A stretch of DNA of 64,000 nucleotides from assembly GCA_964019135.1 (NCBI GenBank), contig OZ025258.1, positions 9,257,961-9,321,960 of the forward strand, read 5' to 3'. A program made the translations under genes and the position numbers. Source of the DNA: Arenicola marina. Taxonomy: Eukaryota > Annelida > Polychaeta > Arenicolidae. The notes below the pieces were generated by a model that was not told the origin of the DNA, searched no databases, and saw only the letters and a program-made list of their open reading frames with translations. This document shows positions 1 to 64,000 of this stretch, one piece after another; position 1 is the stretch's first letter, and the number at the start of each line of letters is the position of its first letter.

Positions 1-1440
1 CACCACGCCGTGTCAGAAATTTGCCCAACACTGGCGAGTTGATTGATTGGTATACGATGGGGCCTTAAACTGCCTGCATATGATTAAACAGCTGCCCGCA
101 CGAAACTTTTTACGCCAGAAAAACCAAAAATCCAATATGGCGCATGACACGCAGTGGTATCGCCTATGTTGTGCAACGTTTAGTTGTCTCTAGCATGTTA
201 CAGGCGTAGCCCTGAGATGTCACAAATATATAAATTTACAGTTCCTTGACAAGGGCGTAGTACGTGCACGCCTGAGCAAACATTTCAAGATGGCGGAACC
301 GATAATGTACGGCCTTTGTATTTGCCTGTCCATCAACAACAATTTTTTTCAGTATTTCGATCGCATAACAAAACAACCACAGCGACAACAGTATGCGATT
401 AATCCCCGTCAACCGTGTTCATGGGTTACAGTTATATCCACAAGTAGAAATCAATTCAGGCATCTGTCAATTTGATAGCTTTAGCATTTTCTTCTTTGAA
501 ATTCCCGGATATGTCTCCACATACACCCAATATTAGGGTTTTCCATTCACTTCGTGGCTCCTTCCACTAATGGATATACATCCAGTGAAAACACCCGATA
601 GAGTCGAATCAATAGATGGCGCGGTGCATTATGGACATGCAAATCTACACTCTGTTACTCCACACAGCTGTGGCGTGACATCTGATACCAGAAGTCAGTC
701 AGGAAATGATATCTAGGCAACCTTTCGGCTCCATGGTCAGCCGATAGGGATATATAGAAGCCGAGAACCCAAGGTCGATACCTCAACACCAACACGGTCA
801 ATAGACGACTTCGCAAATCATCAGTTCAGATTATTCCACTGTGAGGCGCCATTGCATGTGCAATGCATTTTGGGTATTATAATGTCATTTGCGAGATGTC
901 AAGATGGCGTCATCGCATGACAACGTGTTTTGTAGACTCTTAAACATGCAATAGTGTCATGTATTAAACGGAAAAGTTACATAATCTGGATGTATGTTAG
1001 ACATGCTCATTAATTTTACACATGCCTTGCCAACAACCTGGACCTACTTGGTATTTATCTCCATAGAAACAATCAAGATAACATCCGAATATTTCCCAGA
1101 AATCTTTGCGCCAGTCACGTTTTTTTCAAGATGGCGTATAATTGCGAAGTTGCGAATGCTCGATCATAAAATCATAGCCTAAGGAGTTATACACAAGTAT
1201 GGTTGTTTTAGATATGATTCCTTCCTGTCTTTACATAGAGAAAGCCTGTATCGGAAATGCACTTAGGACATCTTCATTCTTCCATTCTGTGACGTCATTG
1301 TACGGGATAAAATATATTATTTTATATTTTATAGGTATACTCTACTACTGCGGCCAAATAATGTTAATCCGTCTTTTCCCCTTGCGGTCCCGGCCTATGA
1401 GGGTGGGGGATATTTGAACATTTACAATTTCTTTGCGCCT
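1..1440. other. Intergenic DNA, no gene seen
   Basis: No open frame longer than about 70 codons, no recognisable protein similarity and no tandem array was found on either strand. The composition is moderately AT-rich and looks like ordinary unique intergenic DNA. Unrecognised old transposon remnants cannot be excluded by eye. Confidence 0.5.
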
Positions 1441-1577
1441 CCCCCCCCCCCCCCCCCCAATACATACATACAGTTATATATATAAATACCTATCTTTCAC
1501 CCACTCTAATTCTTCGCCGGCAATTCCAGTGAATGTCAGCTCCCCCCCCCCCCACCACCCCCACCGCCCCCCCCCCC
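1441..1577. repeat. Poly-C tracts
   Basis: Two long C runs (about 1440-1458 and 1541-1577, the second broken by A) flank a short unique piece. Similar C or G homopolymers recur through the whole window, for example near 5563, 17520, 18464, 27958, 33550, 35212, 35625, 50780 and 60346. They are simple-sequence DNA with no coding meaning. Confidence 0.9.
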
Positions 1578-1609
1578 TAACCCTCAACCCCCCCGCCAAC
1601 CCGTGATGT

Positions 1610-1637
1610 GGCCTACGTGACTTAAGTCACGTAGGCC
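1610..1637. repeat. Perfect 28-bp palindrome
   Basis: The 14-base half GGCCTACGTGACTT is followed directly by its exact reverse complement, so the 28 bases form a perfect inverted repeat with no spacer. The half contains ACGTGAC, close to CRE or E-box-type protein sites. It may be a dimeric binding site or a small foldback. No gene starts nearby to favour a promoter role. Confidence 0.85.
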
Positions 1638-2057
1638 GTACAACTCCCCGGGCAAGATTAATCGAGTACATGCGCCTCATTAAACTGCCTTTGAACGATC
1701 CACCCGGCAAATCTGCTACGTCTAATTAATAAAGTCCGTCCACTCATCGGTGGGTACTGGTGGAGGGGGGGGGGGGACGGGTGAGGGAGTGGGCTCTTCG
1801 CGAAGGAATCCTTTCATATTGATGCTATTTATGTAACCAAAAGAGAGATTTATATTTCCTAAGCATGTTCTGTTTAAAAATTTGATATGTCGACTTGTTA
1901 TGTCGTTGCCATGGGCGTAATGGGGTCGGTCCCTCATCCCTTTGATCTGCGGCCTCTCTGAGCATCTGTCCCCCACAGACACGGTAACTCAGAGACAGGA
2001 GGGACTGCGTCACCGACGTGTCACGACATGTAACACATTGAGTTCCCTCTGCAATTC

Positions 2058-2324
2058 GGGGGACCGCCTCGATAGTTCAGTGGGTTAGCGCGCTCACATG
2101 GAGCGCTCTGGCCCACTGAAAGCCTAACGGCACGTGGATCGGTGGTTCGAGCCCCGTCTGTGGCCATGTCTGTGTGGTCGCAGGATAAAGATCTCATGTC
2201 ATGTCCTTCTTCGAAAAGAGTAGGGGGAACCCACTGGCACTTGGCTCCGCTCTTCCATTCCTTCTCCCATTCACGCGATATAACCGTAAGTGGTTAAAGC
2301 GTCCTGAATATACAACCAACCAAC
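2058..2324 (+). mobile_element. tRNA-derived SINE, copy 1 (fullest)
   Basis: The head looks like a tRNA gene, with an A-box-like stretch (TAGTTCAGTGGGTTAGCGC) and, about 80 bases later, a B-box (GGTTCGAGCCC), the internal RNA polymerase III promoter. A unique body follows with GTGGCCATGTCTGTGTGG, AAGAGTAGGGGGAACCC and TTCCTTCTCCCA, then AAAGCGTCCTGAA and a tail of short ACCAACCA repeats. Two further copies in this window (3943-4160 minus, 35836-36042 plus) share these blocks in the same order, which establishes a dispersed family. SINEs encode no protein and depend on LINE machinery. The match to a named family was not tested. Confidence 0.85.
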
Positions 2325-2844
2325 GATGTGGAATTCGATGCAGCAGATCCAAGAGGCGTAAATATGCAACATATATATCATCACTGACCTTAACTCAAAC
2401 CTCAAACTATTATTAGCGAGCAGAAACCAAGACCTGTCGACAGGTCACCGATACGACGACTGCAGTGAGCGCTGTCGGTCACAGATATGCTTACTCAGTC
2501 GCAAATGCCGCGATGCAAATCGTATAACTTAAACCAAGGCAAAGCTGCAAATCCATCGTCTTTTGTAGAGGGACGGATGCCAACCAAATGTGTGCACGTG
2601 ACCTTCATCCCCAGGTGGCATCACTCGCGAACTCCCTCATCCCGGGTCAGCAGCGTGGCCGCAGTTGTGCGGGCAATAACAATATGGAAAACTAACGAAG
2701 CATTACTGTAACAATAAATGTCAGTAATATCACGTCTGTGTAAGTGTAAAAGGCTCATGTCATCATTGCGTCGTTACACTGACAGCTTGCTGGCTCGTAA
2801 AGCGGTGATCATCACGGCGGGAGCGTGTGACAGAATGGCGCAGA

Positions 2845-2932
2845 TTAAAGCAATATATTCCGTACTTGTTTGTCTTGCCAACCTCTTCCCCATGTCAAAT
2901 AAGTATATTCTGTCTTGAATTTAAATCCTGAA
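2845..2932 (+). repeat. Dispersed repeat family R4, copy 1
   Basis: About 88 bases match the reverse complement of 34324-34412. Shared blocks include CCAACCTCTTCCCCATG, AATAAGTATAT and GTCTTGAATTTAAATCCTG. The second copy abuts the assembly gap, so the true length is unknown. No protein or terminal repeats could be assigned. Confidence 0.75.
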
Positions 2933-3068
2933 CGCCGGTGGGCTATCCGGAGAGAAGCAATTTGGTCACCGGAGCAGAAGTTGGTGGCCGGCTTTATATC
3001 CCTGCGCGCCTGTTCGCTGTTATGGTATTCTGTGTGATGTCGACCGCGGCTCGCTATCACGTCCGCGC

Positions 3069-3466
3069 TATGGAAGGCCAACCTATGCATAAACGTCGAA
3101 GAACCAACACGTACAAAAACCAACACGTAGGTCTGTAACACGTTACCGTTTTAGCCTATCACAGCGCTGGATTTGATACACGAAGCAAATGTACACGTCA
3201 ATCAGCTACGTGTTAATTTACTACGCCGAGGTTGAACCATTAATACGGTTACGTCGAAGTTCGACGTACTATTTTAACGTCGAACTTCGACGTAGTTTTC
3301 AGACGTCGAACTTCGACGTACTTTTTGGACGTCGAACTTGTGTACATTTGCTTCGTGTATCAAATCCAGCGCTGTGATAGGCTAAAACAGTAACGTGTTA
3401 CAGACCTACGTGTTGGTTTTGTACGTGTTGGTTCTTCGACGTTTATGCATAGGTTGGCCTTCCATA
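3069..3466. mobile_element. MITE with 128-bp terminal inverted repeats
   Basis: The arms at 3069-3196 and 3340-3466 are near-perfect reverse complements, beginning TATGGAAGGCC and ending GGCCTTCCATA. The 143-bp core contains three copies of short palindromes built on ACGTCGAA/TTCGACGT. The six bases CCGCGC flank both ends (3063-3068 and 3467-3472), a candidate target duplication, though the site is low in complexity. There is no transposase frame, so it is non-autonomous. The high arm identity suggests a recent copy or strong foldback. The superfamily is not assigned. Confidence 0.85.
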
Positions 3467-3942
3467 CCGCGCGCGATAAAACTAAACCGCGCAGTTTTAT
3501 GTTGAAATTGTTGTTTTACAGACTCAGAGATATAAAACATATATGCATCATAATTTTCAGATACTTTTAGTCTTGATTCTAAAGTGTAAAAAATCTAAGA
3601 TGGCGCATGTAAGTATATTGCGTTAAAGACAACACGTGGAATCTACGTCACTGCAGCGTGTTTAACGGGTTGTGGCTCATCGTGTTGTCAACATTAGTGG
3701 TTGCCAGATTCTTCATCTCTCACAGAACGAGACCTTGGCGAGATGTAAGCACCATATGTTCATGTAGATGAACGTATTTGTTTTACGTTTATAAAGGGAC
3801 ACAGGCCTTTGACGGTGACATGAAGTCGGGCGCCTGTGACACACTCTTTTGGTCGTCTAGGTAACAGACACTATACTTCACACGTATCCCCCATGGCCGG
3901 TTTAATATCGGCGGGATCTGAGGGTGTCGGGGTGTGACTCGC

Positions 3943-4160
3943 TTGGTTGTTTGGTTGTATATTCAGGACCCTTTCACCACTTTTGGTCTTATCGCGTCAA
4001 TGGGAGAATGAACGAAAGAGTGGAGCCATGTCCCCGGGGGTAACATCCTACACTTTTGCAAAGAAAGACATGGGATCTTTATTCTGCGACCACACAGACA
4101 TGGCCACCGCGGGACTGGAACCATCGATCCTCGTTCCGTTAGGCTCTCAGGTGACCTGTG
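3943..4160 (-). mobile_element. tRNA-derived SINE, copy 2
   Basis: Read on the minus strand, this repeats the SINE body of 2058-2324: AGCCTAACGG, a B-box-like GGTTCCAGTCCC, GTGGCCATGTCTGTGTGG, ATGGCTCCACTC, TTCTCCCATTGACGCGAT, then GGTCCTGAATATACAACC. The A-box half of the tRNA head is not recognisable, so the copy is 5'-truncated or diverged there. Confidence 0.8.
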
Positions 4161-4169
4161 ACTCGTGAA

Positions 4170-5720
4170 GAAACGTCTCGAAAAGTGGTCCATATATTCT
4201 TTGTTGCGGCTTGCGGGGAGTAATCCCGACCTACACACCGTATAATGCAGTAGCGTCCCTGACACATTGCGAATGCAGTGTCAATATATATGGTCTGGAG
4301 GCTGCGGCCCTTGTGTCTGCAGGCGAAAGCAATCTACACATGATATATGCTGTCGCCCGGTCGCCATTCTTTGTCGGCCATCATCAGTAGGGGTTTGGAT
4401 AGGGTTTGGGGTGGATGGCCACACCCGACCCAGGCATATTTGAAAATCGACATTTGACATTGACCCCCGAATTCATATGACACATATTTTTTTTTTAAAC
4501 GGCACTGAACTTAGCCGGAAAGTGACACTGAATGTCCTGAAAAATCGACAGTCGACCCTGCGAATTGTGAAAAATCGACGCTGGACACTGGACCCCCCCT
4601 TCCAGACCCCTATCAGTGTTCACAGGGTTCATGATATATAATGAATCCACTGCAGGGTTCATTATATATGTTCGGACCCTTGGTTGTAATATAAATGTGC
4701 TATTGACCGGTCGTTTTTTCATGCTGGGGTAAAAATGTGGCTCAGCATAGCTCACGTGTGACTCACGCCTATCATTTTACAACAATACACTATGTCTTGA
4801 GCTCTACCATTGAAGAAGGACCCAATGACCTGATCTGCCGTTAAATTAGGTGCCAGCATGGGACTCGGTACAATATATTACTCCATATATATTATATATG
4901 GAAACAATTAAGTTGCCTCTAATGCGTTAATGACAAAATTGCTGTGTCAGCGGTCGCCGCAATTTGCCATTAAAGCGTTTACAAGCAATTACCCGGATGC
5001 GGATATTGTCCGGTGAGGGTTTAGCCAACAACAGTGGTCTGTATTCACGACCTCCTGCCAGTGGGGAACCCAATGCTTATCAATCATGGAACGAAGTGTA
5101 CAGTAATGCCCGTAAGGCCCTCTCCGCCCTCCGCTTTTGCGACATTCAAACGCAACGGCCCAGGCGAAATGTCACGTGGTAATGAAAGTATGACGTGATC
5201 ATAAGTCTGCGTCGCCATGGCAATCCCGCTCCCCGGAGACCAAAGCTCTCCTCTCGCCTGGCGCGAGAACGAGAACGCGGACGAGATTGAAATAGTCTCA
5301 CAGACATAGCCAAAGAAAAAAAACACAAGGCTTATCAGTGTGGGAGTGCCTATATTACAGGGTATGGCTTAAAATCCAGGCCACGGCTCTCTCTACTCTC
5401 CGATACGCCCACCACAGACAATAAAAAGTGAGCTAACATAGTCTCTAGATGTCGGTATTTGCATCCATCTTCTGCCTGAGGAGGCAACACACGTGGCGGA
5501 ATGGTAATCGCTCTCCCATACACTTGCCGGGGGGCTGTACCGTGGGAGACAGCCCCCCGCCCCCCCCCCCCCCGCCGCCAGCGGCCTCAGTGTCTTCCGC
5601 ATCCGGCGTCCGTAACGCTTCCTCGTCGTTAAGGGGAGAGGTCCATGAGAGGTAAACGGGCAAGGTCGTAGCAAGGTCAAAGGGAGATGTAAATCAGGGA
5701 GACCTGGAAAGTTTAGCCTA
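4170..5720. other. Intergenic DNA, no gene seen
   Basis: Apart from a short dispersed-repeat fragment (4738-4870) and a poly-C run near 5563, nothing is recognised. The open frames are short and overlap one another on both strands, as expected by chance in GC-rich DNA. Confidence 0.5.
4738..4870 (+). repeat. Dispersed repeat family R1, fragment
   Basis: The stretch with GCTCACGTGTGACTCACG, CCTATCATTTTAC and GAGCTCTACCATTGA resembles 28440-28520, where GCTCACGTATTACTCACG, CCTACCATTTAC and GGGCTCTAGCATGGA occur in the same order. It is therefore an old fragment of the repeat also seen at 28060-28560 and 58385-58860. Confidence 0.55.
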
Positions 5721-5723
5721 AGA

Positions 5724-6857
5724 GAGCCTAATCAAAGAGGTCACTTGGAGCCTAATCAAAGAGGTCACTTGGATCCTAATCAAAGAGGTCACTTGGATCC
5801 TAATCAAAGAGGTCACTTAGAGCCTAATCAAAGAGGTCACTTGGATCCTAATCAAAGAGGTCACTTAGAGCCTAATCAAAGAGATCACTTGGAGCCTAAT
5901 CACAGAGGTCACTTAGAGCCTAATCAAAGAGGTCACTTAGAGCCTAATCAAAGAGGTCACTCGGAGCCTAATCAAAGAGGTCACTTAGAGCCTAATCAAA
6001 GAGGTCACTTAGAGCCTAATCAAAGAGGTCACTTGGATCGTAATCAAAGAGGTCACTTGGAGCCTAATCAAAGAAGTCACATTAGAGCCTAATCAAAGAG
6101 GTCACTTGGATCCTAATCAAAGAGGTTACTTGGAGCCTAATCACAGAGGTTACTTAGAGCCTAATCAAAGAGGTCACTTAGAGCCTAATCAAAGTGGTCA
6201 CTTAGAGCCTAATCAAAGAGGTCACTTGGAGCCTAATCACAGAGGTCACTTGGAGCCTAATCAAAGAGGTCACTTAGAGCCTAATCAAAGAGGTCATTTA
6301 GAGCCTAATCAAAGATGTCACTTAGAGCCTAATCAAAGAGGTTACTTGGAGCCTAATCAAAGAGGTCACTTGGATCCTAATCACAGAGGTTACTTAGAGC
6401 CTAATCAAAGAGGTCACTTAGAGCCTAATCAAAGAGGTCTCTAAGAGCCTAATCAAAGAGGTCACTTGGAGTCTAATCAAAGAGGTCACTTAGAGCCTAA
6501 TCAAAGAGGTCACTTAGAGCCTAATCAAAGAGGTCACTTGGAGCCTAATCAAAAAGGTCACTTAGAGCCTAATCAAAGAGGTCACTTAGAGCCTTATCAA
6601 AGAGGTCACTTAGAGCCTAATCAAAGAGGTCACTTGGAGCCTAATCAAAGAGGTCACTTAGAGCCTAATCAAAGAGGTCACTTAGAGCCTAATCAAAGAG
6701 GTCACTTAGAGCCTAATCACAGAGGTCACTTTGAGCCTAATCAAAGAGGTCACTTGGAGCCTAATCAAAGATGTCACTTAAAGCCTAATCAAAGAGGTCA
6801 TCTAGAGCTTAATCAAAAAGGTCACTTAGAGGTTAATCGCAGAGGGCAGAGGGCCTA
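5724..6857 (+). repeat. 24-bp minisatellite, about 47 copies
   Basis: The unit joins GAGCCTAATCAAAGA and GGTCACTTA (or TTG), giving 24 bases. Because 24 is a multiple of three, one forward frame stays open for long stretches and reads as repeats of HLEPNQRG. It breaks once by a single inserted base near 6090 and once by a stop near 6442, giving open runs of 115, 112 and 130 codons. No splice sites, start context or flanking exons support a protein, so an array explanation is preferred. Each unit also contains ATCAAAG (TCF/LEF-like) and AGGTCA (nuclear-receptor half-site). Edge units are more diverged than central ones. Confidence 0.95.
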
Positions 6858-7290
6858 ATTGGTCTTATAAAGAGGTCAACCAAGGGGTTTAGGGGAGAGG
6901 TCGATGCGAGAGGTCATGGATAGAGGTCCAGGGAGAGGCCAACGGGAAAGGTCAGCCAGTGAGAATACTGGGAGGGTGATGATAGCATAGGGAAAGGTCA
7001 TGGAGGAAGGTCAAAGAAGCTGTCAATGAGAGAGGTCACGAGATGGGTCAATGGTAGAGGCCATGATACTTGAGCTAGGTCAAAGTTAGGAGTCGTGATA
7101 CTTGAGCTAGGTCAATGGTAGAGACCATGATGTTTGAGCAAGGTCAATGGTACAGACCATGATACTTGAGCAAGGTCAATGGTACAGACTATGATACTTG
7201 AGCAAGGTCAATGGTAGAGGCCATGATACTTGAGCTTGGTCAATGGGAACCCAAAGAGAAATGTCAAAGATAAAGGGAATAGGTCAATAA
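6858..7290 (+). repeat. Degenerate GGTCA-rich stretch with a 32-bp array
   Basis: From about 7047 to 7250 a 32-bp unit (GGTCAATGGTAGAGGCC plus ATGATACTTGAGCTA) is repeated about six to seven times with substitutions. The bases before it (6858-7046) carry irregularly spaced AGGTCA and AGGCC words and look like a decayed extension of the 24-bp array. There is no coding evidence. Confidence 0.8.
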
Positions 7291-7399
7291 ATGCCTGGCC
7301 CAATGAAGGGTGAATATAGGGACCGGTCACTTAGCTTGGCGCACCCATGCGAACACTGTAGCTGCGAATATTGTTGTTGTGGTTACCGTATTTTAGTTG

Positions 7400-9840
7400 T
7401 TGCTGTTGTAGTGGTTGTAGTAGCAGTAGCTGTGGCTGTGGCTGTAGATCTAGCTATGAATATTGCTATGGTTGTGGCTGTAGATCTAGCTGTAGATCTA
7501 TCTGTAGCTATGGCTATGGCTGTGGCTGTGGCTGTGGCTGTGGCTGTGGCTGTGGCTGTGGCTGTGGCTGTCGCTATGGCTGTAGATCTAGCTGTAGATC
7601 TATCTGTAGCTATGGCTGTGGCTGTGGCTGTGGCTGTGGCTGTGGCTGTCGCTATGGCTGTAGATCTAGCTGTAGATCTATCTGTAGCTATGGCTGTGGC
7701 TGTGGCTGTGGCTATGGCTGTGGCTGTGGCTGTGGCTGTGGCTGTGGCTGTAGATCTAGCTATGAATATTGCTATGGTTGTGGCTGTAGATCTAGCTGTA
7801 GATCTATCTGTAGCTATGGCTATGGCTGTGGCTGTGGCTGTGGCTGTGGCTGTGGCTGTGGCTGTCGCTATGGCTGTAGATCTAGCTGTAGATCTATCTG
7901 TAGCTGTGGCTGTGGCTGTGGCTGTGGCTGTGGCTGTGGCTGTGGCTGTCGCTATGGCTGCAGATCTAGCTGTAGATCTATCTGTAGCTATGGCTGTGGC
8001 TGTGGCTGTGGCTGTGGCTGTGGCTGTGGCTGCCGCTATGGCTGTAGATCTAGTTGTAGATCTATCTGTAGCTGTGGCTGTGGCTGTGGCTGTGGCTGTG
8101 GCTGTGGCTGTGGCTGTCGCTATGGCTGTAGATCTAGCTGTAGATCTATCTGTAGCTATGGCTGTGGCTGTGGCTGTGGCTGTGGCTGTGGCTGTCGCTA
8201 TGGCTGTAGATCTAGCTGTAGATCTATCTGTAGCTATGGCTGTGGCTGTGGCTGTGGCTGTGGCTGTGGCTGTAGATCTAGCTATGAATATTGCTATGGT
8301 TGTGGCTGTAGATCTAGCTGTAGATCTATCTGTAGCTATGGCTGTGGCTGTGGCTGTGGCTGTGGCTGTGGCTGTCGCTATGGCTGTAGATCCAGCTGTA
8401 GATCTATCTGTAGCTATGGCTGTGGCTGTGGCTGTGGCTGTGGCAGTGGCTGTCGTTATGGCTGTAGATCTAGCTGTAGATCTATCTGTAGCTATGGCTG
8501 TGGCTGTGGCTGTGGCTGTCGCTATGGCTGTAGATCTAGCTGTAGATTTATCTGTAGCTATGGCTGTGGCTGTAGCTGTGGCTGTGGCTGTGGCTGTGGT
8601 TGTGGCTGTGGCTGTAGCTGTGGCTGTGGCTGTGGCTGTGGCTGTGGCTGTGGCTGTCGCTATGGCTGTAGATCTAGCTGTAGATCTATCTGTAGCTGTG
8701 GCTGTGGCTGTGGCTGTGGCTGTGGCTGTGGCTGTGGCTGTCGCTATGGCTGTAGATCTAGCTGTAGATCTATCTGTAGCTGTGGCTGTGGCTGTGGCTG
8801 TGGCTGTGGCTGTGGCTGTGGCTGTGGCTATGGCTGTAGATCTAGCTGTAGATCTATCTGTAGCTGTGGCTGTGGCTGTGGCTATGGCTGTAGATCTAGC
8901 TGTAGATCTACCTGTAGCTATGGCTGTGGCTGTGGCTGTGGCTGTGGCTATGGCTGTAGATCTAGCTGTAGATCTATCTGTAGCTATGGCTGTGGCTGTG
9001 GCTGTGGCTGTGGCTGTGGCTGTGGCTATGGCTGTGGCTGTAGATCTAGCTGTAGATCTATCTGTAGCTATGGCTGTGGCTGTGGCTGTGGCTGTGGCTA
9101 TGGCTGTAGATCTAGCTGTAGATCTATCTGTAGCTATGGCTGTGGCTGTGGCTGTGGCTGTGGCTGTGGCTGTGGCTATGGCTGTGGCTGTAGATCTAGC
9201 TGTAGATCTATCTGTAGCTATGGCTGTGGCTGTGGCTGTGGCTGTGGCTGTCGCTATGGCTGTAGATCTAGCTGTAGATCTATCTGTGGCTGTGGCTGTG
9301 GCTGTGGCTGTGGCTGTGGCTGTGGCTGTGGCTGTGGCTGTGGCTGTGGCTGTGGCTGTGGCTGTGGCTGTGGCTATGGCTGTAGATCTAGCTGTAGATC
9401 TATCTGTAGCTGTGGCTGTGGCTGTGGCTGTGGCTGTGGCTATGGCTGTAGATCTAGCTGTAGATCTACCTGTAACTATGGCTGTGGCTGTGGCTGTGGC
9501 TGTGGCTATGGCTGTAGATCTAGCTGTAGATCTATCTGTAGCTATGGCTGTGGCTGTGGCTGTGGCTGTGGCTGTGGCTATGGCTGTGGCTATGGCTATG
9601 GCTGTAGATCTAGCTGTAGATCTATCTGTAGCTATGGCTGTGGCTGTGGCTGTGGCTGTGGCTGTGGCTGTCGCTATGGCTGTAGATCTAGCTGTAGATC
9701 TATCTGTGGCTGTGGCTGTGGCTGTGGCTGTGGCTGTGGCTGTCGCTATGGCTGTAGATCTATCTGTAGCTGTGGCTGTGGCTGTGGCTGTGGCTGTGGC
9801 TGTGGCTGTGGCTGTGGCTGTGGCTGTGGCTGTCGCTACT
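7400..9840 (+). repeat. GGCTGT hexamer array with BglII-bearing higher-order unit
   Basis: Runs of the hexamer GGCTGT are interrupted about 30 times by a 26-bp insert made of AGATCTAGCTGT and AGATCTATCTGTAG, which carries AGATCT twice. A longer variant with GCTATGAATATTGCTATGG appears three times (near 7456, 7766 and 8281). Every component is a multiple of six or nearly so, so two forward frames and one reverse frame stay open over more than 820 codons each. They read as AVAVAV/VDLAVDLSV, CGCGCG/RSSCRS and ATATAT/DRSTARS. These frames are period artefacts. The fixed order of hexamer block and insert indicates amplification of a higher-order unit. Confidence 0.95.
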
Positions 9841-10295
9841 GCTATGGCTACGTGTGACGTAGTGATGACAGTCAACCAGTCTTAAGTGAGGTATTTAGTC
9901 AGTGTTTGGCTCCACACGGAACGACAACAAAGCAGGCGTCCAAAAATGGCGTTGACCTTTGACGTCCTTATGGAGGATTGCCTGACCTTCCTGGGACGCC
10001 AGAAGTATCTGTTGACCGGAAGGGGGTGGAGGGAGGGGGGGGGGGCTTGGGGCGGCGATAAAGGAGGGAGATGGAGGAAGGGGGCTTCGAAGAGGGTGGA
10101 GAGAGGGGTCCTGGACGCGCGACACCCTCGCACCCAGACCGACCCTTGTTATTGTCCATTACTGTGTGTGATGGGCGGCTGGCTCCATGTGGCTGGTTCC
10201 CTGTCCTTGACTCACGCGACAGGCCGCAGAGGGCGCGACACCATGGGGACACGATTGGAAGAGAAGCGCCAAGTAGTAGACCGAATAGATTGACC

Positions 10296-10505
10296 GTGGA
10301 GGGGGTGTGGGTGGGGGTGGGCGTATTGTTGGGGATGAAGGGGTGGAGAGGGTGTATTGTTGGAGGCGAAAGGGTGGAGAGGGCGTTTTGTTGAAGCTAG
10401 AGTGCGGCGGGGGCGTTTTGTGGAAGGTAGAGGTTGCGGGGGCGTTTTGTTGGAGGTAGAGGGTGTCGGGGGCGTATTGTTGAAGATAGAGGCTGGAGGG
10501 GTCGT
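10296..10505 (+). repeat. Short degenerate G-rich minisatellite, ~34 bp
   Basis: About six imperfect units share GGGGGCGTTTTGTTG or GGGCGTATTGTTG followed by GAGGTAGAGG. The unit length varies between about 30 and 36 bases. It sits between unique DNA and the large 13-bp array and shows no coding signal. Confidence 0.75.
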
Positions 10506-10768
10506 ATGTCTAGAGATCAGACTCGTAGAAATAGTCAATGAAGACTTTGTGCCAGTTAAACAACGAACTGGAGTGCATTCGCTGTAATAAAGCGAACAAC
10601 GCGAGGGCGTCGTGAATATGCGACAGCTCTTTAATGTTCTTAATTTTAACATATTGTTCTTGGCATTTGGAAAACCGGCATACTGCCTATGCGAATTCCG
10701 GTTGCGCTTTAATGTACTTATGACGCATATTTATTGTTTTCACTGTTTTGCCGGTAAGAATTTTCTGC

Positions 10769-12802
10769 GCATTGTGGGGGGTCATTGTGGGGGGTCATTG
10801 TGGGGGGTCATTGTGGGGGGTCATTGTGGGGGGTCATTGTGGGGGGTCATTGTGGGGGGTCATTGTGGGGGGTCATTGTGGGGGGTCATTGTGGGGGGTC
10901 ATTGGAGGGGGTCATTGTGGGGGGTCATTGTGGGGGGTCATTGTGGGGGGTCATTGTGGGGGGTCATTGTGGGGGGTCATTGTGGGGGGTCATTGGAGGG
11001 GGTCATTGTGGGGGGTCATTGTGGGGGGTCATTGGAGGGGGTCATTGTGGGGGGTCATTGTGGGGGGTCATTGTGGGGGGTCATTGTGGGGGGTCATTGT
11101 GGGGGGTCATTGGAGGGGGTCATTGTGGGGGGTCATTGTGGGGGGTCATTGTGGGGGGTCATTGTGGGGGGTCATTGTGGGGGGTCATTGTGGGGGGTCA
11201 TTGTGGGGGGTCATTGTGGGGGGTCATTGTGGGGGGTCATTGTGGGGGGTCATTGTGGGGGGTCATTGTGGGGGGTCATTGGAGGGGGTCATTGTGGGGG
11301 GTCATTGTGGGGGGTCATTGTGGGGGGTCATTGTGGGGGGTCATTGTGGGGGGTCATTGTGGGGGGTCATTGGAGGGGGTCATTGTGGGGGGTCATTGTG
11401 GGGGGTCATTGGAGGGGGTCATTGTGGGGGGTCATTGTGGGGGGTCATTGTGGGGGGTCATTGTGGGGGGTCATTGTGGGGGGTCATTGTGGGGGGTCAT
11501 TGTGGGGGGTCATTGTGGGGGGTCATTGTGGGGGGTCATTGTGGGGGGTCATTGTGGGGGGTCATTGTGGGGGGTCATTGTGGGGGGTCATTGTGGGGGG
11601 TCATTGTGGGGGGTCATTGGAGGGGGTCATTGTGGGGGGTCATTGTGGGGGGTCATTGTGGGGGGTCATTGTGGGGGGTCATTGTGGGGGGTCATTGTGG
11701 GGGGTCATTGTGGGGGGTCATTGTGGGGGGTCATTGTGGGGGGTCATTGGAGGGGGTCATTGGAGGGGGTCATTGGAGGGGGTCATTGTGGGGGGTCATT
11801 GTGGGGGGTCATTGTGGGGGGTCATTGTGGGGGGTCATTGTGGGGGGTCATTGGAGGGGGTCATTGTGGGGGGTCATTGTGGGGGGTCATTGTGGGGGGT
11901 CATTGTGGGGGGTCATTGTGGGGGGTCATTGTGGGGGGTCATTGTGGGGGGTCATTGTGGGGGGTCATTGTGGGGGGTCATTGTGGGGGGTCATTGTGGG
12001 GGGTCATTGTGGGGGGTCATTGTGGGGGGTCATTGTGGGGGGTCATTGGAGGGGGTCATTGTGGGGGGTCATTGTGGGGGGTCATTGTGGGGGGTCATTG
12101 TGGGGGGTCATTGTGGGGGGTCATTGTGGGGGGTCATTGTGGGGGGTCATTGTGGGGGGTCATTGTGGGGGGTCATTGTGGGGGGTCATTGTGGGGGGTC
12201 ATTGTGGGGGGTCATTGTGGGGGGTCATTGTGGGGGGTCATTGTGGGGGGTCATTGGAGGGGGTCATTGTGGGGGGTCATTGTGGGGGGTCATTGTGGGG
12301 GGTCATTGTGGGGGGTCATTGTGGGGGGTCATTGTGGGGGGTCATTGTGGGGGGTCATTGTGGGGGGTCATTGTGGGGGGTCATTGTGGGGGGTCATTGT
12401 GGGGGGTCATTGTGGGGGGTCATTGTGGGGGGTCATTGTGGGGGGTCATTGGAGGGGGGTCATTGTGGGGGGTCATTGTGGGGGGTCATTGTGGGGGGTC
12501 ATTGTGGGGGGTCATTGTGGGGGGTCATTGTGGGGGGTCATTGTGGGGGGTCATTGTGGGGGGTCATTGTGGGGGGTCATTGTGGGGGGTCATTGTGGGG
12601 GGTCATTGGAGGGGGTCATTGTGGGGGGTCATTGTGGGGGGTCATTGTGGGGGGTCATTGTGGGGGGTCATTGTGGGGGGTCATTGTGGGGGGTCATTGT
12701 GGGGGGTCATTGTGGGGGGTCATTGTGGGGGGTCATTGTGGGGGGTCATTGTGGGGGGTCATTGTGGGGGGTCATTGTGGGGGGTCATTGGAGGGGGTCA
12801 TT
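10769..12802 (+). repeat. 13-bp G6 minisatellite, about 156 copies
   Basis: The unit TCATTGTGGGGGG is repeated for 2 kb with almost no variation except the alternative TCATTGGAGGGGG in about 17 units and one 14-bp unit near 12450. All three forward frames remain open because 13 is not a multiple of three and no frame meets a stop; each reads GGHCGGSLWGVIV. The units with the GGA variant recur with the same spacing (7 then 3 units) at 10904/10995/11034 and at 11281/11372/11411, which shows that a 29-unit block (377 bp) was duplicated. Six consecutive G every 13 bases gives very high G-quadruplex potential on the plus strand. Confidence 0.97.
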
Positions 12803-13829
12803 ATTTTTCATATTTTTTTATAATTAATGTTTCACTAGTTCCGTCGCAATAAAAACCCAACCAGGGAATTTAATGACCCGGTGCTTACGTGTCTCATGTG
12901 TATTACGGTATTGTGCTCTATGCGCCAACATCAGTAACAAATGTTGCAACGTGCAATACATGAAAATTATCCTTGAGCAATCATGAAGCCAGAGCAAAAT
13001 GCTTCTTAATAAACAGCCTGCACACCATATATGGCCTGCTTTGTAACAAGCGATATCGTTGGAATCCAATATACTTGTCCCACGTAAGCATTTATTACAA
13101 AGAATGCATTGGCGTGAGTCCGACATGAGCTATGTTGAAACTGGTTCTCTCTAACATGGCAGAACGTCCGTTCTGATAGTACCAGGATAAGCTTGCCTCG
13201 GCTCTGCGATTATATCGGGACACATAGTAGTCCGAGTTAGGAATAAGAACTAAACAAGCAGCAATCAATTATAAGTTTCGTTATCATAATAACGTGTTGT
13301 CTGTCATTATTTAAATAACACGTATGTCAATAATACACGACTAGGTCTAAATGGTGCATTTATATAAATAATAAACACTTAAAACAAGGCGTGACGTCAC
13401 AAAAATGTTTGGGCGATAATAGGCATTTATAGAGACGACGATGGAATTCACCAGGGATTGGCTAAGCAGTAATGTAACGAGCTATAATAGTAGAAGCAGA
13501 TACTGTAACAGTTTGTCATTTGGGAATGGAACCTCCGCAGTTCAGTCGATAGCCCACAGAGCTTCAGACCGCGTTTCACATTTGCTGCACATTATGATTC
13601 AAGGCCGCTGCCTGGCCCGGGTAACCACGTGCAAGCCATTCCATTATGCGTTTAGTTGTGGTGTACGTGGAAGTAGGAGGGATAGGGAGGGGGAGGCGGG
13701 AGGGGGTATGCCATATTTTTCACGCCTCGGTTCCCTTGTCCGTGTTTGGCGACGTGTTTGCATGCCCTCCTCGGGGGACCATAACGGGGAAGCCAATCTC
13801 GTTGCCTGCTATCTATGGTTTGTACTATG
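12803..13829. other. Intergenic DNA, no gene seen
   Basis: Between the 13-bp array and the G-rich block there is AT-richer unique DNA. The only recognisable component is the dispersed repeat at about 13285-13435. Open frames are short. Confidence 0.5.
13285..13435 (+). repeat. Dispersed repeat family R5, copy 1
   Basis: Blocks TCATTATTTAAATAACAC, ACACGACTAGGTCT and AAGGCGTGACGTCA occur in the same order at about 47380-47520 (there TCATTATTTAAATAACAC, ACACGGCTAGGTCT, AAGGCGTGACGTCA). The spacing is conserved, so the two are copies of one dispersed element. Both contain a TGACGTCA-type CRE motif. No ends or target duplication were resolved. Confidence 0.7.
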
Positions 13830-14880
13830 GGCGGGGGGCTGGGGGCTGAGGTCTGAGGGTGGGGATATGGGGGCTGGGCGCTGGGGGCTGGGGGCCGGGG
13901 TTGGGGGGCCCTGGGCTGGGGGTAAAGGCCGGGGTCTAGGGGTGGGGATGTGGGGGGTGGGGGCCTGGAGATGGGGGCCTAAGGACGGGGGTCGGGGGAG
14001 ATGGAAACGGGGCGGAGCCCTAGGTGCTGGGGTATGGGGGCCAGGGTCTGGGGCCGGGGGCGGGTGTCTGGAGGGTGGGGGTGTTCGGAGGGCGGGGTTG
14101 TTTAAGGGCCGGGCTACCATCTGCAGCGATAACATCAGAGTGCTTTGTCCCAGGGCTGTGCCACGCTGTTCCGGAGAGCTCCCGCCCCCCTCCCGCTCCC
14201 CCCTCCCTGCCTGCCCGACTGGCTATCTGGCTATCTGGCTGACTGGCGGTGGTAGAGGCAGGGGCGTCCCGTATCGCTTCACATTATCGTCTCCCGAGGG
14301 GGATGGGGGAGGGAGGGGGCGGAGGGAGGGACGCAGAGAAGATCGAACTGTTGGGAAGTGGCATGTGGCGTCTGATGAGAGAGGGAGTGGGGGGTGGCAG
14401 AGGATGGTGGGGGGCAGAGGGTTGGGAGATGGGCCGGGCGGTGGATCCTGGAAGTGCAGTATAGCGCAGGCGGCAGGGAAGGGCAGAATGAGGCAGGAAG
14501 TGAAGTTAGGATCCAAGAAAAATGTACAATGTTATGGGCGTCACAGGCCTCGCGACATGGGGTGGGGTGTGGTGGGGTGAGGTGGGATGGAGTAGGTTGT
14601 AGCAGGGACTAGCGTCATAGGGGTGGGGTAGGGTGAGGCTGGGTGGAGTGGGGTATAGGGACTGGCGACATAAGGGTTGGGTGGGGTGTGGAGAGGGGGC
14701 GTGCGGTGGGGGGGTGTAGTAGGGACTGGCAAATTGGGGGTGGGGTGTTGTGAGGCAGGGCGGGGTGGGGTGTAGCAGGGACTGGTGACATCGGGGCGGG
14801 GTCGGGTGGGGTACGGGACGGGGTTCGTGACATAGAGGCGTGGTGGGGTGGTGGGGTGGGGGTAGGGCCCTGATGGGTAT
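13830..14880 (+). repeat. G-rich low-complexity block with ~60-bp degenerate repeat
   Basis: 13830-14110 is a run of GGGGGCTGGGGG-like words. 14540-14880 holds about five diverged units containing AGCAGGGACTGGTGACA and GGGGTGGGGTG. Long forward and reverse frames here (Gly/Trp-rich on plus, Pro/His-rich on minus) reflect the base composition, not a protein. Between the two blocks lies ordinary GC-rich sequence. Confidence 0.7.
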
Positions 14881-15048
14881 TTGTATAATAGGGCGGGGTC
14901 CTTGGGGGAGTATCTGTGGCAGACAGAGTCCCACCGAAGCGCTAGAAACCAATGGGAGATTGCTAAAGACCGAGGCGACATGAATGGCCAGGTCAGAAAC
15001 CCCAATGGCGCTTCTGGGCCAGCGAGAACGGGTACTGATGGAACCGTC

Positions 15049-15870
15049 TGGATAAACCAGGGCACATAGCATCAACAGTGCTACTGGATAAACCAGGGCA
15101 TTGCATCAATAGTGCTTCTGGATAAACCAGGGCATAGCATCCATAGTGCTTCTGGATAAACCAGGGCATAGCATCAATAGTGTTTCTGGATAAACCAGGT
15201 CATAGCAACAATAGTGCTTCTGAATAAACCAGGGCATAGCATCAATAGTGTTTCTGGATAAACCAGGGCATATCATCAATAGTGCTTCTGGATAAACCAG
15301 GGCAAAGCATCAATAGTGCTTCTGGATAAGCCAGGGCATAGCATCAACAGTGCTACTGGATAAACCAGGGCATAGGATCAATAGGGTTTCGGGATAAACC
15401 AGGGCATAGCATCAATAGTGTTTCTGGATAAACCAGGGCATAGCATCAATAGTGCTTCTGGATAAACCAGGGCATAGCATCAACAGTGCTACTGGATAAA
15501 CCAGGGCATAGGATCAATAGGGTTTCGGGATAAACCAGGGCCTAGCATCAATAGTGTTTCGGGATAAACCAGGGCATAGCATCAATAGTGCTTCTGGATA
15601 AACCAGGGCATAGCATCAATAGTACTTCTGGATAAACCAGGGCATAGCATCAACAGTGCTTCTGGATAAACCAGGGCATAGCATCAACAGTGCTACTGGA
15701 TAAACCAGGGCATAGCATCAATAGGGTTTCGGGATAAACCAGGGCATAGCATCAATAGTGCTTCTGGATAAACCAGGGACATAGCATCAATAGTGCTTCT
15801 GGATAAACCAGGGCATAGCATCAATAGTGTTTCTGGATAAACCAGGGACATAGCATCAATTATAGTGTTT
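15049..15870 (+). repeat. 34-bp minisatellite, about 24 copies
   Basis: The unit reads GGATAAACCAGGGCATAGC then ATCAATAGTGCTTCT, 34 bases. Sub-variants (GTGTTTC, GTGCTAC, GGGTTTC) recur in the same order in several places, for example ACAGTGCTAC followed by GGATCAATAGGGTTTC near 15350 and 15485, which indicates block duplication. Stops occur in every frame. Confidence 0.95.
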
Positions 15871-15899
15871 CTCGATAAACCATGACATCTGCAATAAAT

Positions 15900-16389
15900 A
15901 TTGTTTCTTTATAAACCAGGGCCTGTGTCATGAATACGATTCTAGCTTTTAAGCCACAGTGGATATTATAAAAGATGTGTCTGGGTGGGGACGCCGGAAG
16001 CCATGCAGTCCCCGGCCGGTAGGGCGAGAACCCACGTCCCTCGCCACCCCGACAGAGTGTCCCTCGTCACCCCACGGGGAGTGAGTGAGACCTACCTGGG
16101 GTGCCCTAGCAGGTATTAATGAAGTTCCTAATGATATGTAACAGTGACAGACCGGTGATCCGCAGTATGTAACCAGTGCTAATTAAAGGGAAACCACGCG
16201 GAGACGGATCGCGGAACACGTGACCGAGTCTAATTGGCGTGAGGACTTCCTGTACTATTAAGGACTTCCGGTGAGAGATAACGTAGACACCGATATGCGT
16301 ATTCAACAGGGCGTACCTTTCGGGGCGTGGGGATTGCTACATTTAAGCGCTCGAGCCGCTCTTGTTTTGTGATTTATGTGGGATCTAGT
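15900..16389. other. Unique spacer between arrays
   Basis: About 490 bases of unique sequence separate the 34-bp and 35-bp arrays. No gene, repeat or regulatory feature could be recognised. Confidence 0.5.
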
Positions 16390-17308
16390 TGTTGAGGCGA
16401 GGTTGGGGCCTGCACGGTATAGCTACAGGCGGTGAGGTTGGGGCCAGCATGGTATAGCTACAGGCGGTGAGGTTGGGGCCTGCACGGTATAGCTACAGGG
16501 GGTGAGGTTGGGGCCAGCACGGTATAGCTATATACGGTGAGGTTGGGGCCAGCACGGTATAGTTACAGGCGGTGAAGTTGGGGCCAGCACGGTATAGCTA
16601 CAAGGGGTGAGGTTGGGGCCAGCACGGTATAGCTACAGGCGGTGAGGTTGGGGCCACCACGGTATAGCTACAGGCGGTGAGGTTGGGGCCAGCACGGTAT
16701 AGCTACAGGCGGTGAGGTTGGGGCCACCACGGTATAGCTACAGGCCGTGAGGTTGGGGCCAGCACGGTATAGCTACAGGCGGTGAGGTTGGGGCCAGCAC
16801 GGTATAGCTACAGGCGGTGAGGTTGGGGCAAGCACGGTATAGCTACAGGCGGTGAGGTTGGGGCCACCACGGTATAGCTACAGGTGGCGAGGTTGGGGCC
16901 AGCACGGTATAGCTACAGGCGGTGAGGTTCGGGCCAGCACGGTATAGCTACAGGCGGTGAGGTTGGGGCCAGCATGGTATAGCTACAGGCGGTGAGGTTG
17001 GGGCCAGCACGGTATAGCTACAGGCGGCGAGGTTGGGGCCAGCACGGTATAGCTACAGGGGGCGAGGTTGGGGCCACCACGGTATAGCTACAGGCGGTGA
17101 GGTTGGGGCCACCACGGTATAGCTACAGGCGGCGAGGTTGGGGCCAGCACGGTATAGCTACAGGCGGTGAGGTTGGGGCCAGCACGGTATAGCTATAGGC
17201 GGCGAGGTTGGGGCCAGCACGGTATAGCTACAGGCCGTGAGGTTGGGGCCAGCACGGTATAGCTACAGGCGGCGAGGTTGGGGCCAGCACGGTATAGCTA
17301 CAGGCGGT
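16390..17308 (+). repeat. 35-bp minisatellite, about 26 copies
   Basis: The unit is GGTGAGGTTGGGGCCAGCA followed by CGGTATAGCTACAGGC, 35 bases. Copies differ mainly at the GCC-AGC/ACC/TGC position and GGTGAG/GGCGAG. The unit contains GGTGAG, which resembles a splice donor, but no neighbouring exon uses it. No open frame persists. Confidence 0.95.
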
Positions 17309-19560
17309 GATTGGCGCAGGGACGGTCGTGTAATCGCCCCACCAGCAATGGCCCAGCTGGTGACCTTGCTGGAGGTCACGTTGGACTGGGACGCGGGCCA
17401 GCGTCTGGGGCACGTGACCGTTAGCGACCAATACGTCGCCTTCCAAGGTCGCACCCGACCAAGTCTGCGAACGGACCGACACCATTAACACCCGTCCGTC
17501 CACTCCTACACCCAACCTACCCCCCCCCCCCCCCTCCTTCCCCCGCCCCCGCCCCTCTGCCATGGCATCGCCATTGCCTCGCTTCTGTCATCATTACGCG
17601 CAGACTTGACCGCTTATGACCCCTCCCCACCCCACCCCACCCCCGCCCACCCCTTTTCTCCCCTAACCCACTCAACTACGCAGACAGCCACGGTCACAGC
17701 CGCTGCAATATCAAGTAACAGACAAATCACAATATATCGCCCTGTGAAATGAAGCTCAGCCCAGGGGAAATTGACCCTGACCGGAAGAAATTGCGCAAGA
17801 AGCGTTACCATCCATGAAATCGGCAGCGTGAGAGGCCCGCAGAAGATTCAGTCGAACATATCACCATCCCTGCCCCCTCCGCCCTCATGCACCCCCACCA
17901 GCCTAACCCGTTGCCTCCCCTACCAACGTCTTGCAAGCTAGGCCTACCGCTAGGGTCATGAATGACATTACAGTCCTTTTGATGACAAACTTACACCAAC
18001 AGGATACGAAAACAGGCCGTCTACACTCCAACAACGTCTGCATCAAGGTATTTATTACCAACGCGTTCTCCTTGCTTAGAATCTCAAATAGATTTCTCCT
18101 CCGTTTTTCAGCATTGTGTCGAGTTGTCGTTACAAGAGACACTTGACTCAACTAACTCAAGGGGGGGCGGGGGCAAGGGGTATTTCCGTTCCTCGGGAAT
18201 GGGCGTTTCATTTCACCGTGAACTGGGAATGAGGAACATAATTCTTGGGATATCAGCCGACCGCTGTGATCGAGGATCGAGGATTTTTGTTAATCGTGAG
18301 CTCGGAATTTAAATGTTAAATCGCGAATTGGGAAATGGCCAATTTATATTATGTATATCCGCCTCTTTCATTGTATACGGGGGACTTTTAATTCCTTTTC
18401 ATTCTTCGTGACCTGGGAATAAAGAAATGTGTTCTTCGTGACTTGGGAACACGACCCCGCCCCCCCCCCTCCAAGCCCACCCCCCCCCCCTCCCCCACTC
18501 AATGGAAGCCTCACTCGTTGAGCTGGTGAGGCGCTCCCCTCGTTTTGGGTTCCTTCACGGTTGGTGGGTGTACCCTCAATGTCATGTATAATAGATGCAG
18601 ACACACGCTAGGCAACTTTAAATAGCTGATGATATCCTTCCGTGTATACACGTTTGTGGTTGTCAATTCTGTTCAGTTCGTCAGGTTGAGGTGGTCGTTG
18701 TATTCGCTATCGGTAACCTCGTTAAATAAATCAAGTTTACAACAACAAAAATTAAACAAATTCTGACCTGCCTTGTCAATTCTGACTCGCCCCGGTATAT
18801 ATACATAAGGGAAACTTCTTTTCCGCGGTCACGCTGTGGCTATTTCTTCCTCATTGGCATATCCACTAGGTAAGCGTAATCAATTATCTTTAGCTCCTAA
18901 AATGTATGGGAAGATGAACGCTCCCCAGCCACATAGAAAATATGACCTTCAATTCAATTTCATTGTTCATTACGATGTTTGTCATTAACCAATATGTAGC
19001 AACTTATTCATGTTACTATTGTAATTGAGATCGTCGTATGTCTTTGATTCTGCAAAACTCCACTACTTCCAATAGCAGTCTGGACAAAAATGGGAAGCAG
19101 TTATTTTGTCTCTGCCTTCGGGTCAGAATTGACAAGGAAGTCCGATTCGACAAAAGCACACGTTGACATCGCCATAGTCATGTTGCCCTGGGGGTAAGGA
19201 AAGTGGTCGTCCAGCATCCGTGCTTCCTTGCTTGCCCGCTGAAGTTGGGTGAGGGAGGAGAGTTACATCATTCAGTGACCACTACCAGACCCATGAATTG
19301 AAGTTCTGCCTGTCAGGTTGTATTGGGCTTAAATGGGCGAGCTATATATAGATGACACGTTAGTCACGTGATATCTTGGGGGATATTCGAAAGTTATGTA
19401 TTCGTTTTCAAACGTTGAAAACAGGTTGTCCGCCCTGTTTGGGTATTGATTTATTGTCGTTTACGTCCTTGACCCTGGATTTGGTGAAAACATCGAAATA
19501 TGGTCGGATAAATGATAAATGAAAATCAGAAACAAATAAACATGGTTGTATTATCATGTC
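17309..19560. other. Intergenic DNA downstream of the reductase gene
   Basis: This 2.2-kb interval contains poly-C stretches near 17520 and 18464-18494 and otherwise unique, AT-richer sequence. No exon, RNA gene or transposon was recognised. It lies 3' of the minus-strand reductase gene, so some of it could hold an extended 3' UTR. Confidence 0.5.
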
Positions 19561-19565
19561 TACAT

Positions 19566-19571
19566 TTTATT
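19566..19571 (-). terminator. Polyadenylation signal AATAAA of the reductase gene
   Basis: On the minus strand AATAAA lies about 60 bases after the TGA stop of the reductase gene, the expected distance for a short 3' UTR. No cleavage-site evidence is available from sequence alone. Confidence 0.6.
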
Positions 19572-19630
19572 TCACATTGGTGTAATTGATCCAGAGCTGA
19601 CCGGATGGACTAGTCGAGTGTGCTCTTCTA

Positions 19631-22573
19631 TCAGAGATCAGCGAAGTCTACTCTCCCGCCATTCGGGTATCGCTTCTCGACAATGGCCAACAACATCTTG
19701 TCGGCCGCCTGGGCTGGACTGCACGTCACTCCCTGCGTTCGCCGCTGTCAGAGAGGGAGGGACAAGAATAGGAGATATGGTAGTAATGGCAACATGGTAA
19801 TAAATGTAGCAAGAGGTTAACATGTTAAAATATTATTAAGAGGAAATATCTATACAACGTTAATCGTTTATATGTTAAAACGATTCTATTTCATACATTT
19901 TATACTCATGTTTCCGTCGACATTATTAGCCCATTGATCCACATGCTAAGGTTACCTTGCAATATGTCGGCTTACCTTCTCCAATCTGTTGACGACATCC
20001 TGGTCTTTCTCTTTGCCGGTTACGAGGAACTCCGCCACCATCCTCGTTTCCACCGTGCCAGGACCGAAGTTAAAGGCCCACACCGAACTCTGTCAACACT
20101 CAAAGCAAGACCCAAGTTAAAGGCCTACACCGAACTCTGTCAACACTTAAAGCAAGACCCAAGTTAAAGGCCCACACCGAACTCTGTCAACAGCCAAAGC
20201 AAGACCCAAGTTAAAGGCCCACACCGAACTCTGTCAACAGCCAAAGCAAGACCCAAGTTAAAGGCCCATACCGAACTCTGTCAACAGCCAAAGCAAGACC
20301 CAAGTTAAAGGCCCATACCGAACTCTGTCAACACTCAAAGCAAGACCCAAGTTAAAGGCCTACACCGAACTCTGTCAACACTTAAAGCAAGACCCAAGTT
20401 AAAGGCCCACACCGAACTCTGTCAACAGCCAAAGCAAGACCCAAGTTAAAGGCCCACACCGAACTCTGTCAACAGCCAAAGCAAGACCCAAGTTAAAGGC
20501 CCATACCGAACTCTGTCAACAGCCAAAGCAAGACCCAAGTTAAAGGCCCATACCGAACTCTGTCAACGGCCAAAGCAAGACCCAAGTTAAAGGCCCACAC
20601 CGAACTCTGTCAACAGCCAAAGCAAGACCCAAGTTAAAGGCCCATACCAAACTCTGTCAACACTCAAAGCAAGACCCAAGTTAAAGGCCTACACCAAACT
20701 CTGTCAACAGTCAAACCAAGACTCAAGTTAAAGGCCGTCATCAAACTCTGTAAACAGCCAAAACAGGATCGAAGTTAAAGGTGCACACAAAACTCTGTCA
20801 ACAGTCAAACCAAGACTCAAGTTAAAGGCCCACACCGAACTCTGTCAACAGACAAAGCAAGACCCAAGTTAAAGGCCCACACCGAACTCTGTCAACAGCC
20901 AAAGCAAGACCCAAGTTAAAGGCCCCCATTGAACTCTGTCAACAGTCAGAACATGATCGAAGTTAAAGGTTCACACCGAACTCTGTCAACAGTCAGAACA
21001 GGATCGAAGTTAAAGGTTCATACCGACCTCTGTCGACAGACAAAGCAAGACCCAAGTTAAAGGCCCACACCGAATTCTGTCAACATTCAAAAGAAGACCC
21101 AACACATATGTAATCGTTAGGTAGTACCAACAAATAACACTCAGTTTTGGTTCTGCCCATGTCATATTATTATTATAGATATAATACAGACTTAGCACGA
21201 AGTGTACAGTGACAGCTATGTTAAAGCCGGGGCTCACATCGTCGTTGACTATGTCCCGGATGAAGGCTTCTCGCGCCGTTTTGCCCATGGCGTAGGCGAC
21301 GGTGCTTTTGACAGAACGGCGGGTGGCGACCGAAGTGAGGTTAACCAGCAACACCTGGCAATCTGGACGCTTGAAGGTCCTGACGAACCAGGCGCTCAGG
21401 GCCACCATGGACGTCACGTTCAGACGAAGGTACTTCTGTAGAACAAAAACATCTGATGTTCTGAATCAGTTACACACAGAGATATAGGGAAAACCAGCTG
21501 ATATATCTAACCAGTAAGGGGTATTGAATATTTGACTTGGGGTGAAGGCAGAGAGAGTAAAAAAACAGACAGAGTCAGAGATATATATGGAAAAGGACAG
21601 AAGGGACTAGACAGACACAGAGCGAGGGCGACCCTATCTCACCAATCAATTTCCACTGATACATGTCCCCATTATAACCAGATACTGCGATGGGCATTTG
21701 ATAAAATCATTGTGCTTCCGCCTTTTCCCTTAGACCGAGGAGCAATAAATTGCTCTGTTTCACAATTTTTGTTCTCATCAGTGGAGATTACATCGAGTTC
21801 CGTGGCTTCCTGTTCCCATGGCAGCTTGCAGAGAAGTGTGCCAGCATTATTGATCAAGACGGCTTGGCGGAAGGCCTTAGGGTCCACCGTCTCCAACACC
21901 GCGCCCGTCATCTCGTCAAAGCGGTCAATCTCGGACAGGTCACACGTGACCAGCGAGACTTGAAGAGAACGGAAAAAACACAATTAGGACTAAGCATGAT
22001 GTTTCCTTATTTTAATTGATTCATGATTGATGATGCAAATGAATGATAGAAAAAATGGCGTCCATATTACTGCCTTTGCAACCGTAACGTGCTTTTCATA
22101 TTAATGGAATCTAGATATTGAATAGACCCTCAGAATGTATGAGCTCCAACTGACATGACGCGGAGATAGATATTTACTGGATGGCCGTGTGCAAAAAGTA
22201 TTGAATGTCATCATGGTGAAGTATCTCCATCCACGCGACGACTGGGGCCGAAGTTCTCACCTGGGACATCGGACTCTTGTCTGGATCTTTTCTCTGGTGT
22301 CGATCAGATCCTGGAAGGACTCTTTTCGTCCAGTAAGGACGAGACGGGAAGTCTGAGTACATGCAAGTGGTCCTTACCTTGGACATCGGATTCTCTCTGG
22401 ATCTGTTCTCTGGTGTCGCTCAGGTCCAGGATGTCCAGAAGGACGAGACGGGAAGCCTGCGATTGTTTGTTCTTTTGGATATGTTTAGCGATTGCCACAG
22501 CGGTGGCTTGGCCGATCCCCCTGGCGGCGCCCGTGATAACTACGAGGCTCGGCACTTGGAAGGCGTTCTCCAT
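19631..22573 (-). CDS. SPR: Sepiapterin-reductase-like short-chain dehydrogenase, five exons
   Basis: Predicted enzyme of 272 aa, near the usual ~261 aa of sepiapterin reductase, which makes tetrahydrobiopterin in the cytosol using NADPH. Exons (minus): 22573-22378, 21958-21792, 21435-21208, 20089-19976, 19744-19631; all junctions GT/AG and in phase, total 819 nt with stop. Seen: TGAARGIG nucleotide-binding motif (residues 14-21), INNAG (101-105), catalytic Ser156, Tyr169 and Lys173 (YAMGK) matching the spacing of the human triad, NFGPGTVETRM corresponding to the SPR NYAPGPLDT block, and a C-terminal GGRVDFADL resembling AHVDFYDK. The ATG at 22573 gives the family's short N-terminus. The exon-3 donor (ACT/GTACAC) is the least certain boundary. 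Intron 3 is mostly a 47-bp array that includes the exon-4 acceptor. A related carbonyl/sepiapterin-type SDR remains possible. Confidence 0.85.
20043..21105 (-). repeat. 47-bp minisatellite carrying the exon-4 splice acceptor
   Basis: About 22 units of 47 bp (plus strand: CACACCGAACTCTGTCAAC, AGCCAAAGCAAGACCCAAG, TTAAAGGCC) fill intron 3 of the reductase gene. Read on the gene's strand, each unit contains TTGACAG followed by AGTTCGGTGTGGGCCTTTAA, exactly the acceptor and first bases of exon 4. The terminal unit at 20043-20089 is the real exon start, where TTGGGTCTT of the repeat becomes the coding TTCGGTCCT. The array therefore seems to have grown from the intron-exon junction. Units 5' in the gene (near 20700-21060) are more diverged. 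Confidence 0.9.
22256..22350 (-). pseudogene. Duplicated, decayed copy of the exon-1 3' end with donor site
   Basis: Within intron 1 of the reductase gene, about 95 bases repeat the last part of exon 1 and its donor region (22376-22462): blocks GACACCAGAGAA, AGATCCAGA, GTCCGATGTCC and the distal CCCGTCTCGTCCTTCTGGA-like end align. The copy carries a one-base length change relative to the real exon, so it would not read in frame, and its donor is CAG/GTGAGA. It is a local tandem duplication of an exon edge; use as an alternative exon is unlikely but not excluded. Confidence 0.7.
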
Positions 22574-22582
22574 CTCGGGTGA

Positions 22583-22611
22583 TGACGTCACGACGGGAGC
22601 TACGCCAATCA
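22583..22611 (-). promoter_or_regulatory. CRE and CCAAT motifs just upstream of the reductase start
   Basis: A perfect palindromic CRE, TGACGTCA (22583-22590), lies 10 bases before the ATG and an inverted CCAAT box (ATTGG, within 22604-22611) about 15 bases further up. No TATA box is evident. A CRE next to a CCAAT box is known in the proximal promoter of GTP cyclohydrolase I, another tetrahydrobiopterin gene, so cAMP control is a reasonable inference. The motifs may lie within the 5' UTR, since the transcription start is unknown. Confidence 0.45.
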
Positions 22612-22619
22612 ATGAAAGG

Positions 22620-22940
22620 GGATTTGAACGACCATGTCACGTGGCATGGCACACACGTGGGTTAATTATGCCAGGCAACTAAAACTATAAGCTGGATTCT
22701 GATATTCATGTTTGGTTTGATGCTTATGAAAGGAGGCCTTCGATCCAGAAAATACGACGGCATTTACCTAGTTTATTCCATAAACGACGTTGTGACCATC
22801 CGTTTCCGATATTACTAAAGCGCACGTGGAACCTCTGGCACTTACTATGCAACAGAACGCTCCCAAAATAGCAATGGCAGTGGGTTTAGGCCAATTAATT
22901 CTCTCAACCGTCCGTACAATGCAGACTCATTCTCAACCCC
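22620..22940. other. Intergenic DNA upstream of the reductase gene
   Basis: About 320 bases of unique sequence between the reductase start and a hairpin element. No further promoter motif beyond those listed was recognised. Confidence 0.5.
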
Positions 22941-22946
22941 TTACTT

Positions 22947-23046
22947 ATGGCAAGCCAAAGTGGGATTTAATAGAGTATTGGCACACATGTTCAAATATTT
23001 GAACATATGTGCAAATACTCTATTAAATTTCACGTTGGCTTGCCAT
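22947..23046. mobile_element. 100-bp near-perfect hairpin (foldback/MITE-like)
   Basis: Two ~49-base arms, from ATGGCAAGCCAAAGTGGG to its counterpart near GGCTTGCCAT, meet at CAAATATTTG with essentially no loop and only a few mismatches. Following bases (23060-23170) contain direct repeats of CTAACCCCTACCA. The structure resembles a minimal foldback element or a cruciform-forming palindrome. No target duplication was identified. Confidence 0.75.
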
Positions 23047-23502
23047 GCTTACGGCATGGGGTATTGCAGTATGACCCTAACCCCTACCAATTGTGTTGTT
23101 TGACATAGGTTATGGGCGGTATGACACTAACCCCTACCACTTGTGGGCTACGGACGGTATGAAAATCAATCATTGTTAATAGGGTCCACGACATATAGAA
23201 CTACTCCTGAAGCAATTTGAAATAAGTAATAAACTTAAAGTAAAATATTCATACAACTATACAACAAAGGTACAATTGCAATTACAAGGACACACTTGTG
23301 GCTAATTTATGCACCAAGGGCAAAAATAAAAATTACACATCGAGTTCCATTTTTGAATGTAGATTTTGCACATAAGAACACAAATCCAAAACCTTCACAA
23401 CAAACTATAAACTACACCATACCATACCATATCCCGCACCAATTATTTGCCAATGACCCAACACAATCCAACTTCTTCAATATTTCCCCCACAAGTCAAA
23501 AC

Positions 23503-26500
23503 TAATAATAATAATAATGTTTATTTCAAACTGTAGGCACCAGGCCCATGGTACAAAAATAGAAACATTTAATTTGCGACAAAGCACAACATTTTTACAA
23601 TAGAAAACCCAAAAGCCATTAGGTGAAATCTCAAGGTGAGTATGCTTCTTCATACAGTTCAATTGCACATTTAACAAATAGGGCTAGGTTATGAAGTTTT
23701 CCTTTTTCATTTGAAGACATTAAATTACAAAAATCTACAAGGTTGCAATATTGGAGGTCTTTTCTAGATATATACTTAGATCTTAACGGTAAGTAAAAAG
23801 GACATTTGACCACAATATGAAACTCATCTAGTTTTAACTGTAGACCATTTTCTTCCAGGCAGTATTTACATGTGACACCATTTGCCTCATGCTTTCTTAA
23901 CAAATACATTCCACATCGAAATTTTGACCGGGCCTGGCGAAGTCTAAATTTAGAGAGTAATATTAAATAATCTTCACACATGAGAGACCTTTTATATTCT
24001 TTATAAATTCCTGGTCTATCTGTATTACTAACATTACTACACCATTCCTGCCCTGCACAGTCAGTGCAGTCAACAACTCCTTGGCTAAATAGAGAGATAA
24101 ATAACTCAGGGCTACCCAATTGTTGAGCCAACCAGACATCACCAAAGCCATACATCAAAAGTAATTGTTTTATTTTAGATGCCCATGTAGTCCTTCCCGC
24201 TTCTGTTAGATTGTAGAGCATATTGTAAGCGTTCTTCGTTAATCTATCATCAGGCATTGTCAAAAGTTTAACCCAGCACTTGATACAACTTATGGTACAT
24301 CTAATTCTTAGGGGAAGTCTCCCACATTCTCCATAAACAGCAGCATTAACCGTACCCCATAGTACACCTAGAACATATTTACAATATTTAGTATGAACTC
24401 TTTCAATACAATCTCTAACATGATATCCCCAGATTTCTGCTCCATAAGTTAATATTGGCGTAATCTTCTTATCAAAAAGTTCAAAACACTGCTTAACATC
24501 TAAACCTCCACAACTCTTAATAATCTGTTTTATAAGCCTTATCGCTTTACCTGATTGTGCGGCGAGGGCCTTTTGGGCTTCACCCCAGACCAACCTCGAG
24601 GAGAATAAAATCCCCAGATATTTGTAATATGGCACTACTTGTAGAAGTTTTCCTTTAAAGTACCACTTTTCATTGTCTCTGAGGCGTCCACCATTCCTAA
24701 ATACCATAATCTTGCTCTTTTCGATATTAAGTTGTAGTCCCCATTTGTTACTAAAGTCTTCTAACACATTCAACAATCTCTGAAGTCGACCAACAGTATC
24801 CGTACCTTTAACAATATCATCAGCAAACATTAACTGCATTACATTGGGGAAGATTTCATTAATATATACACCCTCACAACCATTCTTCTTACATGCATAG
24901 ATCAGTTCATTCAAGTATATGTTAAAGAGAAAGGGACTTAAAATACACCCCTGTCTTGTGCCAGTATTGTTGTAAAATGACTCAGTGAGTCCTTCAGAAG
25001 TCAGGACGCTAGACATAAGTTTCGAGTACATGGATTCCAACACTTTCATTATGTTACCATGGATGCCCTCACTGTATAATCTAAACCAAAGTGGCTTATG
25101 GGGTACACTGTCAAAAGCTTTAGAAAAATCAATAAATGCACAGTAAAATCTTCCCCCTGGTTTGGACAAGTATTTTTGGATCAATGCTTGTAAGGTAAAA
25201 ATCTGGTCAATAGTACCCCGTCCTCTCCTGAATCCTGCCTGTTCCTCTGCATATTTGCCTGATTCTTCTGCCAATAAAACACATCTTTCATTCAGAATTT
25301 TAGTAAATAATTTAGCGATACTGGGCAGAAGGGAAATACCTCTATAGTTATTTGCATTGTTCACGGATCCTCCTTTATGAAGAGGGGCTATTATGGCCTC
25401 ACACCATTTGGCAGGGTAAACCTTGTACTCATGATAAAACTGAAAATCTTGACAAGGTAAGGTATGATTACTTCCTTGCTTCCGATTATCATCTCATTTA
25501 AAATGCCATCAATACCAGCTGCCTTATTATTTTGTAGACCTTCTACAGCCTTCGCTATTTCCCCAACTGATATTACATCATTCAAAATTGCTGGGACATT
25601 ATTGGTACATTTTTCACAATGGGCATGGCTATCCAGCATCTTGTCTACCTTGGTTTGAGCTTCTTGGTCGATAGCTGGTATAACACCTAGCAATTTCTCA
25701 AAATAATTTTTCCGAGTTGTTGGCGTTATAGTGTTTGAAAAAAATCCTTTTTAAATACCTTATTGCCTTCCAACAAGCTGTTTTATCTTTCATATCAGAC
25801 ATCAGTTTATCTCGTTGCTTATCTTTCCATTTTTCTTTCTTTGCACTGCATAATCTTCTTTTCATAAATAGGTATCTGTCTAGTCTTTGTTGGCTTTTAT
25901 TAACCCTAAATTCATTCAAGGCATGATTCCTGCACGTCTTTGCTAGGGATAATTCTCTGTCCCACCAGATCGGCTGCCCTCCGGCCTTGTTGTTTGGGAT
26001 GGGATTTCATGGACTCTGCAGCATATTTAAATACATCAGTGAGATGGCTCACTGCTTGTTCAATTTCTCTTTGACTAATACAAGCATCAACCATAGTCAG
26101 TTCACTTTGGACCTTATCATCTTCTAATCTGGCCTTGAAATTATCTATCTCTGAGTCTGAGTGTCTCCAATTGTATCTAACAAATTCCTTTGTAGAAACC
26201 TCAGCCTTCTCCTCTACACTAGTATTATAACACTCGATAGAAAAGCAGATAGGCATATGGTCTGATGATGCATTGGTCATAACCTCCAAATCAATATTCC
26301 ATTCATTGAACATATCTGCTGGTAACAAGACATAATCTATCAGGTAGCAGCCTGAGGGACCAATAATACAATATATGTAAAGCTGCCTTCAGGGACCGAC
26401 CATTTAAGATATGTAAATCTGACTACTTACAGAAATCAATTAATGAAAAACCAGAGATTTACTGGTCCCTCTTTATCTTGGGATTCCCTTGTGACACTGA

Positions 26501-26528
26501 AGGAATTCTCTTGATAACAATCTTGCAT
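23503..26528 (-). mobile_element. 5'-truncated non-L1 LINE (I/Jockey/CR1-like group)
   Basis: A minus-strand LINE that ends in a short (ATT)n tail at 23503-23518, as in CR1/L2/RTE-type elements rather than a poly(A) tail. Its frames give the end of an apurinic-type endonuclease, a complete reverse transcriptase and a C-terminal Cys/His segment. Its 5' end stops within the endonuclease at the border of the MITE at 26538. The downstream sequence GTTTATTTCAAA near its 3' end also occurs at the 3' end of the LINE at 54405-56848, so the two belong to related families. Exact clade not determined. Confidence 0.85.
23631..26330 (-). pseudogene. LINE ORF2: endonuclease end, reverse transcriptase, Cys/His tail (broken)
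   Basis: Four open pieces in order: 26328-25912 (endonuclease end, SDHMPICFSIE, the nuclease's terminal SDH motif), 25919-25698, 25693-25391 (NNKAAGIDGILNEM, start of the RT domain) and 25420-23631 (RT proper). RT motifs: NNYRGISLLP, AFIDFSKAFDS, GTRQGCILSPFLF and FADD. In the FADD box the active-site aspartates are kept. A CKYC..H..C pattern near the C-terminus suggests a zinc-binding tail. Upstream of 26328 a shifted frame reads LIDFCK then SDLHILNGR, an endonuclease core with an intervening stop. At least three frameshifts and a stop make it inactive. Confidence 0.85.
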
Positions 26529-26537
26529 GGGTAGATG

Positions 26538-27262
26538 TTGGCGCAAGTGCCCCCAGGCAAGCCCGCTTTCTAGGGGCACAACGGTGTCCATGCAAAGTTC
26601 TTTAGACGCCAGTCGGGAATCGACTGTAGCCTTTATCATAATGTGTGCGCATACAATCATAGTGCTTACTTATTCTATATACCTTGTTTTATCTTCTGAC
26701 ATCAAGAAAGTTTGTCAACACTAGGTTGTTTCGGTTATATTTTCGCGAAGAAATGTTGGAGCACACGACTTTTCCCGACCAACCGTCCGCCATATTTGTT
26801 TTTGGCGGATGCCAGTACTTGTGAATGCAACTTGGTTCCCCGCTCCGTTAGCATATGATTCTCCGCTAGAGGGCGTTTTCAGTCCCTCACTTTGAACTTA
26901 AAGACAACAGCAGCGCCCTCTGTCACAGGTAATTCACAGGTACAAAGTTAGGGATCCAGGCTACAAATTATTCAAATGATAGAGGGGTTCGCCAGGTGGC
27001 GCTGCATACGCATGGCGGTTGGTCGGGAAAAGACTATGCTCTAACATTTCTTCGCGAAAATATAACCGAAACAACCTAGTGTTGACACACTTTGTTGATG
27101 TCAGAAGATAGAACAAGGTATATAGAATACGTAAACACTATTATTGTACGCGCCCACATTATAATAAAAGCTACAGTCGATTCCCGACTGGCGTCTAAAG
27201 AAGTTTGCATGGACACCGTTGTGCCCCTAGAAAGCGGGCTTGCCTGGGGGCACTTGCGCCAA
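26538..27262. mobile_element. Mutator-like MITE, 725 bp, ~255-bp TIRs, 9-bp TSD
   Basis: The ends TTGGCGCAAGTGCCCCCAGG and its reverse complement open ~255-base inverted repeats (26538-26793 and about 27008-27262, roughly 90% alike). The nine bases GGGTAGATG occur directly outside both ends (26529-26537 and 27263-27271). A 9-bp target duplication with very long inverted repeats is characteristic of Mutator-like elements. The ~215-bp core has no transposase frame, so it is non-autonomous. It sits at the 5' border of the LINE at 23503-26528. Confidence 0.9.
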
Positions 27263-27271
27263 GGGTAGATG

Positions 27272-28059
27272 CTTCGTTGAGTCAAAACTAGTGGCGAAAC
27301 GTCATAAACGTGTGCACAAGTTGTTTACCTATCCCACCGACAGGGGGCGCCCTAATCCTAAACTATATCTGATTACAGAAGCGTAGTACTATGCCCCACA
27401 TCCGTGGATCTTTTAACACATCGAACAACCTTTTACTTGCCGCAAACACCCATTTAGACACTCAAGGAGAAAAAGTGTATTTTTGTGCACCCGTTGCAAC
27501 GATTACTTCGGAATGTATCTCTAAATTAGAGACTCCAATGTTACGTACCAATTTCCAGGTTCGAAAATTCGAAAAAAATTACTCACCGAGCGCTTAATCA
27601 AGCAAATACGGTACTTCGGCCTATTCAGATAATTCATCCCATTACAACTACAGGTGCGTTATGAATTCAGTGTTACTTATCACTCACCGTTAATTGAGTG
27701 ACTGCGGCTGTCTCGGCGGACAGCGGTCGTTTTCTGGCGGTGGTGGGGAGTGTCTGCTGTGTGAGTTGTCAGGTGATTCTGGCGTGCTGCACTGGGAAGC
27801 TGTATCAAAAGCTACACATGACTGATTCGGCTGGAACATCAACCTGGTAAGGTGATGCCGGTGGTGAGGCCGTTCTCCCGCCCTGGATGAGATGAGGGTC
27901 CATTGATAAGGGAGATAATGACAGTGGGAAGGTGGTTCAGTCGTGACACTGGCAACCCCCCCCCCCCCCCCATCCCCAGCACACTACCGCGAAACCGTTT
28001 AAACACCGAAAAGTGTTAGTGTGCCTCATGACGCGTTTCCTTACCACGCTTCCACCCCG
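27272..28059. other. Intergenic DNA, no gene seen
   Basis: About 790 bases of apparently unique sequence with a poly-C run near 27958. No upstream continuation of the neighbouring LINE endonuclease was recognised here in any frame. Confidence 0.5.
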
Positions 28060-28560
28060 GGGGGGGGGGGGGGCGGGTACAACATATAGTTAATATACAT
28101 ATGTGCCGCCCAAATGACCCTTTTTCGCCCTATTGTTTGCAAAATTTCAGCTCTTGACTATATATTCCAGTTAACATCGAAAGTTTTAATTTAATTAACC
28201 TCCATATACATTGTTATGACTGTCAGTATCTATTTTGGACGCCTTTTTCAACCAAAAACGTCTCTTTCAATGACCACAACATCTCGCACTATTCTCACGC
28301 TCTCCATGTGTCCTACACGGCCTGGGCAGCACACCCCCACCACTGTACTAATGGAGTGCCCCCCCACCCCGGGGGCTTCAAGACGCCATGGCGACGCTTT
28401 CGTTCCCGCCCCACAATCCTGCCACCGATGGGTCATTTCAGTATTGCTCACGTATTACTCACGCCTACCATTTACTATGACGATACATTTCCTGGGCTCT
28501 AGCATGGAATATGGTCCAGGTGATTATGCAGTGGGTACACTGTGCAATCACTGAAGTTCA
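28060..28560 (+). repeat. Dispersed repeat family R1, copy 2
   Basis: Shares ordered blocks with 58385-58860: GCCGCCCAAATGACCC, AACCTCCATATAC, GACTGTCAGT, TCTATTTT, AATGACCACA and CACACCCACCACTGTA. The two copies differ by several small insertions, so they are old. The 3' third resembles the fragment at 4738-4870. No protein, terminal repeats or target duplication were found; the class is unknown. Confidence 0.75.
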
Positions 28561-28796
28561 GTGAGTGGAATTCATCTTATATTCTTACATAATTCATCGT
28601 TTAGCAAACTACTGAACGCATCATTTGGCCCGATGCAGTGGAGTAAACACTTATGTTGAACTCAACCCTCACAGGTTAAACACCCCGGGGGTGGGGGACT
28701 ATTATACACATCTAGTGGTGGGGGGCGGGGGGTTCGCCGGTGATATTGACGGTCAAACGCCCCGACCGAGCGGATTTATGCGCTGAAAATGGGGGT

Positions 28797-28870
28797 GCTT
28801 TACCGCGGAACCCTTCCCCCCAAACCTAGCAATGTATTAAGTAAACCCCCCCCCCCCCGCCCCATGGGGT
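28797..28870 (-). repeat. Dispersed repeat family R3, copy 1
   Basis: The minus strand reads ACTTAATACATTGCTAGG, then GGTTCCGCGGTAAAGC, matching 32692-32752 on the plus strand (TGCTTAATACATTGCTGG, GGTTCCGCGATAAAGC). Both are bordered by poly-C or poly-G runs, and similarity fades into a weaker match around AAATCCGCTCG. It is an unnamed dispersed element. Confidence 0.7.
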
Positions 28871-29273
28871 TACACCTGAGAGGGTCGACACGCAGTAAAA
28901 AAACCCCCATTAAAGTGAGAGAAGGTGGGGGAGAGTATCTAAAAACACGAGTAATAACCTGTCGGGCCATGCTGGTGCTGAGTACGCTAGTTCCCCCTGG
29001 TTTGGGTTTACATCCGGGTGCTATATAGGAAGGCGACGCAGCGTGGTGGCTCTGGGGCCGGTATATCAGATGGCCGCCAGCGGACGGGCTTACGGGCTCA
29101 CGGCGCCACAGAACAGTGTTAAACCGAGGGCCAACAACACGTGACGCGCATACAGCCACGGTCACGTGGCGCCATGGTAACCATGGTAACCGCCCCCAGG
29201 GGGATTTCGGTGGAAAACGAGAGAATGCTTGGCATTTGGCATCTTTTATCACTTCGCGTTCACTTTTTATTCC

Positions 29274-30000
29274 GTGGTAAGGCTTGTTATCTGACATTGA
29301 CAGGCGTTCTGGTGTAATCACATCAAACAGCATTTGATTAGGTTTGGGGTTGTGACGGTGGGGTTGTGATGGTGAAGTTATTGGTGTGGGGCTGTGACGG
29401 TGGGGTTGTGATGGTGAAGTTATTGGTGTGGGTTTGTGACGGTGGGGTTGTGACGGTGGGGTTGTGACGGTGGGGTTGTGACGGTGGGTTGGGAAGGTGG
29501 GGTGTGTGTGGGGGGTTATGACGGTTGGTTGTGACGGTAGGGTTGTGACGGTGGGTTGGGAAGGTAGGGTTGTGACGGTGGGGTTGTGAATGTGGGGCTT
29601 GTGGTGTTGTGGGGTTGTGGCGGTGGGGTTTATGACGGTGGGGTTGTGAATGTGATGTGATGGTGGGGTTGTGTGGTAAGGCTTGTTATCTGACATTGAC
29701 AGGCGTTCTGGTGTAATCACATCAAACAGCATTTGATTAGGTTTGGGGTTGTGACGGTGGGGTTGTGATGGTGAAGTTATTGGTGTGGGGCTGTGACGGT
29801 GGGGTTGTGATGGTGAAGTTATTGGTGTGGGTTTGTGACGGTGGGGTTGTGACGGTGGGGTTGTGACGGTGGGGTTGTGACGGTGGGTTTGGAAGGTGGG
29901 GTGTGTGTGGGGGGTTATGACGGTTGGTTGTGACGGTAGGGTTGTGACGGTGGGTTGGGAAGGTAGGGTTGTGACGGTGGGGTTGTGACGGTGGGGTTTT
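29274..30000 (+). repeat. Tandem segmental duplication, ~399-bp offset
   Basis: The unique segment beginning GTGGTAAGGCTTGTTATCTG and continuing through GGCGTTCTGGTGTAATCAC and GCATTTGATTAGG is present at 29274 and again at 29673, each followed by the same series of GGTTGTGACGGTG variants. This is a direct duplication of a block of about 400 bp including part of the 14-bp array. The copies are nearly identical, so the event is recent. Confidence 0.9.
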
Positions 30001-30850
30001 GAATGTGATGTGACGGCGGGGTTGTGACAGTGGGGTTGTGACGGCGGGGTTGTGACAGTGGGGTTGTGACGGCGGGGTTGTGACAGTGGGGTTGTGACGG
30101 CGGGGTTGTGACAGTGGGGTTGTGAAGGTGGGGTTGTGACAGCGGGGTTGTGAATGTGATGTGACGGCGGGGTTGTGACAGTGGGGTTGTGACGGCGGGG
30201 TTGTGACAGTGGGGTTGTGACGGCGGGGTTGTGACAGTGGGGTTGTGACGGCGGGGTTGTGACAGTGGGGTTGTGAATGTGATGTGACGGCGGGGTTGTG
30301 ACAGTGGGGTTGTGACGGTGTGGTTGTGACAGTGGGGTTGTGACGGCGGGGTTGTGACAGTGGGGTTGTGAATGTGATGTGACGGCGGGGTTGTGACAGT
30401 GGGGTTGTGACGGCGGGGTTGTGACAGTGGGGTTGTGAATGTGATGTGACGGCGGGGTTGTGACAGTGGGGTTGTGACGGCGGGGTTGTGACAGTGGGGT
30501 TGTGAATGTGATGTGACGGCGGGGTTGTGACAGTGGGGTTGTGAATGTGATGTGACGGCGGGGTTGTGACAGTGGGGTTGTGACGGTGGGGTTGTGACAG
30601 TGGGGTTGTGACGGCGGGGTTGTGACAGTGGGGTTGTGAATGTGATGTGACGGCGGGGTTGTGACAGTGGGGTTGTGACGGCGGGGTTGTGACAGTGGGG
30701 TTGTGACGGCGGGGTTGTGACACTGGGGTTGTGACGGCGGGGTTGTGACAGTGGGGTTGTGACGGCGGGGTTGTGACAGTGGGGTTGTGACGGCGGGGTT
30801 GTGACACTGGGGTTGTGACGGCGCGGTCGTGACAGTGTGTTTGGGACAGT
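29333..30850 (+). repeat. 14-bp minisatellite, about 100 copies
   Basis: The unit GGGGTTGTGACGGC alternates with GGGGTTGTGACAGT, giving a 28-bp dimer, with insertions of GAATGTGATGTGACGGC at irregular intervals. On the minus strand two frames are open for 696 and 372 codons and read TTPPSQPHCHNPAV; this is a consequence of the 14-bp period (42-bp frame cycle) and not evidence of a Thr/Pro/His-rich protein. The dimer alternation is strongest between 30000 and 30840. Confidence 0.95.
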
Positions 30851-30859
30851 GGCATTGTG

Positions 30860-32580
30860 ATGGTAGGAGTGGACGGAGAAGGGATATCACGAATCGTTGT
30901 GCCAGAAGCTTATCGATGAGTTTTTGATCAGCGAGGTTTTAATCCATTTATAGCCTGTTCGTCACATGTTTTACCAATAATATTTGACAGTAATATCGAT
31001 GCGGTTGCTTTTGTGATTCTCTAGACTTATTATTTTTTATTTTTTTTTGAGGGAAGAGCCTCGTTGTTGGCCGGCTCCCACGGCAATTATCAATAAGCGA
31101 GTGTGCTCACCATTTTGGCGGGTAACTGCCAGATAATCCTCAGACAAACAGTACAAAGCCGGTCAAGATGGGATGTGAGGTGACCGAGCCAGGTTAGTGC
31201 CGGAAACCACACCGCAGTTTGATGCTTTCATTATATCATTATTCAGGTTTGTAGTGAATGTGACAGCACCGACCACCACGCCAATATCAAAATGTAAACT
31301 AAATGTGTTCGAAATATGACCTATTGCTCTTCTTTGAAAGGGTTTACATAATTTATTATCTTTATGCGAGGGGGGTAACGTTAACCAACTGAACGAACTG
31401 CGGCAAAACACAAGATTCTACAATACATTCCAGGAAACATACAGGTAGGGAGGGAGGTATCTCCATAAAGGGATATGTAAAATTCATGAGATGCTACTTA
31501 AATTAAACCTAAGTGTGATTTATGGGACGCGGCGTCTGCTCGCCTCTGCTTTCCGGGTGGGTGCGGGTGGGGTTGGGGGTGGGGGGAGCTGGGTTAGGGA
31601 GGGAGATGGATGGGGGTAGGGGATACAAGATGCGTCGGCCTCTGCACTCACCGTCACATAATACAATTCTGGCGTCAGGTTTAAGGCATCTGTCCCTCCG
31701 CGCTAATGAACCCTTTTTTTGCGGCCTTTTCCGTTTCCTCTCCGGACCTAAATTAACGTCAGCGACCGGCCGCAATGGAGAGTCAAACACCCATCTCCAT
31801 GGCAATAGAGGCGACCCTGTCAGGTTCATGACGACCAAGACCCGCCCGACACGTTGAGATGCCGGAGGTGAAAAAGGTGCGAAGTAGGAAATCGAAAAAT
31901 TGTCGTCTGCCAATGTGAACGGTTTCGCGCCAAAACGAAATACGGTCGTTTTTCTTTGCGACAGCTTTTTTTTTCCTGTGAAATCCGGATTTGAAGCAGA
32001 TCTCACTCTACGGATTCTACAGGGTAGTTCGTTCGTTACTCTCATTGCTATGTCTTTCCCCCACTTTACTGAACTTGTTGTTTTGTGAGGATCTTGTGAG
32101 GACGTTGCCCTGATCCCTCTCGGCGTGATTAACCACGTAGATTTGACATCTGAGGGGCCCAAAGTGAACCTGGCCTGCCGGCCGCAGCTTACACCCTCTT
32201 TATGTATCCGTCCCGGACCCCCAACCCCCAGAACCCCACAGCCTGCCCGCCATTCCCGCCCAAGATTACCCCGCTCAACCCCAGCTCTCACATCGATTCT
32301 AACGCACCTTAGCGTCCTCTTCCACCGCCACCTGCCTCCATCCCTGCCCCACACAGGGCATATATTGCACCCACAACCAATCCATCCCCATCCAGGCTCC
32401 GAGGTTGCTAGAAATCTACCCACTCTATCGCACCAGCACAGATGCCCTGCTGGACACCTTACCCTATTCCATATTCCACACACCCTAGAATCCATCATTT
32501 TTAACCCACTCACCCACCCTTAAATTGACTTCGGCCTGCCACAACCGACGCGAGTTTGATTAAAATATTGCGGTAATTTT
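30860..32580. other. Intergenic DNA, no convincing gene
   Basis: A 334-codon minus-strand open frame (32513-31509) lies here, but it has no recognisable domain, is matched by open frames on the opposite strand and sits in GC-rich DNA. A short reading frame near 31163-31411 shows nothing conserved. No RNA gene was recognised. Confidence 0.5.
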
Positions 32581-32584
32581 CAAG

Positions 32585-32690
32585 ACGCCGAGTTCCCGGT
32601 AGAGGCGTTCCGATAACGCCTTAGTCTGACGTCAATTTAACCCATAATAATTACCCTTCATGCGCGTAAATTTAGAGTACGTCTAGCCCA
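32585..32690 (+). repeat. Dispersed repeat family R2, fragment
   Basis: Contains GGTAGAGGCGTTCCGATAACGC, GCC, CGTCAATTTAACCCATAATAATT and ACCCTTCATGCGCGTAAAT-like words in fragments that parallel 37590-37680 (GGCAGAGGGCGTTCCG, CGTCAAAGTTAACCATC, ATTCTTCATACGTGAAAAT). It is a short diverged copy of the repeat at 37590-37960 and 59450-59830. Confidence 0.5.
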
Positions 32691-32691
32691 G

Positions 32692-32870
32692 TGGGGGGGG
32701 GGTGCTTAATACATTGCTGGATTTTGGGTGGGTTCCGCGATAAAGCCCCCCCCCCCTATTATTTAACAGCTAAAATCCGCTCGTTTTACGGGCCGTTAGG
32801 GGCCGTTTTACCGCCAAAATCCGCTTGGAAGGGGTATTTTTTCGCGGCTAACCGGCACTATGAACACAAA
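32692..32870 (+). repeat. Dispersed repeat family R3, copy 2
   Basis: Inverted counterpart of 28797-28870: TGCTTAATACATTGCTGG and GGTTCCGCGATAAAGC between G and C runs, followed by AAAATCCGCTCG and GCCGTTTTACCGCCAAAATC. The longer 3' part is only weakly preserved in the other copy. Confidence 0.65.
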
Positions 32871-32879
32871 TTTTCATAG

Positions 32880-34122
32880 CATCACCAGTGTGGTGGAGAT
32901 TGTTACCATGGGAGGAACATGGGGGAACCGGCGTGTGTAGAGGGGAGAGAGAGGGGGGGGGGGGGCGGGGAGGGTAGATCTAGAGCATTCGTAACGAGCC
33001 ACGTGACATGTCGCAATGGCGGTGACGTAAGGAGTTGATCAGGAAGTGAGATCAGAGGCATGCCGGCAGGGGGCGGACACGGGGGAATGGGAGTATTGCA
33101 TTAAGACAACCCGCGCAGAGCTCTTCAGCATTCGCCATTCGTCTTGTGGCAGAATGTTCCTTCATGCATGCTAGCGTCACATCCACACTTCAATCTGTAT
33201 TTAGCCAGCGTGGGGAGCGCATCCATCCATGGACTGCCCCCACCCCACCCCCACCCCCACCCCGGTCCCCGTCCCCGCCCCTACCCCCGCCCCCGCCTCC
33301 TACCCCATCCCCATCCCCGCCCCCGTCACACCGTCACCCCACCGCCGGGGGGAAGGGGCGTTTAATATGTATGTATAGCTGGTCTGACCTTTCCTGGTTG
33401 CCCCCCGAGGCTGGGTGGGAGGGGGGAGGGGGTGTATGGGGCGGTGGGCTGCCCGGGAGCCAATAGGAAAGCCGGGACTACGACTCTGCAAATCACTGGT
33501 AAACAAGATTAAGCGGCCTGGTCAGGGTACCCAGAGCCTCCTACTCAGCACCCCCCCCCCCCCCGCATCACCCCCACCACCTCCGCCTTCTACCTCCTTC
33601 CCACCCTTCGTCCCTCCCGTAACCCCCGTCCGGCTGCCGAGGACCGCGAGCAAACGAGCGAGCCGCCCCCCCCCCCCCGAACCCCGGCCCGATGAGGCGA
33701 CAGGAGCCCCGCCCTCTCCCCAGACACCAACCCAACCCAACCCAACCCCCCGTCGTAAAAACCAACAGCAACAGGGACCCAGCCTCGCAGACAGCAACGA
33801 CTGGCAGCGCCCCCTGGTCCAGTATACAGACGAGAGGGAAGGGAGAATGACGCCGATTTGAGACGAAGAAGAGGGAGTTCAACAGGTCGCCGGCTTTTCT
33901 TGACACAGCGCTTTCAGAGGATAACCAGTTTTCTACGGTGACATTCACGCCTCACAACTGACAGTGAATGATGCGGGAGAGCCGGATGCCAGGTACAAAA
34001 ACACCCGAGTGTCTGGCGTCATGCCATCCAGCGTGTGAGTAAGCGATAATAAGAGAGAATTGCAGCGTCATCAGCAACGGATCGCGCGTGACGGATCACC
34101 TAATAATTCCAGAACCGGCGTC
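32880..34122. other. Intergenic, GC-rich, no gene seen
   Basis: Contains CCCCCACCCC-type stretches (33240-33345) and poly-C near 33550 and 33666. The overlapping Pro-rich and Gly-rich open frames on both strands follow from base composition. No domain was recognised. Confidence 0.5.
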
Positions 34123-34322
34123 NNNNNNNNNNNNNNNNNNNNNNNNNNNNNNNNNNNNNNNNNNNNNNNNNNNNNNNNNNNNNNNNNNNNNNNNNNNNNN
34201 NNNNNNNNNNNNNNNNNNNNNNNNNNNNNNNNNNNNNNNNNNNNNNNNNNNNNNNNNNNNNNNNNNNNNNNNNNNNNNNNNNNNNNNNNNNNNNNNNNNN
34301 NNNNNNNNNNNNNNNNNNNNNN
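34123..34322. other. Assembly gap (200 N)
   Basis: Exactly 200 unresolved bases, a conventional placeholder length, so the true distance is unknown. The dispersed repeat R4 begins immediately after it. Confidence 1.
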
Positions 34323-34323
34323 C

Positions 34324-34412
34324 TTTCAGGATTTAAATTCAAGACATTATATATACTTATTTGTCATGGGGAAGAGGTTGGTAATACAAAACATTACAGA
34401 ATATATTGCTTC
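34324..34412 (-). repeat. Dispersed repeat family R4, copy 2
   Basis: Reverse complement of 2845-2932, with about 85% of bases matching by eye. The copy is cut by the assembly gap at one side. Confidence 0.75.
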
Positions 34413-35830
34413 AAGATATTCACCTCTGTATTGAAGCAGTTGTTCAGATATGAAAATTGGTACCGCTGCCATGTCATAATCCGCCATTTTTCGTAATGGA
34501 TCATTGAACACGTGCTTTCCCGTTATCACCCATAGTAACATGTGTGCTGCAGCCGTCCTCGCAAGCGTCGAGTTGAGGGGTGGTCATTCCTCGTGTTCAA
34601 GGCCGCAATAAGTTAATTTACCGAATGAATTGTGTTTTTATATTTATCATCTCGCAAGAGATGACATCGACATTCTGTGGCGCATGCGCATAGCCCGCCA
34701 CGCATGTAATCCATTGGTGCTCGGCTCGCAATTGGATGTCCACAAATGAAAAACTACATTAAAAAAGCCGCAAAATGTCCTGAGGACGCCACCGACAGAC
34801 TCTAAGGCGGGTCTAAGGCCGGCCGCAAGACATTCCCGGGACACGATCTCGTCTTCAGAGCCCTGGCGCAACCCCTCACACCTGCCCCCCCCCCCCCACC
34901 CCTCTCCTCGCCCTCCCCACCCACGCTGCCTGTCAGCAATATCTTCCTCCCCCATGGTCTGGACCACCACAAGCTCATTCCACCTCCGGCCCCGGGGCCC
35001 CATCCTTCCCGCTGCGTCCGTGGCTCTGGCAAAGATTAAAGCTCTCTTTTATGCGTTCGTACGCCGCCACACCGCGGCGCTGGGTGTCTCGTTCCGGCGG
35101 CGGCCAATCACCGGGCCGGCTTATTGGTCACGTGACCCATCACATCGAATGATTTACTACGACAGAATTCCAGACTTCGCGTAATAAGTTTTAGCTCCAT
35201 ACTCCCCTCACCCCCCCCCCCCCCCACTCCTCCCCTTCTACCCGACGTCTATCCGACCCCCCACCACTATCCTCTGATCCAACCCGATTGTAGCTTGCTT
35301 TTATATGGCCCGCAGGCAGATCTACAACACATTCACCGAACGGAAAACGGCAATGAAAGGGTTTGTTTTGTTCATGGTCGTCCTTTTGATGCCTGTCCAT
35401 TTGAGCAACGAGATATTGAGCGTAGAGATACCCCCCCCCCCGCACCCACCCACACACGACCCCCATCTGTCCGCACACTCAGTGAGTCCGCATCACGGAG
35501 ACACTCGCTTAACGAACCGCGTGAGGAAACAACCAATGACAGACACTTCAACGTCGCGGCCATTAATTCTAATCCGCTGAGCATGTCCAGTTCAACGTCC
35601 TCCACCCACGCAGGCCCACGCATCCCCCCCCCCCTCCCCCCCCCCCCACCCCCCCCGTGACGTGTCTAGACGAGGATCGACGTCGCTCTACTGTCGCTCC
35701 AGTTTGGGAAAGCGGTATAATGAAACACATTAGTGGTTGAAACATATTGTTAGCCATGATGGGACACCGTGGTCGCCATGGCGATATATATGGGTCGCAC
35801 TTTGTCATTATACACATTGCTTACCAAGAC
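34413..35830. other. Intergenic DNA, no gene seen
   Basis: Unique sequence with poly-C runs near 34886, 35212, 35431 and 35625-35656. Short open frames occur on both strands, none with recognisable similarity. Confidence 0.5.
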
Positions 35831-35835
35831 GAGAA

Positions 35836-36042
35836 GGGCCGCCCCAATAGCTCAGTGGGCTAGAGCGCTCGCATTGAACGCTCTGGCCACCTGATAGCCT
35901 AACGGCGAGCCCCACTGTGGTCCTTCGCAAAGAGTAGGGGGTTACCCCCAGGGAGATGGCTCCACTCTCCCTTCCTTCTCCCACTAACGCGACATGACCA
36001 GAATTGGTCAAAGCGTCCTGAAGAACCAGCCAACCAGCGAAC
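35836..36042 (+). mobile_element. tRNA-derived SINE, copy 3
   Basis: Head with AATAGCTCAGTGGGCTAGAG (A box) and the body blocks AGCCTAACGG, GCAAAGAGTAGGGGG, GGCTCCACTC, TTCCTTCTCCCACTAACG and CAAAGCGTCCTGAAG, ending in AACCAGCCAACCAGCG. Compared with 2058-2324 it lacks roughly 45 bases around the B box and the GTGGCCATGTCTGTGTGG block, so this copy should be unable to use its internal promoter. Confidence 0.85.
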
Positions 36043-36054
36043 CATGACGAGACA

Positions 36055-36232
36055 CAGGGGCGGATCCAGAAAATCTGGATAGGGGGGGGGGGGTTCAGGG
36101 TCAGATCCAAATATCCTGGATAGGGGGGGCCTGTTTTGGTTTTCATATGACAGTTATGTTAAATGGTATAAATTTCGGTCCTAAAAGAGGGGGGCCGGGG
36201 CCGGGTCGCCCCCCCCCTTGGATACGCCCCTG
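36055..36232. mobile_element. 178-bp MITE, hAT-like CAGGGGCG termini
   Basis: Starts CAGGGGCGGATCCA and ends TGGATACGCCCCTG, inverted repeats matching at 13 of 14 positions. The five bases AGACA lie directly outside both ends (36050-36054, 36233-36237), a candidate target duplication. CAGGGGCG ends are typical of hAT-type non-autonomous elements, which usually make 8-bp duplications, though groups with 5-bp ones exist. Internal G and C runs have expanded. It lies just after SINE copy 3 and just before the 44-bp array. Confidence 0.75.
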
Positions 36233-36237
36233 AGACA

Positions 36238-37262
36238 TGTTGCCATGGCGATACACATTGGTAGACATGATGCAACATTTGCCTCCATCAAGAGAGACAC
36301 GTGTTGCCACGATAAGACACACTGGCTACCATGCAAAGACACACTGGTTACTATGACAACACGCATTGGCTACCATGCAAGGACACACTGGTCACTATGA
36401 CAAAACACATTGGCTACCATGCAAAGACACACTGGTTACTTGACGAAACACAATGGCTACCATGCAAAGACACACTGGTCACTATGACAAAACACATCGG
36501 CTACCATGCAAAGACACACTGCATAGTAGCTAATGCGTTTTATCATTGTAACCAGAGACACACTGGTTACTTTGACAAAACACACTGGCTACCATGCAAA
36601 GACACACTGGTTACTATGACAAAACACATCGGCTATCACGCAAAGACACAGTGGTCACTATGACAAAACACATTGGCTACCATGCAAAGACACACTGGTT
36701 ACTATGACAAAACATATCGGCTACCATGCAAAGACACTGGTTACTATGACAAAACGCATTGGTCGCCATACTGAGACACACTGGTTACTATGACAAAACA
36801 CATTGGCTACCAATCAAAGACACACTGGTTACTATGACAACACGCATTGGTCGCCATACTGAGACACACTGGTTACTATGACAAAACACATTGGCTACCA
36901 TTTAAAGACACACTGGTTATTATGACAAACACATTGGCTACCATGCAACGTCACACTGGTTACTATGACAAAACGCATTGGCTACCATGCAAAGACACAC
37001 TGGTTTCTATGACAAAACACATTGGCTACCATGCAAAGACACGGGTTCCTATGACAAAACACATTGGCTACCATGCAAAGACACTGGTTACTATGACACA
37101 ACACATTGGCTACCATGCAAAGACACACTGGTTACTATGACAAAACATATTGGCTACCATGCAAAGACACTGGTTACTATGACAAAACACATTGGCTACC
37201 ATGCAAAGATACACTGGTTACTATGACAACACGCATTGGTCGCCATACTGAGACAAACTGGT
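36238..37262 (+). repeat. 44-bp minisatellite built from two 22-bp halves, ~23 copies
   Basis: The unit consists of ACACTGGTTACTATGACAAA and ACATTGGCTACCATGCAAAG plus joining bases. The two halves are themselves alike (ACAxTGGxTACxATGxxAAA), so the 44-bp unit arose by dimerisation of an older 22-bp unit. Shorter variants lack two or three bases, which breaks frames. Open frames reading LPCKDTLVTMTKHIGYHAK are incidental. Confidence 0.95.
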
Positions 37263-37589
37263 ATCATTGCAATACAGTATTGTCGCTGTTCTCCAAGCTG
37301 CAGCTTTTCCCGCCAGGTGGCTGAGGGTCGGGCAAGTCTTCGCTCTCATACCGACACATTAGCACATCGTGTGGTGTAGGACGATGTCGGCTAGGGGGGT
37401 GTGTGGGGTGGGTGGATGGTGGATGGTGGGGGTCGCGTATGAGGATAGACACCGACCCAGCCATATATCCCACTTAAGACTCTCGTGGGCGGTCAGTTGA
37501 AGGTCATTGCGCGCCACGCAGCTCCAGGGTTGTCCCAGACAACGGGAGAGGACGGGTTCCTCACTCAGTTATCCGGCCAACCGATCTCC

Positions 37590-37960
37590 GGCAGAGGGCG
37601 TTCCGCTCACGCTATAGTCCCTCTGCGTCAAAGTTAACCATCAGAATTATTCTTCATACGTGAAAATAAAAATCTAATAAAATATATATTCGCGGTTTCG
37701 CATCAAACACAACATTTTTTATCATTTACTGATACGGTGATGTACTGGCACCGTACAGGACGAATTCATTAATGCATTAGAAGCCATGTTACTATCGAAC
37801 ATTGTTTTTGAGTTCGATCGAGATGAGTATATTTTTCAAATTCTCCATCGAAAATACAAAATTCCACATAACCAACCTCGTAAAACCATTCGTAGCCCCA
37901 TGGCTGTTGAGAGTGAGGTGGGCAGTTACGTGGGGCAAAGGTGATGTGACAAACGAGTGC
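37590..37960 (+). repeat. Dispersed repeat family R2, copy 1
   Basis: Ordered blocks shared with 59450-59830: CAGAATTATTCTTCA, AATCTAAT, GCATCAAACAC, TTTATCATTTACTG, CTGGCACCGTACA, GAGTTCGATCGAG and TTCTCCATCGAAAAT. Copy 2 carries an extra ~45-base insert after GAGTTCGATCGAG containing an inverted pair GTCAAAGGCGTGAAACG/CTTTGACC. No coding potential; class unknown. Confidence 0.75.
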
Positions 37961-38985
37961 CCTGTGCTGGCAGAGTGCGGGCCAACAAGGCGGCCATACG
38001 ACGATCTTTAGCATTCTCGAGGGCCACTCTCTGCCTTCGACTCACTCCGCTAGGGCTCCGTTATATCTCTGTTGTTGCCTACGTCCTTAATGCATTTTCA
38101 TTTTCGCTCGCCAGGGCGGCGCTGCGCAAATTGATAGGAACAATGCGTCGCGCATTTCTACAAATTAGTGCTAGGACCCAGCCTAAGCCCAATAACACAT
38201 GAAATCAGGTGATGAAAAGAAAGAGTTCTGTCACAATTATAACTTTTTCGAAAGGGTACAAGATGTTTTTTGCTGTATTCAATACACAAAGGTCGTTATT
38301 TTTATGCTTTATTCTTGAAAACTCTAATGTTGCAAGAAATTGCAGCTGATTTGACCGTTTTTCAAGAATCTTGAAATTTGCCCCCGGCCGACAGCAGCGG
38401 TAAAAGCTAGCTTGCGTAGCGCCACCGTGCGGGGAGCTTGCTCGAGGGTGTGTAAGTATAAATATTTAGACATCCCAGCGGAATAGACGCTCGATAGTTA
38501 AACCAGAGGTTTAACTTACAGAATGGCTACTTAAGCCGTTCAAGTGGGTGGCACGAGAAACATATGCAATCGATTACTGTCGACTTTCCATATTTTGTGT
38601 GCTTGCTGGTCTAATCACCCACCCCCACGTGCTGATGTTAAGAGGCGAGGCTCCTGCCTGGGTCCCCGTACGACAATAGGCTCCACACTGGCCTTAAGAA
38701 GTGTTCATCGATCAGATTCGTTGTATTGTCACCCACAGCGGAATATTACTGGGTTAATTACCTTTAATTATGAACCAAAAATATGTAATGATATAAACAC
38801 TAGCATTGTTCTCTTGCATACCAGAATACACCTTAAAACCAGCAAAATACTATAGATATTAGGCTACAACACAACACCATAACTATTGGGCGCTAGCAAA
38901 GTTCATAATGCGACCTTGCAGCCTCATTTATGTTTCCATAACTCTCATGGTCCGCTTGTGACCGTGTTCGGAAGTTGATCACACT
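37961..38985. other. Intergenic DNA, no gene seen
   Basis: Unique AT-rich sequence with only short frames. Nothing recognised. Confidence 0.5.
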
Positions 38986-38989
38986 GGAG

Positions 38990-39070
38990 ATGTGGTGGCT
39001 TAACCAAGAGTCGAACCCGGCACGCCGGGGCCGCTCTGGGGCGTTCATGTCCCACTGCGGTGACTCCAAG
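38990..39070 (-). repeat. Dispersed repeat family R6, copy 1 (tRNA-like B box)
   Basis: On the minus strand CACCGCAGTGGGACATGAACG, CCCAGAGCGG, CCCGGCGTGCCGGGTTCGAC and TCTTGGT match 45935-46005 on the plus strand. The GGGTTCGACTC word resembles a pol III B box, which suggests a fragment of a tRNA-derived SINE head. Confidence 0.65.
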
Positions 39071-39505
39071 ATGTCAACTTTACTCTCCTCTCCCTCTCTT
39101 TATTACACATACCCCACCGCCACTCCCTCACCAGACCACCACTCCCTCACCCCACCACCACTCTATTGTCCTTTTCTCCACCGCTCTTCTCACCTAACCT
39201 CCCATACCTCCTCGCTCTCTACCCCTTCTCTTGTCCATCGCACTACCTGTCTTCTACCTCCCCATTACCTTATCCTCTCTCCACCAGCCTTTCCCTTACC
39301 ACCGCCAGTCCTCTCTTTTTCTGAATTCCACCTGCCCTCTCTTGCCCCACCATACCACCCTTTTCTTGACAATTAAATTGGTGTTTTAACTTTTTTTTTT
39401 CTTTTTTTTTTTTTTTTTTTTGTTAAATATATATTTATTTCAATATCAATGTGGATAATCCAAGTACATGCAAGTCATAATAAGTGGTATACATAGCAAA
39501 CAAGC

Positions 39506-42500
39506 TTATACAGAAATCAGCAAACATTTTACGGGCTCCCACTTCGTTTTTATACGTTTATATCGCGATGTTAAAATACCTTTTGAAGATTTCGTTACAT
39601 GTTCTTCGATGTTATAATGATATCTTATAAATGAAAGAGCACCTTGACAGGAAATATTGGTGTTACAGCATTTACAAATGTATATATATCTCTTTACAAT
39701 CAAAATAATATGATTACTCAGTAGCTTGTTATCAAAGGGTGCTAAATTTCCAAGTATGACGTTTGGTCCCGTTAAATCAACATTGAAATTACAAAGCGAG
39801 TCAAACACAATACTAAGCTCAGTCCATACAGCATTTACAACCGGACACTCCCAGAAGAGATGTAAGATTGTCTCAGGTTTATCCGCGCAAAAGGTACAAG
39901 AATCAGTGTCTAATATATTACATTTCTTAAGCCATAGTTTCGTTATCAGTGTTCTAGTCAGTATTAAATATTGGAAACTCCTCAATTTACTTTCTATTGA
40001 ACATAGGTATGGCAGTTTATACATCTGCTTCCAGTTGATATTTGCCATGTTAAGATCTTGTTCCCACCTCTGTTCATTATTGCACGTGAATGGAATAGTC
40101 CGTACACGGTGTTGGTAAGCAAAAGAACATACTTTGGGAACTATCATAATTGACTTTAGACATTCACAACCTTGATTATTACTTTTAAACATTGAACCTG
40201 CTTGCAGTGGTACGCTTCTAATCAGTGTTTCGTAATCTAGAAAGTTCATAGACATATTAAAGTTCTTTTGAAATTGTGACCAAGTTAAGAATGAGCCATT
40301 GTCATCTAATAAGTCGTTAACATACATGACACCATGTTCGATAAATACCTGTTTACGCGAAACAATATTAGAAGATGTGATAAAACTAGAATTCCATAGT
40401 GGGTATTCAGGTACGGTTTGCTTTGATAATACAAGTTTATGTTTATACCAGGCGTAAAACACTTCTTTCCAAAATGGGTTTTGGGTCTTGTCTCCCATGT
40501 GTAAGGGAGATTTCGTCTAATTCCCAACATAAGTTTTTTTCCGTGCAGACCACACTGCAGAACAGTTGTTGCCATTTCCCATCACCTTCGATTAATCGCT
40601 TTATCCAGCATATTTTTAAAGCATCAATAAATATCAACAAGTTTGTTAACTTTACACCTCCAAATTCAATATCCTGAGCCAATCTATTCAAAGAAATTTT
40701 ACATTTTTTGCCCCAAATAAATGTTTTGAAGATGTTTTCTAATTTCGTTATCACTGCACTCGAAGGGGATGGAAGCACCGATAATATATGTACCAATTTC
40801 GGGATAAAAAGTGATTTCACAATTGTAACTTTCCCGTGTAATGATAGTTTTCTTTTAGCGTAGATATTACAAAGTCGTGTTATTTCTTCCAGTTTACTAT
40901 CATAATTCTTAGCATACATGTCATCCATATGGGCAGAGAAAGAGATTCCTAACAATTTGAATTCTGATACCCACTCTAGAGATTCATCTATACATACTTT
41001 GAACTTTGGCTTCTTTCCCAGCCAAACAGCTTTGGTTTTAGATAGATTCAGTCTTAATCCTGAGCATCTTTCAAAGTTATTAAAGAGCGTAAGTGCTGAT
41101 CTTAAACTGTCTTTCGTGCCGTCCAGTAGCAGAAACGTGTCGTCAGCGTAATGGCCAATCTTGTATAGAATATTTCTTATGCTGATACCCTTACACGATG
41201 AACAGTTTTGTACAGCACGCGAAAGTGGTTCAATCGCTAAAAGAAACAAGTAAGATGATAAGGGGTCCCCTTGTCTACAACCTCTAGTTATGGTAAAAAA
41301 CTGAGAGAAAAATCCGTTATTTATAACACAGCTGCGAGAATCTTTCATACATAGATCGACATAAGACAAAAAATTATCACCAAAGTTATGGACTTGCAAG
41401 ACTTTTCTTAGGTAGCGCCACTCTATCGAGTCGAAGGCCTTTTCAAAGTCAATTAATAAGAGCATACCAGTCATGTTTTTCCTGGATAATTCAAACATAA
41501 CATCGTAAATTAATCTGGTATTTTCGCCTATGTATCTGCCCTTAAGAAATCCCTTTTGACAATCACTAATCACAGATGGTAACACCTCCTTTAATCTCTT
41601 GGCTATCACTCCCGAAATTATTTTATAATCTGTGTTAAGTAATGTTATCGGTCTCCAGTTTGCCAGGTGCTCTCTGGCCTTGTCTCCCTTTGGAATACAA
41701 GTTATAATACCCTGTTGTTGAATAGTTGATAACTGTTTATTTTTTACAGCGTAGTGTATACTTCTTACTAAGAAATGTCCCAGGTCTCTCCAGAAAAAAA
41801 TGTAAAATTCTGGTGGAAAACCATCTGAACCTGGAGTTTTATTTCGTTTCATCTTTGATAAAACGTCCTTAATATCGCTATCATTTATATCAGAATCTAG
41901 CTGTTGTTTTTGAGATTCGTTTATGGGTTTGATATTTTCAGGGCATAGAAATTGTTCTACGATATTTGCATCCGTCTTGCGCGAAGAATATAGTTGTTTA
42001 TAAAACTTCATTTGTTCCTGAAGAATTGTTTCTTCATCGGCAATAGTTTTTCCATTTATATTTAGCTTATTAATGACCTTTTTGGTGTAATTACGTTTTT
42101 CTAAATTTAAGAAGAATTGCGTAGGTTTTTCACCTTCTTCATATATATGTGCTCTTTCCCTCAGCATTCTAAATTTGTATTTGCTGAGTCTAAGTGTTTC
42201 TAACTCATTGTGTTTGATTTGTAGCAGATTACCACAATCATTATCGCCTCTCTCTAGATCCTTAATTTCGTTTTCAAGTCTACTCTCTTTCTTATTATCT
42301 TCTCGTTTCTTGAACGAAGCATATGATATGCTCTTTCCTCTAATTTCCATCTTGAGTGTTTCCAAGAATATCTGATCATTAATAAAGAATGGGACATCTG
42401 GTGATAGAATGTCGTGCTGGGGCTGAGCGTATTGTTTAATGGCATCTGTTATACAAGTTTTAACGATATTAACATATTCTACATCTCCTAAAAGTGATGT

Positions 42501-43259
42501 GTTTAGCTTCCAAAAGCCTTTCCCCCTTCTAAATTCTGATCCCTTTAGCCTAAGTATTACACATGAATGATCAGTTCTATACCCGGGGATGATGTCACAT
42601 TTTATCGTTAAAGCGGAAATATCTTGCGTTACAAGGAAATAATCTAATCTCGATCTCTGGGAGGTTTTCTTGGGGTTAATCCAAGTAAAGTGCCTTTTTT
42701 TGGGATGTGATAGCCGCCAGATATCAGATAGTTCAAAAGCCTCTATCAAGTTTAGCACCATTTGCCTAGCTTTACAATTGTTATTTCGCTTATAATTAAT
42801 CGTATCAAGTTTATAATCTTGAACAAGATTCCAATCGCCACAGATTATGATCGAAGCATTGTCGAAATTATTAACTTGTCCTTGAAATCTATCATAAAAA
42901 TCGGGTCGGTCATTATTTGGACCATATAACGTGACAAGCGTAACCCTTAGCTTACCTATTGTGACATCTAGGATTATATAATTACCTTCAGGATCAATAA
43001 CAGAGTCAAATATCTCATATTGAGCATTCTTAGAAAACATTATAGCGCACCCTCTGCTTTCCGTCGAATTGCAGCTAAATATACATTCATTTCCCCAGTC
43101 ATTCTTGTACGTCTCTTTCAGATTCTCACTAATATGAACATCTTGTAAGCAATATATAGAAGCTTTTTTGTCACGTAGCCATTCAAAAACATCGATACGT
43201 TTTTGTCTTGTGGCTAAGCCCCGTACATTCATACTATATATTTCAAATGTATCAGTCAT
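39506..43259 (-). pseudogene. L1-type ORF2: endonuclease and reverse transcriptase (one frameshift)
   Basis: Begins at ATG 43259 and is open for 938 codons to 40443; the last ~330 codons continue in another frame from 40498. One indel near 40495 (LTH then MGDKTQNPFW) separates them. Seen: endonuclease motifs MNVRGL (10-15), CLQDVH (37-42), GDWN (141-144), RLDYFLV (204-210) and TDHS (229-232); reverse transcriptase GSDGFP (477-482), DFEKAFD (604-610), RGCRQGDPLS (659-668) and YADD (704-707); C-terminal CTFCADKPETILHLFWEC, the CCHC-like knuckle of L1 ORF2. Usual L1 EN has Glu in LQETH; here Asp40 takes that place. With the frameshift the protein would lose the zinc-knuckle end but keep EN and RT. 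Confidence 0.92.
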
Positions 43260-43711
43260 TAATTATAAATATATAAAGTTTCCAAATTGCCTAATGTACA
43301 TTGAATATTGAAAAGTTTGCGTGCATGCAATTTCACTGTTGTATTTAAGCTAGTCTCCATAAAGAAGAAGATGAATATACAAATAACCTGCATTGACAAG
43401 TGTATAAAGGGAGAAGGAAAAAAAAGAGTTTAATTTAGGAACAAAGGAAACAAACAGAAAAGAATTTAAACTTAGCTATAAGATAAGAAAAGGATGACAA
43501 GAGAAGAAGAGAGCAAAAGGAAAAGAGAAAAAAAAAGAGGAAGAAAGGTGTCAAAAAGCGTGTGACGAAGAAAGAGAGGCTACTTCGTCAGTGTAGCTTC
43601 ACCCGTTGCAGCCCATAAAATAACATGTCGACGGGCGCAAGTGTTAGCTCTGCCTTAAATTGAAATGTATAACAAGAACTTAATTCGCGAGGTGTACTCG
43701 ATTTCTCAAGC

Positions 43712-44890
43712 TCACTGCACAGTCTCTTTCTTGGCCCACACGGCCAGTGCTCTTTCGGTGGCCTCGTCTATCACTCGTCCTGCATTCGCCGTGCTGTTGT
43801 TTACGACGATGAACACAGTCACATTGGTTATGCTTGGGTAGTTTGCCTGCATCAGTTTCAGGACCCTAGCGCTGGCACCATATGCTCCGTTGTCTTGTGT
43901 GTAGTCCTTTGCTGCCGATGACAAGCGCACGGTCGCGGCTATATGGGATGACGTCATGTTGTCCGGCGCAAGAAACATCTTTTTGTATGCCATACGCGCG
44001 TCGTTGAGCGATGTGGTCGTCGCGATGGTTGCTCTGGCCTTGATCATGCCGTCTCTGGCGGTGGCGCCGTTCAACAAGGGTATGGCCTCGATTGCTTGTT
44101 GCTCCGCTGGTGTAATGGACAGAATTTCACTCGGTCTTGGGGTAGGGAGGGGGTCTTTGTACCGCTCGTTGTTAATATACAGTGCCCCACCGACGAGTTT
44201 GGATTTTACCGAAGCGTCTTTTTGCTTGGCCAAATTGGACTCTGCTGTGAGCTTTCGGTGTTTCTCTAGCAGTTCTCGTGGCGTTTGTGGTGTCAGAGAA
44301 GGCCTTTGATTGGGTAACCTTGCCTCTCTGGCACGGCGAAGAGCCTCGGCCACGTCAGGGTAGCGGCTGAGTTTTGCCACGATAGGCCTTGTGCCCCCTG
44401 CGCGCCTTGCTCCAAGACGGTGTGCCCTTTCAATGCCAATACTGTCCACATTGCTTAATTGTAGTTTTGCTAGGGTGGCCCTCACAATTGAAATAGGGTT
44501 CTCATCGGTCCTTTCTTCGTGCCCATGTAGTAATATATTGTTTTTCATCGAGCGATCTGTCAGATCCAAAACTTTCTCCTGCAAAGTGACTATGCAGTTC
44601 TCTTGTTTTATAACCACTGCTTTTAGTAGATTGAGCTCGTTACGCATTTCGCTCCTTTCAGTTTGCAAGTCTGAGACTTTTTTCGGCAGATCGTCTAAAG
44701 CGAAGACTCTTTCGATCAGTCCATCTTTATCGTAGATTTCATTCTGTAGTATAGAATATTCATTGCTCATAGAGTCTAACTTTTGGTCCAGCTTATGGAG
44801 GAGTTTCCACATCTCACCTTGAATAACATCCGGCGATGGTAATGGCGGACAACTGGCTTGTTCAGGGTTGTCATTTAAATCGGCTTCCAT
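43712..44890 (-). CDS. L1-type ORF1 protein, coiled coil plus RNA-binding region
   Basis: Intact frame of 392 aa from ATG at 44890; an upstream in-frame TTG (44932) is not a likely start. Residues ~25-110 are heptad-like and charged (EMWKLLHKLDQKLDSMSNEY, LPKKVSDLQTERSEMRNELN), a trimerising coiled coil as in L1 ORF1p. SMKNNILLHG then resembles the RRM start, and IGIERAHRLGARR with RPIVAKLSRY the conserved stretch after it (ERxHRxG.. RPIIxKF in related elements). Function in the family: binds element RNA and chaperones it. The ~180-residue C-terminal part (APDNMTSSHIAATV and VTVFIVVNNSTAN) is not recognised and is longer than in mammalian L1. No internal stop. Confidence 0.85.
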   Translation of the reverse strand: MEADLNDNPEQASCPPLPSPDVIQGEMWKLLHKLDQKLDSMSNEYSILQNEIYDKDGLIERVFALDDLPKKVSDLQTERSEMRNELNLLKAVVIKQENCIVTLQEKVLDLTDRSMKNNILLHGHEERTDENPISIVRATLAKLQLSNVDSIGIERAHRLGARRAGGTRPIVAKLSRYPDVAEALRRAREARLPNQRPSLTPQTPRELLEKHRKLTAESNLAKQKDASVKSKLVGGALYINNERYKDPLPTPRPSEILSITPAEQQAIEAIPLLNGATARDGMIKARATIATTTSLNDARMAYKKMFLAPDNMTSSHIAATVRLSSAAKDYTQDNGAYGASARVLKLMQANYPSITNVTVFIVVNNSTANAGRVIDEATERALAVWAKKETVQ

Positions 44891-45068
44891 CCTCGGTGTT
44901 GAACAAGTATAATCCGACAAAGATGTATCCAAATTGATCTATGAGCTATTAGCTATCCGTCTGTATGTTTAGTTTGCCGACATCAGCTACATGTTATTGT
45001 TAATATGGTGTTTGGCTGCACGAGTGAAAAGCCCCGTCTCTCTACTCCGCCATGACACCGGTTTTAAC

Positions 45069-45670
45069 TTTAACCGAACACAAATCGTTAACATATGAGA
45101 CATACTTTGATCACAATGTAAAGCAAAAAAAGAAAGGAAATGGAAATTGGTCGGCAAGCTGAGCAATGTTCCTGGTGGGGCGAAGGGTTTCAAGCGGCCG
45201 GTTTTGGTGGTCGACGATATATGGTGTAGATAAACCGGCTGTATGTGTTGGGGAGGGGGGTGGATGGGCGGTGGGTGGAACGGGATTAGGCAGATCTGTC
45301 GGGAGGGGAGGGACTGGATGTTAGAAATGGACTGGTAGAGTGGAAATATTGGGGAGAAAGTTTGTGGGGCGGATGGGTTATAAGTTGGGGGAGGGTTGGT
45401 GCTAATGGGTAAGAGGGTCGGGGAGGATGATACCGGGTTTAGCCTAGCCCTGGCACATGCCTCTCTTACCACGCCCGTAAACGGAGCTAGGGTGGGAGCC
45501 ATGCCGCTGACACGGCCGAAAACAAGAAATCGGCAGAAATCGCGGACCGGTGGCTCAAGTTGAAGTTCATAACAGAATAAATATACAGTGCCTACCCGAC
45601 AATGTGGGCCACGACGTTCCTAAAGCTTTTTGGACTTTCGTCGCACTTTCATTTCTTTGCATGGTAATGT
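45069..45670. other. Intergenic DNA, no gene seen
   Basis: Unique sequence. A short frame at 45550-45753 has a hydrophobic stretch (FWTFVALSFLCMVMYFLV) but begins with GTG and runs into the hairpin arm at 45671, so it is not accepted as a gene. Confidence 0.5.
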
Positions 45671-45855
45671 ATTTTCTCGTAATCCAGACAATTTATTTCA
45701 CCTCTCGCTTCGTTTTGAATGCTCCGCCGCTCGCCGGAAGTAAACAATCTTAGCGTGAGCACTCGCTGCCAGGCGGCGTTTATTTACTTTCGGCGAGCGG
45801 CGGAGTATTCAAAACGAAGCGAGAGGTGAAATAAATTGTCTGGATTACAAGAAAA
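45671..45855. mobile_element. Hairpin element with ~75-bp arms
   Basis: Arms at 45671-45746 and 45782-45855 are inverted copies with only a handful of mismatches (ATTTTCTCGTAATCCAGAC against GTCTGGATTACAAGAAAAT; GCTCCGCCGCTCGCCG against CGGCGAGCGGCGGAG), separated by a 35-base loop. Probably a minimal foldback/MITE. No target duplication could be defined. Confidence 0.85.
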
Positions 45856-45934
45856 TGAATATGAAGAAAGAGAGGCATGTACCCGGGCTAGGTTTAGCTC
45901 AGGTGCAAAACTAGGGTCGGGTTAACTTTAGGAG

Positions 45935-46005
45935 CCGCCGCAGTGGGCCATGAACGACCCAGAGCGGTCCCGGCGTGCCGGGTTCGGCTCTTGTTGATGA
46001 CACCG
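45935..46005 (+). repeat. Dispersed repeat family R6, copy 2
   Basis: GCCGCAGTGGGCCATGAACG, CCCAGAGCGG and CGGCGTGCCGGGTTCGGCTC match the minus strand of 38990-39070. The pair lies in opposite orientation on either side of the L1 insertion, probably by chance. Confidence 0.65.
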
Positions 46006-46850
46006 TCCCACCCATTGAGTCATTCTCGGGCATTGGAACGTGTGGCTGAAGACCTGCAAAAGAAAACCAAAACTGCGAAATGACAGAGAGCCCGGCTTAT
46101 GTGCTTCGCCGTGTCGTGAAGCGATTTGCTTTCGAGATTGAGTTGCGGAAATAGCCCGCCAGTAAAAACTCAGCTGAGATCCGTCTCAAATTGTTTATAG
46201 AATAGCATTAAGTTTTTAATCTGACCTTAGCCAGAAAATTTAGATTAGGTCTATAATTTAAATAAAGTTTGAGATGCATACAGAATACGGGCTCTGGAGC
46301 TTAACATTTAATTAAGTATTGTTTGTCTTGAAATTTAAGTTCTGACTACATCAGACCAACTAGCTCGCCTCAGCTCAGCTCACTTCGACTGATTACACCA
46401 TAACACTTAAGTCAAGTGAGTCAATATTAACAACAACTGTTCATTATCAAGATAAAATACAGTTTTGTCGTTTGTGTAATAGATAAGGAATGAGTTGCAG
46501 GTTTGCGATGGAATTGATTATGTTAGCGAGGAGTAATTATTGTCCCTATATTGCTCTCTTGCTGGCCCGTTTACTGAAATGTAACACAATTGCGACTTTC
46601 AGGGCTTCTTTGCAATCCATTCCTTGATACACTAGACCGATCCAGGCTGTCAATCATTCACTGACGTCACTGTTGCTTTCATCCAATCATGTCGTGAAGA
46701 TTGATCTTCCACGTGCGTTATCTCGAACAAACAAGTCGGTCAAACAAAGCAGCATGTCGCTGCGATGTCAGTTTCAGAGATGAGTAATTCTCACAATATC
46801 TACCATTAGCTATGATTGTCAATTTCATACTCACGAGTGAGGAAAAAGGA
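46006..46850. other. Intergenic DNA, no gene seen
   Basis: AT-rich unique sequence without recognisable frames or repeats. Confidence 0.5.
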
Positions 46851-46867
46851 CTCAGGCGTGGGTCGGG

Positions 46868-46990
46868 CTTCCTGCTGTAATGATTAGCGCAACAGACGCA
46901 AATCAAAAGGTGCTGGGTTCGAACCCGAGCATGTTTCATCCATTCATCTATCATCCCTGGGGTTCCTTGGGCCAGTTCAGTCCTTATACG
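46868..46990 (+). mobile_element. Second tRNA-derived SINE (candidate)
   Basis: Contains an A-box-like TGTAATGATTAGCGCAAC and a perfect B-box stem GGGTTCGAACCC with normal spacing (~35 bases), as in a tRNA gene. The anticodon arm and acceptor stem do not pair well, and the following sequence (ATCCCTGGGGTTCCTTGGGC, AAGGGCCTAAAACCC) looks like a SINE body. A decayed tRNA gene is the alternative. Confidence 0.5.
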
Positions 46991-47379
46991 TACAAAAAGG
47001 GCCTAAAACCCATTTTCGAAGTTAAAACTCAATTATATTTTATTTAATGACGCTTCAACCTGTGTAGTACAAGTCATTTTGCGACAATGGGAGGGATCAA
47101 GGAAACGAGGAGCGATGTCTTCTGCGTGGCCCATTGTGTTTTCGAAACATCGACAAATGCAACATGGAGATACGCACAGTTGGGTTCGCACCACGCACCG
47201 CCTCCTTCATGGCGTATGGAAATAAACATCTAGTATGTACAACACATGACACACTTAAAACTTAAGCACCTGCTGGTTTTTATTTTCCCTGGGAGGGTCA
47301 TTATTAGGACGGAACTATAAGCACCCGCTCTGGGACAATAATTTACCCAATCTGGGAAAATAATGACCTCCTACTCATG

Positions 47380-47520
47380 GTCCTTCGTCATTCATTATTT
47401 AAATAACACTCATTGACGTTAATAAAACACGGCTAGGTCTGCATCCCCTGTACATTCTTCTCTAACTGATGAACAGCTATAAAGACAAAGGCGTGACGTC
47501 AAACATTTTTTTAATGGCAC
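47380..47520 (+). repeat. Dispersed repeat family R5, copy 2
   Basis: Second copy of the repeat described at 13285-13435, with the same ordered blocks and the CRE-like TGACGTCA. Differs by several substitutions and small indels. Confidence 0.7.
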
Positions 47521-47888
47521 CGAAACCCCGGTCGTCCCCTAGTCACGCGTGATCATAGGTGCTGAGGAAGGCTCATTTGCATAGGCCAGTCGTATATTTT
47601 CGGATATGCTAATTTTTCCGTGTCACTGCGTAGGGTTGTCATTTCTGTTCAACGTGTCCAAGACATTCTCCAAAAGTTAACCCGGCTAATTCCCCGGCAT
47701 CAGATCCCTGTTCTGTAGAGCGCAAGGCTGCGCGATATCATAACGTGTCCATGTAAGTATGCACATAGCGCTTTCTATAATGGTGCTGAATCAATCTCCG
47801 CCTCATTGGGGCGCTTTGCAAGTGGCACACCCAACATGCAGCCTTTGTCATAACCATCAGCCTTCCTGCCGTACGACAGTCTATAGCG

Positions 47889-49481
47889 AAGTGTAAGATG
47901 TAAGTGTAAGATGTAAGTGTAAGATGGAAGTGTAAGATGTAAGTGTAAGATGTAAGTGTAAGATGGAAGTGTAAGATGGAAGTGTAAGATGTAAGTGTAA
48001 GATGTAAGCGTAAGATGTAAGTGTAAGATGTAAGTGTAAGATGTAAGTGTAAGATGGAAGTGTAAGATGTAAGTGTAAGATGTAAGTGTAAGATGGAAGT
48101 GTAAGATGGAAGTGTAAGATGGAAGTGTAAGATGTAAGTGTAAGATGGAAGTGTAAGATGGAAGTGTAAGATGTAAGTGTAAGATGTAAGCGTAAGATGT
48201 AAGTGTAAGATGTAAGTGTAAGATGTAAGTGTAAGATGGAAGTGTAAGATGTAAGTGTAAGATGTAAGTGTAAGATGGAAGTGTAAGATGGAAGTGTAAG
48301 ATGGAAGTGTAAGATGGAAGTGTAAGATGGAAGTGTAAGATGTAAGTGTAAGATGTAAGTGTAAGATGTAAGTGTAAGATGTAAGTGTAAGATGTAAGTG
48401 TAAGATGTAAGCGTAAGATGTAAGTGTAAGATGTAAGTGTAAGATGTAAGTGTAAGATGGAAGTGTAAGATGTAAGTGTAAGATGTAAGTGTAAGATGGA
48501 AGTGTAAGATGGAAGTGTAAGATGTAAGTGTAAGATGTAAGTGTAAGATGTAAGTGTAAGATGTAAGTGTAAGATGTAAGTGTAAGATGTAAGTGTAAGA
48601 TGCAAGTGTAAGATGTAAGTGTAAGATGTAAGTGTAAGATGTAAGTGTAAGATGTAAGTGTAAGATGTAAGTGTAAGATGTAAGTGTAAGATGTAAGTGT
48701 AAGATGTAAGTGTAAGATGTAAGTGTAAGATGTAAGTGTAAGATGCAAGTGTAAGATGTAAGTGTAAGATGTAAGTGTAAGATGTAAGTGTAAGATGTAA
48801 GTGTAAGATGTAAGTGTAAAATGTAAGTGTAAGATGTAAGTGTAAGATGGAAGTGTAAGATGGAAGTGTAAGATGGAAGTGTAAGATGGAAGTGTAAGCT
48901 GGAAGTGTAAGATGTTAGTGTAAGATGTAAGGGTAAGATGTAAGTGTAAGATGTAAGTGTAAGATGTAAGTGTAAGATGTAAGTGTAAGATGTAAGTGTA
49001 AGATGTAAGTGTCAGATGGAAGTGTAAAATGTAAGTGTAAGATGTAAGTGTCAGATGTAAGTGTCAGATGTAAGTGTAAGATGTAAGTGTAAGATGTAAG
49101 TGTAAGATGTAAGTCTAAGATGTAAGTGTAAGATGTAAGTGTAAGATGGAAGTGTAAGATGTAAGTGTAAGATGTAAGTGTAAGATGTAAGTGTAAGATG
49201 TAAGTCTAAGATGCAAGTGTAAGATGCATGTGTAAGTTTTAAGTGTCAGATGGAAGTGTAAGATGTAAGTGTAAGATGTAAGTGTAAGATGTAAGTGTAA
49301 GATGTAAGTGTCAGATGTAAGTGTCAGATGTAAATGTAAGGTGTAAGTGTAAGATGTAAGTGTAAGATGTAAGTGTAAGATGTAAGTCTAAGATGTAAGA
49401 TGTAAGTGTAAGATGTAAGTGTAAGATGTAAGTCTAAGATATAAGTCTAAGATGCAAGTGTAAGATGCATGTGTAAGATGT
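47889..49481 (+). repeat. 13-bp minisatellite, about 122 copies
   Basis: The unit AAGTGTAAGATGT (variant AAGTGTAAGATGG) is repeated for 1.6 kb. Two minus-strand frames stay open for 336 and 276 codons, reading HLTLTSYTYILHL, with a 39-base (3 x 13) cycle; these are period artefacts. The T/G variants recur in the same order in several blocks (for example around 47930-48060, 48110-48260 and 48470-48500), so the array grew by multi-unit duplication. Units toward 49000-49480 are more diverged (AAGTCTAAG, AGTGTCAG). Confidence 0.97.
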
Positions 49482-51815
49482 AATTTGGGGGTAGATAATG
49501 GGGCGTCAACATGATTTGGACCATACATCGCGAGGGTATTTCAAGGAACCGGCAAGGGTAACGTTTTGCTCCGCCCCCTCCCCCAAACCCAGACATATTG
49601 GGATGCCGCAGGGCTGGTGACCTCTCCCGGTGTTGCGGGCGCTTTATATGGAATCAGACCAAGAGGAGCATTAACCAACCGTAAGCGAGACGACACACGG
49701 AACGAATTGGTTCGTCAAGCCCCATATTACAGTTTAACCAACGCATACAGGGACTTGAGCAAGTGTACGCACCTGCTGCACATGAAATAAACAAAAATAC
49801 TCCCGAGCAACAGGATTTCACAAACCGCCACAGCCCAATGTGTACGCACGTGCGTATGTGCGTACGGCTGACTACGCCCCAGCCATATATTTTTTGTGAA
49901 CCAGGCGTGAACCTAGGCGTACTTTACGTGAATATCTGCCACCCAGGTGCAGCCCCCAAACCCCCCCCCCCTCCCCCCTTGGGCACCTGAACATACACTG
50001 TTAAAGTCGGGTTCTCCGAGTACCCCCCCCCCCCTCCGCCCCTGGCCACCGCTTGCCGTGTTGGTCAGAAAAAAAGATGTGTCTTTATGTGGTGTAAGCA
50101 ATTGGAGATATGACTAATATGACTACTAAGAGGATATTTATTCCTTATTCATCAATTCTTTCACCGCCGGAAATTGCCACCGTGCCCATGGCGATATCAT
50201 CAAGAGTGGTTCTCAATCCCGCTCCCGCTCCCCCCACCCCCCCCTCCTGCCCCCGCTCTCGCTCTCCGTCACCGCTATAGAGATATCCCTTCAACATGAT
50301 GTCAGTTCACCACGAATTTTACCCTAACTGGGAATTAATAACATAATCATTCAATACGCGATCCTGGTCAGGGTACCATGGTAACACGTGGCAGATCGTG
50401 CGTTGTTATGGCAATCACGCGTGTCCATGACGACGACCGTCGGGTGGGAGGCAGTCGATGCCCGGCCTGAGCACCCGCACCGTGTGACGAACAGGATCTC
50501 TTCCGCTTGGAACGCCACCGTATCGAGCTCATACATACAAGGCCTTGTAGCCGCTACTGTTGCTGCTGCTGAATAGTTAATTGCAGGCATTGTTCTCGCA
50601 CATTGACTCACTGTATGTCTGGTCCCATGGCAAAACAACGCAACCCTTGCCCCCCTCCCAATTCTGAGCATCGCAGGCTGATGCCGCTATTGTGTAGCAG
50701 CGTTGCGTGTCCGCCAGTGTTGGACGCAGCGTATATCTCCCTCCTAACACCCCACCCCCGCCCCTACCTCCCGATCCCCCACCACACCCCCCCCCCCCCC
50801 CACCACTTCCCCGACCGCCACCAATTAAGAACGACAATCACTTGCCATTTGTATCTATAGGAGGCCTCGCTGTGTATGAAAGATGATGGCGTCGCCACGC
50901 AAACTAGACCGAAGACCCGGATGGACGCAGCCAAGCGCCGCGCGCAGCCTGTGTCATCATGTCGCCATCGATCGCCAGGTGTCGCTAGTTGCGATCTCCA
51001 CACTGAATGTCAAGTCATTCAGTCAGTCAGATGTGGGGATGCTTTTGAAGGTTCCGGAGCCCGCCCTAATGCCGCCAACCCTCTCCTGACCGACGAGACA
51101 TACAGGCAGACTCACTTGTTTACTACATACACGTGACCCGGCGGCGGGGTGGCAGCGGGGCGAGGGCTGCTGCACACCCACACCCGGCGGTCGTGCACCC
51201 CATCCCATGGCTCCCCAGGACCCAGGACGAGGTATATAGATATGCATGTGATGCATGTAGTCCCTGGGGACACGTAACGGACCATCACAGGCAGTAGATA
51301 CTGCATCGCCACTCATTGGAAGGGCGGAGTGGACTATACAATAGACACAACTCGTCAACAAACTCGAGAATTATTTCCGACGGATTTATTCGACATTCAA
51401 TAATATCCAAATTGGGATCATGATGGCAGAAGCCACACCACGTGGGTGGCGGATCCCAGCGACCCTGGTCGACACCGCAGACTGCATTCACGAGTGTCGT
51501 CAATAATTACACAGTCCCAGCGACAGTAAGCTGACCTTGGAATAGCGAGTCATGCGTCGAACGAAACGAGACAGAAATGTTTAATTATTAACCTTATTAT
51601 TGCCAGACTGGCACTGAGGAGTACTGACAGATCGAGTCGTGTGACAGAAAGAACTGTATGCGTAACTAAAGCAAGAGTTTATATATATGTGTGTGTACAT
51701 ATATATATATATAGAATGTTAACATGAATAACCAACCTCCATAACAACCTCGTTAGCCTGGCAGACGTGCACGTTTCACTGCCACATTGCTCTGAAGTTG
51801 ATTTCTGAGCGGTCT
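49482..51815. other. Intergenic DNA, no convincing gene
   Basis: 2.3 kb of mixed sequence with poly-C stretches near 49963, 50024 and 50780 and an AT stretch near 51700. Overlapping open frames on both strands of up to 112 codons show no recognisable domain, splice pattern or conservation cue. Confidence 0.5.
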
Positions 51816-51818
51816 ACC

Positions 51819-52415
51819 CGGCTACCCGGTTTACCCGGTCTACCCGGCTACCCGGTCTACCCGGTCTACCCGGCTACCCGGTCTACCCGGTCTACCCGGG
51901 CTACCTGGTCTACCTGGTCTACCCGGGCTACCCGGTCTACCCGGTTTACCCGGCTACCCGGTTTACCCGGTCTACCCGGCTACCCGGTCTACCCGGCTAC
52001 CCGGTCTACCCGGTCTACCCGGTTTACCCGGTCTACCCGGCTACCCGGTCAACCCGGCTACCCGGTCTACCCGGCTACCCGGGCTACCCGGTCTACCCGG
52101 TCTACCCGGCTACCCGGGCTACCGGAGCTACACGCCCTACCCGGTCTTCCCGAGCTAGCCGGCCTATCCGGGCTACCTCGGGATATGCGGTCTACCCGGT
52201 CTACCCGGGCTACCCGGGCTACCCGGTACACCCGGGCCAGCCGGTCTACCCGGCTACCCGGTCTACCCGGGCTACCCGGGCTACCCGGTACACCCGGGCC
52301 AGCCGGTCTACCCGGTCTACCCGGGCTACCCGGGCTACCCGGGCTACCCGGGCTACCCGGTACACCCGGGCTACCCGGTACACCCGGGCCAGCCGGGCCA
52401 GCCGGTCTACCGGGG
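51819..52415 (+). repeat. CTACCCGG 8/9-bp array that mimics collagen
   Basis: Units CTACCCGGT, CTACCCGGG (9 bp) and CTACCCGG (8 bp) alternate irregularly, with some ACACCCGGG and CCAGCCGGT variants in the second half. The plus-strand frame reads [12 protein letters not shown] and later [13 protein letters not shown]; the minus strand reads [14 protein letters not shown]. Both therefore look like Gly-X-Y collagen. Mixed 8- and 9-base units switch frames often, and there is no collagen domain end or exon structure, so this is a minisatellite. Confidence 0.9.
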
Positions 52416-52419
52416 CATA

Positions 52420-53370
52420 TTGATTGGACTCCCAGGGATGTCAAGTCAAGTGAAGTTCACCCAGTCAGATGTCTTCGCCTGGATATTAATTAATGCGCTC
52501 TAGGGGTGAACAGCCGGCCAAAGAGCACGCCGCGGATTACAATTGGCCGCGGATTACAATGGCGGGAGTTGGGTCGTGTTCACGCGCTATCCGGTCATCA
52601 CCAATGGTATTTAATTAAAGCACGTGACCGCGCCAATCGCCACCAAAACCGGGAATACCAGTCGTTATTTTTGTCTCATGTTTTTTTCTTTGGTTTTTGA
52701 CGGCGTTTACTGCGCGTCTGTCAGTGAAGAGCGATAAATCCTCCATATCGATTGTCTCCATTTAGGGCAGCCAGCTTCACTCAGCCTAACCCTCGGCGTC
52801 CCACGCCGCACGCCAGCCATACGCAACGAGTGGAGCGCTTTCTATTGACAGATGGATTAATTTTACATTGTTGTGCAGCGTTTCTTGTATTGTGCAGTGC
52901 GTTGTGCATATGACATCGATTTGGGCGTCCTGCACGGCTGGGTCGAGCTTAATAAACACAATATCTGGGCTCACCGCGAGTCACCTGTTGATTGCGCATC
53001 CGCTAGATTCATCAGGAATTACAGGCCATGATTTTGTGATGATCAGCAGTGATAACGAACCCATTATATGTCGGTGTTTCTCCGGCACTGGTGCGTGTGT
53101 GGCGGGATTAACAGACAAAATGCAAAGGATGCAACATTGCATTACATCTGGTGTAGCTTCAGGGTCGAGTGGCAGCCATTGGCAAGTAACCGGAAGTCTT
53201 CAACGTGTGGAAGGCCCGCAGTGGTGAGACGCCCTGGCCCTGGATTGGATACACCATGTAAACATTAACCGGGACGAGAGAATTGCCTCATTCTCAGCGT
53301 TTCCATCGCGAGCTATATCGCCTCCATCTCAGTTATTCACTAGGTGGCGCGCTGTGCGTCCATCAGAACC
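52420..53370. other. Intergenic DNA upstream of the membrane-protein gene
   Basis: Unique sequence with no recognised gene. A direct repeat CCGCGGATTACAATGG/CCGCGGATTACAATTGG occurs near 52530-52565. The 3' end may contain distal promoter elements of the gene at 53458. Confidence 0.5.
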
Positions 53371-53376
53371 GATTAA

Positions 53377-53384
53377 TATAAATA
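53377..53384 (+). promoter_or_regulatory. TATA box of the membrane-protein gene
   Basis: TATAAATA lies 74 bases before the ATG at 53458, so transcription would begin near 53407 and leave a ~50-base 5' UTR. It is the clearest core-promoter match next to a plausible gene in the window. The AT context (AATATAAATATATATC) lowers specificity. Confidence 0.5.
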
Positions 53385-53457
53385 TATATCCCGCGTCTGG
53401 TGCGCGCCCCTAGCGGTGGCGTAAGAATCACATAGGGAGAGTGCAATCACACAAAAC

Positions 53458-53877
53458 ATGGGCCGCTTACAGTCGTCCGGGGTACTCCCCCAAACACGCT
53501 ACGTCGTTGATGACGAGATCGATGACGTCAGGTTCGTGGATTCCCCGCACGAAGTGACAAACGCCAGTGACCTGGGGGAGGAGTCACAGGAGGGCGCGGA
53601 CTGGACGGGAAACCCCTTCGACCGCCCGATCATCAAGTACTTCACCATCACTGGGATCCTCGCCGTCATCGCCTTCGTCGTCCTCATCATCTACTACGCC
53701 ATCTCCTACGTCGAACAGAAGAGAGCGCTGCAGCAGGACCGGCAGTCCCACTCCATGGTCCACGTGGGCAGCGGGTCCAACGTCCGGAAGGGCATGTCGT
53801 CATCTCACGAGACGTCGTCCTCGGGCGCCAGGACCAAGTTCGCCGTCCCTCTCATCGTCCGGGCGGCCAACAAATAG
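53458..53877 (+). CDS. Small single-pass membrane protein, 139 aa, unrecognised
   Basis: Single-exon frame of 139 aa with a good start context (AAAC before ATGG) and strongly C/G-ending codons, unlike the surroundings, which argues for real coding. Residues 1-58 are acidic (VVDDEIDDVRF, EESQEGADW) without a signal peptide; residues 61-84 form one transmembrane helix (YFTITGILAVIAFVVLIIYY); residues 85-139 are basic and Ser-rich (EQKRALQQDR, SSSHETSSSGARTK), so the C-terminus is predicted cytosolic. The last 97 bases, including the stop, are repeated twice more downstream. It does not resemble a family I can name. It could be one exon of a longer gene, but the TATA box, ATG and stop fit a complete small gene. 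Confidence 0.65.
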   Translation: MGRLQSSGVLPQTRYVVDDEIDDVRFVDSPHEVTNASDLGEESQEGADWTGNPFDRPIIKYFTITGILAVIAFVVLIIYYAISYVEQKRALQQDRQSHSMVHVGSGSNVRKGMSSSHETSSSGARTKFAVPLIVRAANK

Positions 53878-54071
53878 CGTCAGGAATGGCATGTCGTCAT
53901 CTCACGAGACGTCGTCCTCGGGCGCCAAAATCAAGTTCGCCGTCCCTCTCATCGTCCGGGCGGCCAACAAATAGCGTCAGGAAGGGCATGTCGTCATCTC
54001 ACGAGACGTCGTCCTCGGGCACCAAGACCAAGCTCGCCGTCCCTCTCATCGTCCGGGCGGCCAACAAATAG
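53781..54071 (+). repeat. Tandem triplication (3 x 97 bp) of the gene's 3' coding end
   Basis: Copies at 53781-53877, 53878-53974 and 53975-54071 each run from CGTC(C/A)GGAA to GCGGCCAACAAATAG, so each ends with the same stop codon. They are nearly identical, with a few substitutions (GGCGCCAGGACC, GGCGCCAAAATC, GGCACCAAGACC). Only the first is in the reading frame of the gene; the others lie in what should be its 3' UTR. A remnant CGTCACT starts a fourth copy. Confidence 0.95.
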
Positions 54072-54404
54072 CGTCACTATGTGACCAATGTGGGAGATCC
54101 AGGCGTTAGACAAACGCAGGCGGCATGGCTGTCTCTCAACATGACGGTCACCATCCACAGAAATCCTTGAACGGCGAAAGCACTGCGTTCTGACCTGGCC
54201 CAGATTGAGGAATTGGAGAAAGAACCTCGGCAGGGACTTGTTTATTTTTCGTATGAAGTTTTCCATATTGTATGTGGTTTGCTGTGGCGGTCATACACCG
54301 TGACAAGTTGGACACAGGTATGCCACGTCTCAGCTGTGAATCTTTGTATATCTCTCGAATAGTCACGAGGGAATATCTACGGGTTGAGTGTCAGGGCTTG
54401 TCAT
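54072..54404. other. Probable 3' flank of the membrane-protein gene
   Basis: About 330 unique bases between the triplication and the LINE 3' end. No AATAAA or ATTAAA was found on the plus strand here, so the polyadenylation site of the upstream gene is unresolved. Confidence 0.45.
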
Positions 54405-56848
54405 GTAATAGTTTATTTCAAAGCAACAATGAGCCCGAGGCCCTCGTGTTGAAAAGATGCAATACACATAATGACATGTGGCGGGTTCATACAATAGTAC
54501 ACTGGAACGTCATTCAGGTTCTCTCATCTTGCTGGCCAGATAAACATATTCAGACAATCTGTTCTGTAATTTCGTGCTCTGTGACATAACTAGTGCTAAA
54601 AATTTATCTTTATTTGGTAGTCTCCAATAATACGGTGGGATTAAGCTCTCTCTGAGATTATCATGCAAGCGATATACAAGAACAAAGTGGACTTCGTCAT
54701 CTAACAACCCGCACTCGCTACACAACCTCTCTTCCACGGGCAGTGGCTTTGGCTTGTGCCATCTCCCAGTTTCAATGCGGAGGCGGTGGCTAAAGGTTCT
54801 AAAGGTTCTGTTCTTTTCCACATTAGCAAAGTATGAAGGAAGCATGGGCAAAACACTATATTGTAAATATTGCGTAGCACGAGAGGTTTCCGATAGCTCG
54901 GCTTGTACCGTTTGAAAATAACAATCCTTCGCCCGCTGCTTAAAGAGGTACATGAACGCCTGGATATCTCAAACGGACTGGCAGAGCCAGACATCCCCCA
55001 TCCCCAGCGACATTAGCGAATCACGTACCAGCAACGCCCAGTTACGTCGTCCTAACTCTAAATCTTCCAACAGCACCTTATACAATCGCTTAACATACCG
55101 TGAATCATTCAAATGTATAACCTTTACCCAGTAATTGATTATTTTTACCAACCTCTGAGTTTTCATGTCTAATCTGCCGAGTTCACTCCTAGCTATATGG
55201 TTTGGGGTACTGGTTTTAACCTTCAAAGATTTTTTCAAGTATTTAGTATGAATTCGTTCGATTGCCTGGCCAGTATCGAAACCCCAAACTTCTGCACCGT
55301 AATTCAATATTGGGCTTATCAATTTGTCAAATAACTCCATACGATGGGTAGGACGGGAGAGTGAAATTTACAGACATATTTCTCCATCTGGAATAAAGCC
55401 TTCGTAGCTTGATCAGCCAAAGTTTTCTGCGTTTGGTAAAATTTGCCAGAAGAGGACAATACAACGCCTAAATAACAGAAAGTGTTAACTATGTCGATTT
55501 CTTCCCCGTTGTGATAAAATCTGAGGCTTTTACGTAGACTTCCTCCTTTGTGAAAAATCATCACTTTGCTTTTGCCACTGTTCACTACTAATTTCCACTC
55601 GTCACAATATCGTTTTAAGGCATCTAATGACTTCTGTAGCTCTTCCTCAGATTCGCAGACTAAGACAGCATCATCAGCGTACAGCAATAAAAATAACTTC
55701 GTTTGTCCTATGGAGATTCCTTCTACCCCTTGTCTCCTAATATATTCCTCCATGTCATTTATATACATAGAAAACAAGAAGGGCGACAGTGTCTCGCCTT
55801 GCCGAACTCCAATAGCGGAGTCGAAGCTTTCGGAGGTCGTGCCATCACAATGTAAAACTTTGCACTTGACCTGTTCGTACATATTCTGTATAACCTTCAA
55901 AAGCTGTCCCCTTAATCCATTTTTGATTAACTTAAACCACAGACACTTCCTATTTACTCCATCAAAGGCTCTTCTGAAATCGATAAAAGCACAATATAGA
56001 CGACGCCCCTGTTCTAAAGCATGAGACACAAGACTTTGAAGTACAAATATCTGATCGACAGTACTGTATGTTTTACGGAAACCTGCCTGTGCTTCCAACA
56101 GGATACCGTATTCATCAGCCCAGTTATCTAGACGATTATTAATAACTCGTGTAAACAGCTTGCCCAGTGAGCTCAATAGTGTGATACCTCTGTAGTTGCT
56201 AGCCATGTCGATATCTCCTTTCTTATATAGCGGCATAATTAAACCTTCCGACCAAACACTAGGGAAGCAACCTTTCATCAAGAGATGGTTAAAAAGTTTC
56301 GTTATGGGGATGACAAGTATATCAATTCCGTGTATAATAAACTCGTTGATAATCATGTCACATCCTGGAGTCTTGTTGAGTTTTAATTGTGAGACCGCGT
56401 TACGGATATCTTCATACACAAACTCAGTGCTAAGCTCTAAATATATTTCGTCAACATCGCCATCTACAAGGCTCGCTACTGACTCGTCAACGTCATCCAC
56501 ATCATAATCCGGGGTATTTAAGCCCTTAAAATATTCATAAAAGACGTGCGAAGAAATGTTATTCTTACGCCGCGATTTCACTCCTTTTAATAACTTCCAA
56601 TATAGTTTGGCGTTCTTATACCGTGCTTGAAGTAGGGCATGTGTATCTTTCTTCTCTCGTTCCCACTTATGTGATCGGACTGCTTCCTTAAAGGCCTTTC
56701 TAGCTGCTATCATATCACATCTATCCTGATCAGATCCGCGCTTTCTATATAAATTCAGACACCTCATGAAGCTGTTTCGCTTTTGTTCAACAGTAGCGCT
56801 GTAGCATGCTGGTCTAAGCTTTCGCGTGTTGCTTTTCGTGCCCGTCAT
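54405..56848 (-). mobile_element. 5'-truncated non-L1 LINE, second copy
   Basis: Minus-strand LINE whose 3' end shares GTTTATTTCAAA with the element at 23503-26528 and whose protein resembles it throughout, so both come from related families. It lacks the endonuclease entirely; recognisable sequence starts at about 56848. It has fewer breaks than the first copy and is therefore probably younger. Confidence 0.85.
54510..56848 (-). pseudogene. LINE ORF2 fragment: reverse transcriptase and C-terminal region
   Basis: The 509-codon frame 56848-55319 holds an entire RT domain: KTPGCDMIINEF, SNYRGITLLSSLGKLF, AFIDFRRAFDG, GVRQGETLSPFLF and LYADDAVL, with both active-site Asp present. After a frameshift near 55330 it continues in 55340-54969 (LISPILNYGAEVWGF, IERIHTKYLKKSL, matching the same block of the other LINE), then through an in-frame TGA into 54953-54510 (CSECGLLDDEVHFVLVYRLH, Cys/His tail). 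One frameshift and one stop were found. The N-terminal ~100 residues are a charged linker, not endonuclease. Confidence 0.85.
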
Positions 56849-58384
56849 GATGAGGGGGGTACATCCTTGTCGCGTTGGGGGGCTGTTGATATGCCAACAT
56901 TCACACAGTTAAGTTTATAAATTAATAATTTATCATTTCGTTTATTTCGGTTGTTTACTGAGACAATAACCTCCAAGGGTGAAACTTGACTACGGTGTGT
57001 GCAAAAAAAAAGAGCAAATGACATGATTCTCGTGCGGGGTCTGGGTCCAGACGACGCGATTTGACTTTGGTTGTGAAAGTCCTGGCCGGAACAGGAAATC
57101 TTACCGTCTCGACAGGCGCTAGGACAATGCCATCGGCTTGTTCGTGAACCATATGTCTTGTCGCGTGGAATAGAATGTGTTCTATCCGCTCGGCCAAACC
57201 TATAAAAATACTCTGACCAATCAGAGCATGTCTTTTTGTCATGCGATTCGGTAATAAGGATATGACCTACGGGATACTCGCACGGTATGGACAGTGATGT
57301 TTCAACAGCCATGGGGAAAAACCTATGAGACAGATCTATAGGAAAAACCTAACGACCGGGCGGGGCTTAACGCAGGCACCACACGATCTCACAGCTATGA
57401 TACACACAGTGGACACGTAACCAGTCCACCGTGATACGAAGATCACACGACGTCCCGTACGATCCTGACATATCACACGATATCACAGAAAAGAACAAGC
57501 TATCCCAATATTTTATAGTATATAAGAAAATATCACATGCTGTGACAGCATATCTCGATATTTCACGCCAAAGTAAGACCAAATATAACAAAATATCATA
57601 CGATATGACAGCATATCTCAATTTTCCTCTTCAAAGTAGAAACAAATCCCACACAATTCCACAAATATCATCACATATATCGTTAGCTATCACAGGATTA
57701 TCACAAAAAGCTCACGAGCAGTCGCGTCCAACATTCACATTGTATATATAGGGCAGTTGCGTTATATGTACCATAACAACATATTTATTTGTCTCGTGTA
57801 TGAATTTAGTGGGAAATGAAAATTCTAGCGGGCAAACAGGTGATAAATAAACGTAAAGGCCCTATATGTGCCAGTCACTCTGCGTTTATTGCTTCCTATG
57901 TCTACCATATATATATATATATATATATTTATATAGTTGACCAAAGGTAGCACGTATTGATATATATATATATGCTAAACTATAGGTATGCCCATAAACG
58001 TAGGTTTATATATATATAACGACTGAGCCATAAGCCTGTGTTTACGTCCACAAACCGATAAACCCCCGTTTCCTTTCCGTTATATCGATGTCCTGTAGGT
58101 CATTGTCGTGTGGTTTGTGTTGTAGTTCTACCGCTTACCCTTCTACATCACCACCGATAGCCCCCATTGGGCGAGCTGACTGGCTGCATTATGGACCGCG
58201 ATGGACGTGTTTTCCCGTTATTATCGGCATGCATCCATCACACCGCAGGGCCCGAGCGAAGGTGCCCGGATGTTAACTGGTACCATGACGCTATATATTT
58301 GGCCTCGCCGTGTCCGTCACAGCGCTCGAGCTGGGAGGGAGGGGGGGGGGGCACTACAAAGACTTAGCTATATATATACATGGG
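56849..58384. other. Intergenic DNA with ATATC-rich and (AT)n stretches
   Basis: 57460-57700 is rich in ATATCAC/GATATC words with a loose ~63-bp repeat (GACAGCATATCTC twice). 57908-58020 contains (AT)n microsatellites. A 155-codon minus-strand frame ending at 56845 has no recognised domain and is not accepted. Confidence 0.5.
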
Positions 58385-58860
58385 GGGCACTACATAGAGT
58401 TGGGTATATAAACATATTTGCCGCCCAAATGACCCCACTTTTTGTCTTTTTTCTTTCTGCAATTTCTTCCGATGTGCCCACCAGAAACTGAATGCCTTAA
58501 ATTGCAGCTCTTTACTATACATTTTGACGCAAAAGCCGAAAACATTGAACCTGAAAAGCATTCCATGCCTATGCAACGCCTGGAGGGCTGACGGGGGATT
58601 GATCATATGATGGATATGATGATATATTCCATTTCATGTCGAAAGTGTTCAATAAAATAACCTCCATATACTGTGCCGAGACTGTCAGTGTCTATTTTAG
58701 ATACCAAAACATCCTCGCTTAATGACCACAGAAACACAAATTTTTCTCTCGTTCTCAATATGCTCTTTATGGCATGGGGGGGCACACACCCACCACTGTA
58801 GTCATGTTGTCCCCCCCCCCCCTCTCCATTCCATGCAAGTGGAGCTGTAAACACGCCATT
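58385..58860 (+). repeat. Dispersed repeat family R1, copy 3
   Basis: Parallel to 28060-28560, including GCCGCCCAAATGACCC, AACCTCCATATAC, GACTGTCAGTGTCTATTTT, AATGACCACAG and CACACCCACCACTGTAGT. It has extra sequence between the first two blocks. Poly-C/G runs occur at corresponding places in both copies, suggesting the runs belong to the element. Confidence 0.75.
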
Positions 58861-59449
58861 ACCGGCACGCTGTGACCTTCAGCTACAACACACATATCAC
58901 GTGATCAGGATGCAAAGAATACATTTTATGGCCATGCATGCATCAAATCGTCATGAATCATATATTATATCGAGAAGTCGATTGATTTTCGGACCGTATG
59001 TCCTACCACCTTAACATGTCGTCTGGCGTATTGAATGTTATACTGCAGTGGTTATTACCATAAGATCGAATGAACGGCATATCAATTTATAAGTTTGCAA
59101 GAACCTATTCATATCAGCGAAAACGATGTCGAAGAAAGCTGATACCAGAACCCCCCCCCCTCTCTCTCCTCCCTCCACACTCCCACCCGATCTCCCGGCC
59201 GAGGACTGTCCACGTACGTTTAGTCTCTGTGCCCCACGTAAAATTTAAAGCTGCTTATACAGCAATTCTTCACTTACATAACGATTTTCAAACTATTTCG
59301 AAAAAAAAAATTCTGGACACATTTCCTGTCTGAGGTGAATGTTAACTGAGAAATAGATATGTTATCATATGTTAGAAGGTACAAATATAATGTAATATCC
59401 CACAAGAGAACAAAGTAAAGAACAAAACTGATTATCGCACGGAACATAC
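58861..59449. other. Intergenic DNA, no gene seen
   Basis: Unique sequence with a poly-C run near 59150. Nothing recognised. Confidence 0.5.
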
Positions 59450-59830
59450 TGCCGTATGAGACTTTAACCTTCAGAATTATGCTTCACATGCAATAATTAA
59501 ACATGAATCTAATGGAACACATATTCACGCTTTGGCATCGAATACACCACTGTTTATCATTACTGTGCTACTGGTACCGTACATTGCGAATTGCTCGATG
59601 TTTGATTAATTAGAAGCTAAGTTAGGCCTAATTTCGAGTTCGATCGAGGTCAAAGGCGTGAAACGCTTTGACCTTTGACCCGTGTTATTTTGAAATATGT
59701 CTATATTGTTCAAATTCTGCCATCGAAAATGTACAATTCAACCTAAACAACCCCCTCGAAGGCAGATATAGTGCGTGGACTGTAATTAAATAGTCATCTC
59801 CGGCTGTTCTCAATGCCATGTCAGCATGTA
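59450..59830 (+). repeat. Dispersed repeat family R2, copy 2
   Basis: Second long copy of the repeat described at 37590-37960, with the extra insert containing GTCAAAGGCGTGAAACG followed by CTTTGACCTTTGACC, a small inverted repeat with DR1-like TGACCTTTGACC, the hexamer pair bound by nuclear receptors such as HNF4/RXR. Its source is not known. Confidence 0.75.
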
Positions 59831-59988
59831 GCACTATACTTATGGCACTAATGACCTACCCTACATCCGGGAACTGCGTCTCTGTACATGAAAGGAAGGA
59901 GGGGGGTGGATAGCAATTATAACGACCGCGCCGAATATGGCCGGAAGCCAATTATGAAATCAATGGCCTGATTACACGAAGAGGAAGG

Positions 59989-60440
59989 AAGAACCCGGGA
60001 TGGGGTGCGTGCTGGGTGGTAGTGGCTGGTGGTGGGGGAAGAACCCGGGATGGGGTGCGTGCTGGGTGGTGGTGGCTGGTGGTGGGGGAAGAACCCGGGA
60101 TGGGGTGCGTGCTGGGTGGTGGTGGCTGGTGGTGGGGGAAGAACCCGGGATGGGGTGCGTGCTGGGGGATGGTGGCTGGACGGGGGTGGGGGGGGGCTGG
60201 GTGTGGTGGGATCGAGACCCCGGGGTGGTGTGCGTGCTGGGGGCTGGGTGTGGTGGGGGTGGTGAGGGCAAGGGTGGTTGGACCGAAGAGGAAGAAAGAA
60301 TTCGGAATGGGGTGCGTGCTGGGGGATTATGGCTGGATAGGGCGCGGGGGGGGGGGGGGGGGAGAACCCAGGGTGGTGTGCGTGCTGGGGGCTGGGTTTG
60401 GTGGGGGTGGTGAGGGCAGGGATGGTTGGGCCGTACATTG
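59989..60440 (+). repeat. 50-bp G-rich minisatellite, four good and several decayed copies
   Basis: Units begin GAAGAACCCGGGATGGGGTG and continue CGTGCTGGGTGG, TGGTGGCTGGTGGTGGGG; the first four are spaced exactly 50 bases, later ones vary (60180-60440). Overlapping open frames on both strands follow from the composition. Confidence 0.9.
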
Positions 60441-60694
60441 TCGGCGCCTTTTGTCTTGCTAAAGCGACGGCGGGATATAAATAGTAAATTGGGGCTTATC
60501 ACGCCATGATAGCTCTATGATAGGGCTGGCCAGATCGAACTACGACTGCTGGAATATAACGGACCGCAGCAACCCTCACTTCGATCGAATGCGTCTTCTC
60601 TGGCCTCGATAACTCTGCCATGGAATGCCACGCCGCCTGCCGGTGAAGATTGTCTGTGAAGTGAAGAATTTGAAGTGGGAATCATTGTCGACGT
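60441..60694. other. Unique spacer between arrays
   Basis: About 250 bases of unique sequence; no feature recognised. Confidence 0.45.
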
Positions 60695-61366
60695 CCTTGT
60701 CCAGTGTACGGTGGCCTAGAGGTGTACATGACAGGTGTGTGTAGTGTCTATGGTGGCCTAGAGGTGTACATGACAGGTGTGTGTAGTGTGTACGGTAGCC
60801 TAGAGGTGTACACGACAGGTGTGTGTAGTGTGTACGGTGGCCTAGAGGTGTACATGACATGTGGGTGGACGGTGGCCTAGGGGTCTACATGACAGGTATG
60901 TGTAGTGTCTATGGTGGCCTAGAGGTGTACATGACAGGTATGTGTAGTGTCTATGGTGGCCTAGAGGTGTACATGACAGGCGTGTGTAGTGTGTACCGTG
61001 GCCTAAAGGTGTACATGACAGGTGTGTGTAGTGTGTACGGTGGCCTAGAGGTGTACATGACATGTGGGTGGACGGTGGCCTAGGGGTCTACATGACAGGT
61101 ATGTGTAGTGTCTATGGTGGCCTAGAGGTGTACATGACAGGTATGTGTAGTGTCTATGGTGGCCTAGAGGTGTACATGACAGGTGTGTGTAGTGTGTACC
61201 GTGGCCTAAAGGTGTACATGACAGGTGTGTGTAGTGTGTACCGTGGCCTAGAGGTGTACATGACATGTGGGTGGACGGGGGCCTAGGGGTGTACAGGACA
61301 GGCGTGTGTAGTGTTTACCGTGGCCTAGGGGTGTACATGACAGGTGTGTGTACGGTGGCCTAGAGG
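60695..61366 (+). repeat. 42-bp minisatellite with 203-bp higher-order unit
   Basis: Basic unit: GGTGGCCTAGAGGTGTACAT, GACAGGTGTGTGTAGTGT and a few joining bases, 42 bp. A short variant with GACATGTGGGTGGACGG recurs at 60861, 61064 and 61267, exactly 203 bases apart, which defines a five-unit higher-order repeat. The two full 203-bp copies are nearly identical, a recent duplication. Confidence 0.95.
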
Positions 61367-61774
61367 TGCAGAGATGAGAAACAATTTTTTTTTAATATTT
61401 GAGCGTAATTATTTTTATTACAAATCACTCAGACTCAAATCGTATCACACTGTAATACATATTTCGTGAATGGAAATATTGCACCAAAACTGGGTTATAC
61501 CAGTCAACATAATCATTGGTCATGCGATAATTTTTTGATCTGGTCTAATGACAGCTTAAAGTAACCTTGCGGCCCAACCCCTACCGCGGTACCCCTTTAG
61601 ATAGCTACCAATGACAGAACGTACCAAGTCATGGCTTTACATCAAATAAGGAATAACTTAAATACCGATCGCTTTATTTACAATCAAACGTCCATCTTCA
61701 TTGAACCATCGCGTAATTGTCTCTTGATAGGATGGGCAACAATTGTCAGTTTACGAAATGGCATGACGTATGAT
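61367..61774. other. Intergenic DNA, no gene seen
   Basis: AT-rich unique sequence. Nothing recognised. Confidence 0.5.
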
Positions 61775-62060
61775 ACTGACAGATATGACGCATGATGTCA
61801 CGAGATATGACAGAATTATGTCACGAGATAGGACAGAATGATGTCACGAGATAGAACAGAAAGATGTCACGAGATATGACGCATAATGTCTTGAGATATG
61901 ACTGAGTGATGTCACGAGATAGGACAGAATGATGTCACGAGATAGGACAGAATGATGTCACGAGATAGGACAGAATGATGTGAAATATGACGCAAGATGT
62001 CACGAGATATGACGCATGACGTCGCGAGATATGACGCATGACAGGACAGGATATGACGTA
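61775..62060 (+). repeat. 23-bp minisatellite, ~12 copies
   Basis: Units ATGATGTCACGAGATAGGAC plus AGA (variant GATATGACGC). Spacing is 23 bases in the centre and irregular at both ends. Each unit contains TGATGTCACGAG, a TGACG/GTCA-rich word resembling CREB/ATF half-sites. Confidence 0.9.
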
Positions 62061-62454
62061 TTATGTGACGAGATGTGACGACACGCATGCTTCATACATT
62101 CAATAAAAGATAAATACAAGCAGAGAAAGTCCTAGTTTACGATTGACTAGATCCGGAATGATACGAAGAACAGATAGCGACATGGGTTTCCTAATTGAGG
62201 ATAACACTGAATTGCATGAGGAAGGCTCTGTTAACGCGATACATTTTCAGACAAGACTTTAAGGTGAGGCGGTATACCCTGTACATCTACATCATCAAGC
62301 TTCTGTCAAACCGTTCGCAGCCGCAATAATGTAATGGCATAACATTTATTACATCCAGCAAGTATGTAGCCGCGTCACATCTATTACAACCAACCGGCTA
62401 CTTAAGTCTTATTTCAACCATAGATATCTTCGTCTCTCATCAGCGTTAGAGCTG
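62061..62454. other. Unique spacer between arrays
   Basis: About 390 bases without a recognised feature. Confidence 0.5.
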
Positions 62455-64000
62455 TACTCCGTCACGGGTTGAGGCGTGCGCCGTCACTGGTTGAGGTATA
62501 CGCCGTCACGCGTTGAGGTGTACGCCGTCAGGGGTGAAGGTGTACGTCCTCAAGGGTCGAGGTGTACGCCGTCAGGGGTTGAGGTCTATGCCGTCAGCAT
62601 TAGAGGTGTACGCCGTCACGGGTTGAGGCGTACGCCGTCACTGGTTGAGGTATACGCCGTCACGGGTTGAGGCGTACGCCGTCACTGGTTGAGGTATACG
62701 CCGACACGCGTTGAGGTGTACGCCGTCAGGGGTTGAGGTCTATGCCGACAGCATTAGAGGTGTACGCCGTCACGGGTTGAGGCGTACGCCGTCACTGGTT
62801 GAGGTATACGCCGTCACGGGTTGAGGCGTACGCCGTCACTGGTTGAGGTATACGCCGACACGCGTTGAGGTGTACGCCGTCAGGGGTTGAGGTCTATGCC
62901 GTCAGCATTAGAGGTGTACGCCGTCACGGGTTGAGGTGTACGCCGTCACGGGTTGAGGTGTACGCCGTCAGGGGATGACGTGTACGCCGTCAGGGGTGGA
63001 GGTGTACGCCGTCACGGGTTGAAGTGTACGCCCTCAGGGGTGGTGTACGCCGTCATGGGTGGAGGTGTACGCCCTTACGGGTGGAGGTGTACGCCCTCAG
63101 GGGTGGAGGTGCACGCCGTCATGGGTGGAGGTGTACGCCCTTACGGGTGGAGGTGTACGCCCTCAGGGGTGGAGGCGTACGCCGTCCGGGCTTGAGGTGT
63201 ACGCCGTCACAGGCTAAGGTGTACGCCGTCAGGGGTGGAGGTGTACGCCCTCAGGGGTGGAGGTGTACGCGGTCGGGGGTGGAGGTGTACGCCCTCAGGG
63301 GTGGAAGTTTACGCCCTCATAGGTGGAGGTGTACGCCATCGGGTGTGGAGGTGTACGCCCCCAGGGGTGGAGGTGTACGCACTCAGGGGTGGAGGTGTAC
63401 GCCCTCATGGGTTGAGCTGTAGCTCGTCAGGGGTGGAGGTATACGCCGTCATGGATTGAGGTGTACGCCGTCAGGGGCTAAGATGTACGCAATCAGGGGT
63501 GGAGGTGTACGCCCTCAGGGGTGGAGGTGTACGCGGTCAGGGGTGGAGGTGTACGCCCTCAGTGGTGGAGGTGTACGCGGTCAGGGGTGGAGGTGTACGC
63601 CCTCAGGGGTGGAGGTGTACGCTCTCAGGGGTAGAGGTGTACGCCCTCATGGGTTGAGCTGTACGTCGTCGGGGTGGAGGTGTACGCCGTCAGGGGCTAA
63701 GGTGTACGCAATCAGGGGTGGAGGTGTACGTCGTCAGGGGTGGAGGTGTACGGCGTCAGGGGTGGAGGCGTACGCCGTCAGGGGTTGAGGTTACGTCCTC
63801 AGGGGTGGAGGTGTACGTCGTCAGGGGTGAAGGTGTACGGCGTCAGGGGTGGAGGCGTACGCCGTCAGGGGTGGAGGTGTACGCCCTCAGGGGTGGAGGT
63901 GTACGCCCTCAGGGGTGGAGGTGTACGCCCTCAGGGGTGGTGGTGTACGTCGTTAGGGGTGGAGGTGTACGCCGTCAGGGGTGGAGGTGTACGCCGTCAG
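62455..64000 (+). repeat. 22-bp minisatellite continuing past the window, ~70 copies
   Basis: The unit GTACGCCGTCAGGGGTGGAG plus GT is repeated to the window end. In 62598-62910 a 154-bp (7 x 22) higher-order unit marked by GCATTAGAGGTGTACGCCG recurs at 62598, 62752 and 62906. The 5' part uses CACGGGTTGAGG and CACTGGTTGAGG variants, the 3' part CAGGGGTGGAGG, so the array has two diverged domains. Open frames reading RCTPSGVEVYAV or GGGVRPQG are period artefacts (66-bp cycle). The true array length is unknown. Confidence 0.97.

Follow-up and report, generated by a model that had tools for sequence, protein, structure and literature searches.

In the 64,000-nucleotide stretch of annelid DNA analyzed here (the window), a minus-strand gene carries a long row of near-identical 3' splice sites in front of its fourth exon. 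The locus raises two related questions: how the splicing machinery would find the one acceptor that keeps the reading frame, and whether the row of decoys controls the gene or is a by-product of minisatellite growth.

Results and Discussion

The gene and its acceptor array

Contig C11, to which the window belongs, comes from an assembly of 867 Mb in 762 contigs. The gene extends from 22573 to 19631 in five exons, with an open frame of 262 codons and canonical GT-AG introns throughout (Table 1). Its translated protein matches PF00106 (short-chain dehydrogenases, SDR) in Pfam at 68.4 bits, and its best PDB matches are sepiapterin reductases (1sep, E 1.7e-20 over residues 10-261 of 262). The translation also contains YAMGK, which fits the SDR pattern YxxxK and which we take to be an instance of the catalytic motif. 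By near-full-length similarity the gene is a sepiapterin-reductase-like member of the SDR superfamily, with the corresponding enzyme activity as a prediction. Mammalian sepiapterin reductases align without gaps across the exon 3/4 junction in the three alignments shown, which supports a start of exon 4 at 20089 with the acceptor TTGACAG/AGTTCGG (the slash marks the splice junction). Alternative exon 3 donors further downstream (GCT/GTCACT and ACT/GTACAC) were dropped in favor of GAT/GTGAGC, which looks stronger by eye, is kept in the paralogue described below and leaves the sepiapterin reductase alignment gap-free.

Table 1. Positions in the window of the exons, the repeated exon edges and the associated signals
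Feature	Position	Strand	Basis or remark
Exon 1	22378..22573	(-)	ATG to AAG/GTAAGG; open frame, canonical donor
Exon 1 3' part with donor, original of a two-copy boundary duplication	22370..22459	(-)	Self-comparison, E 9e-17
Extra copy of the exon 1 end in intron 1, donor CCCAG/GTGAGA	22253..22355	(-)	Self-comparison, E 9e-17
Exon 2	21792..21958	(-)	Gene model
Exon 3	21238..21435	(-)	Donor GAT/GTGAGC; gene model
Intron 3	20090..21237	(-)	1148 nt; 161 nt once the 21 extra units are removed
Candidate original branch site CTACCTAAC	21116..21124	(-)	40 nt before the AG of the first unit; conserved in the paralogue
47-bp minisatellite, 22.1 copies	20062..21102	(-)	TRF, 90% matches, score 1578
First 'exonic' bases of the 21 decoy acceptors	20136..21076, every 47 nt (20136, 20183 ... 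21076; 20089+47k, k = 1-21)	(-)	AG before each
Exon 4, 114 nt	19976..20089	(-)	Donor AAG/GTAAGC; gene model and homology
Exon 5 including the stop codon	19631..19744	(-)	Gene model

The repeat unit consists of 19 nt from the end of intron 3 and 28 nt from the start of exon 4. A sequence-only reading of the locus had described a unit of about 47 bp holding the acceptor and the start of exon 4, which stands, and had given its exonic part as about 20 bases, which is too short. The interval named there, 20043-21207, contains the array together with flanking exon 4 sequence and single-copy intron; the array proper occupies 20062-21102. Its count of about 22 near-identical 3' splice sites in a row agrees with the 22 acceptors that we find in register, namely the real one (exon 4 from 20089) and 21 upstream, with AG in 22/22. 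The last copy of the repeat (k=0), which is the functional one, is formed by the 28 nt that open exon 4 (20062-20089). That the real exon is the last unit, as had also been proposed, is borne out by the 262-codon frame, the GT-AG introns and the gap-free homology, and only this last site keeps the frame.

Units k1-k4 are identical to k6-k9, which points to duplication of a block of at least four units at a five-unit lag beside exon 4. The units that depart most from the consensus, at 6-9 positions, are confined to the distal half of the array (k14-k20), although other units there are close to it. Two motifs, CTACCTAAC and CCTTTAAC, are candidate branch sites by their resemblance to the general branch-site motif, with distances taken from the sequence. 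The former stands ahead of the array in both gene copies, its distance to the end of the first AG being 40 nt in the window gene and 35 nt in the paralogue. The exon-derived CCTTTAAC lies inside each unit, 27 nt ahead of the AG of the next one. Since CCTTTAAC can serve as a branch site, every unit would form a plausible complete 3' splice site.

None of the 31 distinct unit variants of the window array falls within the 11 of 47 columns occupied by ACAG and CTTTAAC, which has a chance of 2.6e-4 if variation is uniform and the motif columns, here picked after the data were seen, are taken as given. The longest invariant run in this array covers 10 columns (CCTTTAACTT, P 0.010), and the longest run in the array of the paralogue is unremarkable (P 0.72). 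The invariant columns may reflect repeated copying from the functional end of the array or some selection on the units. Testing of 191 nt for a special RNA structure of the repeat gave nothing notable (z -1.0). Recursive or stepwise splicing was set aside, as AGGT occurs in 1/22 units only (k=20).

The window as a whole (1-64000) is very rich in minisatellites, with 54 TRF rows and several arrays longer than 1 kb. One of them, at 53781-54076, has a 97-bp unit in 3.1 copies and repeats the end of an open frame with its stop codon (..IVRAANK and stop); it is a copied coding end and not a splice edge. A 529-codon open frame on the minus strand at 55319-56908 resembles, by eye, the reverse transcriptase of a non-LTR element.

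A paralogue with the same array

Searching the genome with DNA of the array region, by a method that skips very common words, located it in at least two places, the window and a paralogue whose exon 4 starts 117 kb from that of the window gene. The paralogue is the same gene with a 265-codon frame, and an array of seven units is present at the same boundary. With the TRF score of 1578, this recurrence at the same exon edge places the array far beyond chance. In the four exon-proximal decoys of the paralogue GGGCGG/AG replaces TTGACAG/AG, with the AG two bases on remaining, and the two distal decoys keep their AG, so that the in-register AG is present in 2/6. Intron 3 without its extra units measures 162 nt in the paralogue and 161 nt in the window gene. 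Because the array is common to both copies, it is most likely older than the gene duplication. The difference between seven and 22 units, together with the lost AGs, indicates that array length is free to vary and that intact decoys are not required.

Divergence between the two copies is uneven. Identities of exons 1 to 5 are 0.974, 0.696, 0.924, 0.868 and 0.837, respectively, and the contrast between exon 1 (97%) and exon 2 (only 70%) suggests gene conversion. The end of exon 1 in the window gene is itself duplicated into intron 1 (Table 1); the same self-comparison of the paralogue locus did not find this duplication.

Consequences of decoy use and choice of the last acceptor

The predicted product of each of the 21 decoys was translated from exons 1-3, the upstream units and exons 4 and 5. 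Each of the 21 isoforms runs into a premature stop, at a distance of 124-1042 nt ahead of the last exon junction. Nonsense-mediated decay usually follows a 50-55 nt rule. Since no stop comes closer than 124 nt to that junction, all 21 decoy transcripts are predicted decay targets under this rule. Two detailed expectations of the sequence-only reading were confirmed by translation: a site one unit upstream adds 47 nt and shifts the frame, and one three units upstream adds 141 nt and restores the phase, with a stop met after 27 residues.

Between positions -27 and +8, decoy k=5 does not differ from the real site, and the 17-nt tract contains 10-12 pyrimidines in the decoys and 10 at the real site. 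Local strength therefore cannot account for choice of the last site. The part of exon 4 beyond the repeat is 66% purine with 7 GA[AG] motifs in 86 nt, compared with 45% purine and 2 such motifs in 94 nt for a doubled repeat unit. The donor of exon 4 (AAG/GTAAGC) is close to consensus. What sets the last copy apart is thus its surroundings, as no other copy is continuous with the remainder of the exon. Exon definition combined with decay of the failures would be the simplest account of last-site choice.

Survey of exon edges in the same genome

Exon matches of four Pfam families provided a sample of 34 loci with 82 exon hits and 164 hit ends. SDR and ADH contributed 20 loci with 21 hits fetched out of 33 hits listed, and kinesin and myosin 14 loci with 61 hits among the matches listed, picked for exon density before inspection. 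At one locus (L040) a listed hit with several in-frame stops was left out.

Kinase hits were also listed for the survey but did not enter the sample. Kinase and kinesin hits with in-frame TAG and TAA were noticed on small contigs (C330, C390, C443, C465, C504, C536, C652 and others). In-frame TAG and TAA are as in ciliates, and these contigs are probable contaminants in the assembly. Five equal-scoring kinase hits about 8.5 kb apart at C5:5402476-5437356 represent a recent tandem gene array.

A local repeat with a partner outside any exon hit runs across 14 of the 164 hit ends, which belong to 12 exons, and each of the 14 has a plausible splice site inside the repeated stretch, as judged from frame and motif and not from full gene models. 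A boundary array is thus not unusual in the sampled parts of this genome. This count, and the published mirages of amphioxus discussed below, do not support the earlier view that expansion at an exon boundary is unusual. TRF reported 114 arrays in the survey loci, 14 of them overlapping a hit end; 13 are common to the two lists, locus L019 appearing in the local-repeat list only and one array of L029 in the TRF list only. None of the 114 arrays at the 34 loci lies wholly within an exon hit.

The intron-side copies often keep their splice signals. AG is kept in 91/115 aligned decoy acceptors (nine arrays: window, paralogue and seven surveyed) and GT in 156/158 aligned decoy donors (eight arrays: exon 1 of the window gene and seven surveyed). 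Without the window gene and its paralogue the counts are 68/88 for AG and 155/157 for GT. Every aligned decoy is on the intron side. For the L029 acceptor the real site was located only with a shortened motif, and at L031 AG is kept in 0/5 decoys. A kinesin exon at L035 (C14:21549001-21556200, positions 1043-4510 of the locus) has boundary-copying arrays on both flanks, with AG in 35/45 aligned upstream decoy acceptors and GT in 29/29 aligned downstream decoy donors.

Two further arrays may be recorded here. At L024 (C18:35706501-35715500, positions 244-4179) an array of about 76 units of about 50 bp begins directly at the donor of an SDR exon, with GT in 75/75 aligned decoys. An acceptor array with 73-bp units is found at an SDR exon of L019 (C10:8332001-8341000, positions 2600-4230), apparently interrupted by about 800 bp of inserted sequence whose ends are GGGCTGTACAGT / ACTGTACAGCCC; we take this exon to resemble 3-ketodihydrosphingosine reductase.

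Are exon edges random targets of a minisatellite-rich genome, or are they preferred birthplaces or refuges of these arrays? The latter possibility is compatible with the explanation that we favor for the window array, and we would give it somewhat less than even odds. With random seeds of one unit, 2.7 overlaps are expected compared with the 14 observed by TRF (about five times), and 0/5000 simulations reached 14; stricter two-unit seeds give an expectation of 6.35 (2.2 times, P 0.0033). Seed length is assumed in both cases, and the original seed may exceed the unit length of today. BLAST repeat families agree, with 16/92 spanning a hit end compared with 5.8 expected. Array edges are also densest near exon ends, at 20-29 per 100 bp from -60 to +30 of the 164 ends and 6-15 deeper in introns, in bins chosen after the data were seen. 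Base coverage points the other way: just 19/164 hit ends fall in local repeats, which make up 25% of other sequence and 5.2% of exon interiors. A first impression that exon edges are hit at the background rate was not upheld by simulation, although base coverage alone still reads so. The sample comprises 82 exon hits from only four families, and the end of a Pfam hit only approximates that of an exon. The concentration of arrays near exon ends suggests that chance alone does not govern where they are seeded or survive.

Function, decay or artefact

We favor the explanation that the array is a 'mirage', a by-product of minisatellite growth that is most likely functionless and is tolerated through exon definition and decay favoring the innermost site, with a probability of about 0.8. 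A 47-bp segment that bridged the junction of intron 3 with exon 4 would have been tandemly duplicated into a minisatellite, which would then have grown by duplication of units and blocks, most likely before the gene itself was duplicated. The productive copy would be solely the unit fused to exon 4. The spliceosome would pick this last acceptor because it is paired, over the short exon, with purine-rich exon sequence and the donor downstream, and transcripts spliced at decoys would be cleared by nonsense-mediated decay. Two observations stand against this reading. Invariance of ACAG and CTTTAAC is not predicted by a purely neutral array, although the paralogue, in which four units have lost ACAG, points in the opposite direction. 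The clustering of arrays at exon edges, in turn, fits poorly with seeding and survival that are wholly random.

The same invariance of the AG and branch-site-like columns in the window array, and the kept AG of 21 decoys that all lead to predicted decay targets, would also fit a functional poison-splicing element in which the number of units sets the ratio of decoy to productive splicing and tunes the enzyme level through decay. We consider such an element very improbable, since the paralogue has seven units and has lost the register AG in 4/6 decoys, and since a like architecture is seen at both donors and acceptors of unrelated exons, in kinesin, myosin and other SDR genes. Its presence at unrelated genes, on both kinds of splice site, fits a genome-wide by-product better than gene-specific control. 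Length-dependent control through the isoforms, which the sequence-only reading had offered as an option, thus finds no support: 21/21 decoy isoforms are truncated and predicted to decay, the paralogous gene is intact with seven units, and most of its decoys have lost the in-register AG.

It is slightly less probable still that the gene is a decaying copy whose splicing matters to nothing. A second, similar copy does lie 117 kb away, yet the 262- and 265-codon frames are intact, both copies have canonical splice sites and both score above the Pfam cut-off. Least probable of all is an assembly artefact: tandem arrays are hard to assemble and the exact number of units may be wrong, but the units differ among themselves in 31 distinct variants and a diverged array is present in the paralogue.

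Comparison with known systems

In NAGNAG and other tandem acceptors, several equivalent acceptors compete. The window array differs from these in its spacing of 47 nt instead of a few nt and in that all choices but one truncate the protein.

The closest parallels are the mirages of amphioxus, a name that the cited passages of PMC3087553 and PMC3902484 trace to a 2002 paper. These passages describe mirages in Adh3 and the globins BflGb6 and BflGb9, to which PMC3902484 adds troponin C and PGBD5, and report that splicing is left undisturbed. As characterized there, and like the window array, mirages are minisatellite-like tandem copies of an intron-exon boundary, either acceptors or donors, in which many copies keep AG or GT and the authentic exon belongs to the array. 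The unit of the window gene extends across an exon-intron boundary, the authentic copy of which terminates the array, and AG is kept in 21/21 decoys (2/6 in the paralogue); by this anatomy the window array is a mirage. It has a 47-bp unit in 22 copies, compared with 150-160 bp and 6 and 3 units in two haplotypes in the cited description of BflGb6. Within our one assembly, the nearest substitute for haplotype variation is the difference between 22 units in the window and seven in the paralogue. The window array also differs from the amphioxus cases in being common to a paralogue, in having many further cases in the same genome, and in its host, an annelid and not a cephalochordate.

The mitochondrial contig (C762, 15,942 bp) carries on one strand nad4L, nad4, tRNA-Val, nad1, nad3, nad2 and cox1, followed by cox2, cox3, nad6, cob, atp6 and nad5, with protein genes besides cox1 named by eye from their translations. 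For annelids PMC2639372 lists four rearrangements: nad6/cob following cox3, atp6 placed between cob and nad5, an exchange of nad5 and nad4L/nad4, and nad3 between nad1 and nad2. All four are seen in C762. By this gene order the host is an annelid, and amphioxus, the host considered at first, is rejected. Searching for the GFP family produced no hit, which carries no information because the controls produced none either.

Other systems share single aspects with the window array. In the cited parts of PMC2812944, variable minisatellites of human segmental duplications, with units of about 30 bp in about 4 copies, likewise occur in duplicated genes, some of them at an exon-intron boundary where they may form novel introns; there, exons and introns of young genes are modified, often with support for alternative transcripts, whereas the window copies sit inside an old intron and give 22 equivalent acceptors. 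Intron gain in potato RdRp, as summarized in PMC4974935, also involved a tandem duplication that crosses an intron-exon boundary and copies 3' splice signals. In that account one duplication produced a new intron, whereas the window copies stay in the old intron with no new intron or exon apparent. Intronic minisatellite arrays in an annelid gene are known from earthworm metallothionein, and the cited text of PMC12783039 describes them as within intron 1, not as splice-site copies. The literature that joins decoy splice sites, exon definition and minisatellites includes, in the parts consulted, human INS intron 1. A search of the literature on minisatellites, introns and splice sites found no report of a boundary-copying minisatellite in an annelid, which is weak evidence given its mostly open-access coverage. 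The structure itself was already described from amphioxus.

Conclusions

The frequency of mirages in an annelid suggests that any minisatellite-rich genome may give rise to them. They also offer material from which new introns could form, a role put forward for amphioxus globins in the cited passage of PMC3087553. The arrays are series of identical splice sites at differing positions and could be used to measure the effect of position alone on splice-site choice, that is, of how far a site lies from the exon body and from its partner. On a broader view that we hold tentatively, judging it a little more likely to be wrong than right, minisatellites preferentially arise or persist at exon edges, a large share of the genes have rows of decoys on the intron side, and their correct expression depends on choice of the innermost pair of splice sites. 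If this is true, the annelid genome would be a natural large-scale test of exon definition.
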